Source: Anabaena sp. UHCC 0204
GTDB lineage: Bacteria > Cyanobacteriota > Cyanobacteriia > Cyanobacteriales > Nostocaceae
Direction: 5' to 3'
Assembly: GCF_009711975.1 (NCBI RefSeq)
Contig: NZ_VIKW01000021.1
Span: 1 to 64,000, forward strand
DNA: 64,000 bases
A model generated the notes under the pieces. The model saw only the letters and a program-made list of their open reading frames with translations, had not been told where the DNA came from and made no database searches. Shown here one piece after another: positions 1 to 64,000 of this stretch (its first letter is position 1; each line of letters begins with the position of its first letter). The translations under genes and the position numbers were made by a program.

Positions 1-28
1 GGTATTGTTGTTTGAAAAGTAATTATTT

Positions 29-85
29 AAAATCCCTGTTTTTATCCTGTTCATCCTTAAATCCTGGACATCCTGATTCAGACAA
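29..85 (+). repeat. 57-bp dispersed repeat ending at the R-M start codon
   Basis: This stretch is about 91 percent identical (5 mismatches in 57) to positions 33688-33744 on the same strand. It is built around spaced ATCCTG motifs. Its last base is the A of the ATG that starts the restriction-modification gene, so the repeat forms the whole visible leader of that gene. No clear Shine-Dalgarno sequence is seen in it. Confidence 0.75.
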
Positions 86-3000
86 TGTACTTTAATTCAG
101 ATTTAAAGCAAATGAATTTACATAAAATGCAGCCCAGAGAATCATTAAATAAAGCCTTTCTAAAAGTTAAGCCTAACAGAAACGATATTGAACATTTTAA
201 AAAGAATTTGCAAAGCCTAATTGAAAAAATTAACGAAACCGAATCAGAAGAATTTCATAAAAATCTGATTGGCGATTTTTTAAAGAACACATATTATAGT
301 AAAAATTATTTTATTAATACTAAAGGACGAAATGATTTTGTTATTCACAATGGCAAAGATCCTAAAAGCAGTGTTGGTGTAATTCTGGAAGCTAAAAAGC
401 CAACCAACAAAAGCGAAATGCTCAAAGTTGGTAATTTGAATACTAAAGCTTTTCAAGAATTGGTTTTATATTTTCTGCGGGAACATCTGATAGAGAAAAA
501 TATAGAAATTAAATATTTAATAGCTACTAATATCTACGAATGGTTTATTTTTGATGCAAATAGTTTTGATAAAGCATTTATTGAAAATAAAGCCCTAGTT
601 AAGCAATTTACAGATTTTGAAGAAGGAAGATTAACAAGTAAAAAAACAGATTTCTTTTATAAAGAAATTGCTCAAGTTGCTATTGCAGAAATTAAAGACC
701 AAATTCCATTTACACATTTTGATATTCGAGAATATCAGGAATATTTACAACCTGGTGAAAATACCCATAATCATAAATTGATTGCGCTGTTTAAGTTGTT
801 TTCACCATCACATTTATTAAAATTACCTTTTGCGAATGATAGCAATACTCTTGATAAAGGATTTTACAGTGAATTATTACATATTATCGGTTTGACGGAA
901 ACTAAAGAAGGTGGTAAAAAACTCATTCAACGCAAAAAAGAAAATGAGAGAAATCCGGGTTCACTAATTGAAAATGCAATTATCCAACTTGATAGTTTAG
1001 ATAAAATTTCTCGAATAGAAAAACCAGAACAATTTGGAGAAACTTATCAAGAACAACTTTTTAACGTTGGGTTAGAATTAGCAATTACTTGGGTAAATAG
1101 AATTCTATTTTTGAAGTTATTAGAAGCGCAATTAATCAAATATCATAAAAATGATCAGTCGTTGGAATTCTTGAATTTACAGAAAGTCCAAAATTATGAT
1201 GATCTTAACAGTCTTTTTTTCAGCGTATTAGCTCGCAAACAAGATGAAAGAACCGAAAGTGTAAAAAAGATATTTGCTCATGTTCCCTATTTGAATAGTT
1301 CTTTATTTGAACCTACGGATATTGAACAACTAACTATTTTTATAAATAACCTCAGAAATGAGAAACTAGAAATTTTCTCTGCTACTATCTTAAAAGACAA
1401 TAATGGAAAAAAACGAATTGGTGAAATTAATGCTTTAGAATATCTCTTTGAATTTCTCAATGCTTATGATTTTAGTAGTGAAAGTGGGGAAGAAATTCAA
1501 GAAGAGAATAAAAGGTTAATTAATGCGTCTGTACTTGGTTTGATTTTCGAGAAAATTAACGGTTATAAAGATGGTTCTTTCTTTACTCCCGGTTTCATTA
1601 CTATGTATATGTGTCGGGAAACAATTAGAAGAGCGGTTGTACAAAAGTTTAATGAAATTAAAGGTTGGAATTGTGCAAGTATTAATGATTTATATGAAAA
1701 GATAGAAGATAAAAAAGACGCTAATACAATTATCAATAGTTTAAAAATATGTGATCCTGCTGTGGGTTCAGGACATTTTTTAGTTTCTGCTCTCAATGAA
1801 ATTATTGCTATTAAAAGCGAACTAAAGATTTTACTTGATAGGGAAGGTAAAAGATTAAAGGAATATGATATTGAAGTTGTCAATGATGAGTTGATTGTTA
1901 TTGATGAAGATGGATTATTATTTGAATATAATCCTAAAAACAAGGAAAGTCAACGAGTTCAAGAAATGCTATTTCATGAAAAACAAATGATTATTGAAAA
2001 CTGTTTATTTGGTGTAGATATAAATCTAAATTCTGTCAAAATATGTCGGTTGCGGTTATGGATTGAACTTTTAAAAAATGCTTATTATCAAACCGAAAGT
2101 GATTATACAGAATTGGAGACTTTACCCAATATTGATATTAATATTAAATGTGGTAATTCTTTAATTAGTCGTTTTTCTTTAGATACTGATTTGCGAACAG
2201 CTTTAAGTAAAAATAAATGCAGTGTAGAAGCTTATAGAAATGCTATCCAAACTTACCGTAATGCTGAAAATAAAGAGCAAAAACGGGAAATGGAAAAATT
2301 GATTAATGATATTAAAGGTAATTTTAAAACAACTTTACAAGGAAGTGATCTAAATAAAACTAAGTTAAGGAAGTTAGAAGGTGAAGTTTATAATTTAGAA
2401 AATCAAATTTTATTGTTTGAGGAAACAAAAGCTGAGAAAAAAACGCGGGAGAAAAAAATCGCTAAGTTAAAGAATGAGATTGATAAATTAAAAATTAAAG
2501 TTGAAGAAATAGAAAGTGGTAAAATATATGAAAATGCTCTCGAATGGCGTTTTGAGTTTCCTGAAGTTTTGAATAATGATGGTGTTTTTGTTGGTTTTGA
2601 TGTCGTTATTGGAAATCCTCCTTATTTCTCTCTATCTAAAATTAAAGAAAAATATCAAACTGCTTATTTTGAAAATAACTATCAAACTTATACAAAGGGT
2701 TCAGATATTTATTGCTTGTTTTATGAAAAAGGAAGTTGCATTTTAAGAAAAGCAGGTTTTTTAACTTACATTACTTCTAATTCTTGGTTAAAAACTATTT
2801 ATGGTGATTCACTGAAGAAATATTTAATTGAAAATCTGCAACCCCAGACTTTATTAAATATTGAAGATATTCAAATTTTTGAAGAAGCAACTGTTGAATC
2901 AAATATCATAATTTTGAAAAAAGATCACGCTAATGGATTTTTTGATGTTGCTAGTCTAAAAAATAATTATCTTATCGGTTCTTCATTAGAGAAATATTTC

Positions 3001-3870
3001 TATAATAACTGTTTTCAATTTACAATACCTAACACATCAGAATGGATTATAGGTAATGAAGAAAGTGGAAGTTTGAAACAGAAAATAGAACAAATAGGTA
3101 AACAGTTAAAGGATTTTAGAATAACAATAAATTTTGGGATTAAGACAGGATACAATGAAGCTTTTATTATCAATGAGGAAACTAAAAATCAATTAATCGT
3201 TGAAAGTTCTAATTCTGCTGAAATAATTCAGCCAATTTTAAGAGGTAGAGATTTAAAAAAATATAGTTATGAATTCTCAAATCAATGGTTAATATGTACC
3301 TTCCCTAGTTTAGCTTTAGATATTACAAAATATCAAGCTATTATGACCTATTTGGAAAAAATTGGACAAAAAAGATTAGCACAATCTGGTATTCAAGGTA
3401 GTAGAAAGAAGACAAATAATCAATGGTTTGAAACCCAAGATTCTATTGCTTACTGGAAGGATTTTGAAAAACCTAAAATTGTTTGGGGTGAAATTTCTGA
3501 TCAACCTAAATTTGCTTTTGATGATTCTAACTATTATGCTGAAGCTACTACCTTCTTAATGACTGGTGAAAAACTTAAGTATTTGTTAGCAATATTAAAT
3601 TCTAGACTATCACAATGGTATTTTAATCAAATTTCAACTACTACAGGAATGGGTACAAATAGATGGAAAAAGTATAAAATTGAAATACTTCCTATTAAAG
3701 AACCGACAGAAGCTGAAGAATTGTTATTAGAAACATTAGTTGATCAAATTCTCACTGCTAAAAAATTAGGTTTAAAAGCAGATACAACCACATTAGAAAC
3801 AGAAATAGATCAGCTAGTTTATCAACTTTACGAATTAACACCAGAAGAGATTAAAATCATAGAAGGGTAA
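85..3870 (+). CDS. Type IIG restriction-modification protein (nuclease-methyltransferase-specificity in one chain)
   Basis: A 1261-residue single-chain enzyme expected to methylate adenine in its recognition site and cut unmodified DNA. An N-terminal PD-(D/E)xK-like nuclease is suggested by D84 followed by E102-A-K-K. The gamma-class N6-adenine methyltransferase shows the SAM-binding motif I DPAVGSGHF from D557 and the catalytic motif IV NPPY at 844-847. A Lys/Glu-rich helical linker lies near residues 750-810, and the last 350 residues resemble a TaqI-like target-recognition domain. Length and domain order fit Eco57I/MmeI-type IIG enzymes; no separate R, M or S gene adjoins it. The ATG at 85 gives the longest frame; a second ATG at 112 is possible. 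The gene is very A+T-rich, which may reflect horizontal transfer. Recognition sequence cannot be read from the protein. A BREX PglX role is unlikely without partner genes. Confidence 0.87.
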   Translation: MYFNSDLKQMNLHKMQPRESLNKAFLKVKPNRNDIEHFKKNLQSLIEKINETESEEFHKNLIGDFLKNTYYSKNYFINTKGRNDFVIHNGKDPKSSVGVILEAKKPTNKSEMLKVGNLNTKAFQELVLYFLREHLIEKNIEIKYLIATNIYEWFIFDANSFDKAFIENKALVKQFTDFEEGRLTSKKTDFFYKEIAQVAIAEIKDQIPFTHFDIREYQEYLQPGENTHNHKLIALFKLFSPSHLLKLPFANDSNTLDKGFYSELLHIIGLTETKEGGKKLIQRKKENERNPGSLIENAIIQLDSLDKISRIEKPEQFGETYQEQLFNVGLELAITWVNRILFLKLLEAQLIKYHKNDQSLEFLNLQKVQNYDDLNSLFFSVLARKQDERTESVKKIFAHVPYLNSSLFEPTDIEQLTIFINNLRNEKLEIFSATILKDNNGKKRIGEINALEYLFEFLNAYDFSSESGEEIQEENKRLINASVLGLIFEKINGYKDGSFFTPGFITMYMCRETIRRAVVQKFNEIKGWNCASINDLYEKIEDKKDANTIINSLKICDPAVGSGHFLVSALNEIIAIKSELKILLDREGKRLKEYDIEVVNDELIVIDEDGLLFEYNPKNKESQRVQEMLFHEKQMIIENCLFGVDINLNSVKICRLRLWIELLKNAYYQTESDYTELETLPNIDINIKCGNSLISRFSLDTDLRTALSKNKCSVEAYRNAIQTYRNAENKEQKREMEKLINDIKGNFKTTLQGSDLNKTKLRKLEGEVYNLENQILLFEETKAEKKTREKKIAKLKNEIDKLKIKVEEIESGKIYENALEWRFEFPEVLNNDGVFVGFDVVIGNPPYFSLSKIKEKYQTAYFENNYQTYTKGSDIYCLFYEKGSCILRKAGFLTYITSNSWLKTIYGDSLKKYLIENLQPQTLLNIEDIQIFEEATVESNIIILKKDHANGFFDVASLKNNYLIGSSLEKYFYNNCFQFTIPNTSEWIIGNEESGSLKQKIEQIGKQLKDFRITINFGIKTGYNEAFIINEETKNQLIVESSNSAEIIQPILRGRDLKKYSYEFSNQWLICTFPSLALDITKYQAIMTYLEKIGQKRLAQSGIQGSRKKTNNQWFETQDSIAYWKDFEKPKIVWGEISDQPKFAFDDSNYYAEATTFLMTGEKLKYLLAILNSRLSQWYFNQISTTTGMGTNRWKKYKIEILPIKEPTEAEELLLETLVDQILTAKKLGLKADTTTLETEIDQLVYQLYELTPEEIKIIEG

Positions 3871-4001
3871 ACATCACCAATCCCATATCTCTGACTTCTT
3901 TTTTTATGTTATAAATAAATGATAAATTGAGTCAAAGTCCCAGATTTTTTGTTACTGAAATCAAAAACCCAAAACTCAACTATCGTCAGTATTATCTAGA
4001 A

Positions 4002-4073
4002 AGCCCGTGACGAGGATTGAACTCGTGACCTCACCCTTACCAAGGGTGTGCTCTACCACTGAGCCACACGGGC
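4002..4073 (-). tRNA. tRNA-Thr (GGT)
   Basis: The minus strand folds into a complete cloverleaf: seven-pair acceptor GCCCGTG/CACGGGC, D arm GCTC/GAGC, anticodon stem CACCC/GGGTG with loop TTGGTAA (anticodon GGT), and T arm ACGAG/CTCGT with loop TTCAATC. The CCA end is not encoded. The gene stands 85 bp from tRNA-Tyr on the same strand. Confidence 0.95.
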
Positions 4074-4158
4074 AAAATTGAAATTCAATAATTAGGATTT
4101 ATCATGCTGTGAATTATTTAGTTACACAGCATATATAAATCTTAATATCTGTAGGAGA

Positions 4159-4241
4159 TGGGCCGAGCTGGATTTGAACCAGCGTAGGCGTAAACCAACG
4201 GATTTACAGTCCGTCTCCATTAACCACTCGGACATCGACCC
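4159..4241 (-). tRNA. tRNA-Tyr (GTA)
   Basis: The minus strand forms a class II cloverleaf with a long variable arm. The acceptor pairs GGGTCGA with TCGGCCC (one G-T pair). The anticodon stem ACGGA/TCCGT holds loop CTGTAAA, giving anticodon GTA. The T arm is GCTGG/CCAGC with loop TTCAAAT. CCA is not encoded. It lies upstream of tRNA-Thr in the direction of transcription and may be co-transcribed with it. Confidence 0.95.
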
Positions 4242-4352
4242 GTTTTGTCCCACAGTTAACTATAATAGCAGCAGTTCCTGGATTTGACAAGGGGTTAAAG
4301 AAAAGAAATTGTAAAAAATCTAGATTCCTTACAGCAAGACAGTTTCAGAAGT

Positions 4353-6185
4353 TCATTCTATCAGTTCTCCAGTTTCTTGGAGAGCGTGTAAGCGGTGGTA
4401 AATGCCATTTACGCTTAAAAGTTCAGCATGACTACCAACTTCGACAATTTTCCCTTGATCGAGAACCACGATTTTATCAGCTTCCCTCACAGTGCTGAGG
4501 CGATGGGCAATAATAATTGTGGTGCGAGTCCCCTGAATTGAACGCATGGCTAATTGAATAGAACGCTCAGATTCGTAATCTAGGCTAGAGGTCGCTTCGT
4601 CAAAAATCAGTACGTCTGGTTCTACCAACAACGCCCTCGCAATTCCTAGCCGCTGTCTTTGTCCCCCCGATAACCTCACCCCCCGCTCCCCCACAACGGT
4701 GTAATAACCGTGAGGTAGGTGTTCAACTACTTCATCAAGTCTGGCGATTATACAGGCTTCCTGTACCTGTTCCAAGGTTGCATTTGGTCTACCATATTTG
4801 AGATTATCCAAAATAGTTCCGTTGAAAATGTCTACTTCTTGGTGAACAATTGCTAATCTGCGCCTATACTTACCCACATCTAAGGTGCAAATATCTTGAC
4901 TATCAATTAAAATTTGCCCTGTTTGCGGTTCAAAGTAACGCAATATCAACTTGATTAAAGTAGACTTACCAGAACCAGATTTTCCTACTAAAGCAACTGT
5001 TTGATAAGGCTCAATTAACAAGTTAATATCTTGCAAAACTTGCCGATTGCTATCATATCCAAAACTAATTCCAGAAAATTCAATTTTTCCAGAAAATTGA
5101 TATGGTGATTCTGGCTGATTTAATTCTGTTAAAAGTTCATTTGCATCTCTTCCTGATGGTGTTTGTATAAATTCATGAAATCGGATCATTGCGGAATATC
5201 TACGAATAAAAGATTCTGCTAATTTACTGATAGGTTCTAACTCCCCATAAGCCATACTAGAAAGAGTCAATATCATCACAAAATGACCAAGAGAAATTTC
5301 CCCATTTACAGTGGCAGCTAGAGTTAAACATAAAATCATAAAGACGCAAAACTGAATTACAGTTTTTTGCAAAGTAGCCAGTTCCACATAACCTTTATGA
5401 AGACGATAATCAAATACGGTTAATTCTCGATGTAAACGTTGTTTTTGTCGTTCTAGTTCCTGCTGTTCTGTTGCATAAGCTTTAACAGTTTTGATATTAG
5501 TAATTATCTCGGAAGTGCGGCTGTCTGTGTTCTCCATATATTTATCTAGGCGAGTTTCACACAAACTTAACCGCTGCAATTGTTTCCAACTCAAGCTGAG
5601 TATAAATATACAGGAAATCAGCAATAAAACCGCAATTTTCCAATCAATAAAAGCAATGAAGAAAAATATTCCCACCACACACAAGAGTTTAGGAATAAAT
5701 TGTCCAGCAATTTCCGGATAACTCCAGGTGTGGTTAGCAATACCTCTACTTACTCTTCCCCCAATCCTGCCAGGGTTATTTTCATCATAAAATTCTAGTG
5801 GTAAAGTGAGAATTTTAGATATGGCTATTTCACTTTGATTTCGTCGCGCTTTTAAGGCTATATCCCAGTGAAACCATGCTGTTAACCAAGGCTGTGTAGG
5901 CGCTCTCACAACTGTAATGAGGAAGATTAAACCAAGCAATACAGCCAAAGACAAAGTTTGATTAACTGGGTAATTGGTAATATTTGATGAACTGATTATT
6001 ACTCCTTGTATTGCTTTATCCAAAGGTTGATTAGACAAAACATTTAAAATTTGTCCAATTGCATAAGGTACAACTAAATCAATAATTTCGTAAATACCAG
6101 ATACAGTAATACTGAAAATACTCAGTTTCCAGTCAGGACGAAAATAGTTGAGAATATTTCTAAATTGAACCATAATGTATAACAT
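4353..6185 (-). CDS. ABC exporter, permease fused to ATPase
   Basis: A 610-residue half-transporter of the MsbA/HlyB type, expected to dimerise in the inner membrane and export a lipid, peptide or drug; the substrate cannot be inferred. The first 320 residues hold about six membrane segments (ABC transmembrane type-1 domain). The nucleotide-binding domain shows Walker A GKSGSGKST at 401-409, the signature LSGGQRQRLGIARAL, Walker B VLIFDEATSSLD and the H-loop TIIIAHRLSTV. Full family length, no visible damage. The ATG at 6185 is used here; an ATG four codons later (6173) is equally possible. It is a single gene with no adaptor or outer-membrane partner beside it, and the 245 bp between it and the next gene upstream show no clear element. 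Confidence 0.93.
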   Translation of the reverse strand: MLYIMVQFRNILNYFRPDWKLSIFSITVSGIYEIIDLVVPYAIGQILNVLSNQPLDKAIQGVIISSSNITNYPVNQTLSLAVLLGLIFLITVVRAPTQPWLTAWFHWDIALKARRNQSEIAISKILTLPLEFYDENNPGRIGGRVSRGIANHTWSYPEIAGQFIPKLLCVVGIFFFIAFIDWKIAVLLLISCIFILSLSWKQLQRLSLCETRLDKYMENTDSRTSEIITNIKTVKAYATEQQELERQKQRLHRELTVFDYRLHKGYVELATLQKTVIQFCVFMILCLTLAATVNGEISLGHFVMILTLSSMAYGELEPISKLAESFIRRYSAMIRFHEFIQTPSGRDANELLTELNQPESPYQFSGKIEFSGISFGYDSNRQVLQDINLLIEPYQTVALVGKSGSGKSTLIKLILRYFEPQTGQILIDSQDICTLDVGKYRRRLAIVHQEVDIFNGTILDNLKYGRPNATLEQVQEACIIARLDEVVEHLPHGYYTVVGERGVRLSGGQRQRLGIARALLVEPDVLIFDEATSSLDYESERSIQLAMRSIQGTRTTIIIAHRLSTVREADKIVVLDQGKIVEVGSHAELLSVNGIYHRLHALQETGELIE

Positions 6186-6430
6186 TCCAAAGCCCGAAAA
6201 TTAGCCGGGAATACTGATACTACATATCTACTAAATATAGATTACAAAAAGTTCACCCCCTTTGGGGATTTAAAAATAAAAAAGAAGCATCTGATTTTTA
6301 ATTGAAATGTAATTGGCTAAGTAGGTAGATGCTAATAAACCCAAATATGTAATGAACTGTAAATTACCCAAAAGTTTTGGGATTGCTGCGTTTCACTCGC
6401 AATGACATAGTTATAAGTTTTCCCACTTAC

Positions 6431-7207
6431 CTATAATGATCGAGAAAATTCCAGCCGATAACGATATAATGCTACTGGTCGAGAACCTGCGGTAAAATAA
6501 TCAGGATCTTGGGGGGAAAGATAGACTGCGGTTACTTGATCTGCTGTAATGGCTGGAGAGGTGGTGGAAAGTTTTTGATAAGCGGTGGTTGATTCTACAG
6601 AATTAAAATAGGGGCGAGAACCACCTTTAAATAACTGTTGAAAAACTTCTGTAGTGATGAATTGATCATCTGGTGTTGTTTCTGTGACGCGATCGCTTAC
6701 AATGGAAATTAATTGGCGTTCACCACGGAAAAATGTAATTTGACGATTGGGAGATTCAGGATCTACTTTGGATGATAATACAGCTTCATCTCCTAAATAA
6801 GCCCTGGTTAAATTTAAACTATTAAATTCTCTATCAGCTACTAATATTGATGCTTGATTTTTGAGGTTGGGAAAAATTTGTGAACCCGAATTATTTGGTT
6901 TAACTTTCACAAATTTAACTAAAAAACTAATTGGTTGATTTAATTGACTGCGATTACCTTCAAAACCTGGTGTAACTATATCCGGTGCTAAAGGTGCTGC
7001 TAAATCTACTAATGTGCTGGTAACTTTCCACTTACCAGTCATCCATTCAGGATAAACTAAGTCTCCCTTAGCTGGTTTGACTGATGTTAATTTTTCCCAT
7101 TGAGGAAACTTGGCTAAATGTTCGGCTAATTCTCCGGCTTGGGCTTCGTTATTTCCTAAAACCAAGAAAAGCATTAAGCAAAAACTAACAATTAGTTTAA
7201 TTAACAT
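6431..7207 (-). CDS. Secreted cyanobacterial protein, DUF6816-like
   Basis: A 258-residue protein with an apparent Sec signal peptide (hydrophobic residues 3-19, likely cleavage after the AQA near residue 24), so periplasmic or thylakoid-lumenal. The conserved core W-M-T-G-K-W-K-V (near residue 55) and the P-x-T-P-G-F segment recall the DUF6816 family found in cyanobacteria and plastids, where the function is unknown. This assignment is from memory of the family pattern and is moderate. The gene is followed 66 bp upstream by the ChuX/HutX-like gene on the same strand, so they may be co-transcribed. Confidence 0.7.
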   Translation of the reverse strand: MLIKLIVSFCLMLFLVLGNNEAQAGELAEHLAKFPQWEKLTSVKPAKGDLVYPEWMTGKWKVTSTLVDLAAPLAPDIVTPGFEGNRSQLNQPISFLVKFVKVKPNNSGSQIFPNLKNQASILVADREFNSLNLTRAYLGDEAVLSSKVDPESPNRQITFFRGERQLISIVSDRVTETTPDDQFITTEVFQQLFKGGSRPYFNSVESTTAYQKLSTTSPAITADQVTAVYLSPQDPDYFTAGSRPVALYRYRLEFSRSL

Positions 7208-7273
7208 ATTAAAAATCGAGAATTAAAAATTAAATTCCCCTATTTCTTTAAGAATTCGGGGAACTGTTTCAAA

Positions 7274-7681
7274 CTACAAGGTTTCTAGGGCTAAAGGTTG
7301 CCAAATTTCTCCATACTTTTCTTTTAAAACTTGCCAAGCTTCTACTTGTCCTGGTTCGTATTCGCCGGGTTTACCCCATTGTAAAAATATGCTTAATGCA
7401 GGTTTTTCTTCTCCATCTAAAAACCGAATTGCATAGGTGGTAAAGTTCCCTCTTTTGGCTTCCCCTGTTTCAAATTTAACTTTTTGAATCATATCCATAT
7501 TTAAGTGAAATTCAAAGCCTTCGGTGTGCATATTCGCATATTTACCTTTTGGTAATTCGGCGTAAAATAGCTTTTCAATTTTTCCTCTAGCTTCTAAAAC
7601 AGCCGCGCTACTGGTGACAATTAAGCGCAAAGTTCCCAAGGTTTCACAAGCTTCTAAAAATTCTTTCAATGTTGTTGTCAT
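7274..7681 (-). CDS. ChuX/HutX-like heme-utilisation family protein
   Basis: A 135-residue soluble protein with no signal peptide. Its order of strands and the late segment W-G-K-P-G-E-Y-E-P-G-Q-V recall the ChuX/HutX intracellular heme carrier-like family, which is common as a stand-alone gene in cyanobacteria. Members bind heme or related tetrapyrroles, but binding residues cannot be confirmed here. Start ATG at 7681 is the only good choice. It lies between phoH (upstream) and the DUF6816-like gene. The 100-bp spacer toward phoH contains a GGGCGCA hairpin repeat. Function in this organism is inferred only. Confidence 0.6.
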   Translation of the reverse strand: MTTTLKEFLEACETLGTLRLIVTSSAAVLEARGKIEKLFYAELPKGKYANMHTEGFEFHLNMDMIQKVKFETGEAKRGNFTTYAIRFLDGEEKPALSIFLQWGKPGEYEPGQVEAWQVLKEKYGEIWQPLALETL

Positions 7682-7763
7682 AGTTTTTTGTTTTTCAGTT
7701 GCTTATTGTTCAATTTTTGATTTATAGCGTTTTTTTGGATGTAATACAATCCAGAAAGCAAGA

Positions 7764-7782
7764 GGGCGCAGACCCTGCGCCC
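7764..7782. repeat. GGGCGCA/TGCGCCC hairpin repeat abutting the phoH stop
   Basis: A perfect 7-bp inverted repeat with a 5-nt loop. Similar GC-rich hairpins occur at 27836-27854 and 62131-62149, each next to the triplet CTA or TAC. On the minus strand it follows the TAG stop of phoH directly, so it could act as a transcript end or stabiliser, though no T-run follows. Confidence 0.7.
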
Positions 7783-8736
7783 CTACGTTTCGTATTTCTC
7801 ATAGGCAGAAACAATGCGTTGTACTAAAGGATGACGAACCACATCTTTTTGAGAAAATTCGCAAATTGCAATTCCTTCCACGTTTCTTAAAATTTGTAAG
7901 GCTACGTCTAAACCAGATTTTTGATGAGGTGGTAAATCGGTTTGGGTGATGTCACCTGTAATTACCATGCGGGAGTTAAAACCCAATCGGGTTAAAACCA
8001 TTTTCATTTGTGCCGGTGTGGTATTCTGGGCTTCATCAACGATGATAAAGGCGTTATTTAATGTTCGTCCCCGCATATAAGCCAATGGTGCGACTTCGAT
8101 GATTTCCCGTTCGATTAAGTTGGGGACTTTTTCGGGGTCTATAAATTCATTAATGGCATCATAAAGGGGACGTAGATAGGGATTGACTTTTTGCTGTAAG
8201 TCTCCTGGTAAAAAGCCGAGTTTTTCCCCTGCTTCCACTGCGGGACGGGTTAAAATCAGCCGTTCAAATTGATTACTGAGTAGGGCTTGGACAGCGACAA
8301 CTACAGCCAGATAGGTTTTTCCTGTTCCCGCAGGACCAATACAAAAGGTTAAATCACGTCTGCGGAGTGCGTCTATATATTGGCGTTGGTGGAAGGTTTT
8401 GGCGCGAATTTCAAATCCCCGACGGGTTTTGGCGAGGATATCGCGCTGTAAGTCTTGGAGTTGGTCTTCTCTATTGGTGTCTAGGGCTTGACGGGCTGTG
8501 AGAATATCAGCACTGGAGATATTATTACCTTTACTCCACAAATTTTCCAGCGATCGCACTAACCGATTTGCTAATTCAATTTGCTTGGGTGTTCCCGAAA
8601 TTAACAGTTCTTGTCCACGCAGGACTATGTTAGCTCCTGTTTGTTGTGATAGAAACTTGATATTTGCCTCACTATATCCGGCTAGAGCGATCGCACTGGA
8701 CATATTAGGCAGTTGAATGGTGACATCATCTGCCAT
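7783..8736 (-). CDS. phoH: PhoH-like ATPase (PhoH/YbeZ family)
   Basis: A 317-residue cytoplasmic P-loop ATPase of the PhoH/YbeZ family, linked in other bacteria to RNA metabolism and ribosome maturation. Residues 10-65 form a KH-like RNA-binding region. The ATPase core has Walker A GPAGTGKT at 134-141, the R-P-A-V-E-A-G-E-K-L-G-F-L-P-G-D family block, and Walker B IIVDEAQN. Length is normal. It is the last gene of a minus-strand cluster after ffh, rpsP and the KH-domain gene; association with RNA-binding and ribosomal genes supports an RNA role. The 361-bp leader holds a strong hairpin. Its stop codon TAG coincides with the edge of a dispersed GGGCGCA repeat. Confidence 0.93.
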   Translation of the reverse strand: MADDVTIQLPNMSSAIALAGYSEANIKFLSQQTGANIVLRGQELLISGTPKQIELANRLVRSLENLWSKGNNISSADILTARQALDTNREDQLQDLQRDILAKTRRGFEIRAKTFHQRQYIDALRRRDLTFCIGPAGTGKTYLAVVVAVQALLSNQFERLILTRPAVEAGEKLGFLPGDLQQKVNPYLRPLYDAINEFIDPEKVPNLIEREIIEVAPLAYMRGRTLNNAFIIVDEAQNTTPAQMKMVLTRLGFNSRMVITGDITQTDLPPHQKSGLDVALQILRNVEGIAICEFSQKDVVRHPLVQRIVSAYEKYET

Positions 8737-8876
8737 ATTATTCCTGAATGGGGTGAAAAGTTGTTTTTAACAAAATTAATATTTTCCTATTGATTAAATG
8801 TAGGATGAAAATCCTATAATTTTCTATTAATTAGAATTTTTATTATTTGGAAATGGGCTGACAACATTTGCTATTT

Positions 8877-8919
8877 CTTGGCTTGTAAATCCGTAATAAA
8901 CACGGAATTATCAGCCAAG
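8877..8919. other. Nested hairpin in the 8737-9097 spacer before phoH
   Basis: The 361 bp between the KH gene and phoH carry no gene. They contain a two-part hairpin: outer arms CTTGGCT/AGCCAAG (8877-8883, 8913-8919) and inner arms TCCGT/ACGGA. Nearby is a TTTTTAA heptamer tract (about 9056-9083). The hairpin would lie in the phoH leader or mark the end of the ffh-rpsP-KH transcript; no T-run settles this. Confidence 0.45.
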
Positions 8920-9097
8920 ATTTTACAATTTTGTTGTCCCCTGTCTCCGTCTGTCCCAGAATTTAATCTGTTCTCCACTATTTAAACTAACTAGGGCAAT
9001 GCGGTCAAAATAACTAACAATTAAAAACCCTTAAAAAGCTTTTTGAATTTGCTTTTTTAATTTTTAATTTTTAATTTTTAATTCCGATCAAGCTGTA

Positions 9098-9511
9098 CTA
9101 GCGTAAACGTGGTTTAACAACAGGTCTGGGAATATTACTCTCTCTTTCTCTCGATTTGGGTGGTAGTATGCGATCTTCTTGTTCTTCATCAAAAGACATA
9201 CTATCTCGACTTTGGGAACTACTACCGTATATATCCAAGTATACTGATTGCCCAGCTAGTTCTGCTGCGGCGGCAATAACAGTACGAATTGCCTGGATAT
9301 TTCGTCCCCCCCGACCAAACACTTTACCTTTATCTGTGCTGTCAAAAGCAATGCGAACCCAAACCCGCTTGAGGATTTGAGATATTTCACAATCTACGCT
9401 TAAAGATTCTGGAGATTCTAAAAACGGCTGCACAAGAAACTTCACCAGCCCAACATAATTGGGACCGGTTGCTGGGGATTTAATTTCAAGACTATGATGC
9501 GGCTGTTGCAC
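9098..9511 (-). CDS. khpA: KH-domain RNA-binding protein (KhpA/YlqC type)
   Basis: About 137 residues. The single KH domain contains the RNA-binding loop in [14 protein letters not shown] (GxxG near residues 75-85), as in KhpA/YlqC, small RNA-binding proteins usually encoded directly after rpsP. The Arg/Pro/Ser-rich C-terminal tail of about 45 residues is longer than in KhpA of Firmicutes and typical of cyanobacterial homologues. The frame is open further to a TTG at 9523, but GTG at 9511 preceded by ACAGG gives a better start. Either way the start overlaps the end of rpsP by about 20-32 bp, so translation is probably coupled. Confidence 0.88.
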
Positions 9512-9752
9512 GGACCTGTTCAAAAACGTTAGCTTTTACAAGGATACGACGAACTGTATCGGTAGGTTGAGCGCCTTGTTGTAGTCGCTTAACGATACCA
9601 GGAATGTCTAGTTTTACTTCATCAGTTCTGGGGTTATAGAATCCTAGTTCTTCTAGGGGGCGACCGTCACGACGAGCAAGGTTGTTCATGGCAACAATCC
9701 GGTAACTTGCTTCCCGCTTTTTCCCAAATCTTTTTAAACGCAGTTTGATCAT
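9492..9752 (-). CDS. rpsP: 30S ribosomal protein S16
   Basis: An 86-residue protein beginning [20 protein letters not shown], the hallmark N-terminus of bS16, followed by the conserved [14 protein letters not shown] block. It is part of the small ribosomal subunit. The open frame extends to 9848, but the family start is the ATG at 9752, with AGGAG-like bases about 14 nt upstream. It is followed by an overlapping KH-domain gene and preceded by ffh, an order shared with many bacterial ffh/rpsP clusters (here without rimM and trmD). Confidence 0.97.
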
Positions 9753-9894
9753 GTTGAGAAATGTTTCTCCTGTTCCTAGAGAGTGAATTTGTAATTGAAT
9801 GAATGAGGAAGTGACTAGGCGATAATACCCACATTCAAAACTTCCCACACTGAAATGCTAATTTTAGCACTTCCTAGCCATGAATGGCTATTAG

Positions 9895-9931
9895 TTAGTT
9901 GTCAATTGTCAATTGTCAATTATCAATTATT
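9895..9931. repeat. TTGTCAA heptamer tandem repeat
   Basis: Several near-perfect 7-bp units (GTCAATT) lie between ffh and rpsP. This is the short tandemly repeated repetitive (STRR) class known from heterocystous cyanobacteria. The same unit recurs at 49871-49893, 50131-50238 and, on the opposite strand in variant form, inside cimA. Confidence 0.85.
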
Positions 9932-9932
9932 T

Positions 9933-11384
9933 CTAAAGAGTACCAAAGCCTTTTTTCTTTTTCTCTTTCTTTTTCTTGGTTGGTGGTGCGCCGCCGGGGT
10001 AGCCACGCCAACCGGCTGAAGGACGATTTCCTCCTGCGGCTAGAGGATTACCACCGCCGCCAAACATTCCTCCCATACCGGGGATACCACCTTGTCCCAT
10101 TTGCTGCATGAGCGATCGCATTTTTTGGAAATCTGCCACCAGTTTGCTTACATCTGCTTCTCTATACCCAGAACCAGAAGCTATGCGGCGGCGGCGACTG
10201 GGAGAACTCGATAATAAATCTGGATCACGGCGTTCTTTGCCCGTCATGGAATTAATCATAGCTTCGCAACGTTTTAGCTGAGTTTCCCCCTGCTTCAACT
10301 GATCATCAGAAAGCTTATTCATTCCGGGAATCATTTTCATGATGCCCCCCAAAGAACCCATGTTTTTCAATAACCGCATTTGCTTGAGAAAGTCAGTAAA
10401 ATCAAATTTCGCTGACAGAATTTTCTCCTGCATTTGCTCGGCATCTGCCAAATCTATCTCTTCTTGGGCTTTTTCTACTAAGGTGAGAACATCCCCCATA
10501 CCCAAAATCCGCGAAGCCATGCGATCGGGATAAAACGGTTGTAGCGCCTCGACTTTTTCCCCTACACCCACAAATTTAATTGGCGCACCGGAAATTTGCC
10601 GCACTGACAACGCTGCACCACCACGGCTATCACCGTCCATTTTGGTCAGGATTGCCCCAGTAATGCCAATTTGATCATGGAAGGTGCGAGTGAGGTTTGC
10701 TGCCTCTTGCCCGGTCATTGCGTCAACAACCAAGAGGGTTTCATCTGGTTGGACTATTTCTTTGATACGGGCTAATTCCGCCATCATATCTTCGTCAATT
10801 TGTAAGCGTCCGGCAGTATCAATAATTACTGTATTTATCCCTTCTGCTCTGGCGCGTTCCACACCTTGACGGGCAATTTCTACGGGGTCTGCTTCAATTC
10901 CCAGTTCAAATACTGGGACATCAATTTGTTTACCCAGGGTAATTAACTGGTCAATAGCTGCGGGACGATAGATATCTGTAGCCACTAGCAGACAACTACG
11001 TTCTTGTTTGCGTAAATGTAAAGCTAATTTAGCTGTGGCTGTGGTTTTACCTGTCCCTTGTAAACCAGCCATTAAGACAACGGTGGTCTTACCTGCAACT
11101 TCAGCCAGGGGAACATTTTCTTCCCCCATCACCTGCACTAATTCATCATAAACAATTTTGATGAATTGTTGATCAGGACGAACACCAGCGATAACTTCAG
11201 CGCCCTGGGCTTTGGTTTCGACTTCGCTAATAAAATCTTTGACCACCTGGAGATTAACATCTGCTTCCAACAAAGCCCGACGCACTTCCCGCAAAGCGTC
11301 TTGTATGTTGGATTGGGAGATTTTATCCTGTCCTCGCAGTTTTTTCCAGGCGGACTCTAAACGGTCAGATAGTGCATCAAACAT
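9933..11384 (-). CDS. ffh: Signal recognition particle protein Ffh (SRP54)
   Basis: A 483-residue SRP GTPase. With SRP RNA it binds signal sequences of nascent membrane proteins, delivering ribosomes to FtsY at the membrane. The N-terminal four-helix bundle is followed by the G domain with P-loop GLQGTGKTT (near residue 108), the DTAGR motif and TKMDGDSRGGAA, then a methionine-rich M domain (from about residue 325) and a Gly/Pro- and Lys-rich tail. Length and motifs are normal. It is the first gene of the ffh-rpsP-KH-phoH minus-strand cluster; a heptamer repeat lies between ffh and rpsP. Confidence 0.98.
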   Translation of the reverse strand: MFDALSDRLESAWKKLRGQDKISQSNIQDALREVRRALLEADVNLQVVKDFISEVETKAQGAEVIAGVRPDQQFIKIVYDELVQVMGEENVPLAEVAGKTTVVLMAGLQGTGKTTATAKLALHLRKQERSCLLVATDIYRPAAIDQLITLGKQIDVPVFELGIEADPVEIARQGVERARAEGINTVIIDTAGRLQIDEDMMAELARIKEIVQPDETLLVVDAMTGQEAANLTRTFHDQIGITGAILTKMDGDSRGGAALSVRQISGAPIKFVGVGEKVEALQPFYPDRMASRILGMGDVLTLVEKAQEEIDLADAEQMQEKILSAKFDFTDFLKQMRLLKNMGSLGGIMKMIPGMNKLSDDQLKQGETQLKRCEAMINSMTGKERRDPDLLSSSPSRRRRIASGSGYREADVSKLVADFQKMRSLMQQMGQGGIPGMGGMFGGGGNPLAAGGNRPSAGWRGYPGGAPPTKKKKEKKKKGFGTL

Positions 11385-11747
11385 AATTCAGTTACAACGT
11401 AGTTAGTCTGTTGAGAATATTTGGTAAGTTTTTCATGATCTTCAATACCAGCTTATCTGACTCTAGCAACTGATTGATCTGGTAAACCGTAATTTTGAAG
11501 GTGTTTTAGTTGGTAACAAAGACACAGAGGAAGGATGATTTATACAACTCTAATTTAGACAATATTCGTTATAACTTGTCGTGTTTATACGATAAAGATA
11601 GTTCTTCCTGATCAAAATCATAATAACAGTTTTTTTTGATGGTGTCAATGGGGTTTTCACTAGGAATTTTTTTTGAGTGATAAATGTGACAGTTAAATAT
11701 AAATTAAACTTTAAAATTCATTCAGGTTGGGATATTTTTGATATTAA

Positions 11748-11848
11748 TAGGACTTACGCAAAAGTTAGGGAATAATGAACCGCAGAGGACGCAGAGGACG
11801 CAGAGAATACGGATAAATCAGAGTTTGAGGGTTTTTGCGTAAGTCCTA
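11748..11848. mobile_element. MITE family 1, copy 1 (101 bp, 16-bp perfect TIRs)
   Basis: Perfect terminal inverted repeats TAGGACTTACGCAAAA (11748-11763) and TTTTGCGTAAGTCCTA (11833-11848) enclose a tract with CGCAGAGGACG repeats. No coding capacity. TA at each end suggests TA target duplication, as in IS630/Tc1-type elements. Related copies lie at 37672-37763 and 49678-49799. The rest of the 494-bp spacer (11385-11747) shows no gene. This copy ends 30 bp before the second R-M gene. Confidence 0.85.
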
Positions 11849-11878
11849 AGTTAATATTCATGAAAATCACTTAAAATT

Positions 11879-14800
11879 ATGTCTAATTTTAATCATTATA
11901 TCCAAAACCTACAGAAAAATATTAAACATGGTGGAGAACGTAGCCACTACTCCAGTTTACAAAGTTTAATAGAAGGTTTAGAAGTTGGCATTAATACCAT
12001 AGTAGAAGAAAAAGGTAATCAAGCAGGAATACCCGATTTAACTATCAGAAAAAATGAGCGCGTTGTGGGATATATAGAAGCTAAAGATATTAATATCAAT
12101 ATCACTAAATTAGACAAACAAAATGAACAGCAAATTAAACGTTATTTAGAATCAAATATAGGTTATAACTTCATTTTAACTAATTATCTACAATTCCGTT
12201 GGTATGTAGATGGAGAATGTGAAAAAATCGCTGAATTAGCTACTTTGGAACAAGGAGAAATTACTCTAGTTGATAATTTACAACCTATCACAGAATTATT
12301 ACAATCATTTCTTAACCAAAAAGCCAAAGATATTAATAATTATTATGATTTGGCTAAAGAAATGGCTGCTTATACTAAAACTATTAGAAATGCCATTGAA
12401 TTATCTTTATTAATAGAAGATCCTACAGAGGAATTAAATCGCCTAAAAGAAACATTTAAAAAATTACTCTTGTTAGATATAGATAATGATAAATTTGCGG
12501 ATATGTACGCCCAAACTATTGCTTATGGGTTATTTACTGCAAAAATTGGTCATACAGAAAACGCTCTAGAATTAATATTTAATCGCACTACAGCCAGTAT
12601 TTATATTAGTGATAGAATTCCTTTTTTAAAAGGTTTATTTGATTTAGTTTTAGGAACTGGTAGTGTTAGTAAAATTCACAAATCTATTGAGAATTTAATT
12701 GAATTATTTAACAGGATAGATATGACCAATATTTTAGAAAATTTTGGTCGAGAAACCCGCACACAAGATCCAGTAATTCACTTTTATGAAACGTTTTTAG
12801 CTGCTTATCAAGCATCATTAAGAAAAAGTCGCGGAGTTTATTATACTCCTGAACCTGTTGTTAAATTTATTGTGCGTGCTGTGAATGATATTTTAGTAGA
12901 TAGAAAAATTTTTGATTTAGAATATGGTTTAGGAAACAGAAGAGTAACAATTCTTGATCCCGCAACAGGAACAGGAACATTTTTATATGCAGTTATTCAA
13001 CAAATTTGTCATAATTTTGCTAAATATGATGTTCGTGGTTTGCATAATTTATTAAGAGATACAGAACTTTTAAATCGTCTTTTTGGTTTTGAGTTATTAA
13101 TGACTCCTTATACCATAGCACATTTAAAAATAGGTGTATTACTGGGATATTTAAACTATAAATTTGCACCAAATGAAAGATTAAAAATATATTTAACTAA
13201 TGCGTTGCAAGAAGGAATAAAACAAGGTGATTTAATCCCAGGAATTACCCAAATTATCGCGGAAGAATCAAGTCAAGCAGCAAAGGTAAAAACAGAAATT
13301 CCCATTACTGTAGTATTAGGAAATCCTCCCTATTCTGTCAGTTCTCAAAATGCTAGTAAACGCAAGAGAATCTTAAATCAAGATGAAAAATATTTAGCAG
13401 ATGTGGAATACACTGGTTCAGTGTGGAGTAGGATTTATAAAACCGGTAAAGTAGGTAAAACTATTACGGAATTAACCCACATTGGGGAACTTTTAGAATT
13501 ATATAAAGGTAGGGTAAGATTAGAAGGTGAGAAAAATATTCAACCTTTGGATGATGATTATATCAAATTTCTTAGATTTGCCCAATATCAAATAGAAAAT
13601 AATAGTCATAATGCGGGTATTATTGGTTTTATTACTAATCATTCCTATCTTAATGGTTTAATTCATCGAGGAATGAGGGAGGAATTATTAAAATATTTTG
13701 ATACTTTATATATTATGGATTTACATGGTAATTCTTTATTAAAGGAAACTACACCAGAGGGAAATATTGATCAAAATGTTTTTGATATTCAACAAGGTGT
13801 GGCTATTTTAATTGCTGTGCGCGAAAAAAGTAAACCTGATTATGGTTCTACTGCTTATAAATCCAGAGATGGTATTAAGGAAAAGGCTAAGGTATTATAT
13901 TATGATTTATGGGGAAATCGTGAGGATAAATATAATTTTTTAGAATCTGCAAGTTTAGATAATGTTGATTGGATAGAGGTACAACCTACTGCACCTAATT
14001 ACTTTTTTAAACCTAGAATTTTCTCCCTAGACATAGAACAAGAATATCAAAGTTTATGGAGTGTTCAAGATATATTTTCAGTTTACTCTAATGTTATAGA
14101 AACAGGTAAAGATGATGTTTTAATTGCTTTTGAACGAGATACATTATTACAATTTCTGCAAAAATTATGCAATGATAGTGTTTTGGATCAAGATATAGCT
14201 GAAATTTATAAAATTGCCGATTCTCCTAACTGGAACTTTTTTAAATCTCGTTTACTACTTGTAAGAGACGGTTTAAACCAAGAATTAATTAAACCTATTT
14301 ACTACCGACCATTTGATATAAGATTTACCTATTATCACAGTATTTTAAGAAGGATGCAAGAAAAAGTTTTAAATAATTTAATTCAAGATAATTTAGGTTT
14401 ATTATTAATGAGACAAGTAGCTTCAGGAGATAATCAATATACGCATTTTATGGTTTCTAATACAATTGCTGATAATCGTAGTTTTTTTAGTAATAGAGGA
14501 AGACCAAGTATTTTTCCACTGTACACTTATCCAAATACAGAAAATCAACAAACTAACCTTTTCCTAGAAAAAACTCCTAATTTATCCACAAAATTCTTAG
14601 AAGCTATTAAAACTAAACTGGGTAAAATACCAACTCCAGAACAAATATTTTACTATGCTTATGCAATATTTCATAGTCCCACTTATCGCACTCGCTATGC
14701 TGAATTTCTGAAAATAGATTTTCCACATCTTCCCTTAACTAGTAACGAAAACCTATTTAACGAATTAGCTATCAAAGGAGAAAAATTAGTTAATTTACAT

Positions 14801-15130
14801 TTAATGAAATCGGATATATTCAAGAATTTAATTACAACATATCAAAGAATAGGAGATAATCAAGTTAGTGAAGTTACCTATAATGCAGAATTGCACAGAG
14901 TTTATATCAATAAACAGAGTTATTTTACAGATATTCCCTCACATATCTGGGAATTTAAAATTGGTGGATATCAGGTATTAGATAAATGGCTAAGAGACAG
15001 AAAAAACGCCAAGCGAGAATTATCTAACGAGGAAATTACCCATTATCAAAAAATCGTTATTGCTTTAACAGAAACTTTACAACTAATGCAGGAAATTGAC
15101 ATAATTATTCCTGGGTTTCCTATAGAGTGA
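11879..15130 (+). CDS. Single-chain restriction-modification protein, type ISP-like without helicase
   Basis: A 1083-residue protein expected to methylate adenine and restrict DNA. The N-terminal nuclease shows D53 and E67-A-K69 in a PD-(D/E)xK arrangement. The methyltransferase has motif I DPATGTGTF from D360, after the family block S-R-G-V-Y-Y-T-P-E-P-V, and motif IV NPPY from N482. The C-terminal half resembles the specificity region of type ISP enzymes such as LlaBIII, but the helicase that those enzymes carry is absent, so it may work as a type IIG/IIL-like enzyme. The gene is A+T-rich like the first R-M gene, yet the two proteins differ in architecture and are not duplicates. The start is ATG 11879, 30 bp after a MITE. 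A methylase-only role is possible if the nuclease residues are inactive. Confidence 0.82.
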   Translation: MSNFNHYIQNLQKNIKHGGERSHYSSLQSLIEGLEVGINTIVEEKGNQAGIPDLTIRKNERVVGYIEAKDININITKLDKQNEQQIKRYLESNIGYNFILTNYLQFRWYVDGECEKIAELATLEQGEITLVDNLQPITELLQSFLNQKAKDINNYYDLAKEMAAYTKTIRNAIELSLLIEDPTEELNRLKETFKKLLLLDIDNDKFADMYAQTIAYGLFTAKIGHTENALELIFNRTTASIYISDRIPFLKGLFDLVLGTGSVSKIHKSIENLIELFNRIDMTNILENFGRETRTQDPVIHFYETFLAAYQASLRKSRGVYYTPEPVVKFIVRAVNDILVDRKIFDLEYGLGNRRVTILDPATGTGTFLYAVIQQICHNFAKYDVRGLHNLLRDTELLNRLFGFELLMTPYTIAHLKIGVLLGYLNYKFAPNERLKIYLTNALQEGIKQGDLIPGITQIIAEESSQAAKVKTEIPITVVLGNPPYSVSSQNASKRKRILNQDEKYLADVEYTGSVWSRIYKTGKVGKTITELTHIGELLELYKGRVRLEGEKNIQPLDDDYIKFLRFAQYQIENNSHNAGIIGFITNHSYLNGLIHRGMREELLKYFDTLYIMDLHGNSLLKETTPEGNIDQNVFDIQQGVAILIAVREKSKPDYGSTAYKSRDGIKEKAKVLYYDLWGNREDKYNFLESASLDNVDWIEVQPTAPNYFFKPRIFSLDIEQEYQSLWSVQDIFSVYSNVIETGKDDVLIAFERDTLLQFLQKLCNDSVLDQDIAEIYKIADSPNWNFFKSRLLLVRDGLNQELIKPIYYRPFDIRFTYYHSILRRMQEKVLNNLIQDNLGLLLMRQVASGDNQYTHFMVSNTIADNRSFFSNRGRPSIFPLYTYPNTENQQTNLFLEKTPNLSTKFLEAIKTKLGKIPTPEQIFYYAYAIFHSPTYRTRYAEFLKIDFPHLPLTSNENLFNELAIKGEKLVNLHLMKSDIFKNLITTYQRIGDNQVSEVTYNAELHRVYINKQSYFTDIPSHIWEFKIGGYQVLDKWLRDRKNAKRELSNEEITHYQKIVIALTETLQLMQEIDIIIPGFPIE

Positions 15131-15183
15131 TGAGGTATATAATTTATTTTGCACCACTACTTAACTATTTTTGATTTCATAAT

Positions 15184-15209
15184 GTTGGGTTTCCTTGCGT
15201 CAACCCAAC
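15184..15209. repeat. GTTGGGTT/AACCCAAC hairpin between convergent genes
   Basis: A perfect 8-bp inverted repeat with a 10-nt loop sits 54 bp after the R-M stop and 15 bp before the Uma2 stop. Its sequence is a common cyanobacterial intergenic repeat. It may serve as a terminator for both convergent genes, but no long T-run follows. Confidence 0.6.
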
Positions 15210-15223
15210 CTACATTCAATTTT

Positions 15224-15943
15224 TTACAGGTTATTGATATCAATACCTTTGGCTGCTAATTTTGCTAATAGGTCTTGATAATTTTGCCGTTCTTGTTCTG
15301 CCCGTTGGTATTCCTGTTCTGCTCTTTGCTTTTCCTGTTCCGCTCGTTGATATTCTTGTTCGGCTCGTTGATGTAATTCTACAGATGTGAGAAACTTACT
15401 ACCATCAGGATAAGAAATTTCTAAATTGTCTGGTGTTAATTCAAAACGAATTCCTAAACGCGGACTTACCCAACCATTGATTTCTTCAATTGCCTCAAAA
15501 CATTCTTTTTCAAGGAGAAATCCTGTTAATTCGATTGTATCTGGATTATATATATAATATTCTTCTACCCGATAACGTTGATAAAATAGGATTTTTTTCG
15601 CCATTTCTTTGGTACTATTTCCTGGTGAAAGAATTTCAAATACCACTTGAGGAGGAATATTATTTTCTTGCCATTGTTTATAAGAACCTCTATCACCTTT
15701 TGGTCTACCAAAAACCACCATTACATCAGGTGCTTGGCGGATTTTTACATTTCCTTCTACGGGATACCAAAGTAAATCACCAGCTATAAATACATCATTA
15801 TTTGGGGCGAATAATATTTCTAAATTTTCTTTAATTTTAACAATCCATTGATATTGTTTAGTATTATCAGACATGGGGTTGCCGTCACTGTCAGGGTAGA
15901 TGATTTCTGGTTTGATTTCTGGTGGTGTAAGTTGCTGTACCAT
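15224..15943 (-). CDS. Uma2-family (DUF820) protein with C-terminal coiled coil
   Basis: A 239-residue member of the Uma2/DUF820 family, a restriction endonuclease-like fold that is strongly expanded in cyanobacteria and has no settled function. The core P-D-V-M-V-V-F-G (near residue 73) and Q-V-V-F-E-I-L-S-P-G-N (near 97) match the D...ExL active-site pattern. Residues 193-220 form four 7-residue repeats of RAEQExQ, a predicted coiled coil. Start ATG at 15943. The overlapping frame on 15820-16014 is an artefact. It stands alone beside the R-M gene, convergent to it, and is not known to belong to that system. Confidence 0.85.
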   Translation of the reverse strand: MVQQLTPPEIKPEIIYPDSDGNPMSDNTKQYQWIVKIKENLEILFAPNNDVFIAGDLLWYPVEGNVKIRQAPDVMVVFGRPKGDRGSYKQWQENNIPPQVVFEILSPGNSTKEMAKKILFYQRYRVEEYYIYNPDTIELTGFLLEKECFEAIEEINGWVSPRLGIRFELTPDNLEISYPDGSKFLTSVELHQRAEQEYQRAEQEKQRAEQEYQRAEQERQNYQDLLAKLAAKGIDINNL

Positions 15944-16127
15944 ATCTGGATCTCCGTTGTACAGAATATAAATAAAGTTTTTAACTGAGCAGTGGTACTG
16001 ATGAACATATTCATAATTATATAGTAGTTATAGCGAAACTCAGCTTTATGCGATCGCCTACAACTGAATTTCCCAATGTTTGAAACCCATAAAAATTATC
16101 AGAAAAATTAGAGATTTCAACAGCAAA

Positions 16128-17819
16128 TTAAACTCCCATACCCCGTCCTTCTTCTCGCCATAACTGATTTAATCTGGTAGCAGGCATGGTTAGATAAAGA
16201 ACATCTCCAGGGCTAAGAATAGTTTCTAATAAATCCCAGCCTTGAACAGTTTCGTTGTTGATTTCCACATACAAAGGCACAAAATCCGCAAACTTGGCCA
16301 CATCTTTCACCCATTCATCACAAAAAGGGTGTATGGGTGTAATTACCGTGGCGAAAGCCACCCATAAACTATCAGCAATAATGCCATTACCAATAATTCT
16401 ACCACCCAAAGCAGCGGCAGCAAAAGCCGGAGCGGCTAGTTCAGCCGGACTGAGTACGGCTTCAAAATCAAATACCTGTTGTGCCATACCCGCAAAATCA
16501 GGATCAGCATAATTGACAATCACAGGAATTTGAGGTGCTAAAGCCTTAGCTTTCAGAGCAATTTCCAAATTTGTCGCATCATTACTAGTCACAGCTAAAA
16601 CTGCGGTAGCGGTATGAATATTACTGGCTTGTAAAGTGGCGCGAAAACTGGCATCAGCCAGAATGATAGGAATACTCATCCCTCTAGCAGTATTCACAAA
16701 TCTGTTATTTACATCTGTTTCAATTACGACTACTTCATGGCCACTGTGATGAAGTTGTTGAACTATGCGGATACCAATCCCACTCAAGCCACAAACAATA
16801 TAATGATGACGTTGGGGAATTCTGGCAGCATCCCAAAATTGCTTGAGACGTGTACCTAAAACAAAATCGGTGAGCATAGCATACCAAATCCCGAACACCG
16901 CTGCTCCTACTAACATCATGATGACAGTAAAGAATTTAATACTGTCGGGAGCGTGTTCTACAACTTTATCATTACCTCCAGCCCCCGTAATCATGCCTAC
17001 AGCAAAATACAAAGAATCTATAAAAGAAGTATTTAATTTAGTGCTAAGATAATATGTAAATGTAGCTATTAAAATAATTACTAATAAGACAATTGCCATC
17101 ACAACAACTGATTGGGCGTGTTTTTGAAACTGGCGGATATTAGAAATAACTTTGAGCAGCCTATTCATCAACGATTTACGCGGTTGACGGATGCGGGGTT
17201 GAGCGCCAATAATTAAGCGATCGCCTACCCTTAACTGTTGTTCTGATAAAACCGCAGATACTAAATTGAGTTTTCCTTCTATTGGGACATAATAAATTAG
17301 CATCCGCGAGGGATCTTCCCATAAATCACTCAATTTCTTTCCTTTCCAAGGATGATTTTCGTGAATATATTCTTCCTGAATTGGCCAAGTTTGTTGAAGT
17401 AATTTAATTTGTCCAATCGCCTTATTTCCCAAAGCCGCAAAGGTAAATACTGGAGCAGCCAAACCAACAACACTCATACTTAAATGATTTGCCAAAGTTT
17501 GATCCAGACGTTCACCTAAATTTGTATTATAAAAACGGTTAATAATCCGAATCTGGGGATTAAGTACCCGTGCTTGCATCATAATTGACAAATTTAGCTC
17601 ATCATCTGAAGTTGCTATTACTAAAGTATGTGCTTCTTCAATTCCCGCTGCTTGTAATATAGAAGCTTCATATAACTCACCGACAATCACATTAGCAGCA
17701 GTTTCTCCAGAAATAGGTTTGTGATGAATACCCACAACTAAAGCACCTTGTTGTCTGAGTAATCGAAATATTTTATATCCAGTACGCCCTAAGCCACAAA
17801 CAATAATTCGAGGTTTCAT
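16128..17819 (-). CDS. Potassium channel-like protein with two RCK/TrkA-N domains
   Basis: A 563-residue membrane protein. Residues 1-125 form a TrkA-N/RCK domain with the nucleotide-binding start I-I-V-C-G-L-G-R-T-G; a TrkA-C-like part follows to about 210. Two membrane segments flank a pore loop (about residues 235-315), then a second RCK domain starts at I-V-C-G-L-S-G-I-G-I. The layout (RCK, pore, RCK) fits ligand-gated K+ channel-like proteins of cyanobacteria. The pore loop reads T278-G-A-G-G-N-D284 where K+ channels normally have T-V-G-Y-G-D, so ion selectivity may be altered. Start ATG 17819. No partner gene adjoins it. Confidence 0.82.
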   Translation of the reverse strand: MKPRIIVCGLGRTGYKIFRLLRQQGALVVGIHHKPISGETAANVIVGELYEASILQAAGIEEAHTLVIATSDDELNLSIMMQARVLNPQIRIINRFYNTNLGERLDQTLANHLSMSVVGLAAPVFTFAALGNKAIGQIKLLQQTWPIQEEYIHENHPWKGKKLSDLWEDPSRMLIYYVPIEGKLNLVSAVLSEQQLRVGDRLIIGAQPRIRQPRKSLMNRLLKVISNIRQFQKHAQSVVVMAIVLLVIILIATFTYYLSTKLNTSFIDSLYFAVGMITGAGGNDKVVEHAPDSIKFFTVIMMLVGAAVFGIWYAMLTDFVLGTRLKQFWDAARIPQRHHYIVCGLSGIGIRIVQQLHHSGHEVVVIETDVNNRFVNTARGMSIPIILADASFRATLQASNIHTATAVLAVTSNDATNLEIALKAKALAPQIPVIVNYADPDFAGMAQQVFDFEAVLSPAELAAPAFAAAALGGRIIGNGIIADSLWVAFATVITPIHPFCDEWVKDVAKFADFVPLYVEINNETVQGWDLLETILSPGDVLYLTMPATRLNQLWREEGRGMGV

Positions 17820-17943
17820 GCAACAACAACATAATATTTATATCAGGGACTACATATCAGTTATCAATCAACAATTGAGAACGAACTATTGAATTGTAGA
17901 TACAGCACTTCCCGGAAATGGTATAGAAATGAAACTCTATATC

Positions 17944-18102
17944 TAAGTAGGTGGGCGTTAAAAATTGTCGTTGGGGCAAGGGAACACTATGGCTTACGCC
18001 ACGACAAGCTCAGTGCATCGCAGGGAACAGGGAACAGGAAGAGAGTTTTGGGCGATTTGACTTTTCTTCACATACCTTTAAATTTTTCTGTTCACCTACT
18101 TA
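17944..18102. mobile_element. MITE family 2, copy A (159 bp)
   Basis: Ends TAAGTAGGTG and CACCTACTTA are inverted; inside are AATTGTCGTTGGGGCAAGGG and, toward the other end, AAATTTTTCTGTTC. Copies lie at 29993-30102 (truncated) and 59149-59308, both in the opposite orientation. The middle differs: this copy carries an insert with GGCTTACGCCACG of the small dispersed repeat class. No coding potential. Confidence 0.85.
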
Positions 18103-18913
18103 TATAAGCAGTTAACAATCAAATCAGGTCAAATTACATTTGATTAATTCTCACTTCTGTATTTTCTCTTATTAACCGCTATTGTGACTTAATTTGCTGA
18201 CTGATAACTGTAACTGAACACACGATATTCACCTCATGGGGAATTAAAAATTAAAAACTAATTAGCAGCTAGTATCAAGTCATCACAGACAACAGCCGCA
18301 TCTCACCTTAGCTTTGGCAATGTTGACAACTATAGCTACCCATGAATTTTCTCATCACACCAATGCTGATTTTGCCGCTGGAGGCATAGAGTTAACAATT
18401 TAAATTGATATAGCCTCAATGCTAGATTGAGAATACTGTTAATAGACTAATGAAGGGTTTCACCCCTCATCCTGAAAATCTTGATTTTAGATTATAAGAA
18501 TATTTTAAAATCGGTTTTATCGTTATAGATCTAATGCCTTAAAAGTCCGTAAAATCAAGTCATACTAGGGGTGCTGGGTGTGACCCCCTGTTAATTATCT
18601 CACAAAAATGTAGGTAAAAAAATGTTAGGACTGAACAATCAAAAAAAATAAAAATAAATGCCAAATTGGCAACCATCACATCAGGAAGCAGGCTAAATTA
18701 TATTAGACAAGCGAAAACAAGGGAGTTGTTAAGAAGCTGAATCAATTAACATCATCATCTTGTAGAGATTGTCCTAAAAATAAATAGAATTAGTATTTGC
18801 TGCATAGGAATACCTGCTAAATATAGGCGTTATCGTTAACCTGCAAATTACCCCCCTAATTTAACGGTTATCGTCTGTATGAATAAATTCCTAAACGCTT
18901 CAGCAGCAAATGG
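18103..18913. other. Gene-poor spacer, 811 bp
   Basis: Between the channel gene (minus, starts 17819) and the kinase gene (minus, ends 18978) there is no convincing long frame. A 27-codon plus-strand ATG frame exists at 18320-18403 without a clear ribosome site. The downstream plus-strand terminator suggests that part of this spacer is transcribed. Promoter-like TATGAAT lies at 18878-18884. Confidence 0.4.
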
Positions 18914-18967
18914 TAGAGTGGGAGAGAAAGGCGCTTGGTAATGCCTCCTCCCACTCTCTTTTTTTGG
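18914..18967 (+). terminator. Rho-independent terminator, plus strand; end of a possible small RNA
   Basis: Perfect stem AGAGTGGGAG / CTCCCACTCT followed by a run of seven Ts on the plus strand. Both flanking genes run on the minus strand, so this terminator serves neither: on the minus strand no T-run follows the stem. A short plus-strand RNA ending here is the simplest reading. A TATGAAT -10-like box about 30 bp upstream would give an RNA of roughly 75 nt. Confidence 0.7.
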
Positions 18968-18977
18968 GTACTTTTTG

Positions 18978-21248
18978 CTAAACCTGTGACTTCTGACTTC
19001 GGCAATAAAAACGTCTTCGTTGCAGGATTTGAATTGATTCTATAATTACTTCTACTTTTACAGGTTTAGAAATAAAATCATCCATACCAACAGATAAACA
19101 GTGTTCCCTATCTGATAGCATTGCGTTAGCAGTCATAGCAATAATATAAGGGCGGTTAGTTTCACCCCATTCTTGATAAATTGCTTTTGTTGTTTCGATA
19201 CCATCTAATTCTGGCATTTGGATATCCATAAAAATAACATCATACATTTCTTGTTTTAATGACTTCAATGCCTCAACCCCATTATTGGCAATATCTACTT
19301 GATATCCTAGTTTTTGAAATAATTTTGTGGCGATTTTCTGATTAATAATATTATCTTCAGCAATTAGGATTCTTAAAGGAAATTTTTGGGAGAAATTAGC
19401 ATCAAATTTATTTTTTGGTTCTTCTATGTTTGGAAATCCTTGATTTAATGGGGTTAAGAAATCTAGTTCTAAACTAAATATACTTCCTTGAGATAATTTA
19501 CTACTAACTTTAATCTCACCTCCCATCATTTTTACTAGTTTTTGACTAATTGCTAAACCTAATCCTGTCCCTTGAGATTTGAATTTATTTTCTCCTACTT
19601 GTTCAAAAGGCAAAAATATTTTTGTTAATTTGTCAGGGCTAATACCGACACCTGTATCTATGATTTGTAACTTAATTCTAGTCAAGTCAAATGATTCGTT
19701 ATTTGGTGTTTGGCTAATAAAATTTACAATAAACTTTACTTCTCCTGTATCTGTAAATTTAATAGCATTGCCAATTAAATTTAACAAAATCTGTCTGAAT
19801 CGTTTTTCATCAGCATGAATAATCACAGGTATTTCTGAATCAAATTGACAGTTAAAAATAATATTTTTTTCCAATGAAGAATAACGACAAATTTCTACTA
19901 TCCCTTTCAGAAAATTAGGAAAGTTAAAATTTCGAGCTTCTAGTTCCATTTTGCCAGCTTCTATTTTAGAAATATCTAAAATATCATCAATCAAAGTCAA
20001 TAAATGTAACCCTGATTGATAAACAATCTGAATATCTTCTTTTTCTTCATTTGTTAATTTTGGTAAATCTTGAAAAATCTGAGCAATCCCTAAAATACCA
20101 TTTAATGGTGTCCGTAGTTCATGACTCATATTTGTGAGAAATTTACTTTTAGAACGATTAGCATCTATAGCCGCTTGTTTAGCTACTTGTAATTCTAAAT
20201 TTTGCTGAATAAGTTGTTCCTTTTGGCGCTCTAAAATTGCGGCTGTTTGCTGAAGTTCTGAAGATTTATCTAATAATTGGATCTGCGAATTTTTGAGTAT
20301 TAATATAGCTTCTTTCTTTTCAGAAATCACAGCATTTAATACAAGTGTTGTCAAAACTATTACTCCAATAAAACATTGTAGTAATGAGAGGGATTCATTT
20401 AAGTTAACCCGATTAAATGCTCCTAATCCTCTCACTGTTCCTAAAACAGCAATTACAGCTACAATTAAAATTAAGTTAGTAGCACCTATTTTCCCAAAGC
20501 GAAAAACTGCCCAAACCAAACAGGGAATGAGCATATACTCGATCACATAGGTACTAAAGAAGGCATGATCACTGATAACAAGTACAATTTTTAGTAATAG
20601 AAAAGCTTCAGCAATTTTCCAAAAAATTGGTGTTTTTAATTCAAATTGAAATTTGTGTTTATTAGTTGATGAATATTCTTGAAATAACTCTCCCCAACTG
20701 AGCAATACAGGAGTAAAAATAAAGATTCCAGCTACGTTAGATATCCACCAAGTTGTCCATACTTCGGTATAGCTAGTAACAGCTACTTTTCCCCCTAATG
20801 TTAATGCTGTAACTCCCGCAGTTGCATTGATAATTGGTCCAATCATCCCTGTTAATATTAAAAATTTGATCACATCACTTAGTCGTTCTAAGGGAGATTG
20901 TGTACCGACTAATTTACGAAGTAGAAAACTACCTAAGACTGTGCCAGAAGTTGTACCGATAGCGATTCCTAATACCTGTAAAATTGAAGAAATCAGCGTA
21001 ACTAGATTATGTGTATTGATAAATGCCCAAATATTCGCTAGAAACGAACCAATTAACACTCCTGGCCAAATCCAATACCCGAAAATTAACATAGCAGCAG
21101 CAGCAAAACCATCAGGTGGCCAAACTGGGGCAACATTTTGGGGAGTAGACGCGAGAATTCGAGAAAATTGTGCAGTTCCGTAGTAAACTAAAGCTAATAC
21201 TGTTATTAATGCCGAACGAAATAATATAAGTTTTAAGTTTAACTTCAT
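18978..21248 (-). CDS. MASE1 hybrid histidine kinase with receiver domain
   Basis: A 756-residue membrane sensor. The first 320 residues hold about eight membrane segments of the MASE1 type, including the family block A-P-V-W-P-P-D-G-F-A near residue 40. A coiled coil (about 325-365) leads to the HisKA domain with phospho-acceptor H376 in NMSHELRTP, then a HATPase_c domain with the N box and the G-T-G-L-G-L-A box. A receiver domain follows (R-I-L-I-A-E-D-N) with phospho-acceptor D675 in MDIQMP. It should autophosphorylate and relay to its own receiver; the output partner and signal are unknown. Complete length, no damage. Start ATG 21248. Confidence 0.93.
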   Translation of the reverse strand: MKLNLKLILFRSALITVLALVYYGTAQFSRILASTPQNVAPVWPPDGFAAAAMLIFGYWIWPGVLIGSFLANIWAFINTHNLVTLISSILQVLGIAIGTTSGTVLGSFLLRKLVGTQSPLERLSDVIKFLILTGMIGPIINATAGVTALTLGGKVAVTSYTEVWTTWWISNVAGIFIFTPVLLSWGELFQEYSSTNKHKFQFELKTPIFWKIAEAFLLLKIVLVISDHAFFSTYVIEYMLIPCLVWAVFRFGKIGATNLILIVAVIAVLGTVRGLGAFNRVNLNESLSLLQCFIGVIVLTTLVLNAVISEKKEAILILKNSQIQLLDKSSELQQTAAILERQKEQLIQQNLELQVAKQAAIDANRSKSKFLTNMSHELRTPLNGILGIAQIFQDLPKLTNEEKEDIQIVYQSGLHLLTLIDDILDISKIEAGKMELEARNFNFPNFLKGIVEICRYSSLEKNIIFNCQFDSEIPVIIHADEKRFRQILLNLIGNAIKFTDTGEVKFIVNFISQTPNNESFDLTRIKLQIIDTGVGISPDKLTKIFLPFEQVGENKFKSQGTGLGLAISQKLVKMMGGEIKVSSKLSQGSIFSLELDFLTPLNQGFPNIEEPKNKFDANFSQKFPLRILIAEDNIINQKIATKLFQKLGYQVDIANNGVEALKSLKQEMYDVIFMDIQMPELDGIETTKAIYQEWGETNRPYIIAMTANAMLSDREHCLSVGMDDFISKPVKVEVIIESIQILQRRRFYCRSQKSQV

Positions 21249-21341
21249 TACTTAACAATTGTAGTTTGCATTAAAATACAATTATTAAACACTCTAGTTG
21301 TGTGATACAAGTCACTCAAATCATCATCATAATTATTAATT

Positions 21342-21833
21342 TCATGAATTGTCTTTTAGAAATGTAATATGATCAACCATTTGCTGTTTACAACTAAATA
21401 GTGTGGTTTCATAATAAGTTAACCGCTGGGATTTACCGGAATTTAGAACTATCACAATCCAGTAAAACTGATTATCTATTTGGACATTTTTACCGAATCG
21501 GGTTTTAACGTTAAAAGTAGAATTACGAGATTTAATCAATACCGTTTCAATTTCATCTAGAGGGAATTCCAGCACTCCATGAGAAAATGAATTTCGTTGT
21601 TTTAAAGTAATACAACGCAATGAGGAATTAAAATTACAGGTTAGCACTTCATGACAATTATCAATATCTAACCATAAAAGACTAATTAATAGACCTGTTA
21701 ATAAACAAAAACAAGCCGATACCCAATCACCAGAAAGAATGAAGAGTATAGCCATGAGAGGAGCAATAGAATGATATAGTATATTTTGTAGAGAATACTC
21801 TTCTAGTCTGTATATTTTTTTTATTTTTGGCAT
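21342..21833 (-). CDS. Small membrane protein of unknown function
   Basis: A 163-residue protein I do not recognise. Two hydrophobic segments (about residues 18-52) form a membrane hairpin; the rest looks like a cytoplasmic beta-rich domain, similar in layout to small PH-like membrane proteins of cyanobacteria. It has a clear start: CTGGAG lies six bases before ATG 21833, and a TATAAT box lies within an imperfect inverted repeat at 21846-21888. It is 93 bp upstream of the kinase gene on the same strand, so the two may be co-transcribed, but nothing links them functionally. Confidence 0.7.
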   Translation of the reverse strand: MPKIKKIYRLEEYSLQNILYHSIAPLMAILFILSGDWVSACFCLLTGLLISLLWLDIDNCHEVLTCNFNSSLRCITLKQRNSFSHGVLEFPLDEIETVLIKSRNSTFNVKTRFGKNVQIDNQFYWIVIVLNSGKSQRLTYYETTLFSCKQQMVDHITFLKDNS

Positions 21834-21940
21834 ATTAACTCCAGAAATCCCCCTTCCATATTTTATACATTATAGGGGAAGAGGGATTAACTTTTAATTT
21901 GGATGATCAGGATGGTTAAAATGCCCACCCTATAAGAGTT

Positions 21941-22663
21941 TTACTTGTTTTGAGCAACAACTTTTTCTTCTAGGGGTTTAAAAGTCTTTTTAGTAGCACC
22001 GCAAATAGGACAACTCCAATCATCAGGAATATCTGCAAACGCTGTACCAGGTGCAATCCCTGAATCTGGATCACCAGTAACAGGATCATAAATCATGCTG
22101 CATTGTCTACAAATCCATTTTTGAGTTTGAGGATTTTCACCTGCAACTCTAGTTACTGCTTCTCCACCATTTAATACTTCTAAGGCTTCAGTGTAGCGAT
22201 CTGCGTGATAATTTTCAATGAATTTGAGTAACCCAAAACGGTGGGCGGCAGAGCGAAATGTGTTAGCGTGATCACTAGATTCTTGAGCTTGTTTGAGAAA
22301 TTCTTCCGCTGCGGGATGATCTCGATCGCTTTCGGCAGCAGCAGCAAATTCAGGATACATTGTAGTGTATTCATAGGTTTCCCCTTCTATCGCTAAAGAT
22401 AAACAGCGAGAGATTATTTCCCGTTTTTGTTCTTCAGTTAAAACTGCGGCATCTTTAACTACAAGTTCTGGATGTAATAACTCAAAATGTGCAAAAGCGT
22501 GTTCAGTTTCTTGATCTGCTGTTTCTTTAAAAAGCTTCGCTAAATCAGAAAAACCTAGTTTACGTGCTACTGCTGCAAAAAACAAGTATTTACGATTTGC
22601 CATGGATTCGCCACCAAAGGCAGATTCTAAATTTTGTAGTGTAGTAAAATTTGATAAATCCAT
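21941..22663 (-). CDS. Rubrerythrin with C-terminal rubredoxin domain
   Basis: A 240-residue non-heme iron protein expected to reduce peroxide in the cytoplasm. The N-terminal four-helix ferritin-like domain (residues 1-145) contains the di-iron ligands in E-S-M-A-N-R, E-T-A-D-Q-E-T-E-H and the later E-x-x-D-H. The C-terminal domain has the two iron-binding knuckles C-R-Q-C and C-P-I-C separated by about 35 residues with the full rubredoxin loop (Y-D-P-x-x-G-D-P-D-S-G-I). This larger loop resembles true rubredoxin more than the short form in classic rubrerythrins. Start ATG 22663. The 311-bp spacer upstream holds only short repeats. Confidence 0.93.
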   Translation of the reverse strand: MDLSNFTTLQNLESAFGGESMANRKYLFFAAVARKLGFSDLAKLFKETADQETEHAFAHFELLHPELVVKDAAVLTEEQKREIISRCLSLAIEGETYEYTTMYPEFAAAAESDRDHPAAEEFLKQAQESSDHANTFRSAAHRFGLLKFIENYHADRYTEALEVLNGGEAVTRVAGENPQTQKWICRQCSMIYDPVTGDPDSGIAPGTAFADIPDDWSCPICGATKKTFKPLEEKVVAQNK

Positions 22664-22838
22664 AATTTGTGACTGCCGATGAGAGGTTATTGCCTAATAT
22701 TAAAACACAGACTTTAAGGTTTGGTTAAATAAGCCAAAAATTCGAGTATTGGATAAATTCTGATACAATGCTATAAATCATAAATGACAGTTGAAAATTG
22801 TTAAGTAGTATAGGTAATACCAATCGTGGTAAGGTTTT

Positions 22839-22856
22839 GGTGGGCATTGCCCATCC
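22839..22856. repeat. Short palindromic repeat GGTGGGCATTGCCCATCC
   Basis: An 18-bp imperfect palindrome in the 22664-22975 spacer; the related GGTGGGCAATGCCCACC is at 47730-47746. Nothing else is seen in this 312-bp spacer. Confidence 0.6.
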
Positions 22857-22975
22857 TACGGTTTTTTTCAAAAATCAAATATTAGTCATATAGTGATTAG
22901 CACATTTTAAATTATCCAGATTTTTTAATTATTTCAGGATAATTATCAACCAGATTTTATGCAGTTTTGATGAAA

Positions 22976-24052
22976 TTATAAGCTGGGGTAATCAGTATAC
23001 CCTTGGGAATCAGTTGCATACATGGTTTTGGGATCTATTTGATTTAATGGGGCGTTAATTTCTAAGCGTTTTGGTAAATCTGGATTAGCTATAAATAGTT
23101 TACCAAAAGATACTAAATCAGCATTATTACTACTAAGAATTTGATCACCTGTGCTGCGATCATAACCACCATTAGTAATCAAAGTACCTTGAAATATTTG
23201 CCGGAAATAAGGTGTGAGGTTTTTCATAACATCACGGTTTGCTAAATCAACTTCGTTTGCTTCCATGAGGTGAAGATAAGCTAAATCAAAGGAATTAAGG
23301 GCATTGATAATATAGCTAAATGTTGCTTGGGGATTTGAGTCTTGCATTCCGTAAAATGTATTACTTGGTGAAAGCTTAATACCCACACGGTTTTCACCCC
23401 AAATACTAGCCACAGCATCTACTACTTCTAAAAGAAAGCGACTGCGATTTTCAATTGAACCACCATATTTATCACTACGTTGATTAGAACCATCTTGTAA
23501 AAATTGATCAATTAAATAACCGAAAGCACCATGCAGTTCAACACCATCAAAACCAACTTCTAAGGCATTTTTGGCAGCTTGGCGAAATTCCTCAACGATT
23601 GCAGTAATTTCCTCTGTTGCTAAAGCTCTGGGTGTTTCTAGAGATACTTTGCCAATAGATGAATGTAGAGAACCAATACCAGCGATCGCACTCGGAGCAA
23701 CAGGCAATTCTCCACCTAGCAAGGATGGATGAGAAACCCTGCCAGAATGCCATAATTGCAGAAAAATTCTGCCTCCTTCGGCATGGACAGCATCTGTTAC
23801 TAACCGCCATCCGTCCATTTGTTCTTCTGTGTAAATTCCCGGACAGTTGAGGTATCCTACGCTCAAAGGTGAAACCATTGTGCATTCTGTGACTATTAAA
23901 CCAGCAGTGGCACGTTGAGCGTAATAAGTTGCCATTAAAGAATTTGGGATATTGTTAATAGCTCGTAACCGAGTCATTGGTGCCATAACAATTCGATTAG
24001 GCAGAGGATAATTTCCCAATTTAACAGGTGTGAAAAGATTGATATTATTCAT
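22976..24052 (-). CDS. Alkene reductase, old yellow enzyme family
   Basis: A 358-residue FMN enzyme that uses NAD(P)H to reduce activated C=C bonds, as NemA does. Family marks are N-R-I-V-M-A-P-M-T-R-L-R-A near residue 20, L-W-H-S-G-R near 100, the paired catalytic region V-E-L-H-G-A-F-G-Y-L near 170, and D-Q-F-L-Q-D-G-S-N-Q-R-S-D-x-Y-G-G-S. The length is typical. It is 50 bp downstream of the pirin gene on the same strand, so the two probably form an operon responding to electrophiles or quinones; the presumed operator lies upstream of pirin. Confidence 0.94.
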   Translation of the reverse strand: MNNINLFTPVKLGNYPLPNRIVMAPMTRLRAINNIPNSLMATYYAQRATAGLIVTECTMVSPLSVGYLNCPGIYTEEQMDGWRLVTDAVHAEGGRIFLQLWHSGRVSHPSLLGGELPVAPSAIAGIGSLHSSIGKVSLETPRALATEEITAIVEEFRQAAKNALEVGFDGVELHGAFGYLIDQFLQDGSNQRSDKYGGSIENRSRFLLEVVDAVASIWGENRVGIKLSPSNTFYGMQDSNPQATFSYIINALNSFDLAYLHLMEANEVDLANRDVMKNLTPYFRQIFQGTLITNGGYDRSTGDQILSSNNADLVSFGKLFIANPDLPKRLEINAPLNQIDPKTMYATDSQGYTDYPSL

Positions 24053-24102
24053 TACTTAAATCTCCAATTTTAGATGCAAAAATTAAATTGATAGTCAGAA
24101 TA

Positions 24103-24819
24103 CTAACCTAAATCAAACAGTAATATTTCTGCTGTTGAATTACTGCTAATTATTAATTTTTCTTCTCCAGTAATTTCTACTCCATCTCCTGCTTGCAATT
24201 CATGGTGATTGAAATTTACTTCTCCTTTGGCTATTTGTAACCAAGCATAACGATTATTGGGAAGATGATAATTAATAACATCTCCTTCTACTAAATTGGC
24301 CACATATAAAGATACATCTTGGTGAATAGTTACAGCCCCATCACGTCCATCTTCCGCTGCAATTAAACGTAGTTTTCCCTGCTTTTCTGTCAGTGGAAAA
24401 GCTTTTTGTTCATATCTAGGTTTTATGCCTTGCTGATTTGGTAAAATCCAGATTTGTAATAAGTGTAATTCTTCAGTTTGTGAGGGGTTAAATTCACTGT
24501 GCATAATGCCAGAACCTGCACTCATAACTTGTGCTTCACCAGGAAGAATTACCGAACCTGTACCTAAACTATCTTTATGTTCGACTGCACCTGATAAAAC
24601 GTAAGTGAGAATTTCCATATCTTTATGTCCATGGGTAGGAAATCCTGCACCAGCAGCAATGCGATCATCATTAATAACTCGTAAAGAACGAAATCCCATC
24701 CGTTTTGGATCATAGAAATGACTAAAGGAAAATGTATGATAACTATTTAACCAGTCAATTTGACTATGAAATCGGGAATCTCCATGGTGAATCACATAAT
24801 TAATTGTAGTTTGAGACAT
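24103..24819 (-). CDS. Pirin-family protein (YhhW type)
   Basis: A 238-residue bicupin. The metal-binding cupin residues are in F-P-T-H-G-H-K-D-M-E-I-L (two His near residue 58) and later H-S-E-F-N (near 103). E. coli YhhW acts on quercetin, and the family is linked to redox stress. The motif S-F-S-H-F-Y-D-P-x-x-M-G-F-x-x-L-R-V-I-N-D is characteristic. It begins an operon with the alkene reductase. Its promoter, -35 TTGTTA (24917-24922) and -10 TACTAT (24893-24898) with 18-bp spacing, overlaps a probable HxlR-type operator. Confidence 0.93.
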   Translation of the reverse strand: MSQTTINYVIHHGDSRFHSQIDWLNSYHTFSFSHFYDPKRMGFRSLRVINDDRIAAGAGFPTHGHKDMEILTYVLSGAVEHKDSLGTGSVILPGEAQVMSAGSGIMHSEFNPSQTEELHLLQIWILPNQQGIKPRYEQKAFPLTEKQGKLRLIAAEDGRDGAVTIHQDVSLYVANLVEGDVINYHLPNNRYAWLQIAKGEVNFNHHELQAGDGVEITGEEKLIISSNSTAEILLFDLG

Positions 24820-24892
24820 GATTTTACCTTTTTATTAAAAATACGTGGGATTGAGGAATTGCGAAACTGGAAGTAGTTTTTTAACTTTTTAT

Positions 24893-24950
24893 ATAGTAAA
24901 GTATGTACAGATAAATTAACAAGTACGCACTGAAAAGTAAGATACTTACC
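24893..24950. promoter_or_regulatory. Divergent promoter region with HxlR-like operator
   Basis: The 157 bp between the divergent pirin and DCC genes contain AAGTACGCACT followed by AAAAGTAAG and TACTTAC (24921-24949), plus a second half-site-like AAAGTATGTAC (24898-24908). The spacing and bases recall sites of HxlR-type regulators that control quinone or aldehyde reductases. The minus-strand promoter TTGTTA-N18-TACTAT runs through it. No HxlR gene is in the window. Assignment is by motif recall. Confidence 0.5.
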
Positions 24951-24976
24951 AAAAGGATACTATAGGGGCTAATTTT

Positions 24977-25381
24977 ATGAATTACTATGTAATCTATGAT
25001 GGCAACTGCAATCTTTGTGTGACTTTAGTGCAGTTGTTGGAAACTTTAGATCAAGGAAAACTTTTTCGCTACGTTCCCATGCAAGATGAGCAGACATTAT
25101 CCCAATGGGAAATTACTTCTACAGATTGTCAACAGGGAATGATGTTAATTGATGGTAATGACATGGAAAGACGCTGGCAAGGTAGTAATGCGGCTGAGGA
25201 AATTGGGCGATTATTACCGCTGGGAAGTGTATTTGTAGAGGCTTATCGGGCGTTACCGGGGATGAAATGGGCAGGAGATAGATTTTATGAACAAATTCGG
25301 GATAACCGCTATAGGTTGTTTGGTAAGCGATCGCTAACCTATGAATCAGTATACTGTGTAGATGATAGTTGTAAAAATTGA
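24977..25381 (+). CDS. DCC-family thiol-disulfide oxidoreductase-like protein (DUF393)
   Basis: A 134-residue protein starting with the hallmark Y-D-G-N-C-N-L-C (Cys 12 and Cys 15 region) of the DCC/DUF393 family, thought to have a thioredoxin-like fold and redox role. The later A-L-P-G-M-K-W-A-G-D-x-x-Y segment is also typical. Start ATG 24977 has AGGGG about ten bases upstream. It diverges from the pirin-reductase operon and shares its putative operator, which supports a redox-stress link. The substrate is unknown. Confidence 0.88.
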   Translation: MNYYVIYDGNCNLCVTLVQLLETLDQGKLFRYVPMQDEQTLSQWEITSTDCQQGMMLIDGNDMERRWQGSNAAEEIGRLLPLGSVFVEAYRALPGMKWAGDRFYEQIRDNRYRLFGKRSLTYESVYCVDDSCKN

Positions 25382-25473
25382 CAATAGCTATTCAAAATTG
25401 GCAGTCCTTGATAGAGTATTGAGGACTGCTAAATGTATCAATTGATAATTCATAGCTGTATAGTAATCTAATT

Positions 25474-27207
25474 ATGAAACTTCCTACTTTCCTGCAAATA
25501 GCTTGTAAAATCAGTTTTTGCGGGTTTTCGGCTTTGGGTATAGTTTTGGTTACTTTTGTATATTCTAGTCTTGCTCAAGCGCCAAATCCTGGCGGAGATT
25601 CCAACCAAGATAGATTTCCTCAGTCTCTACCGATACCAGCACCTCTAGAACCAGAACAACAACCCCCTCTTCAACCTAGTCCGACTCCAGAATCTTCAGA
25701 ACCTACTAATGATCAAACTATTCAAGTTCAGAAAATTGAAGTTGTCGGTAATACCCTCTTTCAATCAGCAGCATTAAACCCGATTATTCAACCCGTAGAA
25801 GGACGGGCTGTGACTTTTGCGGAACTACAAAAAGTTGTTGATGCTATTACCCAATTGTATTTAAATCAGGGTTACATTACATCTAGGGCGGTATTGGTAG
25901 ATCAAAAAGTTACCGATGGAATTGTGAAAATTCAGGTAATTGAAGGTAGTTTAGAAAAAATTGAAATTCAAGGAACTAAGCGTTTAAATCCTAATTATGT
26001 GCGATCGCGCATAGCTTTGGGAACTGGTAAACCTCTCTCTACAGCTAAATTAGAAGAGCAATTAAAGATATTACGCACAGATCCTCTCCTCTCTAATGTA
26101 GAAGCCAGTTTGCAGCCGGGAACTGGTGTCGGTCAAAGTATTTTAATGGTGCGCGTCACAGAAGCTAACCCTTTTGATGCCAATGTCAGCATTGATAATT
26201 ATTCTCCTCCTAGTGTAGGTTCAGAAAGATTGGGTTTGAGTGCTACCCATCGTAATTTGACGGGGATGGGTGATGAATTAGGGATTGCCTATTATTTCAC
26301 TACTAAAGGAGCTGCCAATATTTATGATTTTACCTATAAAGTCCCGCTGAATGCGATGAATGGGACTTTGCAATTGCGGACTTCTATTAATAATAATCAA
26401 GTCATTGAACCGAGATTTAAAGCTTTAAATATTCGCGGAGAATCTGAACTATATGAAATTAGTTATAGACAGCCATTAGTGCGATCGCTCCGAGAAGAAT
26501 TTGCCCTATTTGCCGGTTTTAGTTATCAAGATGGTCAAACCTTTACTTTTGCCGGTCCCACACCTTTTGGTTTTGGTCCAGATACTCAAGGTAATAGTCG
26601 GACTCGTGTCTTGAAATTCGGTCAAGATTATGTGCGAAGAGATACTAAAGGTGCTTGGGCTATGCGATCGCTCTTTAGTTTAGGTACAGGTCTATTTGAT
26701 GCCACAAGCAACCCTAATCCCGTTCCTGATGGTCGCTTTTTTAGTTGGTTAGCACAAGTCCAGCGAGTCCAACGCCTTAGCGCGGATAATCTCTTAATTG
26801 CTCAAGCCGAAATCCAACTGACTCCCAATGCTTTATTACCATCCCAGCAATATATCATCGGTGGCGGTCAATCTGTGCGCGGTTATCGGCAAAATGCTCG
26901 CGCTGGTGACAACGGTATCAAATTTTCTTTAGAGGACAGAATCACAGTCCAAAAAGACGCATCTGGTAATCCTATGTTACAAGTCATGCCTTTTGTTGAT
27001 TTAGGATACATTTGGAATGTAGATAACAATCCCAATCTATTACAGTCTCAAAAGTTTTTAGCAGGTACAGGACTAGGAATATTATTTCAACCCATTCCGA
27101 ACCTGAATTTGAGAATAGATTATGGTATTCCCCTGATTAACCTCAAAGATAGGGGAACAAATGCTCAAGATGATGGTTTATATTTCAGCGCCAATTATCG
27201 GTTTTAA
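25474..27207 (+). CDS. TpsB/ShlB-family outer-membrane secretion protein
   Basis: A 577-residue outer-membrane transporter of two-partner secretion systems. A signal peptide (cleavage near residue 36, after A-Q-A) is followed by a Pro/Gln/Glu-rich linker (about 40-80), POTRA domains (V-Q-K-I-E-V-V-G-N-T-L-F and the second I-E-I-Q-G-T-K-R-L), and a 16-strand barrel with the motif G-G-x-x-S-V-R-G-Y-R near residue 470, which holds the lid-lock residue of FhaC. It ends in a C-terminal Phe (Y-R-F), as expected for barrel assembly. No TpsA exoprotein is found next to it. Several HIP1 sites lie in the gene. Start ATG 25474. Confidence 0.93.
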   Translation: MKLPTFLQIACKISFCGFSALGIVLVTFVYSSLAQAPNPGGDSNQDRFPQSLPIPAPLEPEQQPPLQPSPTPESSEPTNDQTIQVQKIEVVGNTLFQSAALNPIIQPVEGRAVTFAELQKVVDAITQLYLNQGYITSRAVLVDQKVTDGIVKIQVIEGSLEKIEIQGTKRLNPNYVRSRIALGTGKPLSTAKLEEQLKILRTDPLLSNVEASLQPGTGVGQSILMVRVTEANPFDANVSIDNYSPPSVGSERLGLSATHRNLTGMGDELGIAYYFTTKGAANIYDFTYKVPLNAMNGTLQLRTSINNNQVIEPRFKALNIRGESELYEISYRQPLVRSLREEFALFAGFSYQDGQTFTFAGPTPFGFGPDTQGNSRTRVLKFGQDYVRRDTKGAWAMRSLFSLGTGLFDATSNPNPVPDGRFFSWLAQVQRVQRLSADNLLIAQAEIQLTPNALLPSQQYIIGGGQSVRGYRQNARAGDNGIKFSLEDRITVQKDASGNPMLQVMPFVDLGYIWNVDNNPNLLQSQKFLAGTGLGILFQPIPNLNLRIDYGIPLINLKDRGTNAQDDGLYFSANYRF

Positions 27208-27219
27208 TCTCCATTGAAT

Positions 27220-27241
27220 AGATCCCCGACTTCGGGGATCT
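27220..27241. terminator. Strong hairpin between convergent genes
   Basis: AGATCCCCGA and TCGGGGATCT pair perfectly over ten bases around a 2-nt centre. It lies 13 bp after the TpsB stop and 8 bp before the pgsA stop. AATTT follows on the plus strand. It is likely a shared bidirectional terminator, and also a dispersed repeat type. Confidence 0.65.
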
Positions 27242-27248
27242 AGATAAT

Positions 27249-27764
27249 TTACTCACTGACTTTTTGAGGAATTAAATAAATTATTCCGGAAATAATTGTT
27301 AATGCTACAGATACCCAAAAGGCAATTAAAATAGGAGTTTGCCAAATTGGTGATAAAGGGGCAATAAGTAGAGATATAGCCACGATTTGACTGATGGTTT
27401 TCAGTTTACCCCAAATATTTGCGCCAGTGATAGTAGTTTGATTAACTCGCCAACCAGCGATCGCTAATTCCCGTGCTAAAATTACAAACACTGCCCAAGC
27501 GGGAATTTTTCCTAATTCTACTAATACTAATAATGGTGCAAGTACCAATAATTTATCAACCAAAGGATCGAGAAATTTACCTAATTCACTAATTTGGTTC
27601 AGCTTTCTGGCTAAATATCCATCTAACCAATCAGTTAATGCTGCAATTAAAAATATAGTCAAACAAATCCATCTAGCTTCATTTGTAGGATTATATAACC
27701 CATAAAGTAGAAAAGGTATTCCTAAAAGTCGAGAGAAAGTAATCCAATTAGGTATAGTCATCAC
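27249..27764 (-). CDS. pgsA: CDP-diacylglycerol-glycerol-3-phosphate 3-phosphatidyltransferase
   Basis: A 171-residue integral membrane enzyme making phosphatidylglycerol phosphate, the precursor of phosphatidylglycerol, which is essential for photosystem function in cyanobacteria. The CDP-alcohol phosphotransferase signature D-x2-D-G-x2-A-R, followed by G-x3-D-x3-D, is intact at about residues 45-70. Four to five membrane segments are seen. Length is normal. Start: ATG 27764 or the next ATG one codon later. It is downstream of a membrane-protein gene, separated by a repeat-filled spacer. Confidence 0.93.
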   Translation of the reverse strand: MMTIPNWITFSRLLGIPFLLYGLYNPTNEARWICLTIFLIAALTDWLDGYLARKLNQISELGKFLDPLVDKLLVLAPLLVLVELGKIPAWAVFVILARELAIAGWRVNQTTITGANIWGKLKTISQIVAISLLIAPLSPIWQTPILIAFWVSVALTIISGIIYLIPQKVSE

Positions 27765-27824
27765 AATTTAAAATCAAAAACCAAAGATAATTATATAGCA
27801 CTATGTAATTGAATACAGCAGGAG

Positions 27825-27900
27825 TCAGGAAGTAGGGGCGCAGGGCCTGCGCCCATTCAGGAGTATGGTTTACACCACGCTGCGCTATCAGAAAGAAGCA
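27825..27900. repeat. Composite of GGGCGCAGG hairpin and small dispersed repeat
   Basis: A near-perfect palindrome GGGCGCAGG/CCTGCGCCC at 27836-27854 is followed by a segment related to ACCACGCTGCGCTATCAGA. The latter unit recurs in inverse form at about 37783-37805 and 59320-59345. The small frame running through this repeat is not a gene. Confidence 0.65.
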
Positions 27901-27934
27901 TATTTTCCTCTTCTCCTCCCAATCACCAAGTTTA

Positions 27935-28522
27935 TTATAAATCTTTAATAATTCTTTTAGCAGCAACTCCTGTTAATAATGCCACCAATAACCAAGTAAT
28001 AGCTAATCCCACAATTTCCCCGAAAAATAAATTAGTAATGTGGCGTAAAAATAAGCCTATAGATGAACCCATAGGTATAGCTACCATCCAACTCACAATA
28101 TTTACAAATACCCATTTCCAACCGCTAGGAAATGAGGGCGGTATAGCTAACCACCATTGTGATATACCAATTAATAAACCACCAATTCCACCAGTAATAA
28201 TTCCGCCTAAAATCCGCATAGGGAAAAAATTAGCACTAGCAACAGTCCAACCCAAAACACCAATATCAATTCCCGCAATAATCACCCAAGCAAGAATAGT
28301 AGATAATATCCATTTTACAGGTGTAATGGTTTTTCTGAGGAGATAACTTTGGGGGAGAGCGATCGCTAAACTACCCATAGCAGCTTCTAGAATCCCCATA
28401 TCTGGTTGTTCACTAATTTCAACCATCAATAAACTACATACAAACCCCAATAAAGTTGCAAAAATCCATTGACAGGTAAAATCTATAGTTCTGTATTTAA
28501 CTTTCACAGATGATAATTGCAT
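27935..28522 (-). CDS. Multi-pass membrane protein of unknown function
   Basis: A 195-residue protein with about six hydrophobic segments, rich in Gly and Ile. I do not recognise a family. The start ATG (28522) overlaps the TAA stop of the upstream glycosyl hydrolase-like gene in the sequence TAATG, so translation is probably coupled and the two are an operon. Similar small Gly-rich membrane proteins are widespread in cyanobacteria and unstudied. Confidence 0.65.
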   Translation of the reverse strand: MQLSSVKVKYRTIDFTCQWIFATLLGFVCSLLMVEISEQPDMGILEAAMGSLAIALPQSYLLRKTITPVKWILSTILAWVIIAGIDIGVLGWTVASANFFPMRILGGIITGGIGGLLIGISQWWLAIPPSFPSGWKWVFVNIVSWMVAIPMGSSIGLFLRHITNLFFGEIVGLAITWLLVALLTGVAAKRIIKDL

Positions 28523-29757
28523 TATAACTTCTTTAAATTTAATGGTCTGAGAGCTTTAGTATTAAACATCTTTAAAAAAGCTTGACGACGCTGATAAGGT
28601 GATTCAGGCGTAATATAACCCCATAAACTTTCCCAATAGAAAAAAGTGAAACCCGCAAAATCTCGATTGCGGACTATTTCTATCTGTTCCTGAACTTTAG
28701 TAATATCCACAGGTTTTGATAAAGTCCCCGTTGATATCCCAATACTTACAGGAATTTTATTCATAGCCAATTGAATAGCAGGTTTTGATATTTCTGTAAT
28801 AAAAGATTTTTTATCAGTCCGATATACTTGTAAAATTAACTCATCTAGCAAATCTTGTTTGATCCAATTTTCCCAATCTTGTAAATAATATTTATAAGCA
28901 AAATATTGTGAATTAGGAGAAAGAGATATTTTGGCATAGGGCTTAATTTTCTTCACAGACTTAGATATACTTGTCATAAACGCAGTAATTTTATCTGCCC
29001 TCCAGCGCATCCATTTTTCATCAAAAGGATTAGTAGGCGGTTTTTTTCCTTGATGTTCTTTTTGATAAAGTTGCACAGTAAAAGTATCATAACCAAACTG
29101 TACAGGCATTCCAAAATGATCATCAATTTGAATTCCATCTACATTATAATTTTTAACAACTTCTAAAATTAAACCTTGAATAAAATTCTGGACTTGAGGA
29201 TGCAAAGGATTTAACCAAGATTGTTGAGAAGTCCCATTATTAATATCTTCTATCAAATTTTCCGAGATAGACTCTATACCCTTTTGGCCAATAGTCAACC
29301 ATTCTGGATGTGCTTTAGCTAAAGCAGAGTTACGGGGAGTCATTAACCCATATTCAAACCAAGGAATGATCGTCAAATCTTTACTTCTAGCTAATGTGAC
29401 TAACTTTGTTAAAAAATCATTTTTTCTATGCACAAAATTGAGCAAAGGTTGACTATCTGAACCTGTAACACTTTTCGCTAAAGGACTTTTATAAAAAGTG
29501 TAACCCCTATTCCAAACTACTGGATAAATAGTATTAAAATTGAGTGCTTTTAATTGATTTATTGCCCGTTCAATTCCCCAAGGCACATAAAACACACCAC
29601 TAGCAACATTAGTCAGCCACACACCACGAATTTCCGTAGTTACAGGTTGAGAATTTTGAGTATAATTAGGACTTGCAGAAAATGGAAATATTGTTAAACT
29701 GATTACAAATCCTAAACCTAGAAAATACCCAAAAAATCGCCGTAATACACAATTCAT
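28522..29757 (-). CDS. Family 10-like glycosyl hydrolase (GHL10/DUF187), exported
   Basis: A 411-residue protein with an N-terminal membrane segment (residues 10-30), likely a signal peptide or anchor, followed by a TIM-barrel of the GHL10 (YngK-like) type. Typical blocks are R-G-V-W-L-T-N-V-A near residue 44, the N-x-I-Y-P-V-V-W-N-R-G-Y segment, I-P-W-F-E-Y-G-L near 124, and D-G-I-Q-I-D-D-H-F-G near 205, which carries likely catalytic Asp. It may cleave envelope or extracellular polysaccharide; the substrate is not known. It is translationally coupled to the following membrane protein. The 345-bp spacer upstream carries two MITEs. Confidence 0.87.
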   Translation of the reverse strand: MNCVLRRFFGYFLGLGFVISLTIFPFSASPNYTQNSQPVTTEIRGVWLTNVASGVFYVPWGIERAINQLKALNFNTIYPVVWNRGYTFYKSPLAKSVTGSDSQPLLNFVHRKNDFLTKLVTLARSKDLTIIPWFEYGLMTPRNSALAKAHPEWLTIGQKGIESISENLIEDINNGTSQQSWLNPLHPQVQNFIQGLILEVVKNYNVDGIQIDDHFGMPVQFGYDTFTVQLYQKEHQGKKPPTNPFDEKWMRWRADKITAFMTSISKSVKKIKPYAKISLSPNSQYFAYKYYLQDWENWIKQDLLDELILQVYRTDKKSFITEISKPAIQLAMNKIPVSIGISTGTLSKPVDITKVQEQIEIVRNRDFAGFTFFYWESLWGYITPESPYQRRQAFLKMFNTKALRPLNLKKL

Positions 29758-29872
29758 TTCTTCAATAAACTAAGTTGCTAATATCCATATAACTACAAAA
29801 TCCCAATTTCTTGTAGGGATTACATAAAGATATAAATATTTTTTGATAAAACACTGAAAATGGCACAAAAAT

Positions 29873-29984
29873 GGCGTTGCTGAATTAGGGTATGAAATTC
29901 AAAAATCAATGATTTCAAACTCTTACTCTCTGTAGACTCTGCGCCTCTGCGTGAAACAAAATCATACTCTTAATCAGCAACACC
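29873..29984. mobile_element. MITE family 3, copy 1 (112 bp)
   Basis: Ends GGCGTTGCTGAATTAGGGTATGA and the inverse TCATACTCTTAATCAGCAACACC form imperfect terminal inverted repeats of about 23 bp. The centre includes TGCGCCTCTGCG, a CGCAGAGGCGCA-type core. A second copy is at 58971-59088. Confidence 0.8.
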
Positions 29985-29992
29985 AAATTTTG

Positions 29993-30102
29993 TAAGTAGG
30001 TGAACAGAAAAATTTAAAGAATTGCCCAAAACTTTCTTCCTGTTCCCTATTCCCTATTCCCTATTCCCTGTTCCCTGTTCCCTTGCCCCAACGACAATTA
30101 AC
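29993..30102. mobile_element. MITE family 2, copy B (truncated; expanded heptamers)
   Basis: Starts TAAGTAGGTGAACAG and matches copies A and C up to CCCCAACGACAATT, then stops exactly at the glcD stop codon; the second terminal repeat is missing. Its centre holds six tandem 7-bp units of the type (A/G)TTCCCT at about 30041-30082, which are much shorter in copy A. Confidence 0.8.
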
Positions 30103-31581
30103 TTAAAATCTTTCCACACCAGGGAAACTCTGAATAGATGCCTTAGCAGCTTCTCCACAAGTCCGTGGTGTGGGAAAAATCTTGCCAGGATTTGCTAAAC
30201 CTTGGGGATTAAAAACCTGTCTTACCCATTGCATAGTTTCCAAATCAGCTTCACTAAACATATCCGGCATATAGCATTTTTTATCAGCACCAATACCATG
30301 TTCACCGGAAATGCTACCACCAACTTTTACACATAGTTTCAGGATCTCTCCACCCAATTCTTCTACTTTTTCCAATTCTCCATGTATAGAATTATCAAAT
30401 AAAATTAGTGGATGTAGATTACCATCACCAGCATGAAAAACATTAGCAATTGAATAACCATATTTTTGACTTAACCTCTCAATTTCCTTAAGTACATAAG
30501 TTAACTGAGTGCGAGGAATTACCCCATCTTGTACATAATAATCTGGACTGATATGCCCCGCTGCTGCAAAAGCTGCTTTTCTACCTTTCCATAATTTTAA
30601 TCTAGTTTCTGGGTCACTAGCAGTAGTTACATTTCGCGCCCCATTTTGTTTACAAATTTCTGTTACCCGCTGTTTATTGGCAGAAACTTCTATATCTAAA
30701 CCATCAATTTCTACTAACAAAATTGCCGTAGCATCACGGGGATAACAATTAGTAGCAACTACATCTTCTACAGCATTAATACTAATATTATCCATCATTT
30801 CCATGCCACCGGGAATAATCCCCGCACTGATAATATCAGAAACAGTAGCTGCCGCAGCTTCTACACTGGTAAAATCTGCTAATAATACACAAATTGATTC
30901 AGCACTTTTGAGAATTTTTAAAGTGATTTCTGTAGCAATTCCTAATGTTCCTTCTGAACCGACAAATACACCTGTTAAATCATATCCTGGTGTTTCGGGA
31001 ATTTGTCCCCCGACATTAACAATTGAACCATCAGGAAGCACAAGTTTTAAACCTAAAACATGGTTAGTGGTGACACCATATTTTAAACAATGTACTCCTC
31101 CTGAATTTTCGGCAATATTACCACCAATTGAACAGATAATTTGACTAGAAGGATCAGGTGCAAAGTAAAAACCAGCACCGCTAACGGCTTGAGTTACCCA
31201 ACTATTAATGACTCCAGGTTGAACAACAGCCCGCTGATTTTCTAAATCAATGCTAAGGATTTGTCGCATTAAGGAAGTAACAATTAAAACGGAATTTTCT
31301 GATGGTAAAGCACCACCTGATAAACCTGTGCCAGAACCTCTAGCAATGAAGGGAACGGAGTATTGATTACAAATTTTGACAACTTCTGCTACTTGTTCTG
31401 TTGTTCGGGGTAATACTGCGACTGGGGGACGTTGACGATAGCTGGTTAAGCCGTCACATTCATAAGTTAGGAGTTCTTCTTTGCGTTGAACTACTCCTTT
31501 TTCTCCGAGGACAGCAACAAATTTTTTGATAATGGGTTTCCAGTTGATTTGTTTTTGATCTTTTTTATCTTGGGTAAGCAT
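30103..31581 (-). CDS. glcD: Glycolate oxidase/dehydrogenase subunit GlcD (FAD-linked)
   Basis: A 492-residue FAD enzyme oxidising glycolate (or D-lactate), part of photorespiratory glycolate salvage in cyanobacteria. The FAD_binding_4 domain has P-F-I-A-R-G-S-G-T-G-L-S-G-G-A near residue 80 and V-G-S-E-G-T-L-G-I near 208; the FAD-oxidase C domain holds N-V-F-H-A-G-D-G-N-L-H-P and S-G-E-H-G-I-G. Length is normal. glcE and glcF do not adjoin it, as is usual in cyanobacteria. Its TAA stop is directly at the edge of a truncated MITE, so the last residues could have been shaped by that insertion. D-lactate dehydrogenase activity is an alternative. Confidence 0.92.
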   Translation of the reverse strand: MLTQDKKDQKQINWKPIIKKFVAVLGEKGVVQRKEELLTYECDGLTSYRQRPPVAVLPRTTEQVAEVVKICNQYSVPFIARGSGTGLSGGALPSENSVLIVTSLMRQILSIDLENQRAVVQPGVINSWVTQAVSGAGFYFAPDPSSQIICSIGGNIAENSGGVHCLKYGVTTNHVLGLKLVLPDGSIVNVGGQIPETPGYDLTGVFVGSEGTLGIATEITLKILKSAESICVLLADFTSVEAAAATVSDIISAGIIPGGMEMMDNISINAVEDVVATNCYPRDATAILLVEIDGLDIEVSANKQRVTEICKQNGARNVTTASDPETRLKLWKGRKAAFAAAGHISPDYYVQDGVIPRTQLTYVLKEIERLSQKYGYSIANVFHAGDGNLHPLILFDNSIHGELEKVEELGGEILKLCVKVGGSISGEHGIGADKKCYMPDMFSEADLETMQWVRQVFNPQGLANPGKIFPTPRTCGEAAKASIQSFPGVERF

Positions 31582-31601
31582 CGGTTTTTTTATTAGTGGT
31601 T

Positions 31602-31686
31602 ATGGAAGTTGTTTTTTTTCACGCCCAGACGCAGAGGCGCAAAGAGTAGGAAGAGGATTAGTCTCCAGACTGGGAACAAGAAACGC
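31602..31686. repeat. Repeat fragments between glcD and the photolyase-like gene
   Basis: The spacer contains CGCAGAGGCGCAAAGAG and GTCTCCAGACTGGGAACAAG; the latter is a fragment of the repeat family also present at 33546-33640. No gene is seen. Confidence 0.5.
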
Positions 31687-33198
31687 TTATTTGGTATGAG
31701 AATTATGAATATTCCACCAGTTTTGAGTTTGTTGATGAATAGATTGTAATTCTTCTGAAGACATTTTATCTAGATGTTTTAAAATAAAGCTAATTCGTCC
31801 TTGCATTTGGAGTTTTTCTCGATGTCTGTTCAGGAAATCCCAGTAGAAGAAATTGAATGGACAAGCATTTTCCCCTGTGCGTTCTTTATGGTTATAAACA
31901 CAGCTTTTACAATAGTCACTCATCTTATTTATATAGTTAGCAGAAGCGGCATAGGGTTTAGAGGCTAATACTCCTCCATCTGCAAATAAACCCATACCAA
32001 TTACGTTTGTCTGCATTACCCAATCATAAGCATCAATAAATACTGCATGAAACCAATTTTCTACAGCTTGTGGTGAAATTCCCGCAATCAAAGCAAAGTT
32101 ACTTAATACCATGAGGCGTTGGATATGATGGGCGTAACCTGTGTTTTTTATCTGGGTGATAATTTGGTGTAAACAATTCATTTTGGTTTCACCTGTCCAG
32201 AAAAATTCCGGTAATGGTTGTGTGTGGTTAAACCAATTTTTATCTGCATACTCTGCATCAACCAAATGATAGATACCATACATATATTCTCGCCAACCTA
32301 ATACTTGACGAATAAACCCTTCTACACTATTTAAGGGTAGTTGATGTTGTTTATATGCGGTTTCGGCTGCTTGAATTACTTCTAGAGGTTGGAGTAATCC
32401 AATATTCAAGTAAGGAGAAATTAATGCGTGCCACATTGTTTCTTCTCCAGTTATCATTGCATCTTGGTAAGTACCAAAATGTGGTAAACGATGTTGAATA
32501 AACCAGTCTAATACTTGAAGTGCTTCTTGACGATTTACTCCCCAATAAAAAGGTTCTATTTCTCCATAAGTTAAACAGAAAAGAGAGTTAACTTTATCTA
32601 TTACATCAAGTGTAATTGCATCTGGTACAAACCACTTTGCTGGGGGTGTATGTAATTTTCCTTTGGGTGGTTGGCGATTTTCTTTATCTAAATTCCACTG
32701 TCCCCCAATTGGTTTTTTGTCTGCCATTAAAATTTGGAAACGTCGTCTTCCTTCTCGATAAAAATCTTCCATTAATAGGCGTTTACGACCTTTTGCCCAA
32801 TCTGTAAATTCTTCTGTATTCCAAAGAAACTGATTGTTAGGAATTAAGGTGATTTGACAAGGTAGTTGTAAATTTTGAATTATCTGGGTGAATGGCCTAT
32901 CATTGGGTATCATTACCCGTAATTCGGTAATTTTATTAATTTGCACCCATTCTTGTAGTGATGTTTGAAACTCTGTAGCTATTTTGTATGTGACTGAATA
33001 TTTGAGTTGTGCTAATTCTGCCGCAAAATGACGCATTGCTGACCAAATTAACACTAATTTTTGCCGATGATATGGTCTAATTTGGATATGATGCAATGAT
33101 TCGATGAAAATTACAGGTGTATTTGCCTGATGATGATAGCTTTTTAAGGCTGCTTGTTGTAGCGAGAGTTGATCGCCTAATATCCAAATTCCAATCAT
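31687..33198 (-). CDS. Photolyase/cryptochrome-related protein with FeS cluster (FeS-BCP family)
   Basis: About 503 residues of the deoxyribodipyrimidine photolyase-related (PhrB/FeS-BCP) family: FAD flavoproteins with a 4Fe-4S cluster, some of which repair (6-4) photoproducts. The N-terminal Rossmann domain starts MIGIWILGDQL; the C-terminal helical domain contains the flavin-site region and four cysteines around Y-C-K-S-C-V-Y and N-A-C-P-F-N, with one more before, as in cluster-bearing members. The frame opens at 33261, but the family start is ATG 33198. The TIGR03643 gene lies 25 bp upstream on the same strand, a conserved pairing. Confidence 0.92.
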   Translation of the reverse strand: MIGIWILGDQLSLQQAALKSYHHQANTPVIFIESLHHIQIRPYHRQKLVLIWSAMRHFAAELAQLKYSVTYKIATEFQTSLQEWVQINKITELRVMIPNDRPFTQIIQNLQLPCQITLIPNNQFLWNTEEFTDWAKGRKRLLMEDFYREGRRRFQILMADKKPIGGQWNLDKENRQPPKGKLHTPPAKWFVPDAITLDVIDKVNSLFCLTYGEIEPFYWGVNRQEALQVLDWFIQHRLPHFGTYQDAMITGEETMWHALISPYLNIGLLQPLEVIQAAETAYKQHQLPLNSVEGFIRQVLGWREYMYGIYHLVDAEYADKNWFNHTQPLPEFFWTGETKMNCLHQIITQIKNTGYAHHIQRLMVLSNFALIAGISPQAVENWFHAVFIDAYDWVMQTNVIGMGLFADGGVLASKPYAASANYINKMSDYCKSCVYNHKERTGENACPFNFFYWDFLNRHREKLQMQGRISFILKHLDKMSSEELQSIHQQTQNWWNIHNSHTK

Positions 33199-33223
33199 AG
33201 ATAATTTTATATTTTGGGTGAAT

Positions 33224-33478
33224 TTATGTTTTCTGATTTTGGGATTTAAATCTACCTGCAATAAATTCTCTTTTTTCTAAATGTTTGGTTTTGCGTTTAG
33301 TAACTCTTTCTCTCCACATTTGGAAGCTGGATGATTTCATTTCCCTTCTCATGAGGGCAATTACTTGTTTTTCTAAGAGTCCAAATTGTTTTTCTATCAC
33401 ATCAAATGGTGTTCTATCTTCCCAGGCCATTTCTATAATGCGATCTATGGTTTCGGAATCTAAGTTGGGTAGTTTCAT
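33224..33478 (-). CDS. TIGR03643/DUF2805 family small protein
   Basis: An 84-residue basic protein with the block D-R-I-I-E-M-A-W-E-D-R-T-P-F-D-V-I-E (near 13-30), followed by a helix-turn-helix-like R-R-E-M-K-x-S-S-F and a Lys/Arg-rich end. The family has no known function and is often encoded beside photolyase-related genes, as here. Its stop is 25 bp before the photolyase start; they are probably co-transcribed. A role in light response or DNA repair is only inferred from position. Confidence 0.82.
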   Translation of the reverse strand: MKLPNLDSETIDRIIEMAWEDRTPFDVIEKQFGLLEKQVIALMRREMKSSSFQMWRERVTKRKTKHLEKREFIAGRFKSQNQKT

Positions 33479-33545
33479 ACTTTCAGGATTTAAATAAAAA
33501 TGTCAAAATTATAGATATGTATTTATCATCCTATATTATAGTGAT

Positions 33546-33640
33546 TTTATTTTCTCTTGTTCCTATGTTCTGGGTGGGAACAGATATGGGAGGTAGAACC
33601 TCTAGGACAGTATTCCTAGTCTCCAGACTGAGAATGAAAA
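33546..33640. repeat. Dispersed repeat of the GTTCC..GTCTCCAGACTG type
   Basis: Read on the minus strand it goes from TCAGTCTGGAGACTAGGAA to GAGGTTCTACCTCCC and ends near GGGAACAAGA-type sequence. It is a recognisable cyanobacterial intergenic repeat; a fragment is at about 31663-31682. The 325-bp spacer 33479-33803 holds this repeat and the one at 33688-33744, and no gene. Confidence 0.55.
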
Positions 33641-33687
33641 AGGATTTTCCCTGATCTACTTGAAGCTGGTAATGGGTAATTGGTGAG

Positions 33688-33744
33688 AAAATCGCTGTTT
33701 TTATCCTGTTCATCCTTCAATCCTGAATATCCTGATTCTGACAA
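33688..33744 (+). repeat. 57-bp dispersed repeat, second copy
   Basis: About 91 percent identical to 29-85, where it forms the leader of the first R-M gene. Here it lies 60 bp beyond the end of the PEP-CTERM gene. A shorter related stretch (CATCC, CATCCTC, ATCCTA spacing) occurs at 59127-59150. Confidence 0.75.
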
Positions 33745-33803
33745 AAATGCCATGTCTGGTGTTGACATGGCAAAGGTTGAATTATATTTAATTGTTAATT
33801 AAT

Positions 33804-34484
33804 TTAAGCTTTAACTGCGGATACTTGTTTGCGTTTGCGAAGTGAGGTAATACCGAAAGCACCTAAGCCTAAGATACCGATAAGAGAAGCGGGTTCGGGA
33901 ACAGATTTAGCTCCGATGGTTAAATTGTCAATTGTAATATACCCAGATGTAGTTGAGAGTCCATTTTGAAGACCAACATAAAGTGTTTTAATGCTTTTTT
34001 CAGAGGTAAGACCCCAAAAATTTTGGTTTGCAAGGGAGAAGTCTTGAGTGCTATTATCTCCAAAGGTGACATGAGCAAAGTAATCTGTGCTACGTGTAAT
34101 ATCAAAGCCTGCACCAAAAACCCCTAGTGCATTACCTATTGTTGTTTGGGTGAAGTCTAGTAAAAAAGAACCGTTACATCCAGCACAGTAACCGTGATTA
34201 TTAGCTGATTGCTCCCATACAATGTTCAGGTTATTAAATCCAGTGGATTGGTATTTGGTTTGACCTAATACATTGCTCATAGAAGCATCGCTATTAATAA
34301 ATTGGTAGGCAGGATTTTCATAATCATCAACAATGAATGTACTTAAGTCATTTTCAAACGCAGTCCGATTATTAAATAACGTTGTGGCTTTAGCTGCCTC
34401 CATTGTTCCTACTGCACCTAGAGCGATAACTGCTGATCCTGCGGTAGCCATTGATAACTTTGTCAATACATTTACGATAGTCAT
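33804..34484 (-). CDS. PEP-CTERM sorting-domain protein
   Basis: About 226 residues with an N-terminal signal peptide (cleavage near A-K-A-T) and a C-terminal PEP-CTERM tail: V-P-E-P-A-S, a hydrophobic segment G-I-L-G-L-G-A-F-G-I, then L-R-K-R-K. Such proteins are exported and processed by exosortase, often as envelope or matrix proteins. The middle is beta-rich with C-A-G-C near residue 130; function unknown. The ATG at 34484 is preceded by CAGGGAA; the frame extends to a TTG at 34523 but that lacks support. The promoter is TTTACA-N17-TTAATA (34533-34561). A 13-G tract lies 55 bp beyond the -35. Confidence 0.87.
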   Translation of the reverse strand: MTIVNVLTKLSMATAGSAVIALGAVGTMEAAKATTLFNNRTAFENDLSTFIVDDYENPAYQFINSDASMSNVLGQTKYQSTGFNNLNIVWEQSANNHGYCAGCNGSFLLDFTQTTIGNALGVFGAGFDITRSTDYFAHVTFGDNSTQDFSLANQNFWGLTSEKSIKTLYVGLQNGLSTTSGYITIDNLTIGAKSVPEPASLIGILGLGAFGITSLRKRKQVSAVKA

Positions 34485-34532
34485 AATATTATTCCCTGGT
34501 AAGCGAGTTTTTGTTGCCTTCAATGCTTCTCA

Positions 34533-34561
34533 TATTAAGACTGGTTTTTAATCCCTGTAAA
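34533..34561 (-). promoter_or_regulatory. Sigma-70-type promoter of the PEP-CTERM gene
   Basis: On the minus strand, -35 TTTACA (34556-34561) and -10 TTAATA (34533-34538) are 17 bp apart, giving a leader of about 40 nt to the ATG at 34484. Confidence 0.55.
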
Positions 34562-34615
34562 GCCTTTTTCAGTAACTTCACAGAAAATTCACTGAGAGAA
34601 AAAGCTACTATTTTC

Positions 34616-34628
34616 GGGGGGGGGGGGG
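34616..34628. repeat. Homopolymer tract of 13 Gs
   Basis: Thirteen consecutive Gs in an A+T-rich spacer (34485-34907), 55 bp upstream of the -35 box of the PEP-CTERM gene and about 280 bp upstream of the SirB1-like gene. Such tracts slip in replication and can alter promoter activity. No gene lies in the spacer. Confidence 0.85.
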
Positions 34629-34907
34629 TAGCGTTAAATACTTATGCAGCAAGGCTTTCAAACATATTAAGTAGTAAATTTAACTGATGTCGATATATAA
34701 AGTTTTTGTGAGGCTAATAAAAATACCATTTTTTATGATGTGGAGTATCAGTAACTTCTCTAGTTCTGAGTGGGAAAGCATATACAGAGGTGCTGTGTCT
34801 ATGATATGGAAGGAAATAAAACATTTCCAAGTCCTCTGAATGCTTTAAAATAAGAGTAAGTACAAGAAACTCTGTACTGTTCTCCAGTCGCTTCATCCTT
34901 ATTGCTT

Positions 34908-35723
34908 ATGAACATCTCGTCAGCACGACAGTATTTTTACCAGGAGATTCAACAACCTGACGAGTATATTAACCTAGCCAGAGCAGCTTTGTATATTGCC
35001 CAGGAAGAGTATCCTGATATTGATACGGAAGAGTATCTTAATGCTATTGATACAATGGCACTGGAGTTAGATGAACGGTTGCCATCTTCACGGTATCCGC
35101 TGCGGGTTATTCAAAGTATTAATCAATATTTATACGAGGAATTGGGTTTTCATGGTAATAAAATTGATTATTATGATCCCCGGAATAGTTTTTTAAATGA
35201 TGTAATTGAACGGAAAATGGGGATTCCCATTAGTTTGGCTTTAGTTTATATGGAGGTGGCTAAACGGATTGATTTTCCGATGGTGGGGGTGGGAATGCCG
35301 GGACATTTCCTAATTCGTCCAGATGTTGAAGATATAGGAATTTTTGTGGATGCTTTTAATGGTGGTGAGGTGATGTTTACCCAAGACTGTCAAGAAAGAC
35401 TTTCACAAATTTATCAACACTCTGTAACTCTAAAACCTGAGTTTTTAGCGGTTGTGAGTAATCGGCAATTTTTGGCACGAATGTTGACGAATTTGAAGTA
35501 TATTTATCTTCAGCAGCAAGATTTGGAGAGGAGTCTGGGAACAGTAGAACGGATTTTGATGTTGTTTCCCGAAGCCAGTTTAGAATTGAGAGATAGAGGT
35601 TTGCTATATTACCAACTTGGGCAATTTTCCCAAGCGGTGGAGGATCTACAAATTTATTTAGTCAAAGTTCCTAATGCTAAAGATGCAGATGTAATTCGTC
35701 AATTACTGGCTAAGTTGAATTAG
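34908..35723 (+). CDS. SirB1-family protein, transglutaminase-like core plus TPR
   Basis: A 271-residue cytoplasmic protein. The N-terminal transglutaminase-like (SirB1) domain shows R-K-M-G-I-P-I-S-L-A-L-V-Y-M-E-V-A and the G-M-P-G-H-F-L-I-R block (near residues 115-150), which keeps the fold's His; two TPR-like helical hairpins follow from about residue 195. The family is widely conserved and its biochemical role is not established. The frame opens at a TTG (34902), but the ATG at 34908 is the better start. It is convergent with the SRPBCC gene, with 17 bp between stops. Confidence 0.87.
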   Translation: MNISSARQYFYQEIQQPDEYINLARAALYIAQEEYPDIDTEEYLNAIDTMALELDERLPSSRYPLRVIQSINQYLYEELGFHGNKIDYYDPRNSFLNDVIERKMGIPISLALVYMEVAKRIDFPMVGVGMPGHFLIRPDVEDIGIFVDAFNGGEVMFTQDCQERLSQIYQHSVTLKPEFLAVVSNRQFLARMLTNLKYIYLQQQDLERSLGTVERILMLFPEASLELRDRGLLYYQLGQFSQAVEDLQIYLVKVPNAKDADVIRQLLAKLN

Positions 35724-35740
35724 TGATTTTTGGGTAATAA

Positions 35741-36187
35741 CTATGATGTTTCTGCTATTCTTTTGAGACGACTGAGTTGGGCTTCCATATCAGCTTTTGT
35801 CCAAGTTGCTGCAAAGGTGTTAAAACCCCAACTAACTAAAGGGTTAGGAATTTGGAACTCGAAACGGTTGAGTAATAATGTTCCATTGGCAATTGGTTGA
35901 CATTCCCAGCGATCGCTTCCTTGGAAAAATCCCTGGAATCCCCATACTACCAAACCTGGTTGTCTTTCTACAACTACTGTGTTTAAGGTCGGTTTTAGTC
36001 CGGGAATTTGGATAATAAATCGGCTTTGACTACCGATATCTGTACTCCATGTTTCCCCTACAGGTTCACAACGCAGCACAGGGTTAAGCCAACGGTGCAT
36101 GAGGGTTAAGTCGGTAAAACAGCTTTCTACTACTGTTGCTGGGGCATTAATACTAATTGTTTGTTCTAAGATTTGGGCGGATTTCAT
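35741..36187 (-). CDS. SRPBCC-family lipid/ligand-binding protein
   Basis: A 148-residue protein of the START/Bet v 1-like SRPBCC fold: the opening strand I-x-I-N-A-P-A-T-V-V-E (near 12-20), D-L-T-L-M-H-R-W near 28, and the closing amphipathic helix. It probably binds a hydrophobic ligand; which one is not visible. Its ATG overlaps the TGA stop of the GTPase gene (ATGA), so translation is coupled and the protein may serve with the GTPase at membranes. Confidence 0.82.
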   Translation of the reverse strand: MKSAQILEQTISINAPATVVESCFTDLTLMHRWLNPVLRCEPVGETWSTDIGSQSRFIIQIPGLKPTLNTVVVERQPGLVVWGFQGFFQGSDRWECQPIANGTLLLNRFEFQIPNPLVSWGFNTFAATWTKADMEAQLSRLKRIAETS

Positions 36188-37617
36188 AATTGTTTTCTCA
36201 ATTTAACTTTAGTCATTAATTCATCTTTAATCCGGTTTAAAATTGAAGTTTCATCTAATGTTGATAAAATTCGACTAACTACTGCTTTTGGTCCATCTGG
36301 TCCCCAATTTGCCCCATTTGCTAAATAAGTTTTGGTGACTTGTCCAATACCATAAGATGATACACCAGCTACTCCCGCTTGAGTAATAGCTATGGATAAA
36401 TAGGGTCCAATTGTCATGCCTGCGGTTGCTGTTGCAGAGATACCCAGTAAGGTTTTTAAACCACTTAAACCCAAGTTTGCTAATAATTCACTAGCACCAA
36501 TACCACCCATACTCAAGGCGATTTTTTGGAGTAATTGAACAGCACCGGCTTCTGTCATGGGGATACCGTAAAGTTTAGATAAGCCTAAAATTAAAGCAAT
36601 ATCAATAATTACGGCGCTTAATATATCAACTACAGTCACAGGATTGAGAGCGATCGCTAATGCTTTAGTTATTACTGCTTTCCAAATTAACTGATTGGCG
36701 TTTTCTTCCCTAATTATCAGTTTTCGTTGTACCAATTGTTCATTCACGTTATCAGCATAAAGCATAGTATTTAAAGCCACTAATGCTTTACCTTCACGTT
36801 GCAGAATTTCCAAAATTTTCAGCTTTAATTCTTCAACTTGCGATTTGCCTTTTTGCAATTTTATACCTCTTGTTCCATCTGGATTTTGTACCGCAATTTT
36901 GACCAGTGGAGAAGCTGCGGCCATGACAATTTCTGATGGTGAAAGTAATTCTCTTACCCGATCATCTCGAATTTTTTTGTAAATTACTTGTCTGTCTGTT
37001 TCGGGATATTGGTCAACTTTATTAAATACTAAAATTATCGGTTTACCTACTTCTCGCAACTGAGATAAAGCCATTTGTTCAATTTTAGTCATATCTCCAG
37101 AAATCACAAAGAGAATTAGATCGGCTTGTTTAGCAATTTGTTCAGCTAAAGCTGCGCGGGTTTCACCGTCTACTTCGTCTAATCCAGGAGTATCAATTAA
37201 TTCTACTTGGGATTGGCCATTGCTTGGTAATGTGGCTTTTAAAGTTCCTAAAGCTTCTTTGCTAATACTCCAATTAACTGTTTGAGCATCACGAGTAACA
37301 CCATGTAGGGGACCTGTAATAAAGACTTCTTGACCGACTAAAGCATTGAGAAGGGAAGATTTACCACGTCCTACCATTCCAAAAGCTGCAATTTGAACTA
37401 CCATACTTTCTAGTTTATCTAGCATGGTTTCTAAGTCGTTAATTTCCGTTTCTAAACCTGATTTTTCCGCAGGGGAAAGATCCAGATTATTAACTAAGTT
37501 TTTCAGTGCAGTTTTGGCTTGTTTATAGTTAAGTTCGGCTTGAATATCGTCAAAGGTAAAAATGGCGTTGTCTAGTTCTTCTTCCCAGTTGGGGATAGGT
37601 TCAGGTATTGTATTCAT
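36184..37617 (-). CDS. Membrane-associated GTPase with DUF697 domain
   Basis: About 477 residues. The GTPase domain has P-loop G-R-G-K-S-S-L-L-N-A-L-V-G, switch D-T-P-G-L-D, and N-K-V-D; the C-terminal half is a hydrophobic DUF697 region (about residues 320-455) that should insert into or lie on membrane. Dynamin/Era-like proteins of this type are common in cyanobacteria and plastids, role unsettled. The frame extends to 37686, but ATG 37617 matches the expected N-terminus and avoids running into a repeat. The TGA stop overlaps the next ATG. Confidence 0.87.
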   Translation of the reverse strand: MNTIPEPIPNWEEELDNAIFTFDDIQAELNYKQAKTALKNLVNNLDLSPAEKSGLETEINDLETMLDKLESMVVQIAAFGMVGRGKSSLLNALVGQEVFITGPLHGVTRDAQTVNWSISKEALGTLKATLPSNGQSQVELIDTPGLDEVDGETRAALAEQIAKQADLILFVISGDMTKIEQMALSQLREVGKPIILVFNKVDQYPETDRQVIYKKIRDDRVRELLSPSEIVMAAASPLVKIAVQNPDGTRGIKLQKGKSQVEELKLKILEILQREGKALVALNTMLYADNVNEQLVQRKLIIREENANQLIWKAVITKALAIALNPVTVVDILSAVIIDIALILGLSKLYGIPMTEAGAVQLLQKIALSMGGIGASELLANLGLSGLKTLLGISATATAGMTIGPYLSIAITQAGVAGVSSYGIGQVTKTYLANGANWGPDGPKAVVSRILSTLDETSILNRIKDELMTKVKLRKQL

Positions 37618-37671
37618 TTTAGGTGATTGGTAATTGGGAGGAGAAGAAAAAAATGTCCTTCTTTCTTCATC

Positions 37672-37763
37672 ATGACTTACGTACAAGTTAGGAAAGAACG
37701 AACCACGAAGGAACGAAGAACACGAAGAAAAGAGGGTTTCAGAGAGATTTTGCGTAAGTCCTA
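37672..37763. mobile_element. MITE family 1, copy 2 (92 bp, one degenerate end)
   Basis: The right end TTTTGCGTAAGTCCTA (37748-37763) is identical to copy 1. The left end TGACTTACGTACAAG is degenerate. The centre has ACGAAGGAACGAAG instead of the CGCAGAGGACG tract. It lies 55 bp upstream of the GTPase start. Confidence 0.75.
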
Positions 37764-37782
37764 TTCATTCTTCTTTCTGATA

Positions 37783-37882
37783 GCGCAGCGTGGCGTAAGC
37801 CATACTCCTATAAGGGCGAAGCATTCGGGTGATAAATTATCCATTTTTTGTCTAAGGCCATTTTCCGAATGCTTCGCCCCTA
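37783..37882. repeat. Small dispersed repeat plus 15-bp perfect inverted repeat
   Basis: Arms GGGCGAAGCATTCGG (37814-37828) and CCGAATGCTTCGCCC (37865-37879) pair perfectly around a 36-nt loop. Just before is GATAGCGCAGCGTGGCGTA (37784 on), a unit seen in variant form at 27865-27890, 49445-49475, 49705-49738 and 59320-59345. The element sits 13 bp from the stop of the ABC ATPase gene. Confidence 0.8.
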
Positions 37883-37894
37883 CGACTCCTGCGA

Positions 37895-38653
37895 TCATAC
37901 TAATTGGTGTAATTCATTGGGAGTAAGATGAGAATGAACAACTTCACCATCACGAAACCAAACAATCCGTTTAGTTTGACGCGCAACTTCTGATTCATGG
38001 GTGACGATCACAACGGTGATACCGCTGCTATTTAGTTCACTAAATAAGTCTAATACTTCTTGAGTAGTGTGAGAATCGAGTGCGCCGGTGGGTTCATCTG
38101 CGAGGAGAACAACAGGCTGGTTGACAATAGCGCGAGCGATCGCTACTCTTTGTTGTTGTCCACCTGATAATTGAGTAGGTTTGTTATGGAGACGATTTTC
38201 TAAACCAACTTTGATTAATGCAGATGTGGCTCGTTCTTTTCTTTCACTAATTTTCACACCAGCATATACCATTGGTAACATCACATTTTCTAAAGCTGTC
38301 AATTGGTTTAATAAATGGAATTGTTGAAAAACAAATCCTAGTTTTTTATTCCGAATATGCGCCAATTCTGTATCACTCATTTGAGCGACATTCAAATTAT
38401 CTAAATAATAATTTCCATTAGTAGGACGATCTAAACAACCAATAATATTCATGGCTGTTGATTTACCTGAACCAGAAGGACCCATAATTGAACAATATTC
38501 ACCTTGTTCTATCACTAAATTGACTTGATTGAGTGCCTTTACTTCTGTTTCCCCAATCCCATAAACTTTGAAAATATCTTCTAAACGAATAATTCCTGAT
38601 TCTGGTGTAGAAAGGGGAATATTTGCATCATTAAAAGTCAGAGTATTAGCCAT
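37895..38653 (-). CDS. MacB-type ABC transporter ATPase
   Basis: A 252-residue ATPase of the LolD/MacB class. Walker [10 protein letters not shown], the signature [14 protein letters not shown] and Walker [12 protein letters not shown] are intact. It powers the permease encoded 30 bp upstream; with the HlyD-like adaptor these form a tripartite efflux pump that would use a TolC-type channel encoded elsewhere. Third gene of the operon adaptor-permease-ATPase, likely controlled by the TetR protein at 41832-42425. Confidence 0.93.
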
Positions 38654-38683
38654 AAATATTGATTGCCTTTTTTAAATTAAAAA

Positions 38684-39901
38684 TTACGCTGTTCTCAGTG
38701 CTACCATGGGATCAAGTTGAGCCGCACGACGAGCCGGAACAACACCAAAAAATAAACCAATACTCCCAGAAACACTAGCAGCTAATATGACCGCAGAAGG
38801 AGATATACCAGCTTGTAAAGGTGTAACCATACTAATTAAAATCACACTTCCACCACCTAAAGCAATTCCCAATATACCACCAGCAATTGAGAGAATCACT
38901 GCTTCAATCATGAATTGAATTAAGATGTCTTGTTGAGTTGCACCAATGGCTTTTCTGAGTCCAATTTCTTGGGTACGTTCAGTAACAGAAACGAGCATAA
39001 TATTCATGATTCCAATTCCACCAACTAATAGGGAAATACCGGCAATGGCAGCTAACATTAAAGTTAAGCCATTTGTAATCGTGCTAATAATATCTAAAAT
39101 GTTTTTCTGAGTCCGAATTGTAAAATCATCTTCCTGGGTAATCTTGTGACGTAATCGCAATAAATTGGTAAGTTGAAATTCTGCCGCTCTAATGCTATTT
39201 TCATCTTTAGCAGATACAGAAATCAAAGATAAATCAATCCCATAGGGAGATGTTCTCCCCACAATACGACCGGACATAGTAGTAATGGGAATAAAGGCAA
39301 TATCATCATTGTTATTTCCTAAAAATGTCCCTTTAGCTACGGTTAAACCAATCACTTCAAAACTAACATTTTTAATGCGGATATTTTGACCAATGGGACT
39401 TTGATTACCAAACAGTTTTCTTGCTAATTCTGGACCTAATACCACCACTGGTAAACTACGTTTAATATCTAATTCATTGAAAAATCTTCCTTTTTCTATT
39501 TCAACACTCCGCACAGCGAGATAATTAGGAGTAGTCCCAATAATGGAACTACTAGAGTTTTTGTTGCGGTAGGTAATAGTAGTTCTGGTATTAATTTCTG
39601 GAGCAACATCTTTAATAGCACGAACTTGTTTAGCTATAGCTTTAGCATCTTCTAAAACTAAAGTTTTGGGTATCTCTATGACTCGGTTACGACTTTCTGG
39701 ACTACCAGGAATGATAAATAGTAAATTAGGTCCCAAAGATTCAAATTGTTCAGTAGCTAATTTTTGCGCTCCTTCTCCAATCCCAATCATGGCAATAACT
39801 GAAGCATTACCGATGATAATTCCTAACATTGTTAAACTACTTCTCAGCTTATTAGCTAATAAAGTAGTAGTTGCCATTTTTACACTTTCTAAAATATCCA
39901 T
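38684..39901 (-). CDS. MacB-type ABC transporter permease
   Basis: A 405-residue FtsX/MacB permease: N-terminal membrane segment with the block N-K-L-R-S-S-L-T-M-L-G-I-I-I-G, a large periplasmic domain (about 50-280) and three C-terminal membrane segments with E-I-G-L-R-K-A-I-G-A. It has no fused ATPase, which is encoded separately next to it. It works by mechanotransmission, driving substrate through adaptor and outer-membrane channel. The N-terminus differs from DevC of heterocyst glycolipid export, so that role is not favoured. Confidence 0.93.
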   Translation of the reverse strand: MDILESVKMATTTLLANKLRSSLTMLGIIIGNASVIAMIGIGEGAQKLATEQFESLGPNLLFIIPGSPESRNRVIEIPKTLVLEDAKAIAKQVRAIKDVAPEINTRTTITYRNKNSSSSIIGTTPNYLAVRSVEIEKGRFFNELDIKRSLPVVVLGPELARKLFGNQSPIGQNIRIKNVSFEVIGLTVAKGTFLGNNNDDIAFIPITTMSGRIVGRTSPYGIDLSLISVSAKDENSIRAAEFQLTNLLRLRHKITQEDDFTIRTQKNILDIISTITNGLTLMLAAIAGISLLVGGIGIMNIMLVSVTERTQEIGLRKAIGATQQDILIQFMIEAVILSIAGGILGIALGGGSVILISMVTPLQAGISPSAVILAASVSGSIGLFFGVVPARRAAQLDPMVALRTA

Positions 39902-40024
39902 AATTTTGTTAAATGTGAAATTTACAATTCAATTCCTAATTCCTCTTTTAATTCAGCCAATGTCTGAGTCCATTCTCAAGACAGAAATAAAAGTTTAACA
40001 TTTTCATGCAATCTTCATAAATTA

Positions 40025-41500
40025 CTATTGCGATGGTTTACGCCCCTTCTCTTTAGGTAGTTCAATAAATACCCTTTCTCCAGCTTTTAAACCATCTAAA
40101 ACCTGAATTTGACTATCAATATTTGCCCCAATTTTCACCGGACGAAATTCTGGTTTATTCTGAGTATCTGCCACCCAAACACCTGTTTTTCCTGATTGGG
40201 TAACAATCACCTCTTGGGGAATTAACAAAGCATTATCAACAGTATCACCAATAAAAGTGACTTCACTAACATTCATTCCTGAACGTAATTTATCTTTGCC
40301 TGTATTCAAATTCACTCGTACTTGAAAAGATGTCACATTTTGATCTACTACAGCTTCAGGAGCAATCAAACGCACAGTACCTTGAAACACTTCATCTGGA
40401 TAAGCATCAACAATAATTTCTACTTTTTGTCCTTGTTTAATTTGGGATATATCTACTTCAGGAACATTAGCTAAAACTTCTAAACCTTTAGCTAAAGCGA
40501 CTATCGAAGTTGAGGTAGCAGAAGCATTACTAGAAGCGGAAATTGCTGGACTTACATATCCTCCTAATGTGGCATATCTCTGGGTAATAATTCCCGAAAA
40601 AGGAGCGCGAATAATTGTATCTTCTAATTGTACTTGTTGTTGTTGTAATTGAGCCGCTGCTGCAACTACCGCTGCTTTGAATCTGGCAATTTCTTCGGGA
40701 CGATTACCATTTTCTAATTTTCGTAATCCTTCCCGTTCTTGATTAACTATTGCTTGTTGCCTTTGAATATCTTCGGTGCGGTTGCCAATTTGCAATAAAG
40801 ATAATCGTTTTTGAGCTTCTTGCAAATTAGCTTTTGCTTTTCTATCTTCACTGATATATTGTTCTAAAGTATCTTGGGAAATAGCGCCTTCTTTGGCCAA
40901 ATCTTGATTACGTTTTAACCTCGATTGAGTTAGTTCTACAGAAGCTTTTGCTGAGTCTACTTGAGCCTGTGCTTGTTGAATTTCCTGTAAACGATTTCCA
41001 TCACGGGCGATCGCTAATTGTGCCTGTGCTTGGGCTACACGGGCTTTAGCTTGGGCAATATCTTCGGGACGAGTTCCAGCTTGACTTTCCGCTAACTGTG
41101 CCTTTGTCTGTTCTAAGTTAGCTTTGTATTGGAGAATTCGCATTCTAATTTCCGAATTATCCATACGCGCAATAATTTGTCCTTTTTCTACAGTTTCTCC
41201 TTGTTCAACTTTTAAATCTGCTAAAAGTCCTGGACTTTTAGGACTAATATTCACACTTTCAACCGGTTGTACTTTTCCACTAGCAGTAATTCTCACGGTG
41301 ACGCTTTGTGCTGCCACAGGAACAGTCAATTTACTAATATCTGGCGGTTTATTTCTTTCTTGTATGGTTTTGATAGTGGTTGTTGTTCCCACGATTAAGA
41401 CACCACTAGCGATTAAACCCATTAACCAACGCAATGGATATTTAACTTTTTTGCGAATTAAGGGAATTTCTATGTAGAACGTCATATTATTTGGCAGCAA
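40025..41500 (-). CDS. HlyD/MacA-type periplasmic adaptor
   Basis: A 491-residue membrane fusion protein. One N-terminal membrane segment (about 20-42) anchors it; a biotinyl-lipoyl-like domain follows, then a long alpha-helical hairpin (about 115-285) rich in Ala, Gln and Glu with repeats of A-x-G-N-R-x-E-x-I, and a beta-barrel and membrane-proximal part. The hairpin is longer than in MacA. It links the MacB-like permease to an outer-membrane channel. First gene of the efflux operon. The 331-bp leader contains a TetR-type operator at 41779-41797 and a CGCAGATAAACGCAGAT repeat near 41705-41735. Confidence 0.92.
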   Translation of the reverse strand: MLPNNMTFYIEIPLIRKKVKYPLRWLMGLIASGVLIVGTTTTIKTIQERNKPPDISKLTVPVAAQSVTVRITASGKVQPVESVNISPKSPGLLADLKVEQGETVEKGQIIARMDNSEIRMRILQYKANLEQTKAQLAESQAGTRPEDIAQAKARVAQAQAQLAIARDGNRLQEIQQAQAQVDSAKASVELTQSRLKRNQDLAKEGAISQDTLEQYISEDRKAKANLQEAQKRLSLLQIGNRTEDIQRQQAIVNQEREGLRKLENGNRPEEIARFKAAVVAAAAQLQQQQVQLEDTIIRAPFSGIITQRYATLGGYVSPAISASSNASATSTSIVALAKGLEVLANVPEVDISQIKQGQKVEIIVDAYPDEVFQGTVRLIAPEAVVDQNVTSFQVRVNLNTGKDKLRSGMNVSEVTFIGDTVDNALLIPQEVIVTQSGKTGVWVADTQNKPEFRPVKIGANIDSQIQVLDGLKAGERVFIELPKEKGRKPSQ

Positions 41501-41778
41501 TTACTAAAATTGAAGGTTGTTAATTGTTTTGGAATTGAAGATGCAAAAATACTATTTGTAAAAGTCATAAAATTAATACATTCTTGAGTATTAACTTTCA
41601 TTGATACTAACAATTAAATCTAGGATGAGCCATCACCTGATTGGGTGAATATATAGCAATTCTCATTTTAGTGAGGTACAAGAAGTAAAAAATTAACCGC
41701 AGATGTAAGAGGATAAACGCAGATAAACGCAGATGAATATGTAATAATTACCAATCAAATAGCACCACCAATAAAATG

Positions 41779-41797
41779 TAAGTAATCACTTATTAAT
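41779..41797. promoter_or_regulatory. Probable TetR operator before the efflux operon
   Basis: TAAGT-AATC-ACTTA is a perfect inverted repeat, and the 15 bases from 41783 match 14 of 15 with 42437-42451 in the tetR upstream region (shared GTARTCACTTATTAAT). It lies about 280 bp upstream of the adaptor start. Confidence 0.65.
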
Positions 41798-41831
41798 CCT
41801 TGAAAAAAAAGGTTAAGGTGAAGTTGTACAA

Positions 41832-42425
41832 TTAATCTTGAATGGGTGCAATTCCTTGCCAAACAATATCTACGAGATTCTGGACAAAGATTGTTTCTTC
41901 GGTTTTGATAAATTCTCCGGGGTGCATTTGCTCTAAAAAAACATAGTTCATTAATGATCCTAACAATATCATAGCAATAGTCTGAGGGTCGCTAGGGCGC
42001 AAACGTCCTTGTTCTATTTCTTTTGCTAGGAAGTTAGTAAATACTTTGACCTCGCGGATAGGTTTTGATTTGATTATACTTGCCGTTTCTGGAAGTAGAT
42101 TACCGCACGCTTTTAACATCATCAATCGTGGCATCACTTGACGATGAAACTCTAAGGTTTGTAGACACAAATTAATGAGGTTTTCTCTGAGATTCCCTTT
42201 TCCAGATAAAGAATCCAGTTCTTCCACCCAAGGGGGTCTTTCCGCAATTCCCATTGACGCAAAAAATAGTTTTTCTTTGGTTGAAAAGCGTTTAAAAATA
42301 GATGCTTCCGAAATTCCAGCTTTTTGGGCAATTTCTAAGGTTGAAGCCCCAAATCCTTGTTGCAGAAATATTTCCCGGGCTGCATCTAAAATTTGCTCAT
42401 TAGTGATTTTTGTTGTGCGTGCCAT
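41832..42425 (-). CDS. TetR/AcrR-family transcriptional repressor
   Basis: About 197 residues. The N-terminal helix-turn-helix spans residues 10-50: I-L-D-A-A-R-E-I-F, F-G-A-S-T-L-E-I-A-Q-K-A-G-I-S-E-A-S-I-F-K-R-F. The C-terminal part should bind a small hydrophobic inducer. The frame opens at 42443, but ATG 42425 leaves the operator at 42427-42448 outside the gene. It lies upstream of the efflux operon on the same strand, and both its own promoter and that operon carry a matching operator, so it probably represses itself and the pump. Confidence 0.9.
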   Translation of the reverse strand: MARTTKITNEQILDAAREIFLQQGFGASTLEIAQKAGISEASIFKRFSTKEKLFFASMGIAERPPWVEELDSLSGKGNLRENLINLCLQTLEFHRQVMPRLMMLKACGNLLPETASIIKSKPIREVKVFTNFLAKEIEQGRLRPSDPQTIAMILLGSLMNYVFLEQMHPGEFIKTEETIFVQNLVDIVWQGIAPIQD

Positions 42426-42426
42426 A

Positions 42427-42448
42427 AATAAGTGTGTAGTCACTTATT
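42427..42448. promoter_or_regulatory. TetR autoregulatory operator, perfect inverted repeat
   Basis: AATAAGTG and CACTTATT pair perfectly around a 6-nt spacer, directly upstream of the tetR start. The half-site CACTTATTAAT recurs at 41788-41797. Confidence 0.75.
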
Positions 42449-42557
42449 AATTTAACAGTTGTTAATTGTCTTGTCAAGAACAAGAACCAGGAATTTTACA
42501 GATTTTTGCAAATTAGTCAAAGCGGATTTGGCTGTGCTAACTCTCTCATTTATGCAA

Positions 42558-43691
42558 TTAAATTGTCATCGGTGACTCAACATAAAGAGTTGGTTCTTTC
42601 ATGGTAAATTCTATGCCGTAACTAAGCAACTTTTTAGAAATATGTTCATTGGCTAATTCCAATAACCGCTTACGAAAATCAATTGAATTTTCATGAGAAC
42701 CCAAAATAAAGAAACTCACCCTAGCGCGAACTCCTGATTTATCTTCTTGGGGAAATAAGTTAATTTTGGTACTGTTAGGATCAATTCCAAATAAAGTATT
42801 GGTACTTTCCTTGATCACTTTTTCTAGTAATGCTTCTTCAGCTTTTTCTAGGAAGCGAGCAAAATCAAGATAAAGTAAAACCATTAACTTTTTACCTCTG
42901 GTGATATTTTCAATATCAACTTTGGCCATAACTGAATTAGGAACAATTACCAAGGTACTTTTTGCAGCAGTTCTTAGTTTTGTAGAACGTAAACCAATAG
43001 ATTCTATGCGAGCAAATAATATCCCTTGAGAACTTAAATTGACACGAATGTATTCTCCAGGAACAAAAGGACGATCTAGATATAAAACAATTGTGCCAAA
43101 TATTTGTTCTAAAGTGCTTTGAGCAGCAAAAGCAACAGCTATACCCCCAATACCCAAACCGGCAATTAAACCTATTAAGTTGATATTTTGACTCTGGGCA
43201 AATGCTAAAGCGGCTATAAACCCAATCATGATATTAAAAACAGTTTCCGAAACCAGTAGTAATTCGTCAATTTCTAACCCTACTTTGCGAATTAACTCAA
43301 TGCCATAGACGCGCAGAACTTGACGAAACAAGCGAGATACTAAAGCTGCAAAACTGCTAATTACTGCTAAATTTAGAAAAAATTTCAGGAATAGATAAAA
43401 GCCTGAATATTGTTGCAGTAAATTTGTAGATACAGAAATAAGAACGAAAGTACCTGTAATTTTCAGGAGGTTTTCTAGAGGATCAATTAAGCTTTCATAA
43501 ATCTTGACTATTGTCTGGGGTGTAAATTTATGAACAACTATTTTTAACAACCCAGGAGTATATTTACCAACTAACAAAGAGATGAGAAAAAAGAAACAGA
43601 AAATTCCTAAATTTATTCCTAATAAAATCAGAAATTTGCGTGTTTCTTCATCTATTGACAACCAAGTTTGAATATCAACTAAAATCTGCAT
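42558..43691 (-). CDS. MscS-family mechanosensitive channel
   Basis: A 377-residue membrane protein. About four N-terminal membrane segments are followed by the pore helix with G-L-G-I-G-G-I-A-V-A-F-A-A-Q-S near residue 180 and the beta-domain D-R-P-F-V-P-G-E-Y, then the alpha/beta C-terminal domain. MscS channels open under membrane tension and release osmolytes. It is 17 bp downstream of a paralogue, so the two form an operon. Differences in their N-termini suggest different gating or partner specificity. Confidence 0.92.
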   Translation of the reverse strand: MQILVDIQTWLSIDEETRKFLILLGINLGIFCFFFLISLLVGKYTPGLLKIVVHKFTPQTIVKIYESLIDPLENLLKITGTFVLISVSTNLLQQYSGFYLFLKFFLNLAVISSFAALVSRLFRQVLRVYGIELIRKVGLEIDELLLVSETVFNIMIGFIAALAFAQSQNINLIGLIAGLGIGGIAVAFAAQSTLEQIFGTIVLYLDRPFVPGEYIRVNLSSQGILFARIESIGLRSTKLRTAAKSTLVIVPNSVMAKVDIENITRGKKLMVLLYLDFARFLEKAEEALLEKVIKESTNTLFGIDPNSTKINLFPQEDKSGVRARVSFFILGSHENSIDFRKRLLELANEHISKKLLSYGIEFTMKEPTLYVESPMTI

Positions 43692-43708
43692 TTTATGTAC
43701 TTACTTGT

Positions 43709-44692
43709 TTAAATTGTGATGGGTGCATCAATATTAACTGGTTCATCTGCAACATCAAAATCAATACCAAATCCTTGAAGCTGCATAGTAATATTTTGTT
43801 TAGCTATGTCTAGTAATTGATGACGTATATCCATACCTATTTCACCAGCACCGAGAATAAAAAAGCTAATTTGTGCCTGAGTAGTATTATTTTTTTCTTT
43901 GTGGTATATATCTTTAAAATTCACTTCTGTATTCCGGGAATCTATGCCAAATAAATCTTTGCTACTTTCTAAGATCACTTGACGAATTAAAGCTTTTTCG
44001 TTGTCATTAATTTCTTGATAGAATTTCAAATAAATTAAGGAAACAACTTTTTTGCCGCCGGTAAAATTTTCGATACTTAATTGTATGAGGGAATCATTGG
44101 GAACTATAGTTAAAGTTCCTTTACCGGAATTTCTAATTTTTGTAGAACGTAAACCTATTGATTCTACTCTACCAAATGTCCCATCAGGTAAACCAATATA
44201 ATCATCAACCACAAAAGGTCTATCAATATAAATTACAATTCCACCTAATAACTGTTGCAAGGTTTGTTTAGCTGCAAATGCTAATGCAACTCCACCGATT
44301 CCTAAACTCGTTACTAAACCTAAAAGATTGATTTGATGAGTCTGGGCAAAAATGCAGAAGATGATTATAGAAATGAGACCTTTGGCGATAATATTAGATA
44401 CTATTAATATTTCACCATTCATTTTTTGCTTAATAGCTGACTCTAGCAAGTAATAATTGAAGAATTTATCAAATAGTCGAGAGGTTAAGACACCTACGAC
44501 AATGGCTATTGATAAACCCAGGGGAATTTCTATATATTTAAGCCAACTTTTTTGTAGAACGATTAATAAGAAAATATCACTAATGCTCAATAAACAAGTA
44601 AATATTAGCCATTTTTGGTAAGGTGTAATAATTTGTTCATAAATTTTCTGTAATTGAGGTGAGAAAAACTGAGTAATGATTGATTCATTCAT
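43709..44692 (-). CDS. MscS-family mechanosensitive channel, paralogue
   Basis: A 327-residue MscS-like protein with about four membrane segments, pore helix S-L-G-I-G-G-V-A-L-A-F-A-A-K-Q and the D-R-P-F-V-V-D-D-Y-I block. It is shorter at the N-terminus than its downstream paralogue but closely similar from the pore onward, so the pair arose by tandem duplication. It is first in the two-gene operon. The 417-bp region upstream is filled with repeats. Confidence 0.92.
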   Translation of the reverse strand: MNESIITQFFSPQLQKIYEQIITPYQKWLIFTCLLSISDIFLLIVLQKSWLKYIEIPLGLSIAIVVGVLTSRLFDKFFNYYLLESAIKQKMNGEILIVSNIIAKGLISIIIFCIFAQTHQINLLGLVTSLGIGGVALAFAAKQTLQQLLGGIVIYIDRPFVVDDYIGLPDGTFGRVESIGLRSTKIRNSGKGTLTIVPNDSLIQLSIENFTGGKKVVSLIYLKFYQEINDNEKALIRQVILESSKDLFGIDSRNTEVNFKDIYHKEKNNTTQAQISFFILGAGEIGMDIRHQLLDIAKQNITMQLQGFGIDFDVADEPVNIDAPITI

Positions 44693-44799
44693 GTTTTGCT
44701 AACTTACAGAGACAATAAATTAAGAAGCCATTGAAAATGTCATCTCGTATGACACTATATACTATTCTCTATAACTTTTGCTCAACGGATTTTAATATT

Positions 44800-44886
44800 G
44801 GGCGATTATAAATCGCTACTACACAAACAAAGTCCACCTCCGTGGACTCATGAAAATTAAGGGTTTTGTCTGTTTATTTGTGATTT
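44800..44886. repeat. Inverted repeat family 6, copy 1
   Basis: Begins GCGATTATAAATCGCTACT, contains the perfect palindrome AGTCCACCTCCGTGGACT (about 44831-44848) and ends GTTTATTTGTGATTTC, roughly the inverse of the start. A related copy occupies about 49395-49500 in the other orientation and carries an extra insert. Confidence 0.65.
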
Positions 44887-44896
44887 CCAGTCGTTA

Positions 44897-45085
44897 AGGG
44901 ACTTCCAAGAAATAAATTATCTAGAGTAACGTTAGCGTAGCGTGCGTGCAGCGCATACCGCAGAGGCGCAGAGGAATAAGGGTTTGAGTGGTCACTGAGC
45001 TTGCAATGCCCTGAGCGAAGCCGAAGGGTCGAAGTGAGGTTTTTTACGTTAGGTGGTTGAGTGTTTTTTTATTTGGAAGTCCCTA
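44897..45085. mobile_element. MITE family 5 (about 189 bp) carrying nested small repeats
   Basis: Ends AAGGGACTTCCAAGAAATAA and TTATTTGGAAGTCCCTA are inverted. Inside are a GCGTAGCGTGCGTGCAGCGC unit, a CGCAGAGGCGCAGAGG tract, and TGCCCTGAGCGAAGCCGAAGGG, the same unit as at 49355-49380 and in cimA. No coding capacity. Confidence 0.75.
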
Positions 45086-45109
45086 AAATTCGGAATTTTT
45101 CTGCAAAAA

Positions 45110-46171
45110 TTAACGTCCTTTTAAGTCGTTAAGTCTATTAACTAAGAAACTTTGTTGTTTACTATCTTCTAATCTTTGAGCTATGGAAATAGCTTGCTGA
45201 TATAAATCTTTGGCTTTGGCAAAGTTACCCATTCTTTCATATATTTCTCCAGAAATTGCTAAATATTTTAAATCTTCGGCTGGGTTTCTAATTGAATCGG
45301 TGATGGCGACACGATTTTCTAACAGTTCTAATGCTCGACTATAACGCCCTACAGCAGCATGGGCTGTGACTAAACCATCAATGGCTCGTAATTGGTTAGG
45401 GCGCTCAAAACTCTTTTTAGCTAACCGCATTGCTGAACCATAACTACCAATGGTATTTTGATAATCGCCGATCGCTAAATAAGCATCTCCAAGGTTATTC
45501 AATGTGTTGGCTTCACCGATAGCATCACCAAGTTGGCGGCGGAATGTTAAGGCATATTCACCAATTTTGATGGCTTTATTATAATCACCTCTTCTGAGGG
45601 CAACTAAGCTTAAATTACTTAAAGATAGTCCTTGTCCTTCAATGTTAGTTACATTTCTGGCAATGACTAAAGCTTCTTGAAGTGTTTGTTCTGCGGCGAC
45701 ATTTTCGCCCTTTTCTAGAAATAAACTACTCAGATTATTGAGAGCAAATATCTGATTTTGGAAGTCTCGATTATCACGAGCGATCGCTAATTGTCTCCGA
45801 ATAGCATCTTCGGCATTTTTGATATCATCTAATTGTAGATAAGTATTGGCTAATAAATCATAGGTTAAACCTTGGGCTTTTAAGTCACCCAATGATTGAT
45901 AAATTTCTAAGGCTTGTAAACTTGATTTCAGGGCTTTATCTGGAAATCCTAATGATAATTGCTGTCTACCCAATTTTAATAATCTATCTGCTCCATCTCG
46001 TGACGGTTTGTTAGCGGTGTTATTTAAGGGACGGTGAATTTGTTGTGTAATATCATTGGCTTTTACACTTGCAGTATTAAACAAACAGGTGAATAGTAAA
46101 ATGTAAAAGGTGCAAAGCTGCAAATTGGCTATATTAATTGTCTTCCCTGGTAAAAAATGCCGCTGTTTCAT
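45110..46171 (-). CDS. Exported TPR-repeat protein
   Basis: A 353-residue protein with a hydrophobic N-terminal segment (about residues 18-38, likely signal peptide) followed by about seven tetratricopeptide repeats from residue 60 to the end, with typical A-x-x-Y-x-x-A and N-N-L-G-x-A-Y patterns. TPR superhelices bind proteins; an envelope scaffold role is possible. No catalytic domain. A repeat-rich spacer separates it from the MscS genes; it is on the same strand as them. Confidence 0.87.
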   Translation of the reverse strand: MKQRHFLPGKTINIANLQLCTFYILLFTCLFNTASVKANDITQQIHRPLNNTANKPSRDGADRLLKLGRQQLSLGFPDKALKSSLQALEIYQSLGDLKAQGLTYDLLANTYLQLDDIKNAEDAIRRQLAIARDNRDFQNQIFALNNLSSLFLEKGENVAAEQTLQEALVIARNVTNIEGQGLSLSNLSLVALRRGDYNKAIKIGEYALTFRRQLGDAIGEANTLNNLGDAYLAIGDYQNTIGSYGSAMRLAKKSFERPNQLRAIDGLVTAHAAVGRYSRALELLENRVAITDSIRNPAEDLKYLAISGEIYERMGNFAKAKDLYQQAISIAQRLEDSKQQSFLVNRLNDLKGR

Positions 46172-46277
46172 AATATTTAACCGTGAAATTCCGGCTGTAA
46201 ATAAATGGTGTAATAGCTTTCACACTTGGTTTGAGTGCAGTAGATGAGCTATTGTGATTATTATAGCTAAGTTATGA

Positions 46278-46901
46278 CTAAATCGAATCTTCGCCTAAGT
46301 AAATAGCCCGAATATCAGCAGGTAATTTATCTTCGAGCATCTGATAACCTGCTTGGAGAGAATTTGCAACTTCAGCCGGGGAAATTTGTTCTCCTTCAGC
46401 TTGCAAATAAGCAGCAATTCTAGTTTCGCTCCAGTGGAAAGTTTGCGCCATTAAGACTATTAAACGTGATATTGCCGGGAGTTGATCTAATGCCTGTTCT
46501 ACATAACACCAGAGGGGCGGTGAAGTATCCTTGAGAGAATAATGGATCGCTTCCGTCGGTGGTAGTTTAATATCGTTAATACAGAAGGCAGTAATGTTAA
46601 TTAACCAGTTTTGCAGGGTGATAGAATCTTGTCCTGTGCCTGGTTGGTTTAAATCCAGTCCACCTAATTCATAATATATATGTCGCCAGATTAGAGCAAA
46701 CAAATAATCAGCTTGTACAGGCGATCGCGCTGAATGCCGAATTAAAGTGTAAACTATAGGGCTATAACGGCAAAAAATCACCGTAAAATACTTGCCATAA
46801 TCTGGATATCGTTGAAACAGACTCAGTAGTTCTTGATCACTATGATGAAATAGCGACTTCACCAATGGGTGATTAGCTTCGGGAAAATGAGGAATTTGCA
46901 C
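46278..46901 (-). CDS. Sigma-70-like (ECF-type) protein
   Basis: About 207 residues. The first half (helices with S-D-Q-E-L-L-S-L-F-Q-R and Y-G-K-Y-F-T-V-I-F-C-R-Y) resembles sigma region 2 and the second (V-E-Q-A-L-D-Q-L-P-A-I-S-R-L-I-V-L-M-A-Q, then a helix-turn-helix W-S-E-T-R-I-A-A-Y-L) resembles region 4, as in ECF-type factors of Nostocales. The frame opens at a TTG (46958), but GTG 46901 with AAGAGA just upstream is preferred. DNA-binding residues look degenerate, so it may be a diverged regulator. No anti-sigma gene is adjacent. Confidence 0.68.
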   Translation of the reverse strand: MQIPHFPEANHPLVKSLFHHSDQELLSLFQRYPDYGKYFTVIFCRYSPIVYTLIRHSARSPVQADYLFALIWRHIYYELGGLDLNQPGTGQDSITLQNWLINITAFCINDIKLPPTEAIHYSLKDTSPPLWCYVEQALDQLPAISRLIVLMAQTFHWSETRIAAYLQAEGEQISPAEVANSLQAGYQMLEDKLPADIRAIYLGEDSI

Positions 46902-47122
46902 AATTCTCTTGACTAGATAGTTGTTAGAATATACTAAGGAATGGTTATGCGATCGCAACGCCTAGCGGAAGCATCGTTAATAATATCTTGATGTCTGTTA
47001 GTTGGTAGACTAAGCTCAGACTACTAGACTCTTGATAAACTAGAAACAAGGACTTAATGTTAGTCTTAATTGACAATACTCAAAGCGCCTCCTTTATACC
47101 AATATTTTGATACGGTTTGTTC

Positions 47123-47719
47123 ATGGTTATAGCAGCTAGTTCCATTTTGTCCCTGCTTAGTCCACTTACTTTAGGGTCGTTTTTACCTTCCCTACCCTTG
47201 GATAGCCTATTTTCCACCCAAGGGATTATGATCATGCTCCTGGCAGCTTACGCCGGCGCTATGTGGATGTTCCTGACTAGCGCCCCCAAAGTTTATACTG
47301 TCATGGTGTCAGATTTAGAAATTGCCCGACAGTTATATGAAGGATTGCTAGATTTGCCAGTAGCTGAAGTTCCTTTGCACTATTATTACAACTACGAGCA
47401 AACTATTGGTGCAACAGGTATTGACCCGCTGTATATGTCCACAAGTCCCAGTTGGTCTAACAGCACCATGAATAATGGTAATGACGGGCTTTGGTATCAA
47501 CTCAAGAAAAATACTCAATTACATATCATTACAGGTGCAAGTTTAGGCAAAAAAGATCAGCAACGCCATGTTTGCTTTGACCATGACTGTCTAGAATTAA
47601 TTTTAATGCGAGTGGAAATACGGGGTTTAAAGTTCAAGATTCGTAACCAAAAGCCCTTGAATTTTTTGATCAAAGATTACGACGGGCGCGTAATTGAAAT
47701 GGCTGAGGTAGCAAATTAG
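47123..47719 (+). CDS. Membrane-anchored glyoxalase-like domain protein
   Basis: A 198-residue protein with two N-terminal hydrophobic segments (about 1-50) and a soluble part that starts V-Y-T-V-M-V-S-D-L-E-I-A-R-Q-L-Y-E-G-L-L, which resembles the first strand and helix of vicinal oxygen chelate (glyoxalase) domains. Metal ligands are not clearly conserved. It is well conserved among cyanobacteria by my recollection, function unknown. The start is ATG 47123. It diverges from the sigma-like gene and converges on the MscS-cNMP gene. Confidence 0.7.
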   Translation: MVIAASSILSLLSPLTLGSFLPSLPLDSLFSTQGIMIMLLAAYAGAMWMFLTSAPKVYTVMVSDLEIARQLYEGLLDLPVAEVPLHYYYNYEQTIGATGIDPLYMSTSPSWSNSTMNNGNDGLWYQLKKNTQLHIITGASLGKKDQQRHVCFDHDCLELILMRVEIRGLKFKIRNQKPLNFLIKDYDGRVIEMAEVAN

Positions 47720-47729
47720 TCATGATTAT

Positions 47730-47746
47730 GGTGGGCAATGCCCACC
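47730..47746. repeat. Palindrome GGTGGGCAATGCCCACC between convergent genes
   Basis: A 17-bp perfect palindrome lies 10 bp after the upstream stop and 10 bp before the stop of the MscS gene on the other strand. It may act as a shared terminator; a relative is at 22839-22856. Confidence 0.65.
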
Positions 47747-47756
47747 AAGGAGATCA

Positions 47757-49190
47757 TTAAAAAGATAAGGAAAAAATTTGTTGTAAGCGTTTACGCACCC
47801 AAATTCCTAAATTACCATCATCTTCTTCATCATCAACTATTCCCATTTGTTGTAATTGTTTTTTACGTTCGGTTAATTCTTCTTGATGTGTGGATAACTC
47901 TTGAATAATTAATTCCGCAAAATCAGGTTGATCTTGTAGTAGTTTTTCAAACGCCTGACGATAAATACCAAAGACAATTGTTGCTTCTATCGCTTTTACA
48001 GAAGCCGTCCGAGGAATTCCTAAAATTAAAGATAATTCTCCAAAAAAAGCCCCCCTATTTAAAGTAGTTAAGTGTTTATTTATCTTAGCCACAAAAATAT
48101 CTACAGAACCTTCTAAAATAATATAGAAAGCATCTCCAGCTTCACCTTCTTGAAAGAGAACTTCTCCCGCATTCAGACGTTTCCGAGAACCAATTTCAAT
48201 TAATTTACGGAGTTCTAATTCCGTAAAATTGGCAAAGTAAGGAACTTTCCGGAGTAGATCTCTAATCGAGATATCAGGAGATAATGGAGGCTTAGGAGCA
48301 GTTTCTAAAGGTGGTGGAGATTTATGTAAATAAATACTATAGTCAGGAAAACTAACACTAATACCACGTTGTCTCAAATTATATTCAATGGCATAATTAA
48401 GCTTTGTTTTCGCATCTTCGTCATCTCTAGCACTATTTATCCAAGCTTGTAACTCAAACTCAAAATATTTCAAACCTAATTCATTAAAAATTAATTCGGG
48501 AGCAGGATCATTAACAACTATTGGCTCTTGATTAACAGTTGTTAAAACAGTTTCTGTGAATAGAACAATATCACTATCAGGATGAATCCGAATCGGAATT
48601 TTTACACGATTACAGTTTCCACCATAACTCCAATTTAAAATAGGTGAAGTTACTAAAGAACTATTCGGCATAATTAAAGTTGCACCATCTTCAGTATTAA
48701 TCAAGGTAGAAAGCAGAGAAATATTTTTAACTGTACCTTGGAGATCTTCAAATTCTTGATTACTACCAAATTGTAAAAAATCATTGACTTTAATTGTGCG
48801 TCGCAAAAGAATAATAATTCCGCTGCTTAAATCACGAGCCATATCTTGTAAACCTAACCCAATTCCGACTCCTAAACCTCCAGCAACAACTACAAGAGAC
48901 GATAAACTAAAGCCAATAGACTCTAAAGCAATTAAGCTACCAACTAAGCCAATAAAGTATGTAATTAAGGTAGTAATGGCTTCACGAGTCCCTAAATCAA
49001 TTCCTAAGCGAATCAATAGAAACTGTTTGAGAAAAAATTGAACTCCTTTAATTATTCCCCAAACAATAGTCAAGTTAAACAATAAAAAACTCAGACTACT
49101 AACGGAAAAGTTGACTTCTCCAAAAGTAAACAAAGCATAGTTCAACAGGGCATAGATATATGACCATATATATTTTAGGTAGTGAATCAT
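47757..49190 (-). CDS. MscS-family channel with cyclic nucleotide-binding domain
   Basis: A 477-residue protein. About four membrane segments precede the pore helix (V-V-A-G-G-L-G-V-G-I-G-L-G-L-Q-D near residue 115) and the MscS beta domain; a cNMP-binding domain at about 315-430 contains the phosphate cassette F-G-E-L-S-L-I-L-G-I-P-R-T-A-S. Such channels can be gated by cAMP or cGMP rather than by tension alone. A Lys/Asp-rich tail ends the chain. It is the third MscS-type gene within 7 kb. Confidence 0.93.
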   Translation of the reverse strand: MIHYLKYIWSYIYALLNYALFTFGEVNFSVSSLSFLLFNLTIVWGIIKGVQFFLKQFLLIRLGIDLGTREAITTLITYFIGLVGSLIALESIGFSLSSLVVVAGGLGVGIGLGLQDMARDLSSGIIILLRRTIKVNDFLQFGSNQEFEDLQGTVKNISLLSTLINTEDGATLIMPNSSLVTSPILNWSYGGNCNRVKIPIRIHPDSDIVLFTETVLTTVNQEPIVVNDPAPELIFNELGLKYFEFELQAWINSARDDEDAKTKLNYAIEYNLRQRGISVSFPDYSIYLHKSPPPLETAPKPPLSPDISIRDLLRKVPYFANFTELELRKLIEIGSRKRLNAGEVLFQEGEAGDAFYIILEGSVDIFVAKINKHLTTLNRGAFFGELSLILGIPRTASVKAIEATIVFGIYRQAFEKLLQDQPDFAELIIQELSTHQEELTERKKQLQQMGIVDDEEDDGNLGIWVRKRLQQIFSLSF

Positions 49191-49339
49191 CAGTTTTCTT
49201 ACTTTAAAGTTTTGATCTGATTTTTAGTGTTTTTGCATACTCATTATTTTCAGTATACTGGTGACATTTTACAATTATTTAATGAACTTTTCAAGGGGAA
49301 TATTTGAAACAAGGAAAAATTTTGCGTGACTATAATAGA

Positions 49340-49505
49340 GCCTACTTACTTCGACCCTTCGGCTTCGCTCAGGGCATCACAAACTCAGTAAGCTAATGAA
49401 AAATCAAGAGTTTGAAACCCACGGAGGCGGTCACTGAGCTTGTCGATAGCGTAGCGTGGCGTTAGCCATAGTGTGGATTTTGTCTATGTATTCGCGACTT
49501 CTAGT
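49340..49505. repeat. Family 6 copy 2 with nested small dispersed repeats
   Basis: The block holds CCCTTCGGCTTCGCTCAGGG (about 49356-49375), CCACGGAGGCGG, TGTCGATAGCGTAGCGTGGC, and ends GTGGATTTTGTCTATGTATTCGC, similar to the inverse of 44800-44886. The extra GTAGCGTGGCGTTAGCC unit splits the CCTCCGTGG palindrome region. No gene is seen in 49191-49901. Confidence 0.65.
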
Positions 49506-49645
49506 AGTCTGTCAAAAAGTAATTGACGGGTAAATAATCTTTATTCTTCTTTCTTTCTTTCTTTCTTTCTTCCTTCTTCCTTCGCGCTCTTTGCGTCCTT
49601 CGTGGTTCGTTTCTTCTTTATTCGTCAAAATGTATTTGACAGACT
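49506..49645. mobile_element. MITE family 4 (140 bp)
   Basis: Ends AGTCTGTCAAAAAGTAATTGACG and CGTCAAAATGTATTTGACAGACT are imperfect inverted repeats. The centre contains a TTCT/TTTC simple repeat and a segment related to GCGTCCTTCGTGGTTCG. Confidence 0.75.
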
Positions 49646-49677
49646 TTTAGTAACGCAGGGCTTCTCAAAAATTTACC

Positions 49678-49799
49678 AGAACTTACGCAAAATCATGAAA
49701 AAACGTATCGCTAACGCGAAGCGTGGCGTTAGCCATACCGCAGAGGACGCAGAGGACACGGAGAAATAAGAGTTTCAGAGAGTTATTGTGTAAGTCCTA
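49678..49799. mobile_element. MITE family 1, copy 3 with nested repeat (122 bp)
   Basis: Ends AGAACTTACGCAAAA and ATTGTGTAAGTCCTA match copies at 11748 and 37672. An insert with CGCTAACGCGAAGCGTGGCG (about 49705-49738) is absent from copy 1, whose flanking CGCAGAGGACGCAGAGGAC tract is otherwise shared. Confidence 0.8.
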
Positions 49800-49901
49800 T
49801 TTACGTATAAAAAAGTAATAATATGCGGAAAATTAAGAAAATATATCTAAATCACATTCAATAATTGACAATGGACAATTGTCAATTGTCAATTATCTAA
49901 A

Positions 49902-50129
49902 TTATGACAACACCTCAAAATCATGAACCTCTAGAACAGAACCTATCATTGCTGTTGTCATCACATCTTCTCTGACTTTTCCTGTAACTTTGGCTTTTTG
50001 TCCTGCTTTGAGTAAGCTTTTATCAGAACTTTTGGGTATTTCATAAGTAACACCATCTTCTGTCACAAAAGCCCAAGCACCAAGACCAATATTTCGCCGT
50101 TCAATAGTACCAGTAGCTGTAATAGTCAT
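49902..50129 (-). CDS. Small OB-like protein of unknown function
   Basis: A 75-residue protein: MTITATGTIERRNIGLGAWA starts a beta-rich chain with G-W-A/F-V-T-E-D-G-V-T-Y-E-I and A-K-V-T-G-K-V-R, resembling the small OB-fold or DUF5666-type domain. It has no signal peptide. I do not recognise a specific family. It lies downstream of the subtilase gene on the same strand, separated by a 150-bp heptamer repeat, and is bordered by repeat DNA on both sides, so it is probably an independent conserved small gene. Confidence 0.6.
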   Translation of the reverse strand: MTITATGTIERRNIGLGAWAFVTEDGVTYEIPKSSDKSLLKAGQKAKVTGKVREDVMTTAMIGSVLEVHDFEVLS

Positions 50130-50130
50130 T

Positions 50131-50238
50131 TGTTAGTTGTCAGTTGTTAGTTGTCAATTGTCAATTGTCAATTGTCAATTGTCAATTTTCAGTTGTTAGT
50201 TGTCAATTGTCAATTGTCAATTGTCAATTATTAGTTGG
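50131..50238. repeat. TTGTCAA heptamer array (STRR)
   Basis: About a dozen 7-bp units, TTGTCAA with variants GTTAGTT and TCAGTTG, fill the space before the small OB-like gene. Length and unit match the STRR class of heterocystous cyanobacteria. It lies between the start of one gene (50129) and the stop of the subtilase (50282). Confidence 0.88.
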
Positions 50239-50281
50239 TAATGGGTAATAGAAAAAATATTACCCATTACTAATTACCTAA

Positions 50282-52132
50282 TTAAGCAGTTTGTTCGTCT
50301 TTTTTCAATGCTAAACGAGCTAGTCCGTAACAAAGTAAAGCATTGACGATAAGGAAAATTCTCGCTAGGTTACTACTTCCTAAACCCCAGACAGCAGGAT
50401 CATAAACAGCACTAACTGTTAAGAAAGCCGTTATTCCTAAAGTTGAACCAATAGCAAACCATTTCCAACTGGGATGTCCTAAAAATAAGGATATTAAAAC
50501 CAGGGGAATTAAAACACTGGCAAAAAGAGGATTTAATGCGTCCGTTCCCTGTAAAGTATTGCCTAGTTCAGGAATAGAACTACCTAAAACCCGGAAAGGC
50601 CATTGGGGAAGATCAAAGATATAAAATCCCTTGAGGAAAAATAAGCCAGAACTGCCAAAAATTAACCCACTGGATAAAGACCAACTCCAAGCAAAGGGGA
50701 AGTAAACCCGTAAGAACCAAGCCAGGAGATAAGAACCTACTACCATTAAGATTTTAGGCATTAAAGCGATCGCACCGCCATCTATCCAAAAGCGGGGATT
50801 CAAATAGCCGTTTTCTCGCAACCAGCGGAAAAAGTCGGGAAAACTAATTATGCCGTCGCTGGCTAATTTAACTGCGGCTTCGGCGTTGAGTTGTCCAGCC
50901 CCATAATAGTTTAAACCGTCGTCTTGAATGACTCTGGCTGACTGTTGCAGAACCTGTAAAATTTCATCGGGTTCTTTGATTCCCAAGGCTTTCACTAAAG
51001 CCGCTACACCCGCAACGTGGGGAGAAGCCATACTTGTGCCTTGGAGTCCCAGAAATACACCTTCACCGTCTTCGTTGATGGTTTCTTGGAGAATTGTCCC
51101 GGTTTCACTGCCACCAGGAGCGGAAATATCCACACCAGCACCATAGTTAGAATAGGATGCTCTTTCGCCGTCTGGTCCAAAAGCGGCAACACCGATAACA
51201 TGATCATAACGGGCGGGATAACTAACGCCGTTGGTGTCTTCATTTCCGGCGGCAGCAATGATAGTTACACCTTTGTTGTAGGCGTATTTAATTGCATCTT
51301 CCATGAGTTGGCTTTCTCCACCACCACCTAAGCTCATGTTAATCACATCTGCACCGTTATCAGCCGCAAATTTGATGGCTTCGGCAATATCAGCCACCGT
51401 TCCTGCACCATCAGCATTTAAGACCTTTAAGGGCATCAGGTTGGCTTCATAGGCAACTCCAGCGACACCATAGGCGTTATTAGTAGCTTGGGCAACTGTA
51501 CCCGCTACATGAGTTCCATGTCCGTTGTCGTCTTTGGCTGCTTCTGTGTCGTTGACAAAATCGTAGCCTTTGACAAATTTGGTTTCATGTAAATCGCGGA
51601 CTTGGGTAATCCCGGTATCAATGACGGCAACGGTGATACCACTGCCTTTACTGCGAGTCCATGCGGCTTCTATGCCGATTTTGTGCAAATTCCACTGTTT
51701 GCTGTAATACTGGTCATTGGGACCGATTAAGGAAGACGTTGGTTCTTCATCATTTTGGGGTCCTAAAAGTTCACCCAACCAAGTAGCTTTACCTTCGGGT
51801 ACAGTTCTATAAATGTAATTTGGTTCAATAAATTCTGTAACTTTGGCAAAAGGAGATTTTCTTAACTCTTTCAGTCGTTGGCGATCGCCTCTGATAATAT
51901 ACACATTATCCGCTGCTGAATATTTATTATCCAGTTGGGGTGTAACATTGTATTGTTGTGCGATCGCTTCTAAATCCTTTTGAATGGCAATTTCTCCAAT
52001 ATCTTCCCGAAAATCGAGCAGAATTGTCTCAAAGTCACCTTTAGCTGCTAGTCCCTGAAAATTCAGAAACCCAAACACAGCAGCAGTCAGTCCGATGATA
52101 AACAAGCACAATAATATAAGTTTTTTCATCAC
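50282..52132 (-). CDS. Subtilisin-like S8 protease with C-terminal membrane domain
   Basis: A 616-residue protease. A signal or anchor (residues 5-22) is followed by a propeptide-like domain (about 35-115), the catalytic domain with triad D172 (V-I-D-T-G), H205 (N-G-H-G-T-H-V-A-G) and S367 (G-T-S-M-A-S-P-H), and from about 455 a region with five membrane segments. The peptidase thus faces the periplasm or outside and is tethered by its C-terminus. Subtilases with such membrane tails are common in cyanobacteria, role unknown. All catalytic motifs are intact. Start ATG 52132, or the next codon. Confidence 0.93.
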   Translation of the reverse strand: MMKKLILLCLFIIGLTAAVFGFLNFQGLAAKGDFETILLDFREDIGEIAIQKDLEAIAQQYNVTPQLDNKYSAADNVYIIRGDRQRLKELRKSPFAKVTEFIEPNYIYRTVPEGKATWLGELLGPQNDEEPTSSLIGPNDQYYSKQWNLHKIGIEAAWTRSKGSGITVAVIDTGITQVRDLHETKFVKGYDFVNDTEAAKDDNGHGTHVAGTVAQATNNAYGVAGVAYEANLMPLKVLNADGAGTVADIAEAIKFAADNGADVINMSLGGGGESQLMEDAIKYAYNKGVTIIAAAGNEDTNGVSYPARYDHVIGVAAFGPDGERASYSNYGAGVDISAPGGSETGTILQETINEDGEGVFLGLQGTSMASPHVAGVAALVKALGIKEPDEILQVLQQSARVIQDDGLNYYGAGQLNAEAAVKLASDGIISFPDFFRWLRENGYLNPRFWIDGGAIALMPKILMVVGSYLLAWFLRVYFPFAWSWSLSSGLIFGSSGLFFLKGFYIFDLPQWPFRVLGSSIPELGNTLQGTDALNPLFASVLIPLVLISLFLGHPSWKWFAIGSTLGITAFLTVSAVYDPAVWGLGSSNLARIFLIVNALLCYGLARLALKKDEQTA

Positions 52133-52203
52133 CGCTTCTTGTCAGTTTGCTCACTACGATAACTCATAATAGGGAGTATTAGGTATCATCGCTTCTATCA
52201 AAA

Positions 52204-52659
52204 TTAGATGGCTTTCTCAAATAATATAGCCAGTGCTTGCATTAGGTTAAGACACTGCTGTGATGTCATAGTATGTGGTTGCAAGGTAGTAGATGCTGAA
52301 TACTTTAAAATCAAATTTCTCACTTGCTGAGAATTCAAATCACTAATATTTACTGCTTTCATAGACCAAACCCCAAAAAGACGGCTTTCGATGGGAATAA
52401 ATTCAATCAATTCCGGTGTATGATGGCGCGTGTCTAGGGCAATGCGATGATAAGTTTTACTAATTACTGTGCGATAGCGAAGCGCTCCGCAGGAATCGCC
52501 TTCTAATATCTGCAAAAATATCGAATCACCATAACAGAGTAGTCCTGTAACCCCTTCAGAACGGTTGTTGTTCTCAGATTTTTCCATGATATCTTTGAGA
52601 TCATGATACCCCATATCTGATTTTGCATAACTACTGTAAATTAGACGGTATAAACTCAT
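52204..52659 (-). CDS. pixD: PixD-type BLUF photoreceptor with 7-residue insertion
   Basis: A 151-residue FAD blue-light receptor of the short PixD (Slr1694) type. In this numbering Y8, N32 and Q50, the flavin-site residues of PixD, are at exactly the family positions. After D55 seven extra residues (SCGALRY, 56-62) are inserted, so the conserved Trp and Met, W91 and M93 in Slr1694, are W98 and M100 here. In Synechocystis PixD binds PixE and controls phototaxis; no pixE is adjacent. AGGAG five bases before ATG 52659 selects this start over the ATG at 52662. The insertion is made by a dispersed repeat; a working protein is likely but unproven. Confidence 0.92.
   Translation of the reverse strand: MSLYRLIYSSYAKSDMGYHDLKDIMEKSENNNRSEGVTGLLCYGDSIFLQILEGDSCGALRYRTVISKTYHRIALDTRHHTPELIEFIPIESRLFGVWSMKAVNISDLNSQQVRNLILKYSASTTLQPHTMTSQQCLNLMQALAILFEKAI
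52471..52499. repeat. 21-bp small dispersed repeat inserted in a HIP1 site of pixD
   Basis: Removal of 21 bp from this 29-bp stretch leaves GCGATCGC, a perfect HIP1 octamer, and restores the normal reading frame and PixD numbering. The inserted unit has the core AGCGAAGCGCTCCGC, itself palindromic, of the small dispersed repeat type described in Nostoc. Confidence 0.8.
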
Positions 52660-52662
52660 CAT

Positions 52663-52976
52663 GTCTCCTGATTATTCTGCGTAATACCTTAAATGTCTAG
52701 TAAGTTTTAATTACAGACTTCTCCACACCAATGATATTGGTCAAGGTTTAAATTTTGAGTTACTTGTAATTACTGAATTTACTAGTATCTAAATAAGCGA
52801 TATTTTGTATTTGTACTAATATTGCATACAAGGGTATGCAGTTGAGTGAAATCCGCAACAATTCTTGAAATTATTTCCCACTCAAGACTTTGGTATTCTG
52901 ATTGAATCCAGAACGGTTATAATTTTAAGGAATATACATTAGCAAAGCTCCTCTAAAAGAGGTATTACGAATTAAT
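52663..52976. other. Spacer with weak promoter for the 52977 gene
   Basis: No gene in this 314-bp spacer. A TATAAT box is at 52918-52923, with TTCTGA 16 bp upstream as a poor -35. A short hairpin CCTCTAAAAGAGG lies near 52950. Together they suggest transcription toward the 52977 gene. Confidence 0.4.
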
Positions 52977-53402
52977 ATGGAACGTGGTCTTTTATGGTTG
53001 CCTTTATTAGTGGCATTTTTTTGGTTAGCGTGGCAAGGTTCACAGGAATTTAAAAAACTCCAAACATATCAAATTTGGGCAGAAGAATTTGAACGGGCTA
53101 AATATGATATCTATGCAGTATTAGCTCAAAAGGGTAATGATATTACTTGGGGAAAACCCACAACTAAAGGACCAATTAATTTAGAAACTTTTTCTTTATT
53201 AGATGTTCAAGAAATTCGCTTTTTGGTAAATGGTAATTCTGTAGATATAGAAAATCCACCCCCAAAAGGTCGCAAAATTGAATTAGAGTTTTTATTGAAT
53301 AATACTAAATCAATTTGTGTTCCCTTTACAGAAGTTCCCTTAGCAGCAAAATGGGGTAAGTTTTTACAGGAGACATTAAAGAATTTACAAATTGAAACAT
53401 AG
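52977..53402 (+). CDS. Membrane-anchored protein of unknown function
   Basis: A 141-residue protein with one N-terminal membrane helix (residues 5-20) and a soluble domain with Q-T-Y-Q-I-W-A-E-E-F-E-R-A-K-Y-D-I-Y-A-V and a late P-F-T-E-V-P-L-A-A-K-W-G. I do not recognise a named family; related proteins seem widespread in cyanobacteria. It lies 58 bp upstream of the AriA-like gene on the same strand and may share its transcript, but it is not a known PARIS component. Start ATG 52977. Confidence 0.65.
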   Translation: MERGLLWLPLLVAFFWLAWQGSQEFKKLQTYQIWAEEFERAKYDIYAVLAQKGNDITWGKPTTKGPINLETFSLLDVQEIRFLVNGNSVDIENPPPKGRKIELEFLLNNTKSICVPFTEVPLAAKWGKFLQETLKNLQIET

Positions 53403-53460
53403 TGAAAAATCAGGAAGCTATAAAGCTTGATAAAGTTTAGGAATATGGGAGTTAATTATT

Positions 53461-54819
53461 ATGCGAATTAAGCAAATTTCCGTTAATGGCTTATTCGGAA
53501 TTTTTGATCATGTAATTCCGTTGAATATGGATGATAGAATCACCGTCATTCATGGTCCTAATGGTTTTGGTAAAACAGCCATGTTGAGAATTTTAAATGG
53601 ATTTTTTAACTCCCAATACTCGGAGTTAGAAACTATTCCCTTTAGTAAATTTTGCGTTGAATTTAATGATGGTAGTAATATTGAGATTATCAAAAATTAT
53701 AATGATGGAGAAAAGATAGAGAATAATATTATTTTTAATTTTTATCAACCGAATACGTCGGCTAAAAAATGGGTTTATACTTTTACTCCAGAAAATACTT
53801 CTTTTAGACCAAAATTCCCAAGTGCAGAAGATAAATCTGTCTCATTATATGATTATATATCATCTATAGTAAAATCAAAAGAAGAGGTTGAATGGTTAAA
53901 AAAGTTAAAGAATAATATTCATATTCGTTTTATAGAATCGCAACGGTTATTAAATGTATTTCCTAATCGTCATTCTAAATTAAGCGATGATAGAAGACTT
54001 TCAATGTTATCAACTGGACTTCTATATAGTGATGAACTGACAAGAGAGATGAGCGGTATAGAAGATAAGTTGGATGATATAAGACCTTCAATGTTATCAA
54101 CTGTATCTGCATATTCTGATGAACTTGCCAAGTTGATGCAAGACAAGTTTAAGGAATATGGAACAATATCTCAATCTCTGGATAGAAGTTTTCCCATGAG
54201 GGTAGTAAAACAACAGTTATCATCAGATATAACAGATGAAAAACTGCGTAATCAACTCAATGAACTTGAAGAAACTCGCTCTCGTCTGATAGAAGTAGGT
54301 CTTTTAGATCAAGATGAAAATTCAGAGTTTCAAATTCAGCCACAAGACATAGATGAAAGTACAAAAAATGCTTTATCAGTATATATTGAAGACGTAGAAA
54401 AAAAGCTAAATGTTTTTACCGAAATAGCGACTAAAATTAATTTATTGAAGAAGATTATTAATAATAAATTTTCCTATAAAGAGATCAACTTTAGCAAAGA
54501 AAAGGGATTCACTTTTACAACACTTTATGATTCTTCATTATCTGATTCAAAAATACTTTCACCAACTGATTTGTCATCAGGTGAACAACATGAATTAGTG
54601 CTTTTATATGAACTACTATTTAAAGTTGAACCTAATTCCTTAGTTTTGATTGATGAACCTGAATTATCTCTTCATGTAGGTTGGCAAGTGCAGTTTTTAA
54701 AGGACTTGCAAGAGATTACAAAGCTGACTGATTTAGATATTCTCATCGCTACTCATTCACCAGATATAATACAAGATCGCTGGGATTTAACAGTTGAATT
54801 GAAAGGTCCGGTAAAATGA
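53461..54819 (+). CDS. ariA: AriA-like AAA/ABC ATPase of a PARIS-type defence pair
   Basis: A 452-residue ATPase of the AAA_15/AAA_21 (SMC/OLD-like) class. Walker A G32-P-N-G-F-G-K-T39, the ABC signature S-S-G-E-Q from S372, Walker B L-V-L-I-D398-E399 with P-E-L-S-L-H, and the H-loop A-T-H-S-P-D-I-I are all present; the middle is helical. In PARIS, AriA forms a multimer that holds AriB and releases it when a phage anti-restriction protein such as Ocr is sensed. Length, fold and a DUF4435 partner fit. Start ATG 53461 with GGGAG nine bases upstream; its TGA overlaps the next ATG. Assignment to PARIS is by family recall. Confidence 0.75.
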   Translation: MRIKQISVNGLFGIFDHVIPLNMDDRITVIHGPNGFGKTAMLRILNGFFNSQYSELETIPFSKFCVEFNDGSNIEIIKNYNDGEKIENNIIFNFYQPNTSAKKWVYTFTPENTSFRPKFPSAEDKSVSLYDYISSIVKSKEEVEWLKKLKNNIHIRFIESQRLLNVFPNRHSKLSDDRRLSMLSTGLLYSDELTREMSGIEDKLDDIRPSMLSTVSAYSDELAKLMQDKFKEYGTISQSLDRSFPMRVVKQQLSSDITDEKLRNQLNELEETRSRLIEVGLLDQDENSEFQIQPQDIDESTKNALSVYIEDVEKKLNVFTEIATKINLLKKIINNKFSYKEINFSKEKGFTFTTLYDSSLSDSKILSPTDLSSGEQHELVLLYELLFKVEPNSLVLIDEPELSLHVGWQVQFLKDLQEITKLTDLDILIATHSPDIIQDRWDLTVELKGPVK

Positions 54820-55682
54820 GAGAATTTTTAACCGTTGACCGTGTTGCTAACCAAATAAGATTACGACGTAGCACTTATGCAGGAACTTTCTTATTCGTTG
54901 AAGGAAGTTCTGATAAAACTTTCTATGAGCGATTTGTTGATAAATTAGGTTGTGAATTAGTCATTACTGCTGGAAAACCTTCTAGTAAACAGCGTGCTAT
55001 TAACATTTTAGAAATTTTGGAAAAATCAAATTTTCAGGGAGTTTTAGCAATTGTTGACGCAGATTTTGATCGTCTGCAAAATACACCAGTCACAAGTCCT
55101 AATTTACTTTTCACCGATACTCATGATCTGGAAACTATGTTAATTCAGTCACCTGCTTTAGAAAAAGTAGTTAGTGAATTTGGTTCTGAAGAAAAAATTA
55201 CCCAGTTGAATCGAAACATTAGAGAAGTATTAACTTCAGTTGGTGTTGCAATTGGTTATTTACGTTATATTTCTCAATCTGATGGATTGAATCTCACTTT
55301 TGAAGGTATAACTTTTAGCAAATTTATTGATGAAAAAACTTGGCAATTTAATGAAGTGAAACTAATTCAAGAAGTCAAGAATAAATCTCAAGCTTTTTAC
55401 TTGAAAGATGAAGATTTAGAAAACCGGCTAATTACTGAAAAAAGTAATAATCAAGATCCTTGGCAAGTCTGTTGTGGTCATGATTTAGTAGAAATTCTAT
55501 CACTTGGTTTACGCAAAGCTATTGGAACTAATAAAACGGCTGATGTTGAAGCAAATAGTCTTGAACGTAATTTACGACTTGCTTATGAAGTAGTTTATTT
55601 TTGTAAAACTCAGCTATATTTGGAAATTCGTCTCTGGGAAACCAAAAATCAACCATTTAAGGTTTTGCATAATGACGTATAA
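54816..55682 (+). CDS. ariB: AriB-like DUF4435 (TOPRIM) effector
   Basis: A 288-residue protein of the DUF4435 family, a TOPRIM-like nuclease. The acidic start F-L-F-V-E29-G-S-S-D-K is followed by I-V-D81-A-D83-F-D, the DxD metal site, and T-D-T-H-D-L-E-T-M-L. AriB of PARIS is released from AriA and cleaves host tRNA, causing growth arrest before phage spreads. Coupling (ATGA overlap with the ATPase gene) indicates fixed stoichiometry. No phage or plasmid gene flanks the pair. The tRNA target cannot be read from sequence, and other DUF4435 systems exist. Confidence 0.75.
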   Translation: MREFLTVDRVANQIRLRRSTYAGTFLFVEGSSDKTFYERFVDKLGCELVITAGKPSSKQRAINILEILEKSNFQGVLAIVDADFDRLQNTPVTSPNLLFTDTHDLETMLIQSPALEKVVSEFGSEEKITQLNRNIREVLTSVGVAIGYLRYISQSDGLNLTFEGITFSKFIDEKTWQFNEVKLIQEVKNKSQAFYLKDEDLENRLITEKSNNQDPWQVCCGHDLVEILSLGLRKAIGTNKTADVEANSLERNLRLAYEVVYFCKTQLYLEIRLWETKNQPFKVLHNDV

Positions 55683-55714
55683 CTCTTTTAATATCCATTA
55701 CTCATAATGCAATT

Positions 55715-57199
55715 TTATGACCCCCACTCCCTCTTAGAATTTGTTTGACGAATGGGAATTTTAATTACAAATTCTGTTCCTTTTCCAGGAGAAGAAATAC
55801 ATTCTAACGAACCGTTGTGTTGTTCATTAATAATTTGATAGCTGATATATAAACCTAATCCTGTACCTTTACCTACAGGTTTTGTAGTGTAGAAAGGATC
55901 AAATACTCTTTGTTGGATTTCTGTGGACATTCCCAAACCATTATCAGCGATGCGGATAGTGATATACTCAGAATTAGATACTTGAGTAGAAATGTAAATT
56001 TTGGGTTCAGAAATTGGTAATCTAGTATGGTGACTTCCGATTCCTTCCAAAGCATCTATAGCATTAATTAAAATATTCATAAATACTTGATTTAGTTGTC
56101 CTGGAAAACACTCAATTAATGGCAAATTCCCATATTCTTTAATAACTGTAATTTTGGGAATATGGAGTTGAGTATACAGCCGATGTTCCAAAAGCCTCAA
56201 TGCGCTATTAATACCATGATGAATATTAGTTTGTTTTAACTCAGATTGATCAAGATGGGAAAATATCCGCAAAGAATCAACTATTTGCTGAATACGTTCT
56301 GTACCAATTTTAATAGAAGATATAAGTTTGGGTAAGTCTTGCTGTAAAAAGTCTACTTCAATTACTTCCGCTTGTTCATGAATTTTTTTAACGGGATGTG
56401 GATAATTTATTTGATAAAGTTTTAATAAATTTAGTAAATCTTGGCTATGTTTATCAGCGTGAATAAGATTGCCAAGAATAAAGTTTAAAGGATTATTAAT
56501 TTCATGGGCAACTCCTGCTACTAATTGACCTAGAGAAGACATTTTTTCACTTTGAATTAGTTGCGATTGGGTGCATTGTAGCTTTTTTAAAGTTTCTTCT
56601 AATTCTAATGTGCGCTGTCTCAATTGATTTTCTGATTTTCGTAATTCTTCCTCAGTTCGATGACGATCTGTAATATCACGACTGACACCCAATATAGCAA
56701 AAATTTCTCCTTTACTATTACGTAAAGGGATTTTGTGGGTATCTAAAATATATAAATTACCATCACCGTCGGGTGCAGGATCATAAGGATTATGAATGGT
56801 TTCACCTGATAAAACCAGTTTATCATCTGTGCGAAAGCCACGAATTTTTTTGTCGGGATTACCAAATACTATTTCTTCAGCAGTACCTAGTTCCAAATCA
56901 TCTTTACCAATAATTTCTTCAATAGTTTTACCGAGTGAATTAGCTACGGTATGATTAACTAGAAGATAACGATAGTTTTGATCTTTGACAAATATCCAAT
57001 CAAGACTTTTCTCAATGATCATTTTAAATAGAGAAGATTGTTCTTCTGTTTTTTGTAAATCTTGTTCTAATCCTGCCTTTGCTTGTTTGCATTCTTCAAC
57101 TTCTTGTTGCAATTGATGATGATGTTCTAATACTTTTTCAAGTTCAGCAACACGTTGACGTAAAAAGGTAATTTCGTCATCTGGAGATTGACTGGACAT
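55715..57199 (-). CDS. Soluble PAS sensor histidine kinase
   Basis: A 494-residue kinase without membrane segments. A long N-terminal coiled coil (8-60) leads into a PAS domain (about 60-185; L-D-W-I-F-V-K-D near 70) that may bind a small ligand, then a second coiled coil, the dimerisation domain with H232 in V-A-H-E-I-N-N-P-L-N-F, and the ATPase domain with N box L-I-N-A-I-D-A-L, D-N-G-L-G-M and the G box G-K-G-T-G-L-G-L. The H-E-I-N-N-P type matches the HisKA family with conserved asparagines. No response regulator adjoins it. It is convergent with ariB, 32 bp between stops. Confidence 0.93.
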   Translation of the reverse strand: MSSQSPDDEITFLRQRVAELEKVLEHHHQLQQEVEECKQAKAGLEQDLQKTEEQSSLFKMIIEKSLDWIFVKDQNYRYLLVNHTVANSLGKTIEEIIGKDDLELGTAEEIVFGNPDKKIRGFRTDDKLVLSGETIHNPYDPAPDGDGNLYILDTHKIPLRNSKGEIFAILGVSRDITDRHRTEEELRKSENQLRQRTLELEETLKKLQCTQSQLIQSEKMSSLGQLVAGVAHEINNPLNFILGNLIHADKHSQDLLNLLKLYQINYPHPVKKIHEQAEVIEVDFLQQDLPKLISSIKIGTERIQQIVDSLRIFSHLDQSELKQTNIHHGINSALRLLEHRLYTQLHIPKITVIKEYGNLPLIECFPGQLNQVFMNILINAIDALEGIGSHHTRLPISEPKIYISTQVSNSEYITIRIADNGLGMSTEIQQRVFDPFYTTKPVGKGTGLGLYISYQIINEQHNGSLECISSPGKGTEFVIKIPIRQTNSKREWGS

Positions 57200-57244
57200 A
57201 AAACAGTAATATATATGTATTTTAAATAATCAGACTCTCTCATA

Positions 57245-58063
57245 ATGATAACAAACACAACTTTTATTCCTGTTGCTTTAACCATTGCTGGTTCGGATAG
57301 TGGTGGAGGTGCAGGAATTCAAACCGATTTACGCACATTTGCTTTTCATTGCGTTCACGGAACAAGTGCTATTACTTGCATTACCGCCCAAAATACTTTA
57401 GGAGTTACCCGTGTTGATGCTATGTCTTCAGATACTGTTGTAGCTCAAATTCAGGCAGTTGTAGAGGATATTGGTGTCCACGCTGCTAAAACGGGAATGT
57501 TGCTTAATCAAGAAATTATCACGGCTGTATCCCAGCAAATAACAGCTTACAATATTGAGAATTTAGTAGTTGATCCTGTAATGGTATCACGCACAGGAGC
57601 GCAATTAATTGATGATGATGCTGTGCAAACCCTACGGAATAAGCTGATTCCTCAAGCAGCTATTATTACACCAAATCGCTATGAAGCGCAGATTTTAAGC
57701 GGGTTAGAAATTGCTTCTTTAGCAGATATGCAAGCAGCAGCGGAAATTATGCACAAGGAATTAGCAGTAAAGGCTGTTTTAGTCAAAGGTGGGGGAATGT
57801 CTGGGAGTTTGCGGGGTGTTGATGTTTGGTTTGACGGGGAACAGTTGGAGATTTTGACAACGAAACAAATAGAGACAAAAAACACTCATGGTACAGGTTG
57901 TACTTTATCAGCGGCGATCGCTGCTAATCTAGCTTTAGGTAAAGACTTATGGACAGCAGTGCAAATAGCCAAGGAATATGTTACAAATGCTCTTACCTAC
58001 TCCCTAGATATTGGTAAAGGACAAGGACCTGTAGGCCATTTTTTCCCATTATTGACAAAATAA
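57245..58063 (+). CDS. thiD: Hydroxymethylpyrimidine (phosphate) kinase ThiD
   Basis: A 272-residue ribokinase-fold enzyme that phosphorylates HMP and HMP-P in thiamine synthesis. Family marks: A-L-T-I-A-G-S-D-S-G-G-G-A-G-I-Q at residues 12-27, D-P-V-M-V-S-R-T-G near 115, and the catalytic anion hole N-T-H-G-T-G-C-T-L-S-A-A-I near 215. Length normal. ATG 57245. Divergent from the PAS kinase by 45 bp. The thiO-thiG fusion lies 4 kb further on, but not in one operon with it. Confidence 0.95.
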   Translation: MITNTTFIPVALTIAGSDSGGGAGIQTDLRTFAFHCVHGTSAITCITAQNTLGVTRVDAMSSDTVVAQIQAVVEDIGVHAAKTGMLLNQEIITAVSQQITAYNIENLVVDPVMVSRTGAQLIDDDAVQTLRNKLIPQAAIITPNRYEAQILSGLEIASLADMQAAAEIMHKELAVKAVLVKGGGMSGSLRGVDVWFDGEQLEILTTKQIETKNTHGTGCTLSAAIAANLALGKDLWTAVQIAKEYVTNALTYSLDIGKGQGPVGHFFPLLTK

Positions 58064-58270
58064 AATTTTTAGTAAGTTGCATTAATAACATATAATTAGC
58101 TACCATACTGATGAGTAGGGCAGTTCATAAATTGCTCGGACATTTCTACTATTCCAAATCTTTGCCTTTTATGCCTTTTTCCATTATTCTTGGGCATAAT
58201 CGAAGAAAAAAATATATTCTGCTCCTTGTTACCTTTACTCTAATTACCGTATTTTGATACTCTAATATCC

Positions 58271-58966
58271 ATGAAAACAACTACAGGATCTAACTATAGT
58301 CAACCACCTACCAGCCAATCTCCCTCAGTTCCCCTTTGTGTTTACCGGGAGTTGACAGCGGATTTACAAGCGGTCCAAGCTAAGTTGGATGTAGTCACAA
58401 ATCATAATCAGAAATTATCCCAAGAAAATCAGCAACTGCGTCAAGAAATTACTAAGGTAATTCAGTCTTGTTTAGAACTCCAAAAGTTAGTTGATAGTTC
58501 AGCACCTAGCACAAATTCACCTCACCGTAATAATAATGAGGTTTCATCTCCAACCCAGCCTCAACCTATACCTCGTGACAAGGATGTAAAATATGCGAAC
58601 AAGCCTCTAGTTAATGGCACTTCTCCACGTCGAGAGGCTAATCGTCCCCCTCAAGAAAAAGTAAAAAAAGCTGCACCTCCTCAAAAACTTCGTCAGGAGT
58701 CGGCTGTACATATCATGGATATGAATTTTCCAGTGTCAGAAACAGTATTTATAGAAGAACAAGAAGTCCGTTATTCTCCTTATCCGCAGACAGAAACAAA
58801 GGGATTAAATGGTTGGTGGTTAGTAATTACTATTGTCTTAATTATGATAACTGGTTTTGGGGCTGGGTATTTAATTGTCCGTCCATTATTGCAAAATCAA
58901 ACTCACATTCCGGACGCTAATGATTACACAGCCACAAAATTGAGTTGTCTGAATCAGGATGCTTAA
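58271..58966 (+). CDS. Hypothetical membrane protein with coiled coil
   Basis: A 231-residue protein: a Ser/Pro/Gln-rich start, a coiled coil (about residues 25-75: L-T-A-D-L-Q-A-V-Q-A-K-L-D and onward), a Pro/Lys/Arg-rich disordered middle (80-150), and one membrane helix near 180-200 (W-L-V-I-T-I-V-L-I-M-I-T-G). It probably sits in the inner membrane with the N-terminus in the cytoplasm. I do not recognise it; homologues appear limited to Nostocales-like genomes. The upstream spacer (207 bp) shows no element. Confidence 0.68.
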   Translation: MKTTTGSNYSQPPTSQSPSVPLCVYRELTADLQAVQAKLDVVTNHNQKLSQENQQLRQEITKVIQSCLELQKLVDSSAPSTNSPHRNNNEVSSPTQPQPIPRDKDVKYANKPLVNGTSPRREANRPPQEKVKKAAPPQKLRQESAVHIMDMNFPVSETVFIEEQEVRYSPYPQTETKGLNGWWLVITIVLIMITGFGAGYLIVRPLLQNQTHIPDANDYTATKLSCLNQDA

Positions 58967-58970
58967 AACG

Positions 58971-59088
58971 GGTATTGCTGATAGCCATATTGAGGTATGA
59001 AAATCAAAAATTCCATTTCTGAAACTCTTAATCTTTGCGTCTTTGCGCCTTTGCGTGAGACCAATTCATACCTTCATTCACCAACGCC
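58971..59088. mobile_element. MITE family 3, copy 2 (118 bp)
   Basis: GGTATTGCTGATA...GGTATGAAAATC at one end is the inverse of AATTCATACCTTCATTCACC..AACGCC at the other; it matches 29873-29984. The centre is CTTTGCGTCTTTGCGCCTTTGCGTG. It starts five bases after the stop of the 58271 gene. Confidence 0.8.
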
Positions 59089-59148
59089 TTAAAATGAAAG
59101 GATTAACAGTGATGTATGTTTCTCTTCATCCCGTACATCCTCAAATCC

Positions 59149-59308
59149 TAAGTAGGTGAACAGAAAAAATTAAAGGTATGTGGAGAAAAGTAAAATCGCC
59201 AAAACTCTCTTCCTGTTCCTCCGCAGTCGCTCCACTTGGGGAGACCCCAAGACCGCGCTGCTCTCTGTTCCCTTGCCCCAACGACAATTTTTAACGCCCA
59301 CCTACTTA
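59149..59308. mobile_element. MITE family 2, copy C (160 bp)
   Basis: Full-length element with ends TAAGTAGGTG and CACCTACTTA. Orientation is opposite to copy A (17944-18102). Its centre carries an insert with CCACTTGGGGAGACCCCAAG (about 59230-59256) that differs from the insert of copy A and is absent from copy B. Another small repeat CCACGCTACGCTATCAGAC follows at about 59328-59348. Confidence 0.85.
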
Positions 59309-59374
59309 GCAATCTTGATATGGCTTTCGCCACGCTACGCTATCAGACAGAAAGTAAAAGGGAGAAAAATCTAT

Positions 59375-61072
59375 TTACGTCTCCACTTTTAACGCCTTTT
59401 CTGCTTGGAAATGCAACAATAACCCATATTCCAAACCTGCAACTACCGCTTGATAGGAAGCTTCCAAAATATTGCTAGAAACTCCTATAGTCGTCCACCT
59501 TTGTTGACCATTGCCAGATTCTACTAAAGCACGGGTTTTTGCAGATGTACCTGTATTTCCGTTGAGAATTCTGACTTTATAATCAGTCAATTCAAAGTCG
59601 GCAATTTGGGGATAAAAATTAACTAAAGCCTTACGCAAGGCAGCATCTAAAGCTGCGACAGGTCCACTACCTTCCGCTGCTTCGAGAATATTTTTACCAT
59701 TAACAGCTACCTTCACCGTTGCTAAAGAATTAGTAGTTTCTTTCACTTCCACCAAATCACAGTGGACTTGAAAACCTTGAACTTCAAAAAACTGTTGTCG
59801 AAGTCCTAAAACCTCATACATTAACAGTGCAAAACTAGCTTCTGCGGCTTCAAATTGATAACCTTGACTTTCCAAGTCCTTCATGCGTTGGAGAATTTGT
59901 CTAGCTTGGGGATGATCCTTATCTAATTCAATTCCTAAAGTTCGGGCTTTGGCTAAGACATTACTTAAACCAGACTGTTCAGAAATGACAATGCGGCGTT
60001 GATTTCCGACTAGTTCTGGTTGAATATGTTCATAGGTTAAAGGGTTGCGTTCAACCGCAGAGACATGAATACCACCTTTGTGAGCAAAAGCCGAACGTCC
60101 GACAAAAGGGGCGTGTTCATCAGGTGCGAGATTGACAACTTCGCTGACAAAACGACTAGCTTCTGTAAGTTGATTTAGCTGGTGTTCACCGATACAACTA
60201 TAACCCAGCTTTAGTTGTAAATTAGGAATCAGAGAACACAGATTAGCATTACCGCAGCGTTCCCCATAACCGTTGATTGTTCCTTGTACCATCTTTGCCC
60301 CTGCCATAACTGCTGCTAAGGCATTAGCAACTGCCATTTCTGAATCATTATGAGTATGTATGCCAATTTGGGGAATGGGTAATTGGTGATTGGTGACTTG
60401 CCCTGAGCGTAGCCGAAGGGTTGGTGATTGGGAAAGAGTTTTTTCTTGACAACTGACAACTGACAACTGACAACTGACATCTTTCACAATTTGCGAAACT
60501 TCATGAGGTAAAGTCCCGCCATTGGTATCACATAAAACTAACCATTCTGCACCGGCTGTCATTGCTGCTTTTAATGTCTGTAAAGCATAATCAGGATTTT
60601 GCTTATAACCATCAAACCAATGTTCAGCATCGTAGATTACCCGCCTTCCCTGAGAACGGAGATATTCAATTGTGTCCCCAATCATGGCTAAATTTTCTTC
60701 CAGACTGGTCTTGAGTCCGGCTGTAACGTGCAAATCCCAGGATTTACCGAAAATTGTCACCCAGCGCGTACCTGCTGCTAAAATCGCTTGCAGCATGGGT
60801 TCATCTGCGGCCTTGGTATGGGGGCGACGGGTGGAGCAAAAGGGGACAACTTCGGCTTGTTTGAGGGGATTTTCTTGGAGTTCCCAGAAAAATTGGACAT
60901 CTTTAGGATTTGCACCTGGCCAACCACCTTCAATAAAGGGGATTCCTAAGTCATCGAGTTTGTGGGCAATGCGTAACTTATCTTCTATAGACACTGATAG
61001 TCCTTCCCGTTGAGTCCCGTCTCGGAGTGTAGTGTCATAGAGCCAAAGTTGATTTGAGGGAGTTATGGTCAT
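59375..61072 (-). CDS. cimA: Citramalate synthase with in-frame repeat insertion
   Basis: A 565-residue enzyme condensing pyruvate and acetyl-CoA to (R)-citramalate for isoleucine synthesis. The HMGL-like TIM barrel starts Y-D-T-T-L-R-D-G-T-Q and has the metal/active-site H-T-H-N-D-S; the LeuA allosteric dimer domain follows (about 420-560). Between D198 and Q235 lies about 37 extra residues, encoded by tandem repeats at 60368-60478 and not expected in the family, in a loop before the H-T-H-N-D strand. The frame is intact and the rest is normal, so the enzyme may still work. 2-isopropylmalate synthase is the alternative family member but this length and start fit CimA. Confidence 0.93.
   Translation of the reverse strand: MTITPSNQLWLYDTTLRDGTQREGLSVSIEDKLRIAHKLDDLGIPFIEGGWPGANPKDVQFFWELQENPLKQAEVVPFCSTRRPHTKAADEPMLQAILAAGTRWVTIFGKSWDLHVTAGLKTSLEENLAMIGDTIEYLRSQGRRVIYDAEHWFDGYKQNPDYALQTLKAAMTAGAEWLVLCDTNGGTLPHEVSQIVKDVSCQLSVVSCQEKTLSQSPTLRLRSGQVTNHQLPIPQIGIHTHNDSEMAVANALAAVMAGAKMVQGTINGYGERCGNANLCSLIPNLQLKLGYSCIGEHQLNQLTEASRFVSEVVNLAPDEHAPFVGRSAFAHKGGIHVSAVERNPLTYEHIQPELVGNQRRIVISEQSGLSNVLAKARTLGIELDKDHPQARQILQRMKDLESQGYQFEAAEASFALLMYEVLGLRQQFFEVQGFQVHCDLVEVKETTNSLATVKVAVNGKNILEAAEGSGPVAALDAALRKALVNFYPQIADFELTDYKVRILNGNTGTSAKTRALVESGNGQQRWTTIGVSSNILEASYQAVVAGLEYGLLLHFQAEKALKVET
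60368..60478 (-). repeat. Heptamer/palindrome composite repeat inside cimA
   Basis: On the minus strand: four GTTGTCA heptamers, then CCCTTCGGCTACGCTCAGGG, then CACCAATCACCAATTACC-type low-complexity DNA. All three are intergenic repeat types elsewhere in the window (50131-50238, 49356-49375, 62035-62090). The total is 111 bp, a multiple of three, adding 37 codons without a stop. Confidence 0.85.
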
Positions 61073-61235
61073 AAAACTGACACCTAAGAGACAACTTTGT
61101 GGCGATGTGCCAATATATAGCAGGAGTCAGAATTCAGGAGTAAAACCCTGTTGTGATCCGAGTTTCATTATCACTTGAGATCCTCACCTTGCTGGCGATC
61201 GCTATACAACAAAAAGCTATGTTGGTAATTTCAAT

Positions 61236-61574
61236 ATGCCCCAGGTAATAGCTCAAGGTAAATTAATTGAGTGTGAAAGCCAAGCCAATTTACGTAAAGT
61301 TCTGTTAGCAAATGGTGTTGACCTCTACAATGGCGGTTCTGGAATCATCAATTGTCGGGGAATTGGCACTTGTGGCACTTGTGCGGTTAAGGTAGAGGGC
61401 GAAGTGTCCGCAGTGAATTGGCGTGATCAAACACGGCGTTCCCTTCCTCCTCATTCTCCTACAAATGACCTGCGTTTAGCTTGTCAAACTCAGGTTTTAG
61501 GTAATGTAAAAGTAACAAAATTTAATGGGTTTTGGGGTCAAGGTTCTCAAATAGTTTGGACACCAGAAGGTTAA
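61236..61574 (+). CDS. 2Fe-2S ferredoxin-like protein
   Basis: A 112-residue electron-transfer protein of the plant-type/adrenodoxin-like beta-grasp fold. The cluster cysteines are in N-C-R-G-I-G-T-C-G-T-C (near 46-56) and the distal L-A-C-Q-T (near 87). The partner is unknown. ATG 61236. Its stop is 16 bp before the next gene, which starts with a strong AAGGAG, so they form a two-gene unit. It is divergent from cimA. Confidence 0.88.
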   Translation: MPQVIAQGKLIECESQANLRKVLLANGVDLYNGGSGIINCRGIGTCGTCAVKVEGEVSAVNWRDQTRRSLPPHSPTNDLRLACQTQVLGNVKVTKFNGFWGQGSQIVWTPEG

Positions 61575-61590
61575 CAAGGAGAGACACAAG

Positions 61591-62025
61591 ATGGGTAGAT
61601 GGACACCCTTAATTTTAATGGCTGGAGGCGTGGCAATTTTGCTAGGTACGTTACTAGGAATTAATTTTCCTATGGGCGGACAACAAGGCGCTAATGTACC
61701 ACCTGGACGCAGGGCATCCAGCGTTCTCCCAGCTAATATTAATGTTAATAGCTCTGCAAGTAAGAATGATTCTGAAAGTAATCTTAGTACCGAGTCAGAA
61801 ACTATTAACAGAAACGATTCTTCTAGTGAAAATCGCCGCACCAGTGTAGCTCAAAGTAATGCTTCTACTGAGAATACAGGCAATTTTTCTAATACTACAC
61901 AAGAAACAACAAGTGGTAGTAATAACAGTTCTAGTTTTTCTAATGAAACTGGAACTACACAGAGTGGCTCAAATTCTAGTAGTAATCTTAATCAAGGTAA
62001 ACAACCAATTCGGGCTTTGTGGTAA
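61591..62025 (+). CDS. Ser/Asn-rich membrane-anchored protein
   Basis: A 144-residue protein with one N-terminal membrane helix (residues 5-25: L-I-L-M-A-G-G-V-A-I-L-L-G-T-L-L-G) and a low-complexity tail rich in Ser, Asn, Thr and Glu, probably disordered and in the periplasm. It has AAGGAG six to seven bases upstream of ATG 61591. I do not recognise a family. Close linkage to the ferredoxin gene suggests co-transcription; a functional relation is unproven. The overlapping frame at 61859 is not a gene. Confidence 0.62.
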   Translation: MGRWTPLILMAGGVAILLGTLLGINFPMGGQQGANVPPGRRASSVLPANINVNSSASKNDSESNLSTESETINRNDSSSENRRTSVAQSNASTENTGNFSNTTQETTSGSNNSSSFSNETGTTQSGSNSSSNLNQGKQPIRALW

Positions 62026-62130
62026 GGGATTGGGTAGTGGGTAATGGGTAATTAATTTCTTTTTACCAATTACCAATTACCAAATAACAGCCCTGATAGG
62101 TTATTAGTTATTTACTGAGGACTAATGACT

Positions 62131-62149
62131 GGGCGCAGGCCTTGCGCCC
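62131..62149. repeat. GGGCGCA/TGCGCCC hairpin upstream of thiO-thiG
   Basis: Perfect 7-bp arms with a 5-nt loop, 11 bp before the start codon. Same family as 7764-7782. The spacer 62026-62159 also has TACCAATTACC/GGTAATTAAT-like heptamers and no TPP riboswitch features. Confidence 0.6.
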
Positions 62150-62159
62150 CTACTGAGTA

Positions 62160-64000
62160 ATGACTAATGACGTTTTAATTATCGGTGGTGGTATTATCGG
62201 GTTGGCTTGCGGTGTAGAACTGAAATTGCGGGGTGCAAATGTAACTGTACTGTCACGTGATTTTACTGCCGCAGCCAGTCATGCCGCAGCGGGGATGTTA
62301 GCTCCTGATGCGGAAAATATTACGAATGAGGCGATGTTGTCTTTGTGTAGGCGATCGCTTAATTTATATTTAGACTGGACACAAAAATTAACAGAATTAA
62401 CTAGTTTAAATACTGGTTATTGGCCTTGTGGTATTCTTGCACCAGTTTATCAACAAGCAGGGGGGCAGGGGAGCAGGGGAGCAGAGGAGCAGAGGAGCAG
62501 AGGAGCAGAGGAGCAGGGGAGCAGGGGAGCAGGGGAGCAGAGGAGCAGAGGAGAATGTTTTTCTTCCCAGTCCCCAGCTAACTGGTTAGATAAAGATACT
62601 ATTAACCAATACCAACCAGGTTTAGGCACAGATGTAATTGGCGGCTGGTGGTATCCTGAAGATGGGCAAGTTGATAATCAGGCTTTAGTTAAAGTGCTGC
62701 TGACTGCGGCTGAGTCTTTGGGTGTTGTCTTCAAAGATGGAATTACAGTAGAAGCTATTTCTCAACAACAGGGAAAAGTTATTGGTGTACAAACTAATAC
62801 AGGTTTATTTCGCGCTGACCATTATCTTTTAGCCACTGGTGCTTGGACAAATCAATTATTACCTGTACCAGTGCGTCCCCGGAAAGGACAAATGCTGCGT
62901 TTACAAGTTCCCAATTTTCTGACTGAATTACCTTTGACGCGGGTTTTATTTGGAGAAGGTATTTATATTGTCCCCCGACGCGAGCGTTCTATAATTATTG
63001 GTGCAACTAGCGAAGATGTGGGATTTACTGGCGATAATACTCCGGGGGGGATTCAAAGTTTACTGCAATCAGCCATGCGGCTATATCCCCAATTAGAGAA
63101 TTATCCGATTCAGGAACTTTGGTGGGGATTTCGTCCTGCTACTCCCGATGAATTACCTATTTTAGGTCATAGTCATTGCGATAATTTAACCTTGGCTACT
63201 GGTCATCACCGCAATGGTATTTTACTTGCACCAGTCACAGCTACATTAATTGCTGATTTGATTTGCGAACAAAAAGCAGATCCTCTTTTGGCTAATTTCC
63301 ATTATTCCCGCTTTTCTGCTGTGTCATCTACTACTACACCGATGTTGATTCATTCTACTCCGGCTACAAACGGCCACCGTCACCCAGAATTATTAGATCT
63401 AACTGTTCAAGATTCACCCCTAATTATTGCCGGCAAAAGCTTTAAATCTCGGTTAATGACAGGAACTGGTAAATATCGCAATATCCAGGAAATGCAGCAA
63501 AGTGTCGCTGCTAGTGGTTGTCAAATTGTGACGGTAGCTGTACGACGGGTACAAACCAACGCCCCAGGACATGAAGGTTTAGCAGAAGCTCTAGATTGGA
63601 GTAAAATCTGGATGTTACCGAATACGGCTGGCTGTCAAACCGCTGAAGAAGCTATTCGAGTAGCCCGGTTAGGAAGGGAAATGGCCAAGTTATTAGGACA
63701 GGAAGATAATAATTTTGTCAAGTTGGAAGTGATACCGGATGCTAAATATTTATTACCTGATCCCATTGGTACTTTACAAGCTGCGGAGCAGTTAGTTAAA
63801 GAAGGTTTTGCTGTATTGCCTTATATTAATGCTGATCCCATGTTAGCCAAGCGGTTAGAAGAAGTGGGTTGTGCCACAGTTATGCCTTTAGCTGCACCGA
63901 TTGGTTCTGGACAAGGGCTGCAAACTACTGCCAATATTCAGATTATTATTGAAAATGCCAATATCCCTGTGGTGGTAGATGCTGGTATTGGTGCGCCTTC
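62160..64000 (+). CDS. thiOG: Fused glycine oxidase-thiazole synthase ThiO-ThiG (partial), with octamer insert
   Basis: The frame from ATG 62160 stays open to the window edge (613 codons and 2 nt); the ThiG end is missing. ThiO (residues 1-about 395) has the FAD motif [10 protein letters not shown] and makes iminoglycine from glycine; ThiG starts near residue 417 ([11 protein letters not shown]), shows the K-L-E-V-I-P-D segment and forms the thiazole phosphate with ThiS. Such fusion is known in cyanobacteria. Residues about 102-140 (Q-G-S-R-G-A-E-E repeats) come from an octamer repeat and interrupt ThiO. No stop or frameshift arises, so activity is possible. Confidence 0.93.
62466..62553 (+). 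repeat. CAGRGGAG octamer array inside thiO
   Basis: Eleven exact-length 8-bp units (CAGGGGAG or CAGAGGAG) in tandem, 88 bp. Arrays of this type are usually intergenic in cyanobacteria. Because 24 bp is eight codons, it reads as an 8-residue repeat of the QGSRGAEE type. The array together with its flanks keeps the frame. Confidence 0.9.

Follow-up and report, generated by a model that had tools for sequence, protein, structure and literature searches.

In the lineage of Anabaena sp. UHCC 0204, an SDR5-type element of 21 nt has very probably entered the HIP1 octamer within a pixD gene after the split from the nearest sampled relatives, leaving the reading frame open and adding the residues SCGALRY, most likely tolerated rather than selected, to a loop of the BLUF photoreceptor. 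The frame stays open because the length of 21 nt is divisible by three and the element lies in a phase that brings no stop codon. The gene is found on the minus strand of the window, the whole stretch of 64,000 nucleotides that was analysed, and the features concerned are listed below.

52204 to 52659, minus strand: pixD-like gene of 151 amino acids plus stop, a BLUF photoreceptor with seven extra residues, whose start codon is the second ATG.

52471 to 52499, no strand assigned: split HIP1 octamer, GCG / 21 nt / ATCGC; relatives have the uninserted octamer.

52474 to 52494, minus strand: 21-nt insertion, seven codons, predicted residues 56-62 SCGALRY, defined by a gap of exactly 21 nt in the related genes L131-L136, L004, and L005 and by residue numbering.

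52476 to 52494, plus strand: 19-nt repeat core AGCGAAGCGCTCCGCAGGA, with 24 genome copies at ≤3 mismatches.

52474 to 52475, no strand assigned: one of two ATs that each match the centre of HIP1; judging from the sequence, this one and 52495-52496 may be a 2-bp target duplication.

The minus-strand frame at 52204-52662 matches the Pfam BLUF domain (E 3.1e-24), and the closest PDB match to its product is Slr1694 (2hfn, E 1.1e-43). Two adjacent ATGs open the frame; the first is absent in the sister genome G013, which has the second one only, and residues were therefore numbered from the second ATG (52659). Counted in this way, Y8, N32, and Q50 of the flavin site are present, while W98 and M100 occupy the places expected from a preliminary description of this DNA, according to which W91 and M93 of PixD appear seven positions later. 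The same description placed the insert in a loop behind D55, and the HMMER alignment with Tll0078 has a single seven-residue gap directly behind that residue, the loop itself being backed by a structural model discussed below. In the alignment with Slr1694, the seven missing residues fall into one plus six. Both of these PixD proteins have the same BLUF fold and the same Y8, N32, Q50, W, and M, but lack the seven additional residues 56-62, which here lie between strand beta3 and helix alpha2.

The 29-mer at 52471-52499 reads GCGAT-AGCGAAGCGCTCCGCAGGA-ATCGC, and the SDR5-type unit as found here is AGCGAAGCGCTCCGYAGGA. With AT on both sides of the core, the 21 nt can be placed in more than one way: either the octamer received the 19-nt core and its central AT was doubled, or a unit of 21 nt went in between bases 3 and 4 of HIP1, and at the level of sequence the two descriptions are indistinguishable. 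A symmetric 2-nt staggered cut of the palindromic HIP1 would leave such a duplicated central AT as its scar. The core occurs only once in the window when searched at ≤5 mismatches, and elsewhere in the genome two other copies are identical to the pixD copy over all 29 nt. Since pixD has itself reached a dS of 0.48 to G013, this identity makes movement or copying of the repeat look recent relative to pixD divergence, and the element look young.

The polarity of the change was read from pixD in relatives. Each of the eight other full-length pixD genes compared at the insert site is exactly 21 nt shorter, which bears out the description of a 21-bp repeat splitting a HIP1 site in a BLUF gene. Five of the eight (L131, L133, L134, L135, and L004) have an intact HIP1 there, two are one base off (L132, GCGACCGC; L005, GCAATCGC), and L136 reads GGAAATCGC. 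The sequence GCGATCGC without the 21 nt is found in pixD of Anabaena catenula FACHB-362, A. lutea FACHB-196, Dolichospermum sp. UHCC 0259, a Nostocales MAG, and G069, and the sister strain Anabaena sp. UHCC 0187 has the one-base HIP1 variant GCGACCGC. Outside the insert, the DNA identity of pixD is 90.2% with A. catenula and 88.6% with UHCC 0187. When 38 PixD rows were aligned (32 of 57 loci from a contig scan, five from a search of 100 genomes, and the window, with G066 supplying two rows), the seven residues were present in the window row only and in none of the other 37, distant ones included; an insert shared across the clade, and hence ancestral, had been the case to check. The 25 loci left out of the alignment include 21 readable at the site, in which the insert is absent by eye, and four that are unreadable there (L147, L160, L175, and L183). 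Because HIP1 is intact in five relatives and the residues are absent from the other 37 rows, the insertion is, on this comparison, derived, having arisen on the branch to this genome after the split from the nearest sampled relatives.

The repeat is not confined to pixD. Its 19-nt core is found at 24 places in the 5.74-Mb genome at ≤3 mismatches, as compared to none for a reversed-pattern control, and therefore does not owe its number to chance. The arms GCGAT and ATCGC are exact in 22 of the 24 copies and one base off in the other two, and the sequence beyond the arms varies from copy to copy. This agrees with the earlier view of a small dispersed repeat that entered HIP1 in frame, as seven whole codons in pixD, and shows other HIP1 sites, five further genes among them, to be split by the same unit. 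The genome has 3214 HIP1 octamers. A looser pattern, GCGATN{10,40}ATCGC, was rejected as a copy count; it gave 389 genome places and 52 in the reversed control, mixing neighbouring HIP1 sites with split ones.

Long open frames contain eight of the 24 copies, that in pixD included, and the comparison with relatives covered six of the remaining seven. An in-frame gain of 21 bp relative to congeners is seen in at least five genes besides pixD, namely lpxB and the genes of a protein kinase, a DUF4079 protein, a caspase-like protein, and a membrane protein, and an element of the SDR5 kind would have acted there as it did in pixD; for related genomes, the same is judged from open frames. It is the comparison of uninserted and inserted sites that points to mobility of the repeat. 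For the membrane protein gene, whose product is TspO-like by reading and has no Pfam match, 9/9 relatives that possess the gene lack the 21 nt and 9/9 have an intact HIP1. In the DUF4079 gene, all 15 relatives are 21 nt shorter, nine of them with an intact HIP1, and the Pfam domain spans the insert. The 21 nt are likewise absent from 15/15 relatives of the kinase gene, in which the Pkinase domain spans the insert and four relatives have an intact HIP1. The kinase copy has ATCGG as its right arm, and GCGATCGA or a close variant stands at the site in several relatives; its target was therefore perhaps one base off HIP1 before insertion. In lpxB, whose Pfam domain also spans the insert, 14 of 15 relatives lack the 21 nt, four of these with an intact HIP1; the remaining one, G012, has the same insert at the same site and in the same orientation, and therefore the lpxB insert must either have persisted through a species split or have been exchanged. 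Uninserted relatives without an intact HIP1 number 10/14 for lpxB and 11/15 for the kinase, and these two targets were at best HIP1-like or have drifted since. For the caspase-like gene, in which the insert precedes the caspase domain, the other six genomes with a match (6/6) lack the 21 nt and one (G001) has an intact HIP1; identity is only 48-70% and orthology less sure. A GGDEF gene (L030) with distant homologues only has a gap of exactly seven residues in 7/10 and of nine in 3/10, while the copy in L031, a long open frame without a Pfam match, stands outside the tally of compared genes.

Further remnants and junctions were observed around these loci. In G007, L011:1501-1668 is a pixD pseudogene whose homology ends right behind the same HIP1 octamer, with unrelated sequence beyond, which places a deletion end point at HIP1. 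The DUF4079 gene of G014 (L116) is uninserted by length and has GCGATTCCTA where most relatives have HIP1; this may be an in-frame-trimmed remnant of an older SDR5 copy. At L026:1418-1705, the beginning of a response regulator and the last part of a GGDEF domain are fused in one short frame, and an SDR5 copy sits where they meet, as though an internal deletion had stopped at a repeat.

The opposite course of events, in which the 21 bp were ancestral and were precisely deleted in relatives, e.g., by recombination at HIP1, is exceedingly unlikely. Site-specific recombination has been connected with HIP1, and so, as far as the title of a cited work goes, has excision (PMC4390886); both the G007 pixD remnant, ending right after this HIP1, and the G014 sequence, if it is a trimmed insert, would suit deletion. 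The residues are nevertheless missing from every other PixD row, and the five other loci have the same polarity, which would require many separate precise losses.

Within the genus, the 29-nt pattern is present at ≤3 mismatches in all 16 genomes, with 5 to 92 copies each and none in the reversed control, and at ≤1 mismatch it was found in 4/120 genomes sampled across the order, own genome included, one of the four being of another family. Plasmid records with the repeat, 10 in one search and 15 in another, carry Nostocales names, and a search of phage records gave no match. On plasmid CP150887.1, an annotated dnaX (L188:73-1623) has an SDR5 copy near its 3' end. G007 and G008, and also L191:1501-1530, contain variants starting GCGATCGCGAAG or GCGATCGCAAAG, in which one base change restores the left-end HIP1. 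Other cores, with the endings GCGCGACCTAGGA and GCGCACCGAAGGT, occur in the same HIP1 frame in genomes of the genus, which suggests subfamilies that spread on their own. The window itself holds a separate short repeat family, GATAGCGTAGCGTGGCGTTAGCCATA-like, with at least four copies in both orientations (at 37783, 49449, 49716, and 59319), and a longer dispersed repeat at 17943-18107, 29988-30099, and 59149-59309, one part of which is 100% alike over 44 nt and which is possibly a MITE.

How the repeat behaves in coding sequence was followed in 101 copies from five genomes: 24 from this genome (≤4 mismatches over 29 nt) and 77 (≤3 mismatches) from 60 hand-picked stretches of G005, G006, G007, and G008, which are a subset of the copies in those genomes. 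Among the 101, 23 lie in long open frames, meaning at least 25 codons on each side and 120 in all, which is no proof of a gene. Fourteen of these loci belong to other genomes; a Pfam scan of 13, with L241 left out, gave a match somewhere in 12 and none in L195, and only some of the matches span the insert. In relatives, the presumed insert lies inside the Pfam domain of a QueC, a CHAT, and an NB-ARC/NACHT protein; for glycosyl transferases, a LytR-family protein, an M16 peptidase, and others, it falls outside the domains or between them. The heptapeptides seen are variants of SYGALRY, IPTERFA, IAKRSVG, SEALRRN, and FLRSASL. The consensus of the repeat is open in five of its six phases and brings TAG in one, and HIP1 sites in the window fall into the three phases 10, 4, and 7 times out of 21. 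No copy in a long frame occupies the stop-bearing phase (0/23 against 3.8 expected from these HIP1 phases, p 0.015; or 0/5, p 0.03, given phase), although the test is weak: numbers are small, frames are unverified, and a single small frame (L241) holds two of the five.

This lack of stop-phase copies fits translation combined with selection against stops, and speaks, within the limits of the test, against the view that excision at the RNA level or ribosomal bypass takes out the 21 nt, with a normal protein as the result. Mobile bypass elements do occur in yeast mitochondria, and the element can fold as a hairpin in which the HIP1 halves are paired. The 29-nt folds, computed for two variants on both strands, are however no better than those of shuffled sequences (energy z -0.20 to 0.27), and the RNA-structure argument for the repeat was dropped. 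RNA excision or bypass is regarded as very unlikely, and the seven residues are presumably translated as part of PixD.

In the structural model, the BLUF fold is intact and residues 56-62 form a disordered loop between beta3 and alpha2. The AlphaFold model of PixD, built with the 38 rows, has a mean pLDDT of 87.1, and its sole segment below 50 is 59-62, between the strand 47-56 and the helix 64-74. When the model was used in a structure search, the first 24 PDB rows were PixD chains, with TM scores of 0.82-0.88 by query length, and the fold is probably kept despite the insert. The dN/dS of pixD is 0.109 against G013 and 0.158 against G012, so that the gene has apparently been under constraint, these values being averages over both branches and no proof of function after the insertion. 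A pixD match at E 1e-15 was found in 12 of 100 genomes searched, own genome included; because 11/15 congeners have no match at this threshold and the gene has decayed in G005 and G007, it may be dispensable in this group.

Open frames hold a smaller share of the repeat copies than of HIP1 sites (23/101 vs 21/26, p 8e-8, the HIP1 figure coming from the window only), as would be expected if the majority of insertions into genes do harm, or are neutral at best, and are selected against. The result bears on whether the insert is adaptive, retuning the photocycle of PixD, its decamer formation, or its binding to PixE. PixD acts through a light-controlled dimer or decamer and its complex with PixE (PMC5899715), and a new surface loop could matter for that reason; the passages of this source on the decamer and PixE leave the beta3-alpha2 loop unplaced. 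The low dN/dS would also suit such a role. With inserts of the same size in unrelated genes, and with copies comparatively scarce in open frames, adaptation is nonetheless very unlikely, and a tolerated insert is preferred. Natural pairs of proteins with and without the insert (PixD, LpxB, and the kinase) allow a direct test of an unplanned seven-residue loop, and they may also help to find what moves SDR5.

Elhai et al. 2008 are said to have described the SDR families, in a size range that includes about 21 nt; for SDR5, a predicted hairpin was reportedly backed by compensatory changes, and the family is said to be confined to a coherent group of cyanobacteria. The counts in the genus, the order, and the plasmid and phage records are in line with such confinement. 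SDR5 is reported to enter HIP1 at one exact point, between its third and fourth nucleotides (Elhai 2015, PMC4390886). The arrangement GCG / 21 nt / ATCGC in our alignments has this form, with equivalent placements through the flanking AT, and a seat inside HIP1 is seen in the exact arms of most copies and in uninserted relatives with an intact octamer. The repeat in pixD, sharing with SDR5 this entry point, a length of about 21 nt, and Nostocales hosts, matches a new copy of that known module, a name given by site, precision, and length and not by a published consensus. What sets the present material apart is that copies were traced into coding genes with uninserted orthologous sites. No report of SDR5 within protein genes was found among the titles and abstract openings of open-licence literature, which did not include Elhai et al. 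2008. Neither this type of element nor its targeting of HIP1 is new; what is added here, without a claim of priority, is a set of polarised in-frame insertions, in which a very small repeat enters protein genes at a fixed octamer with the frame unbroken.

Other known systems resemble this one in part. REP sequences sit within tnpA-REP genes of subclass 2.4, which are abundant in cyanobacteria (PMC6006769), and they too are short repeats within a gene; their host gene, as described there, is however the REP transposase itself, and no HIP1 target is mentioned. As for MITEs, a 2-bp AT duplication would be compatible with the sequence here. The closest parallel in behaviour is offered by the Rickettsia palindromic elements, one repeat family that is described as entering unrelated protein genes in frame and adding a stock peptide (PMC10969869), much as pixD and five other genes with uninserted orthologues were entered here. 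The Rickettsia elements are about 150 bp long and bring their own coding frame, which is not the case here, whereas the present unit has 21 nt, five possible heptapeptides, and a fixed octamer as its target. We tentatively propose that SDR5 could be a coding-compatible mobile module dropping one of five heptapeptides into HIP1-bearing proteins, and a continuing source of loop insertions in Anabaena/Dolichospermum-type cyanobacteria. If this is true, SDR5 would be a cyanobacterial counterpart of these Rickettsia elements, though about seven times smaller, with an element of 21 letters able to add seven amino acids to a protein.
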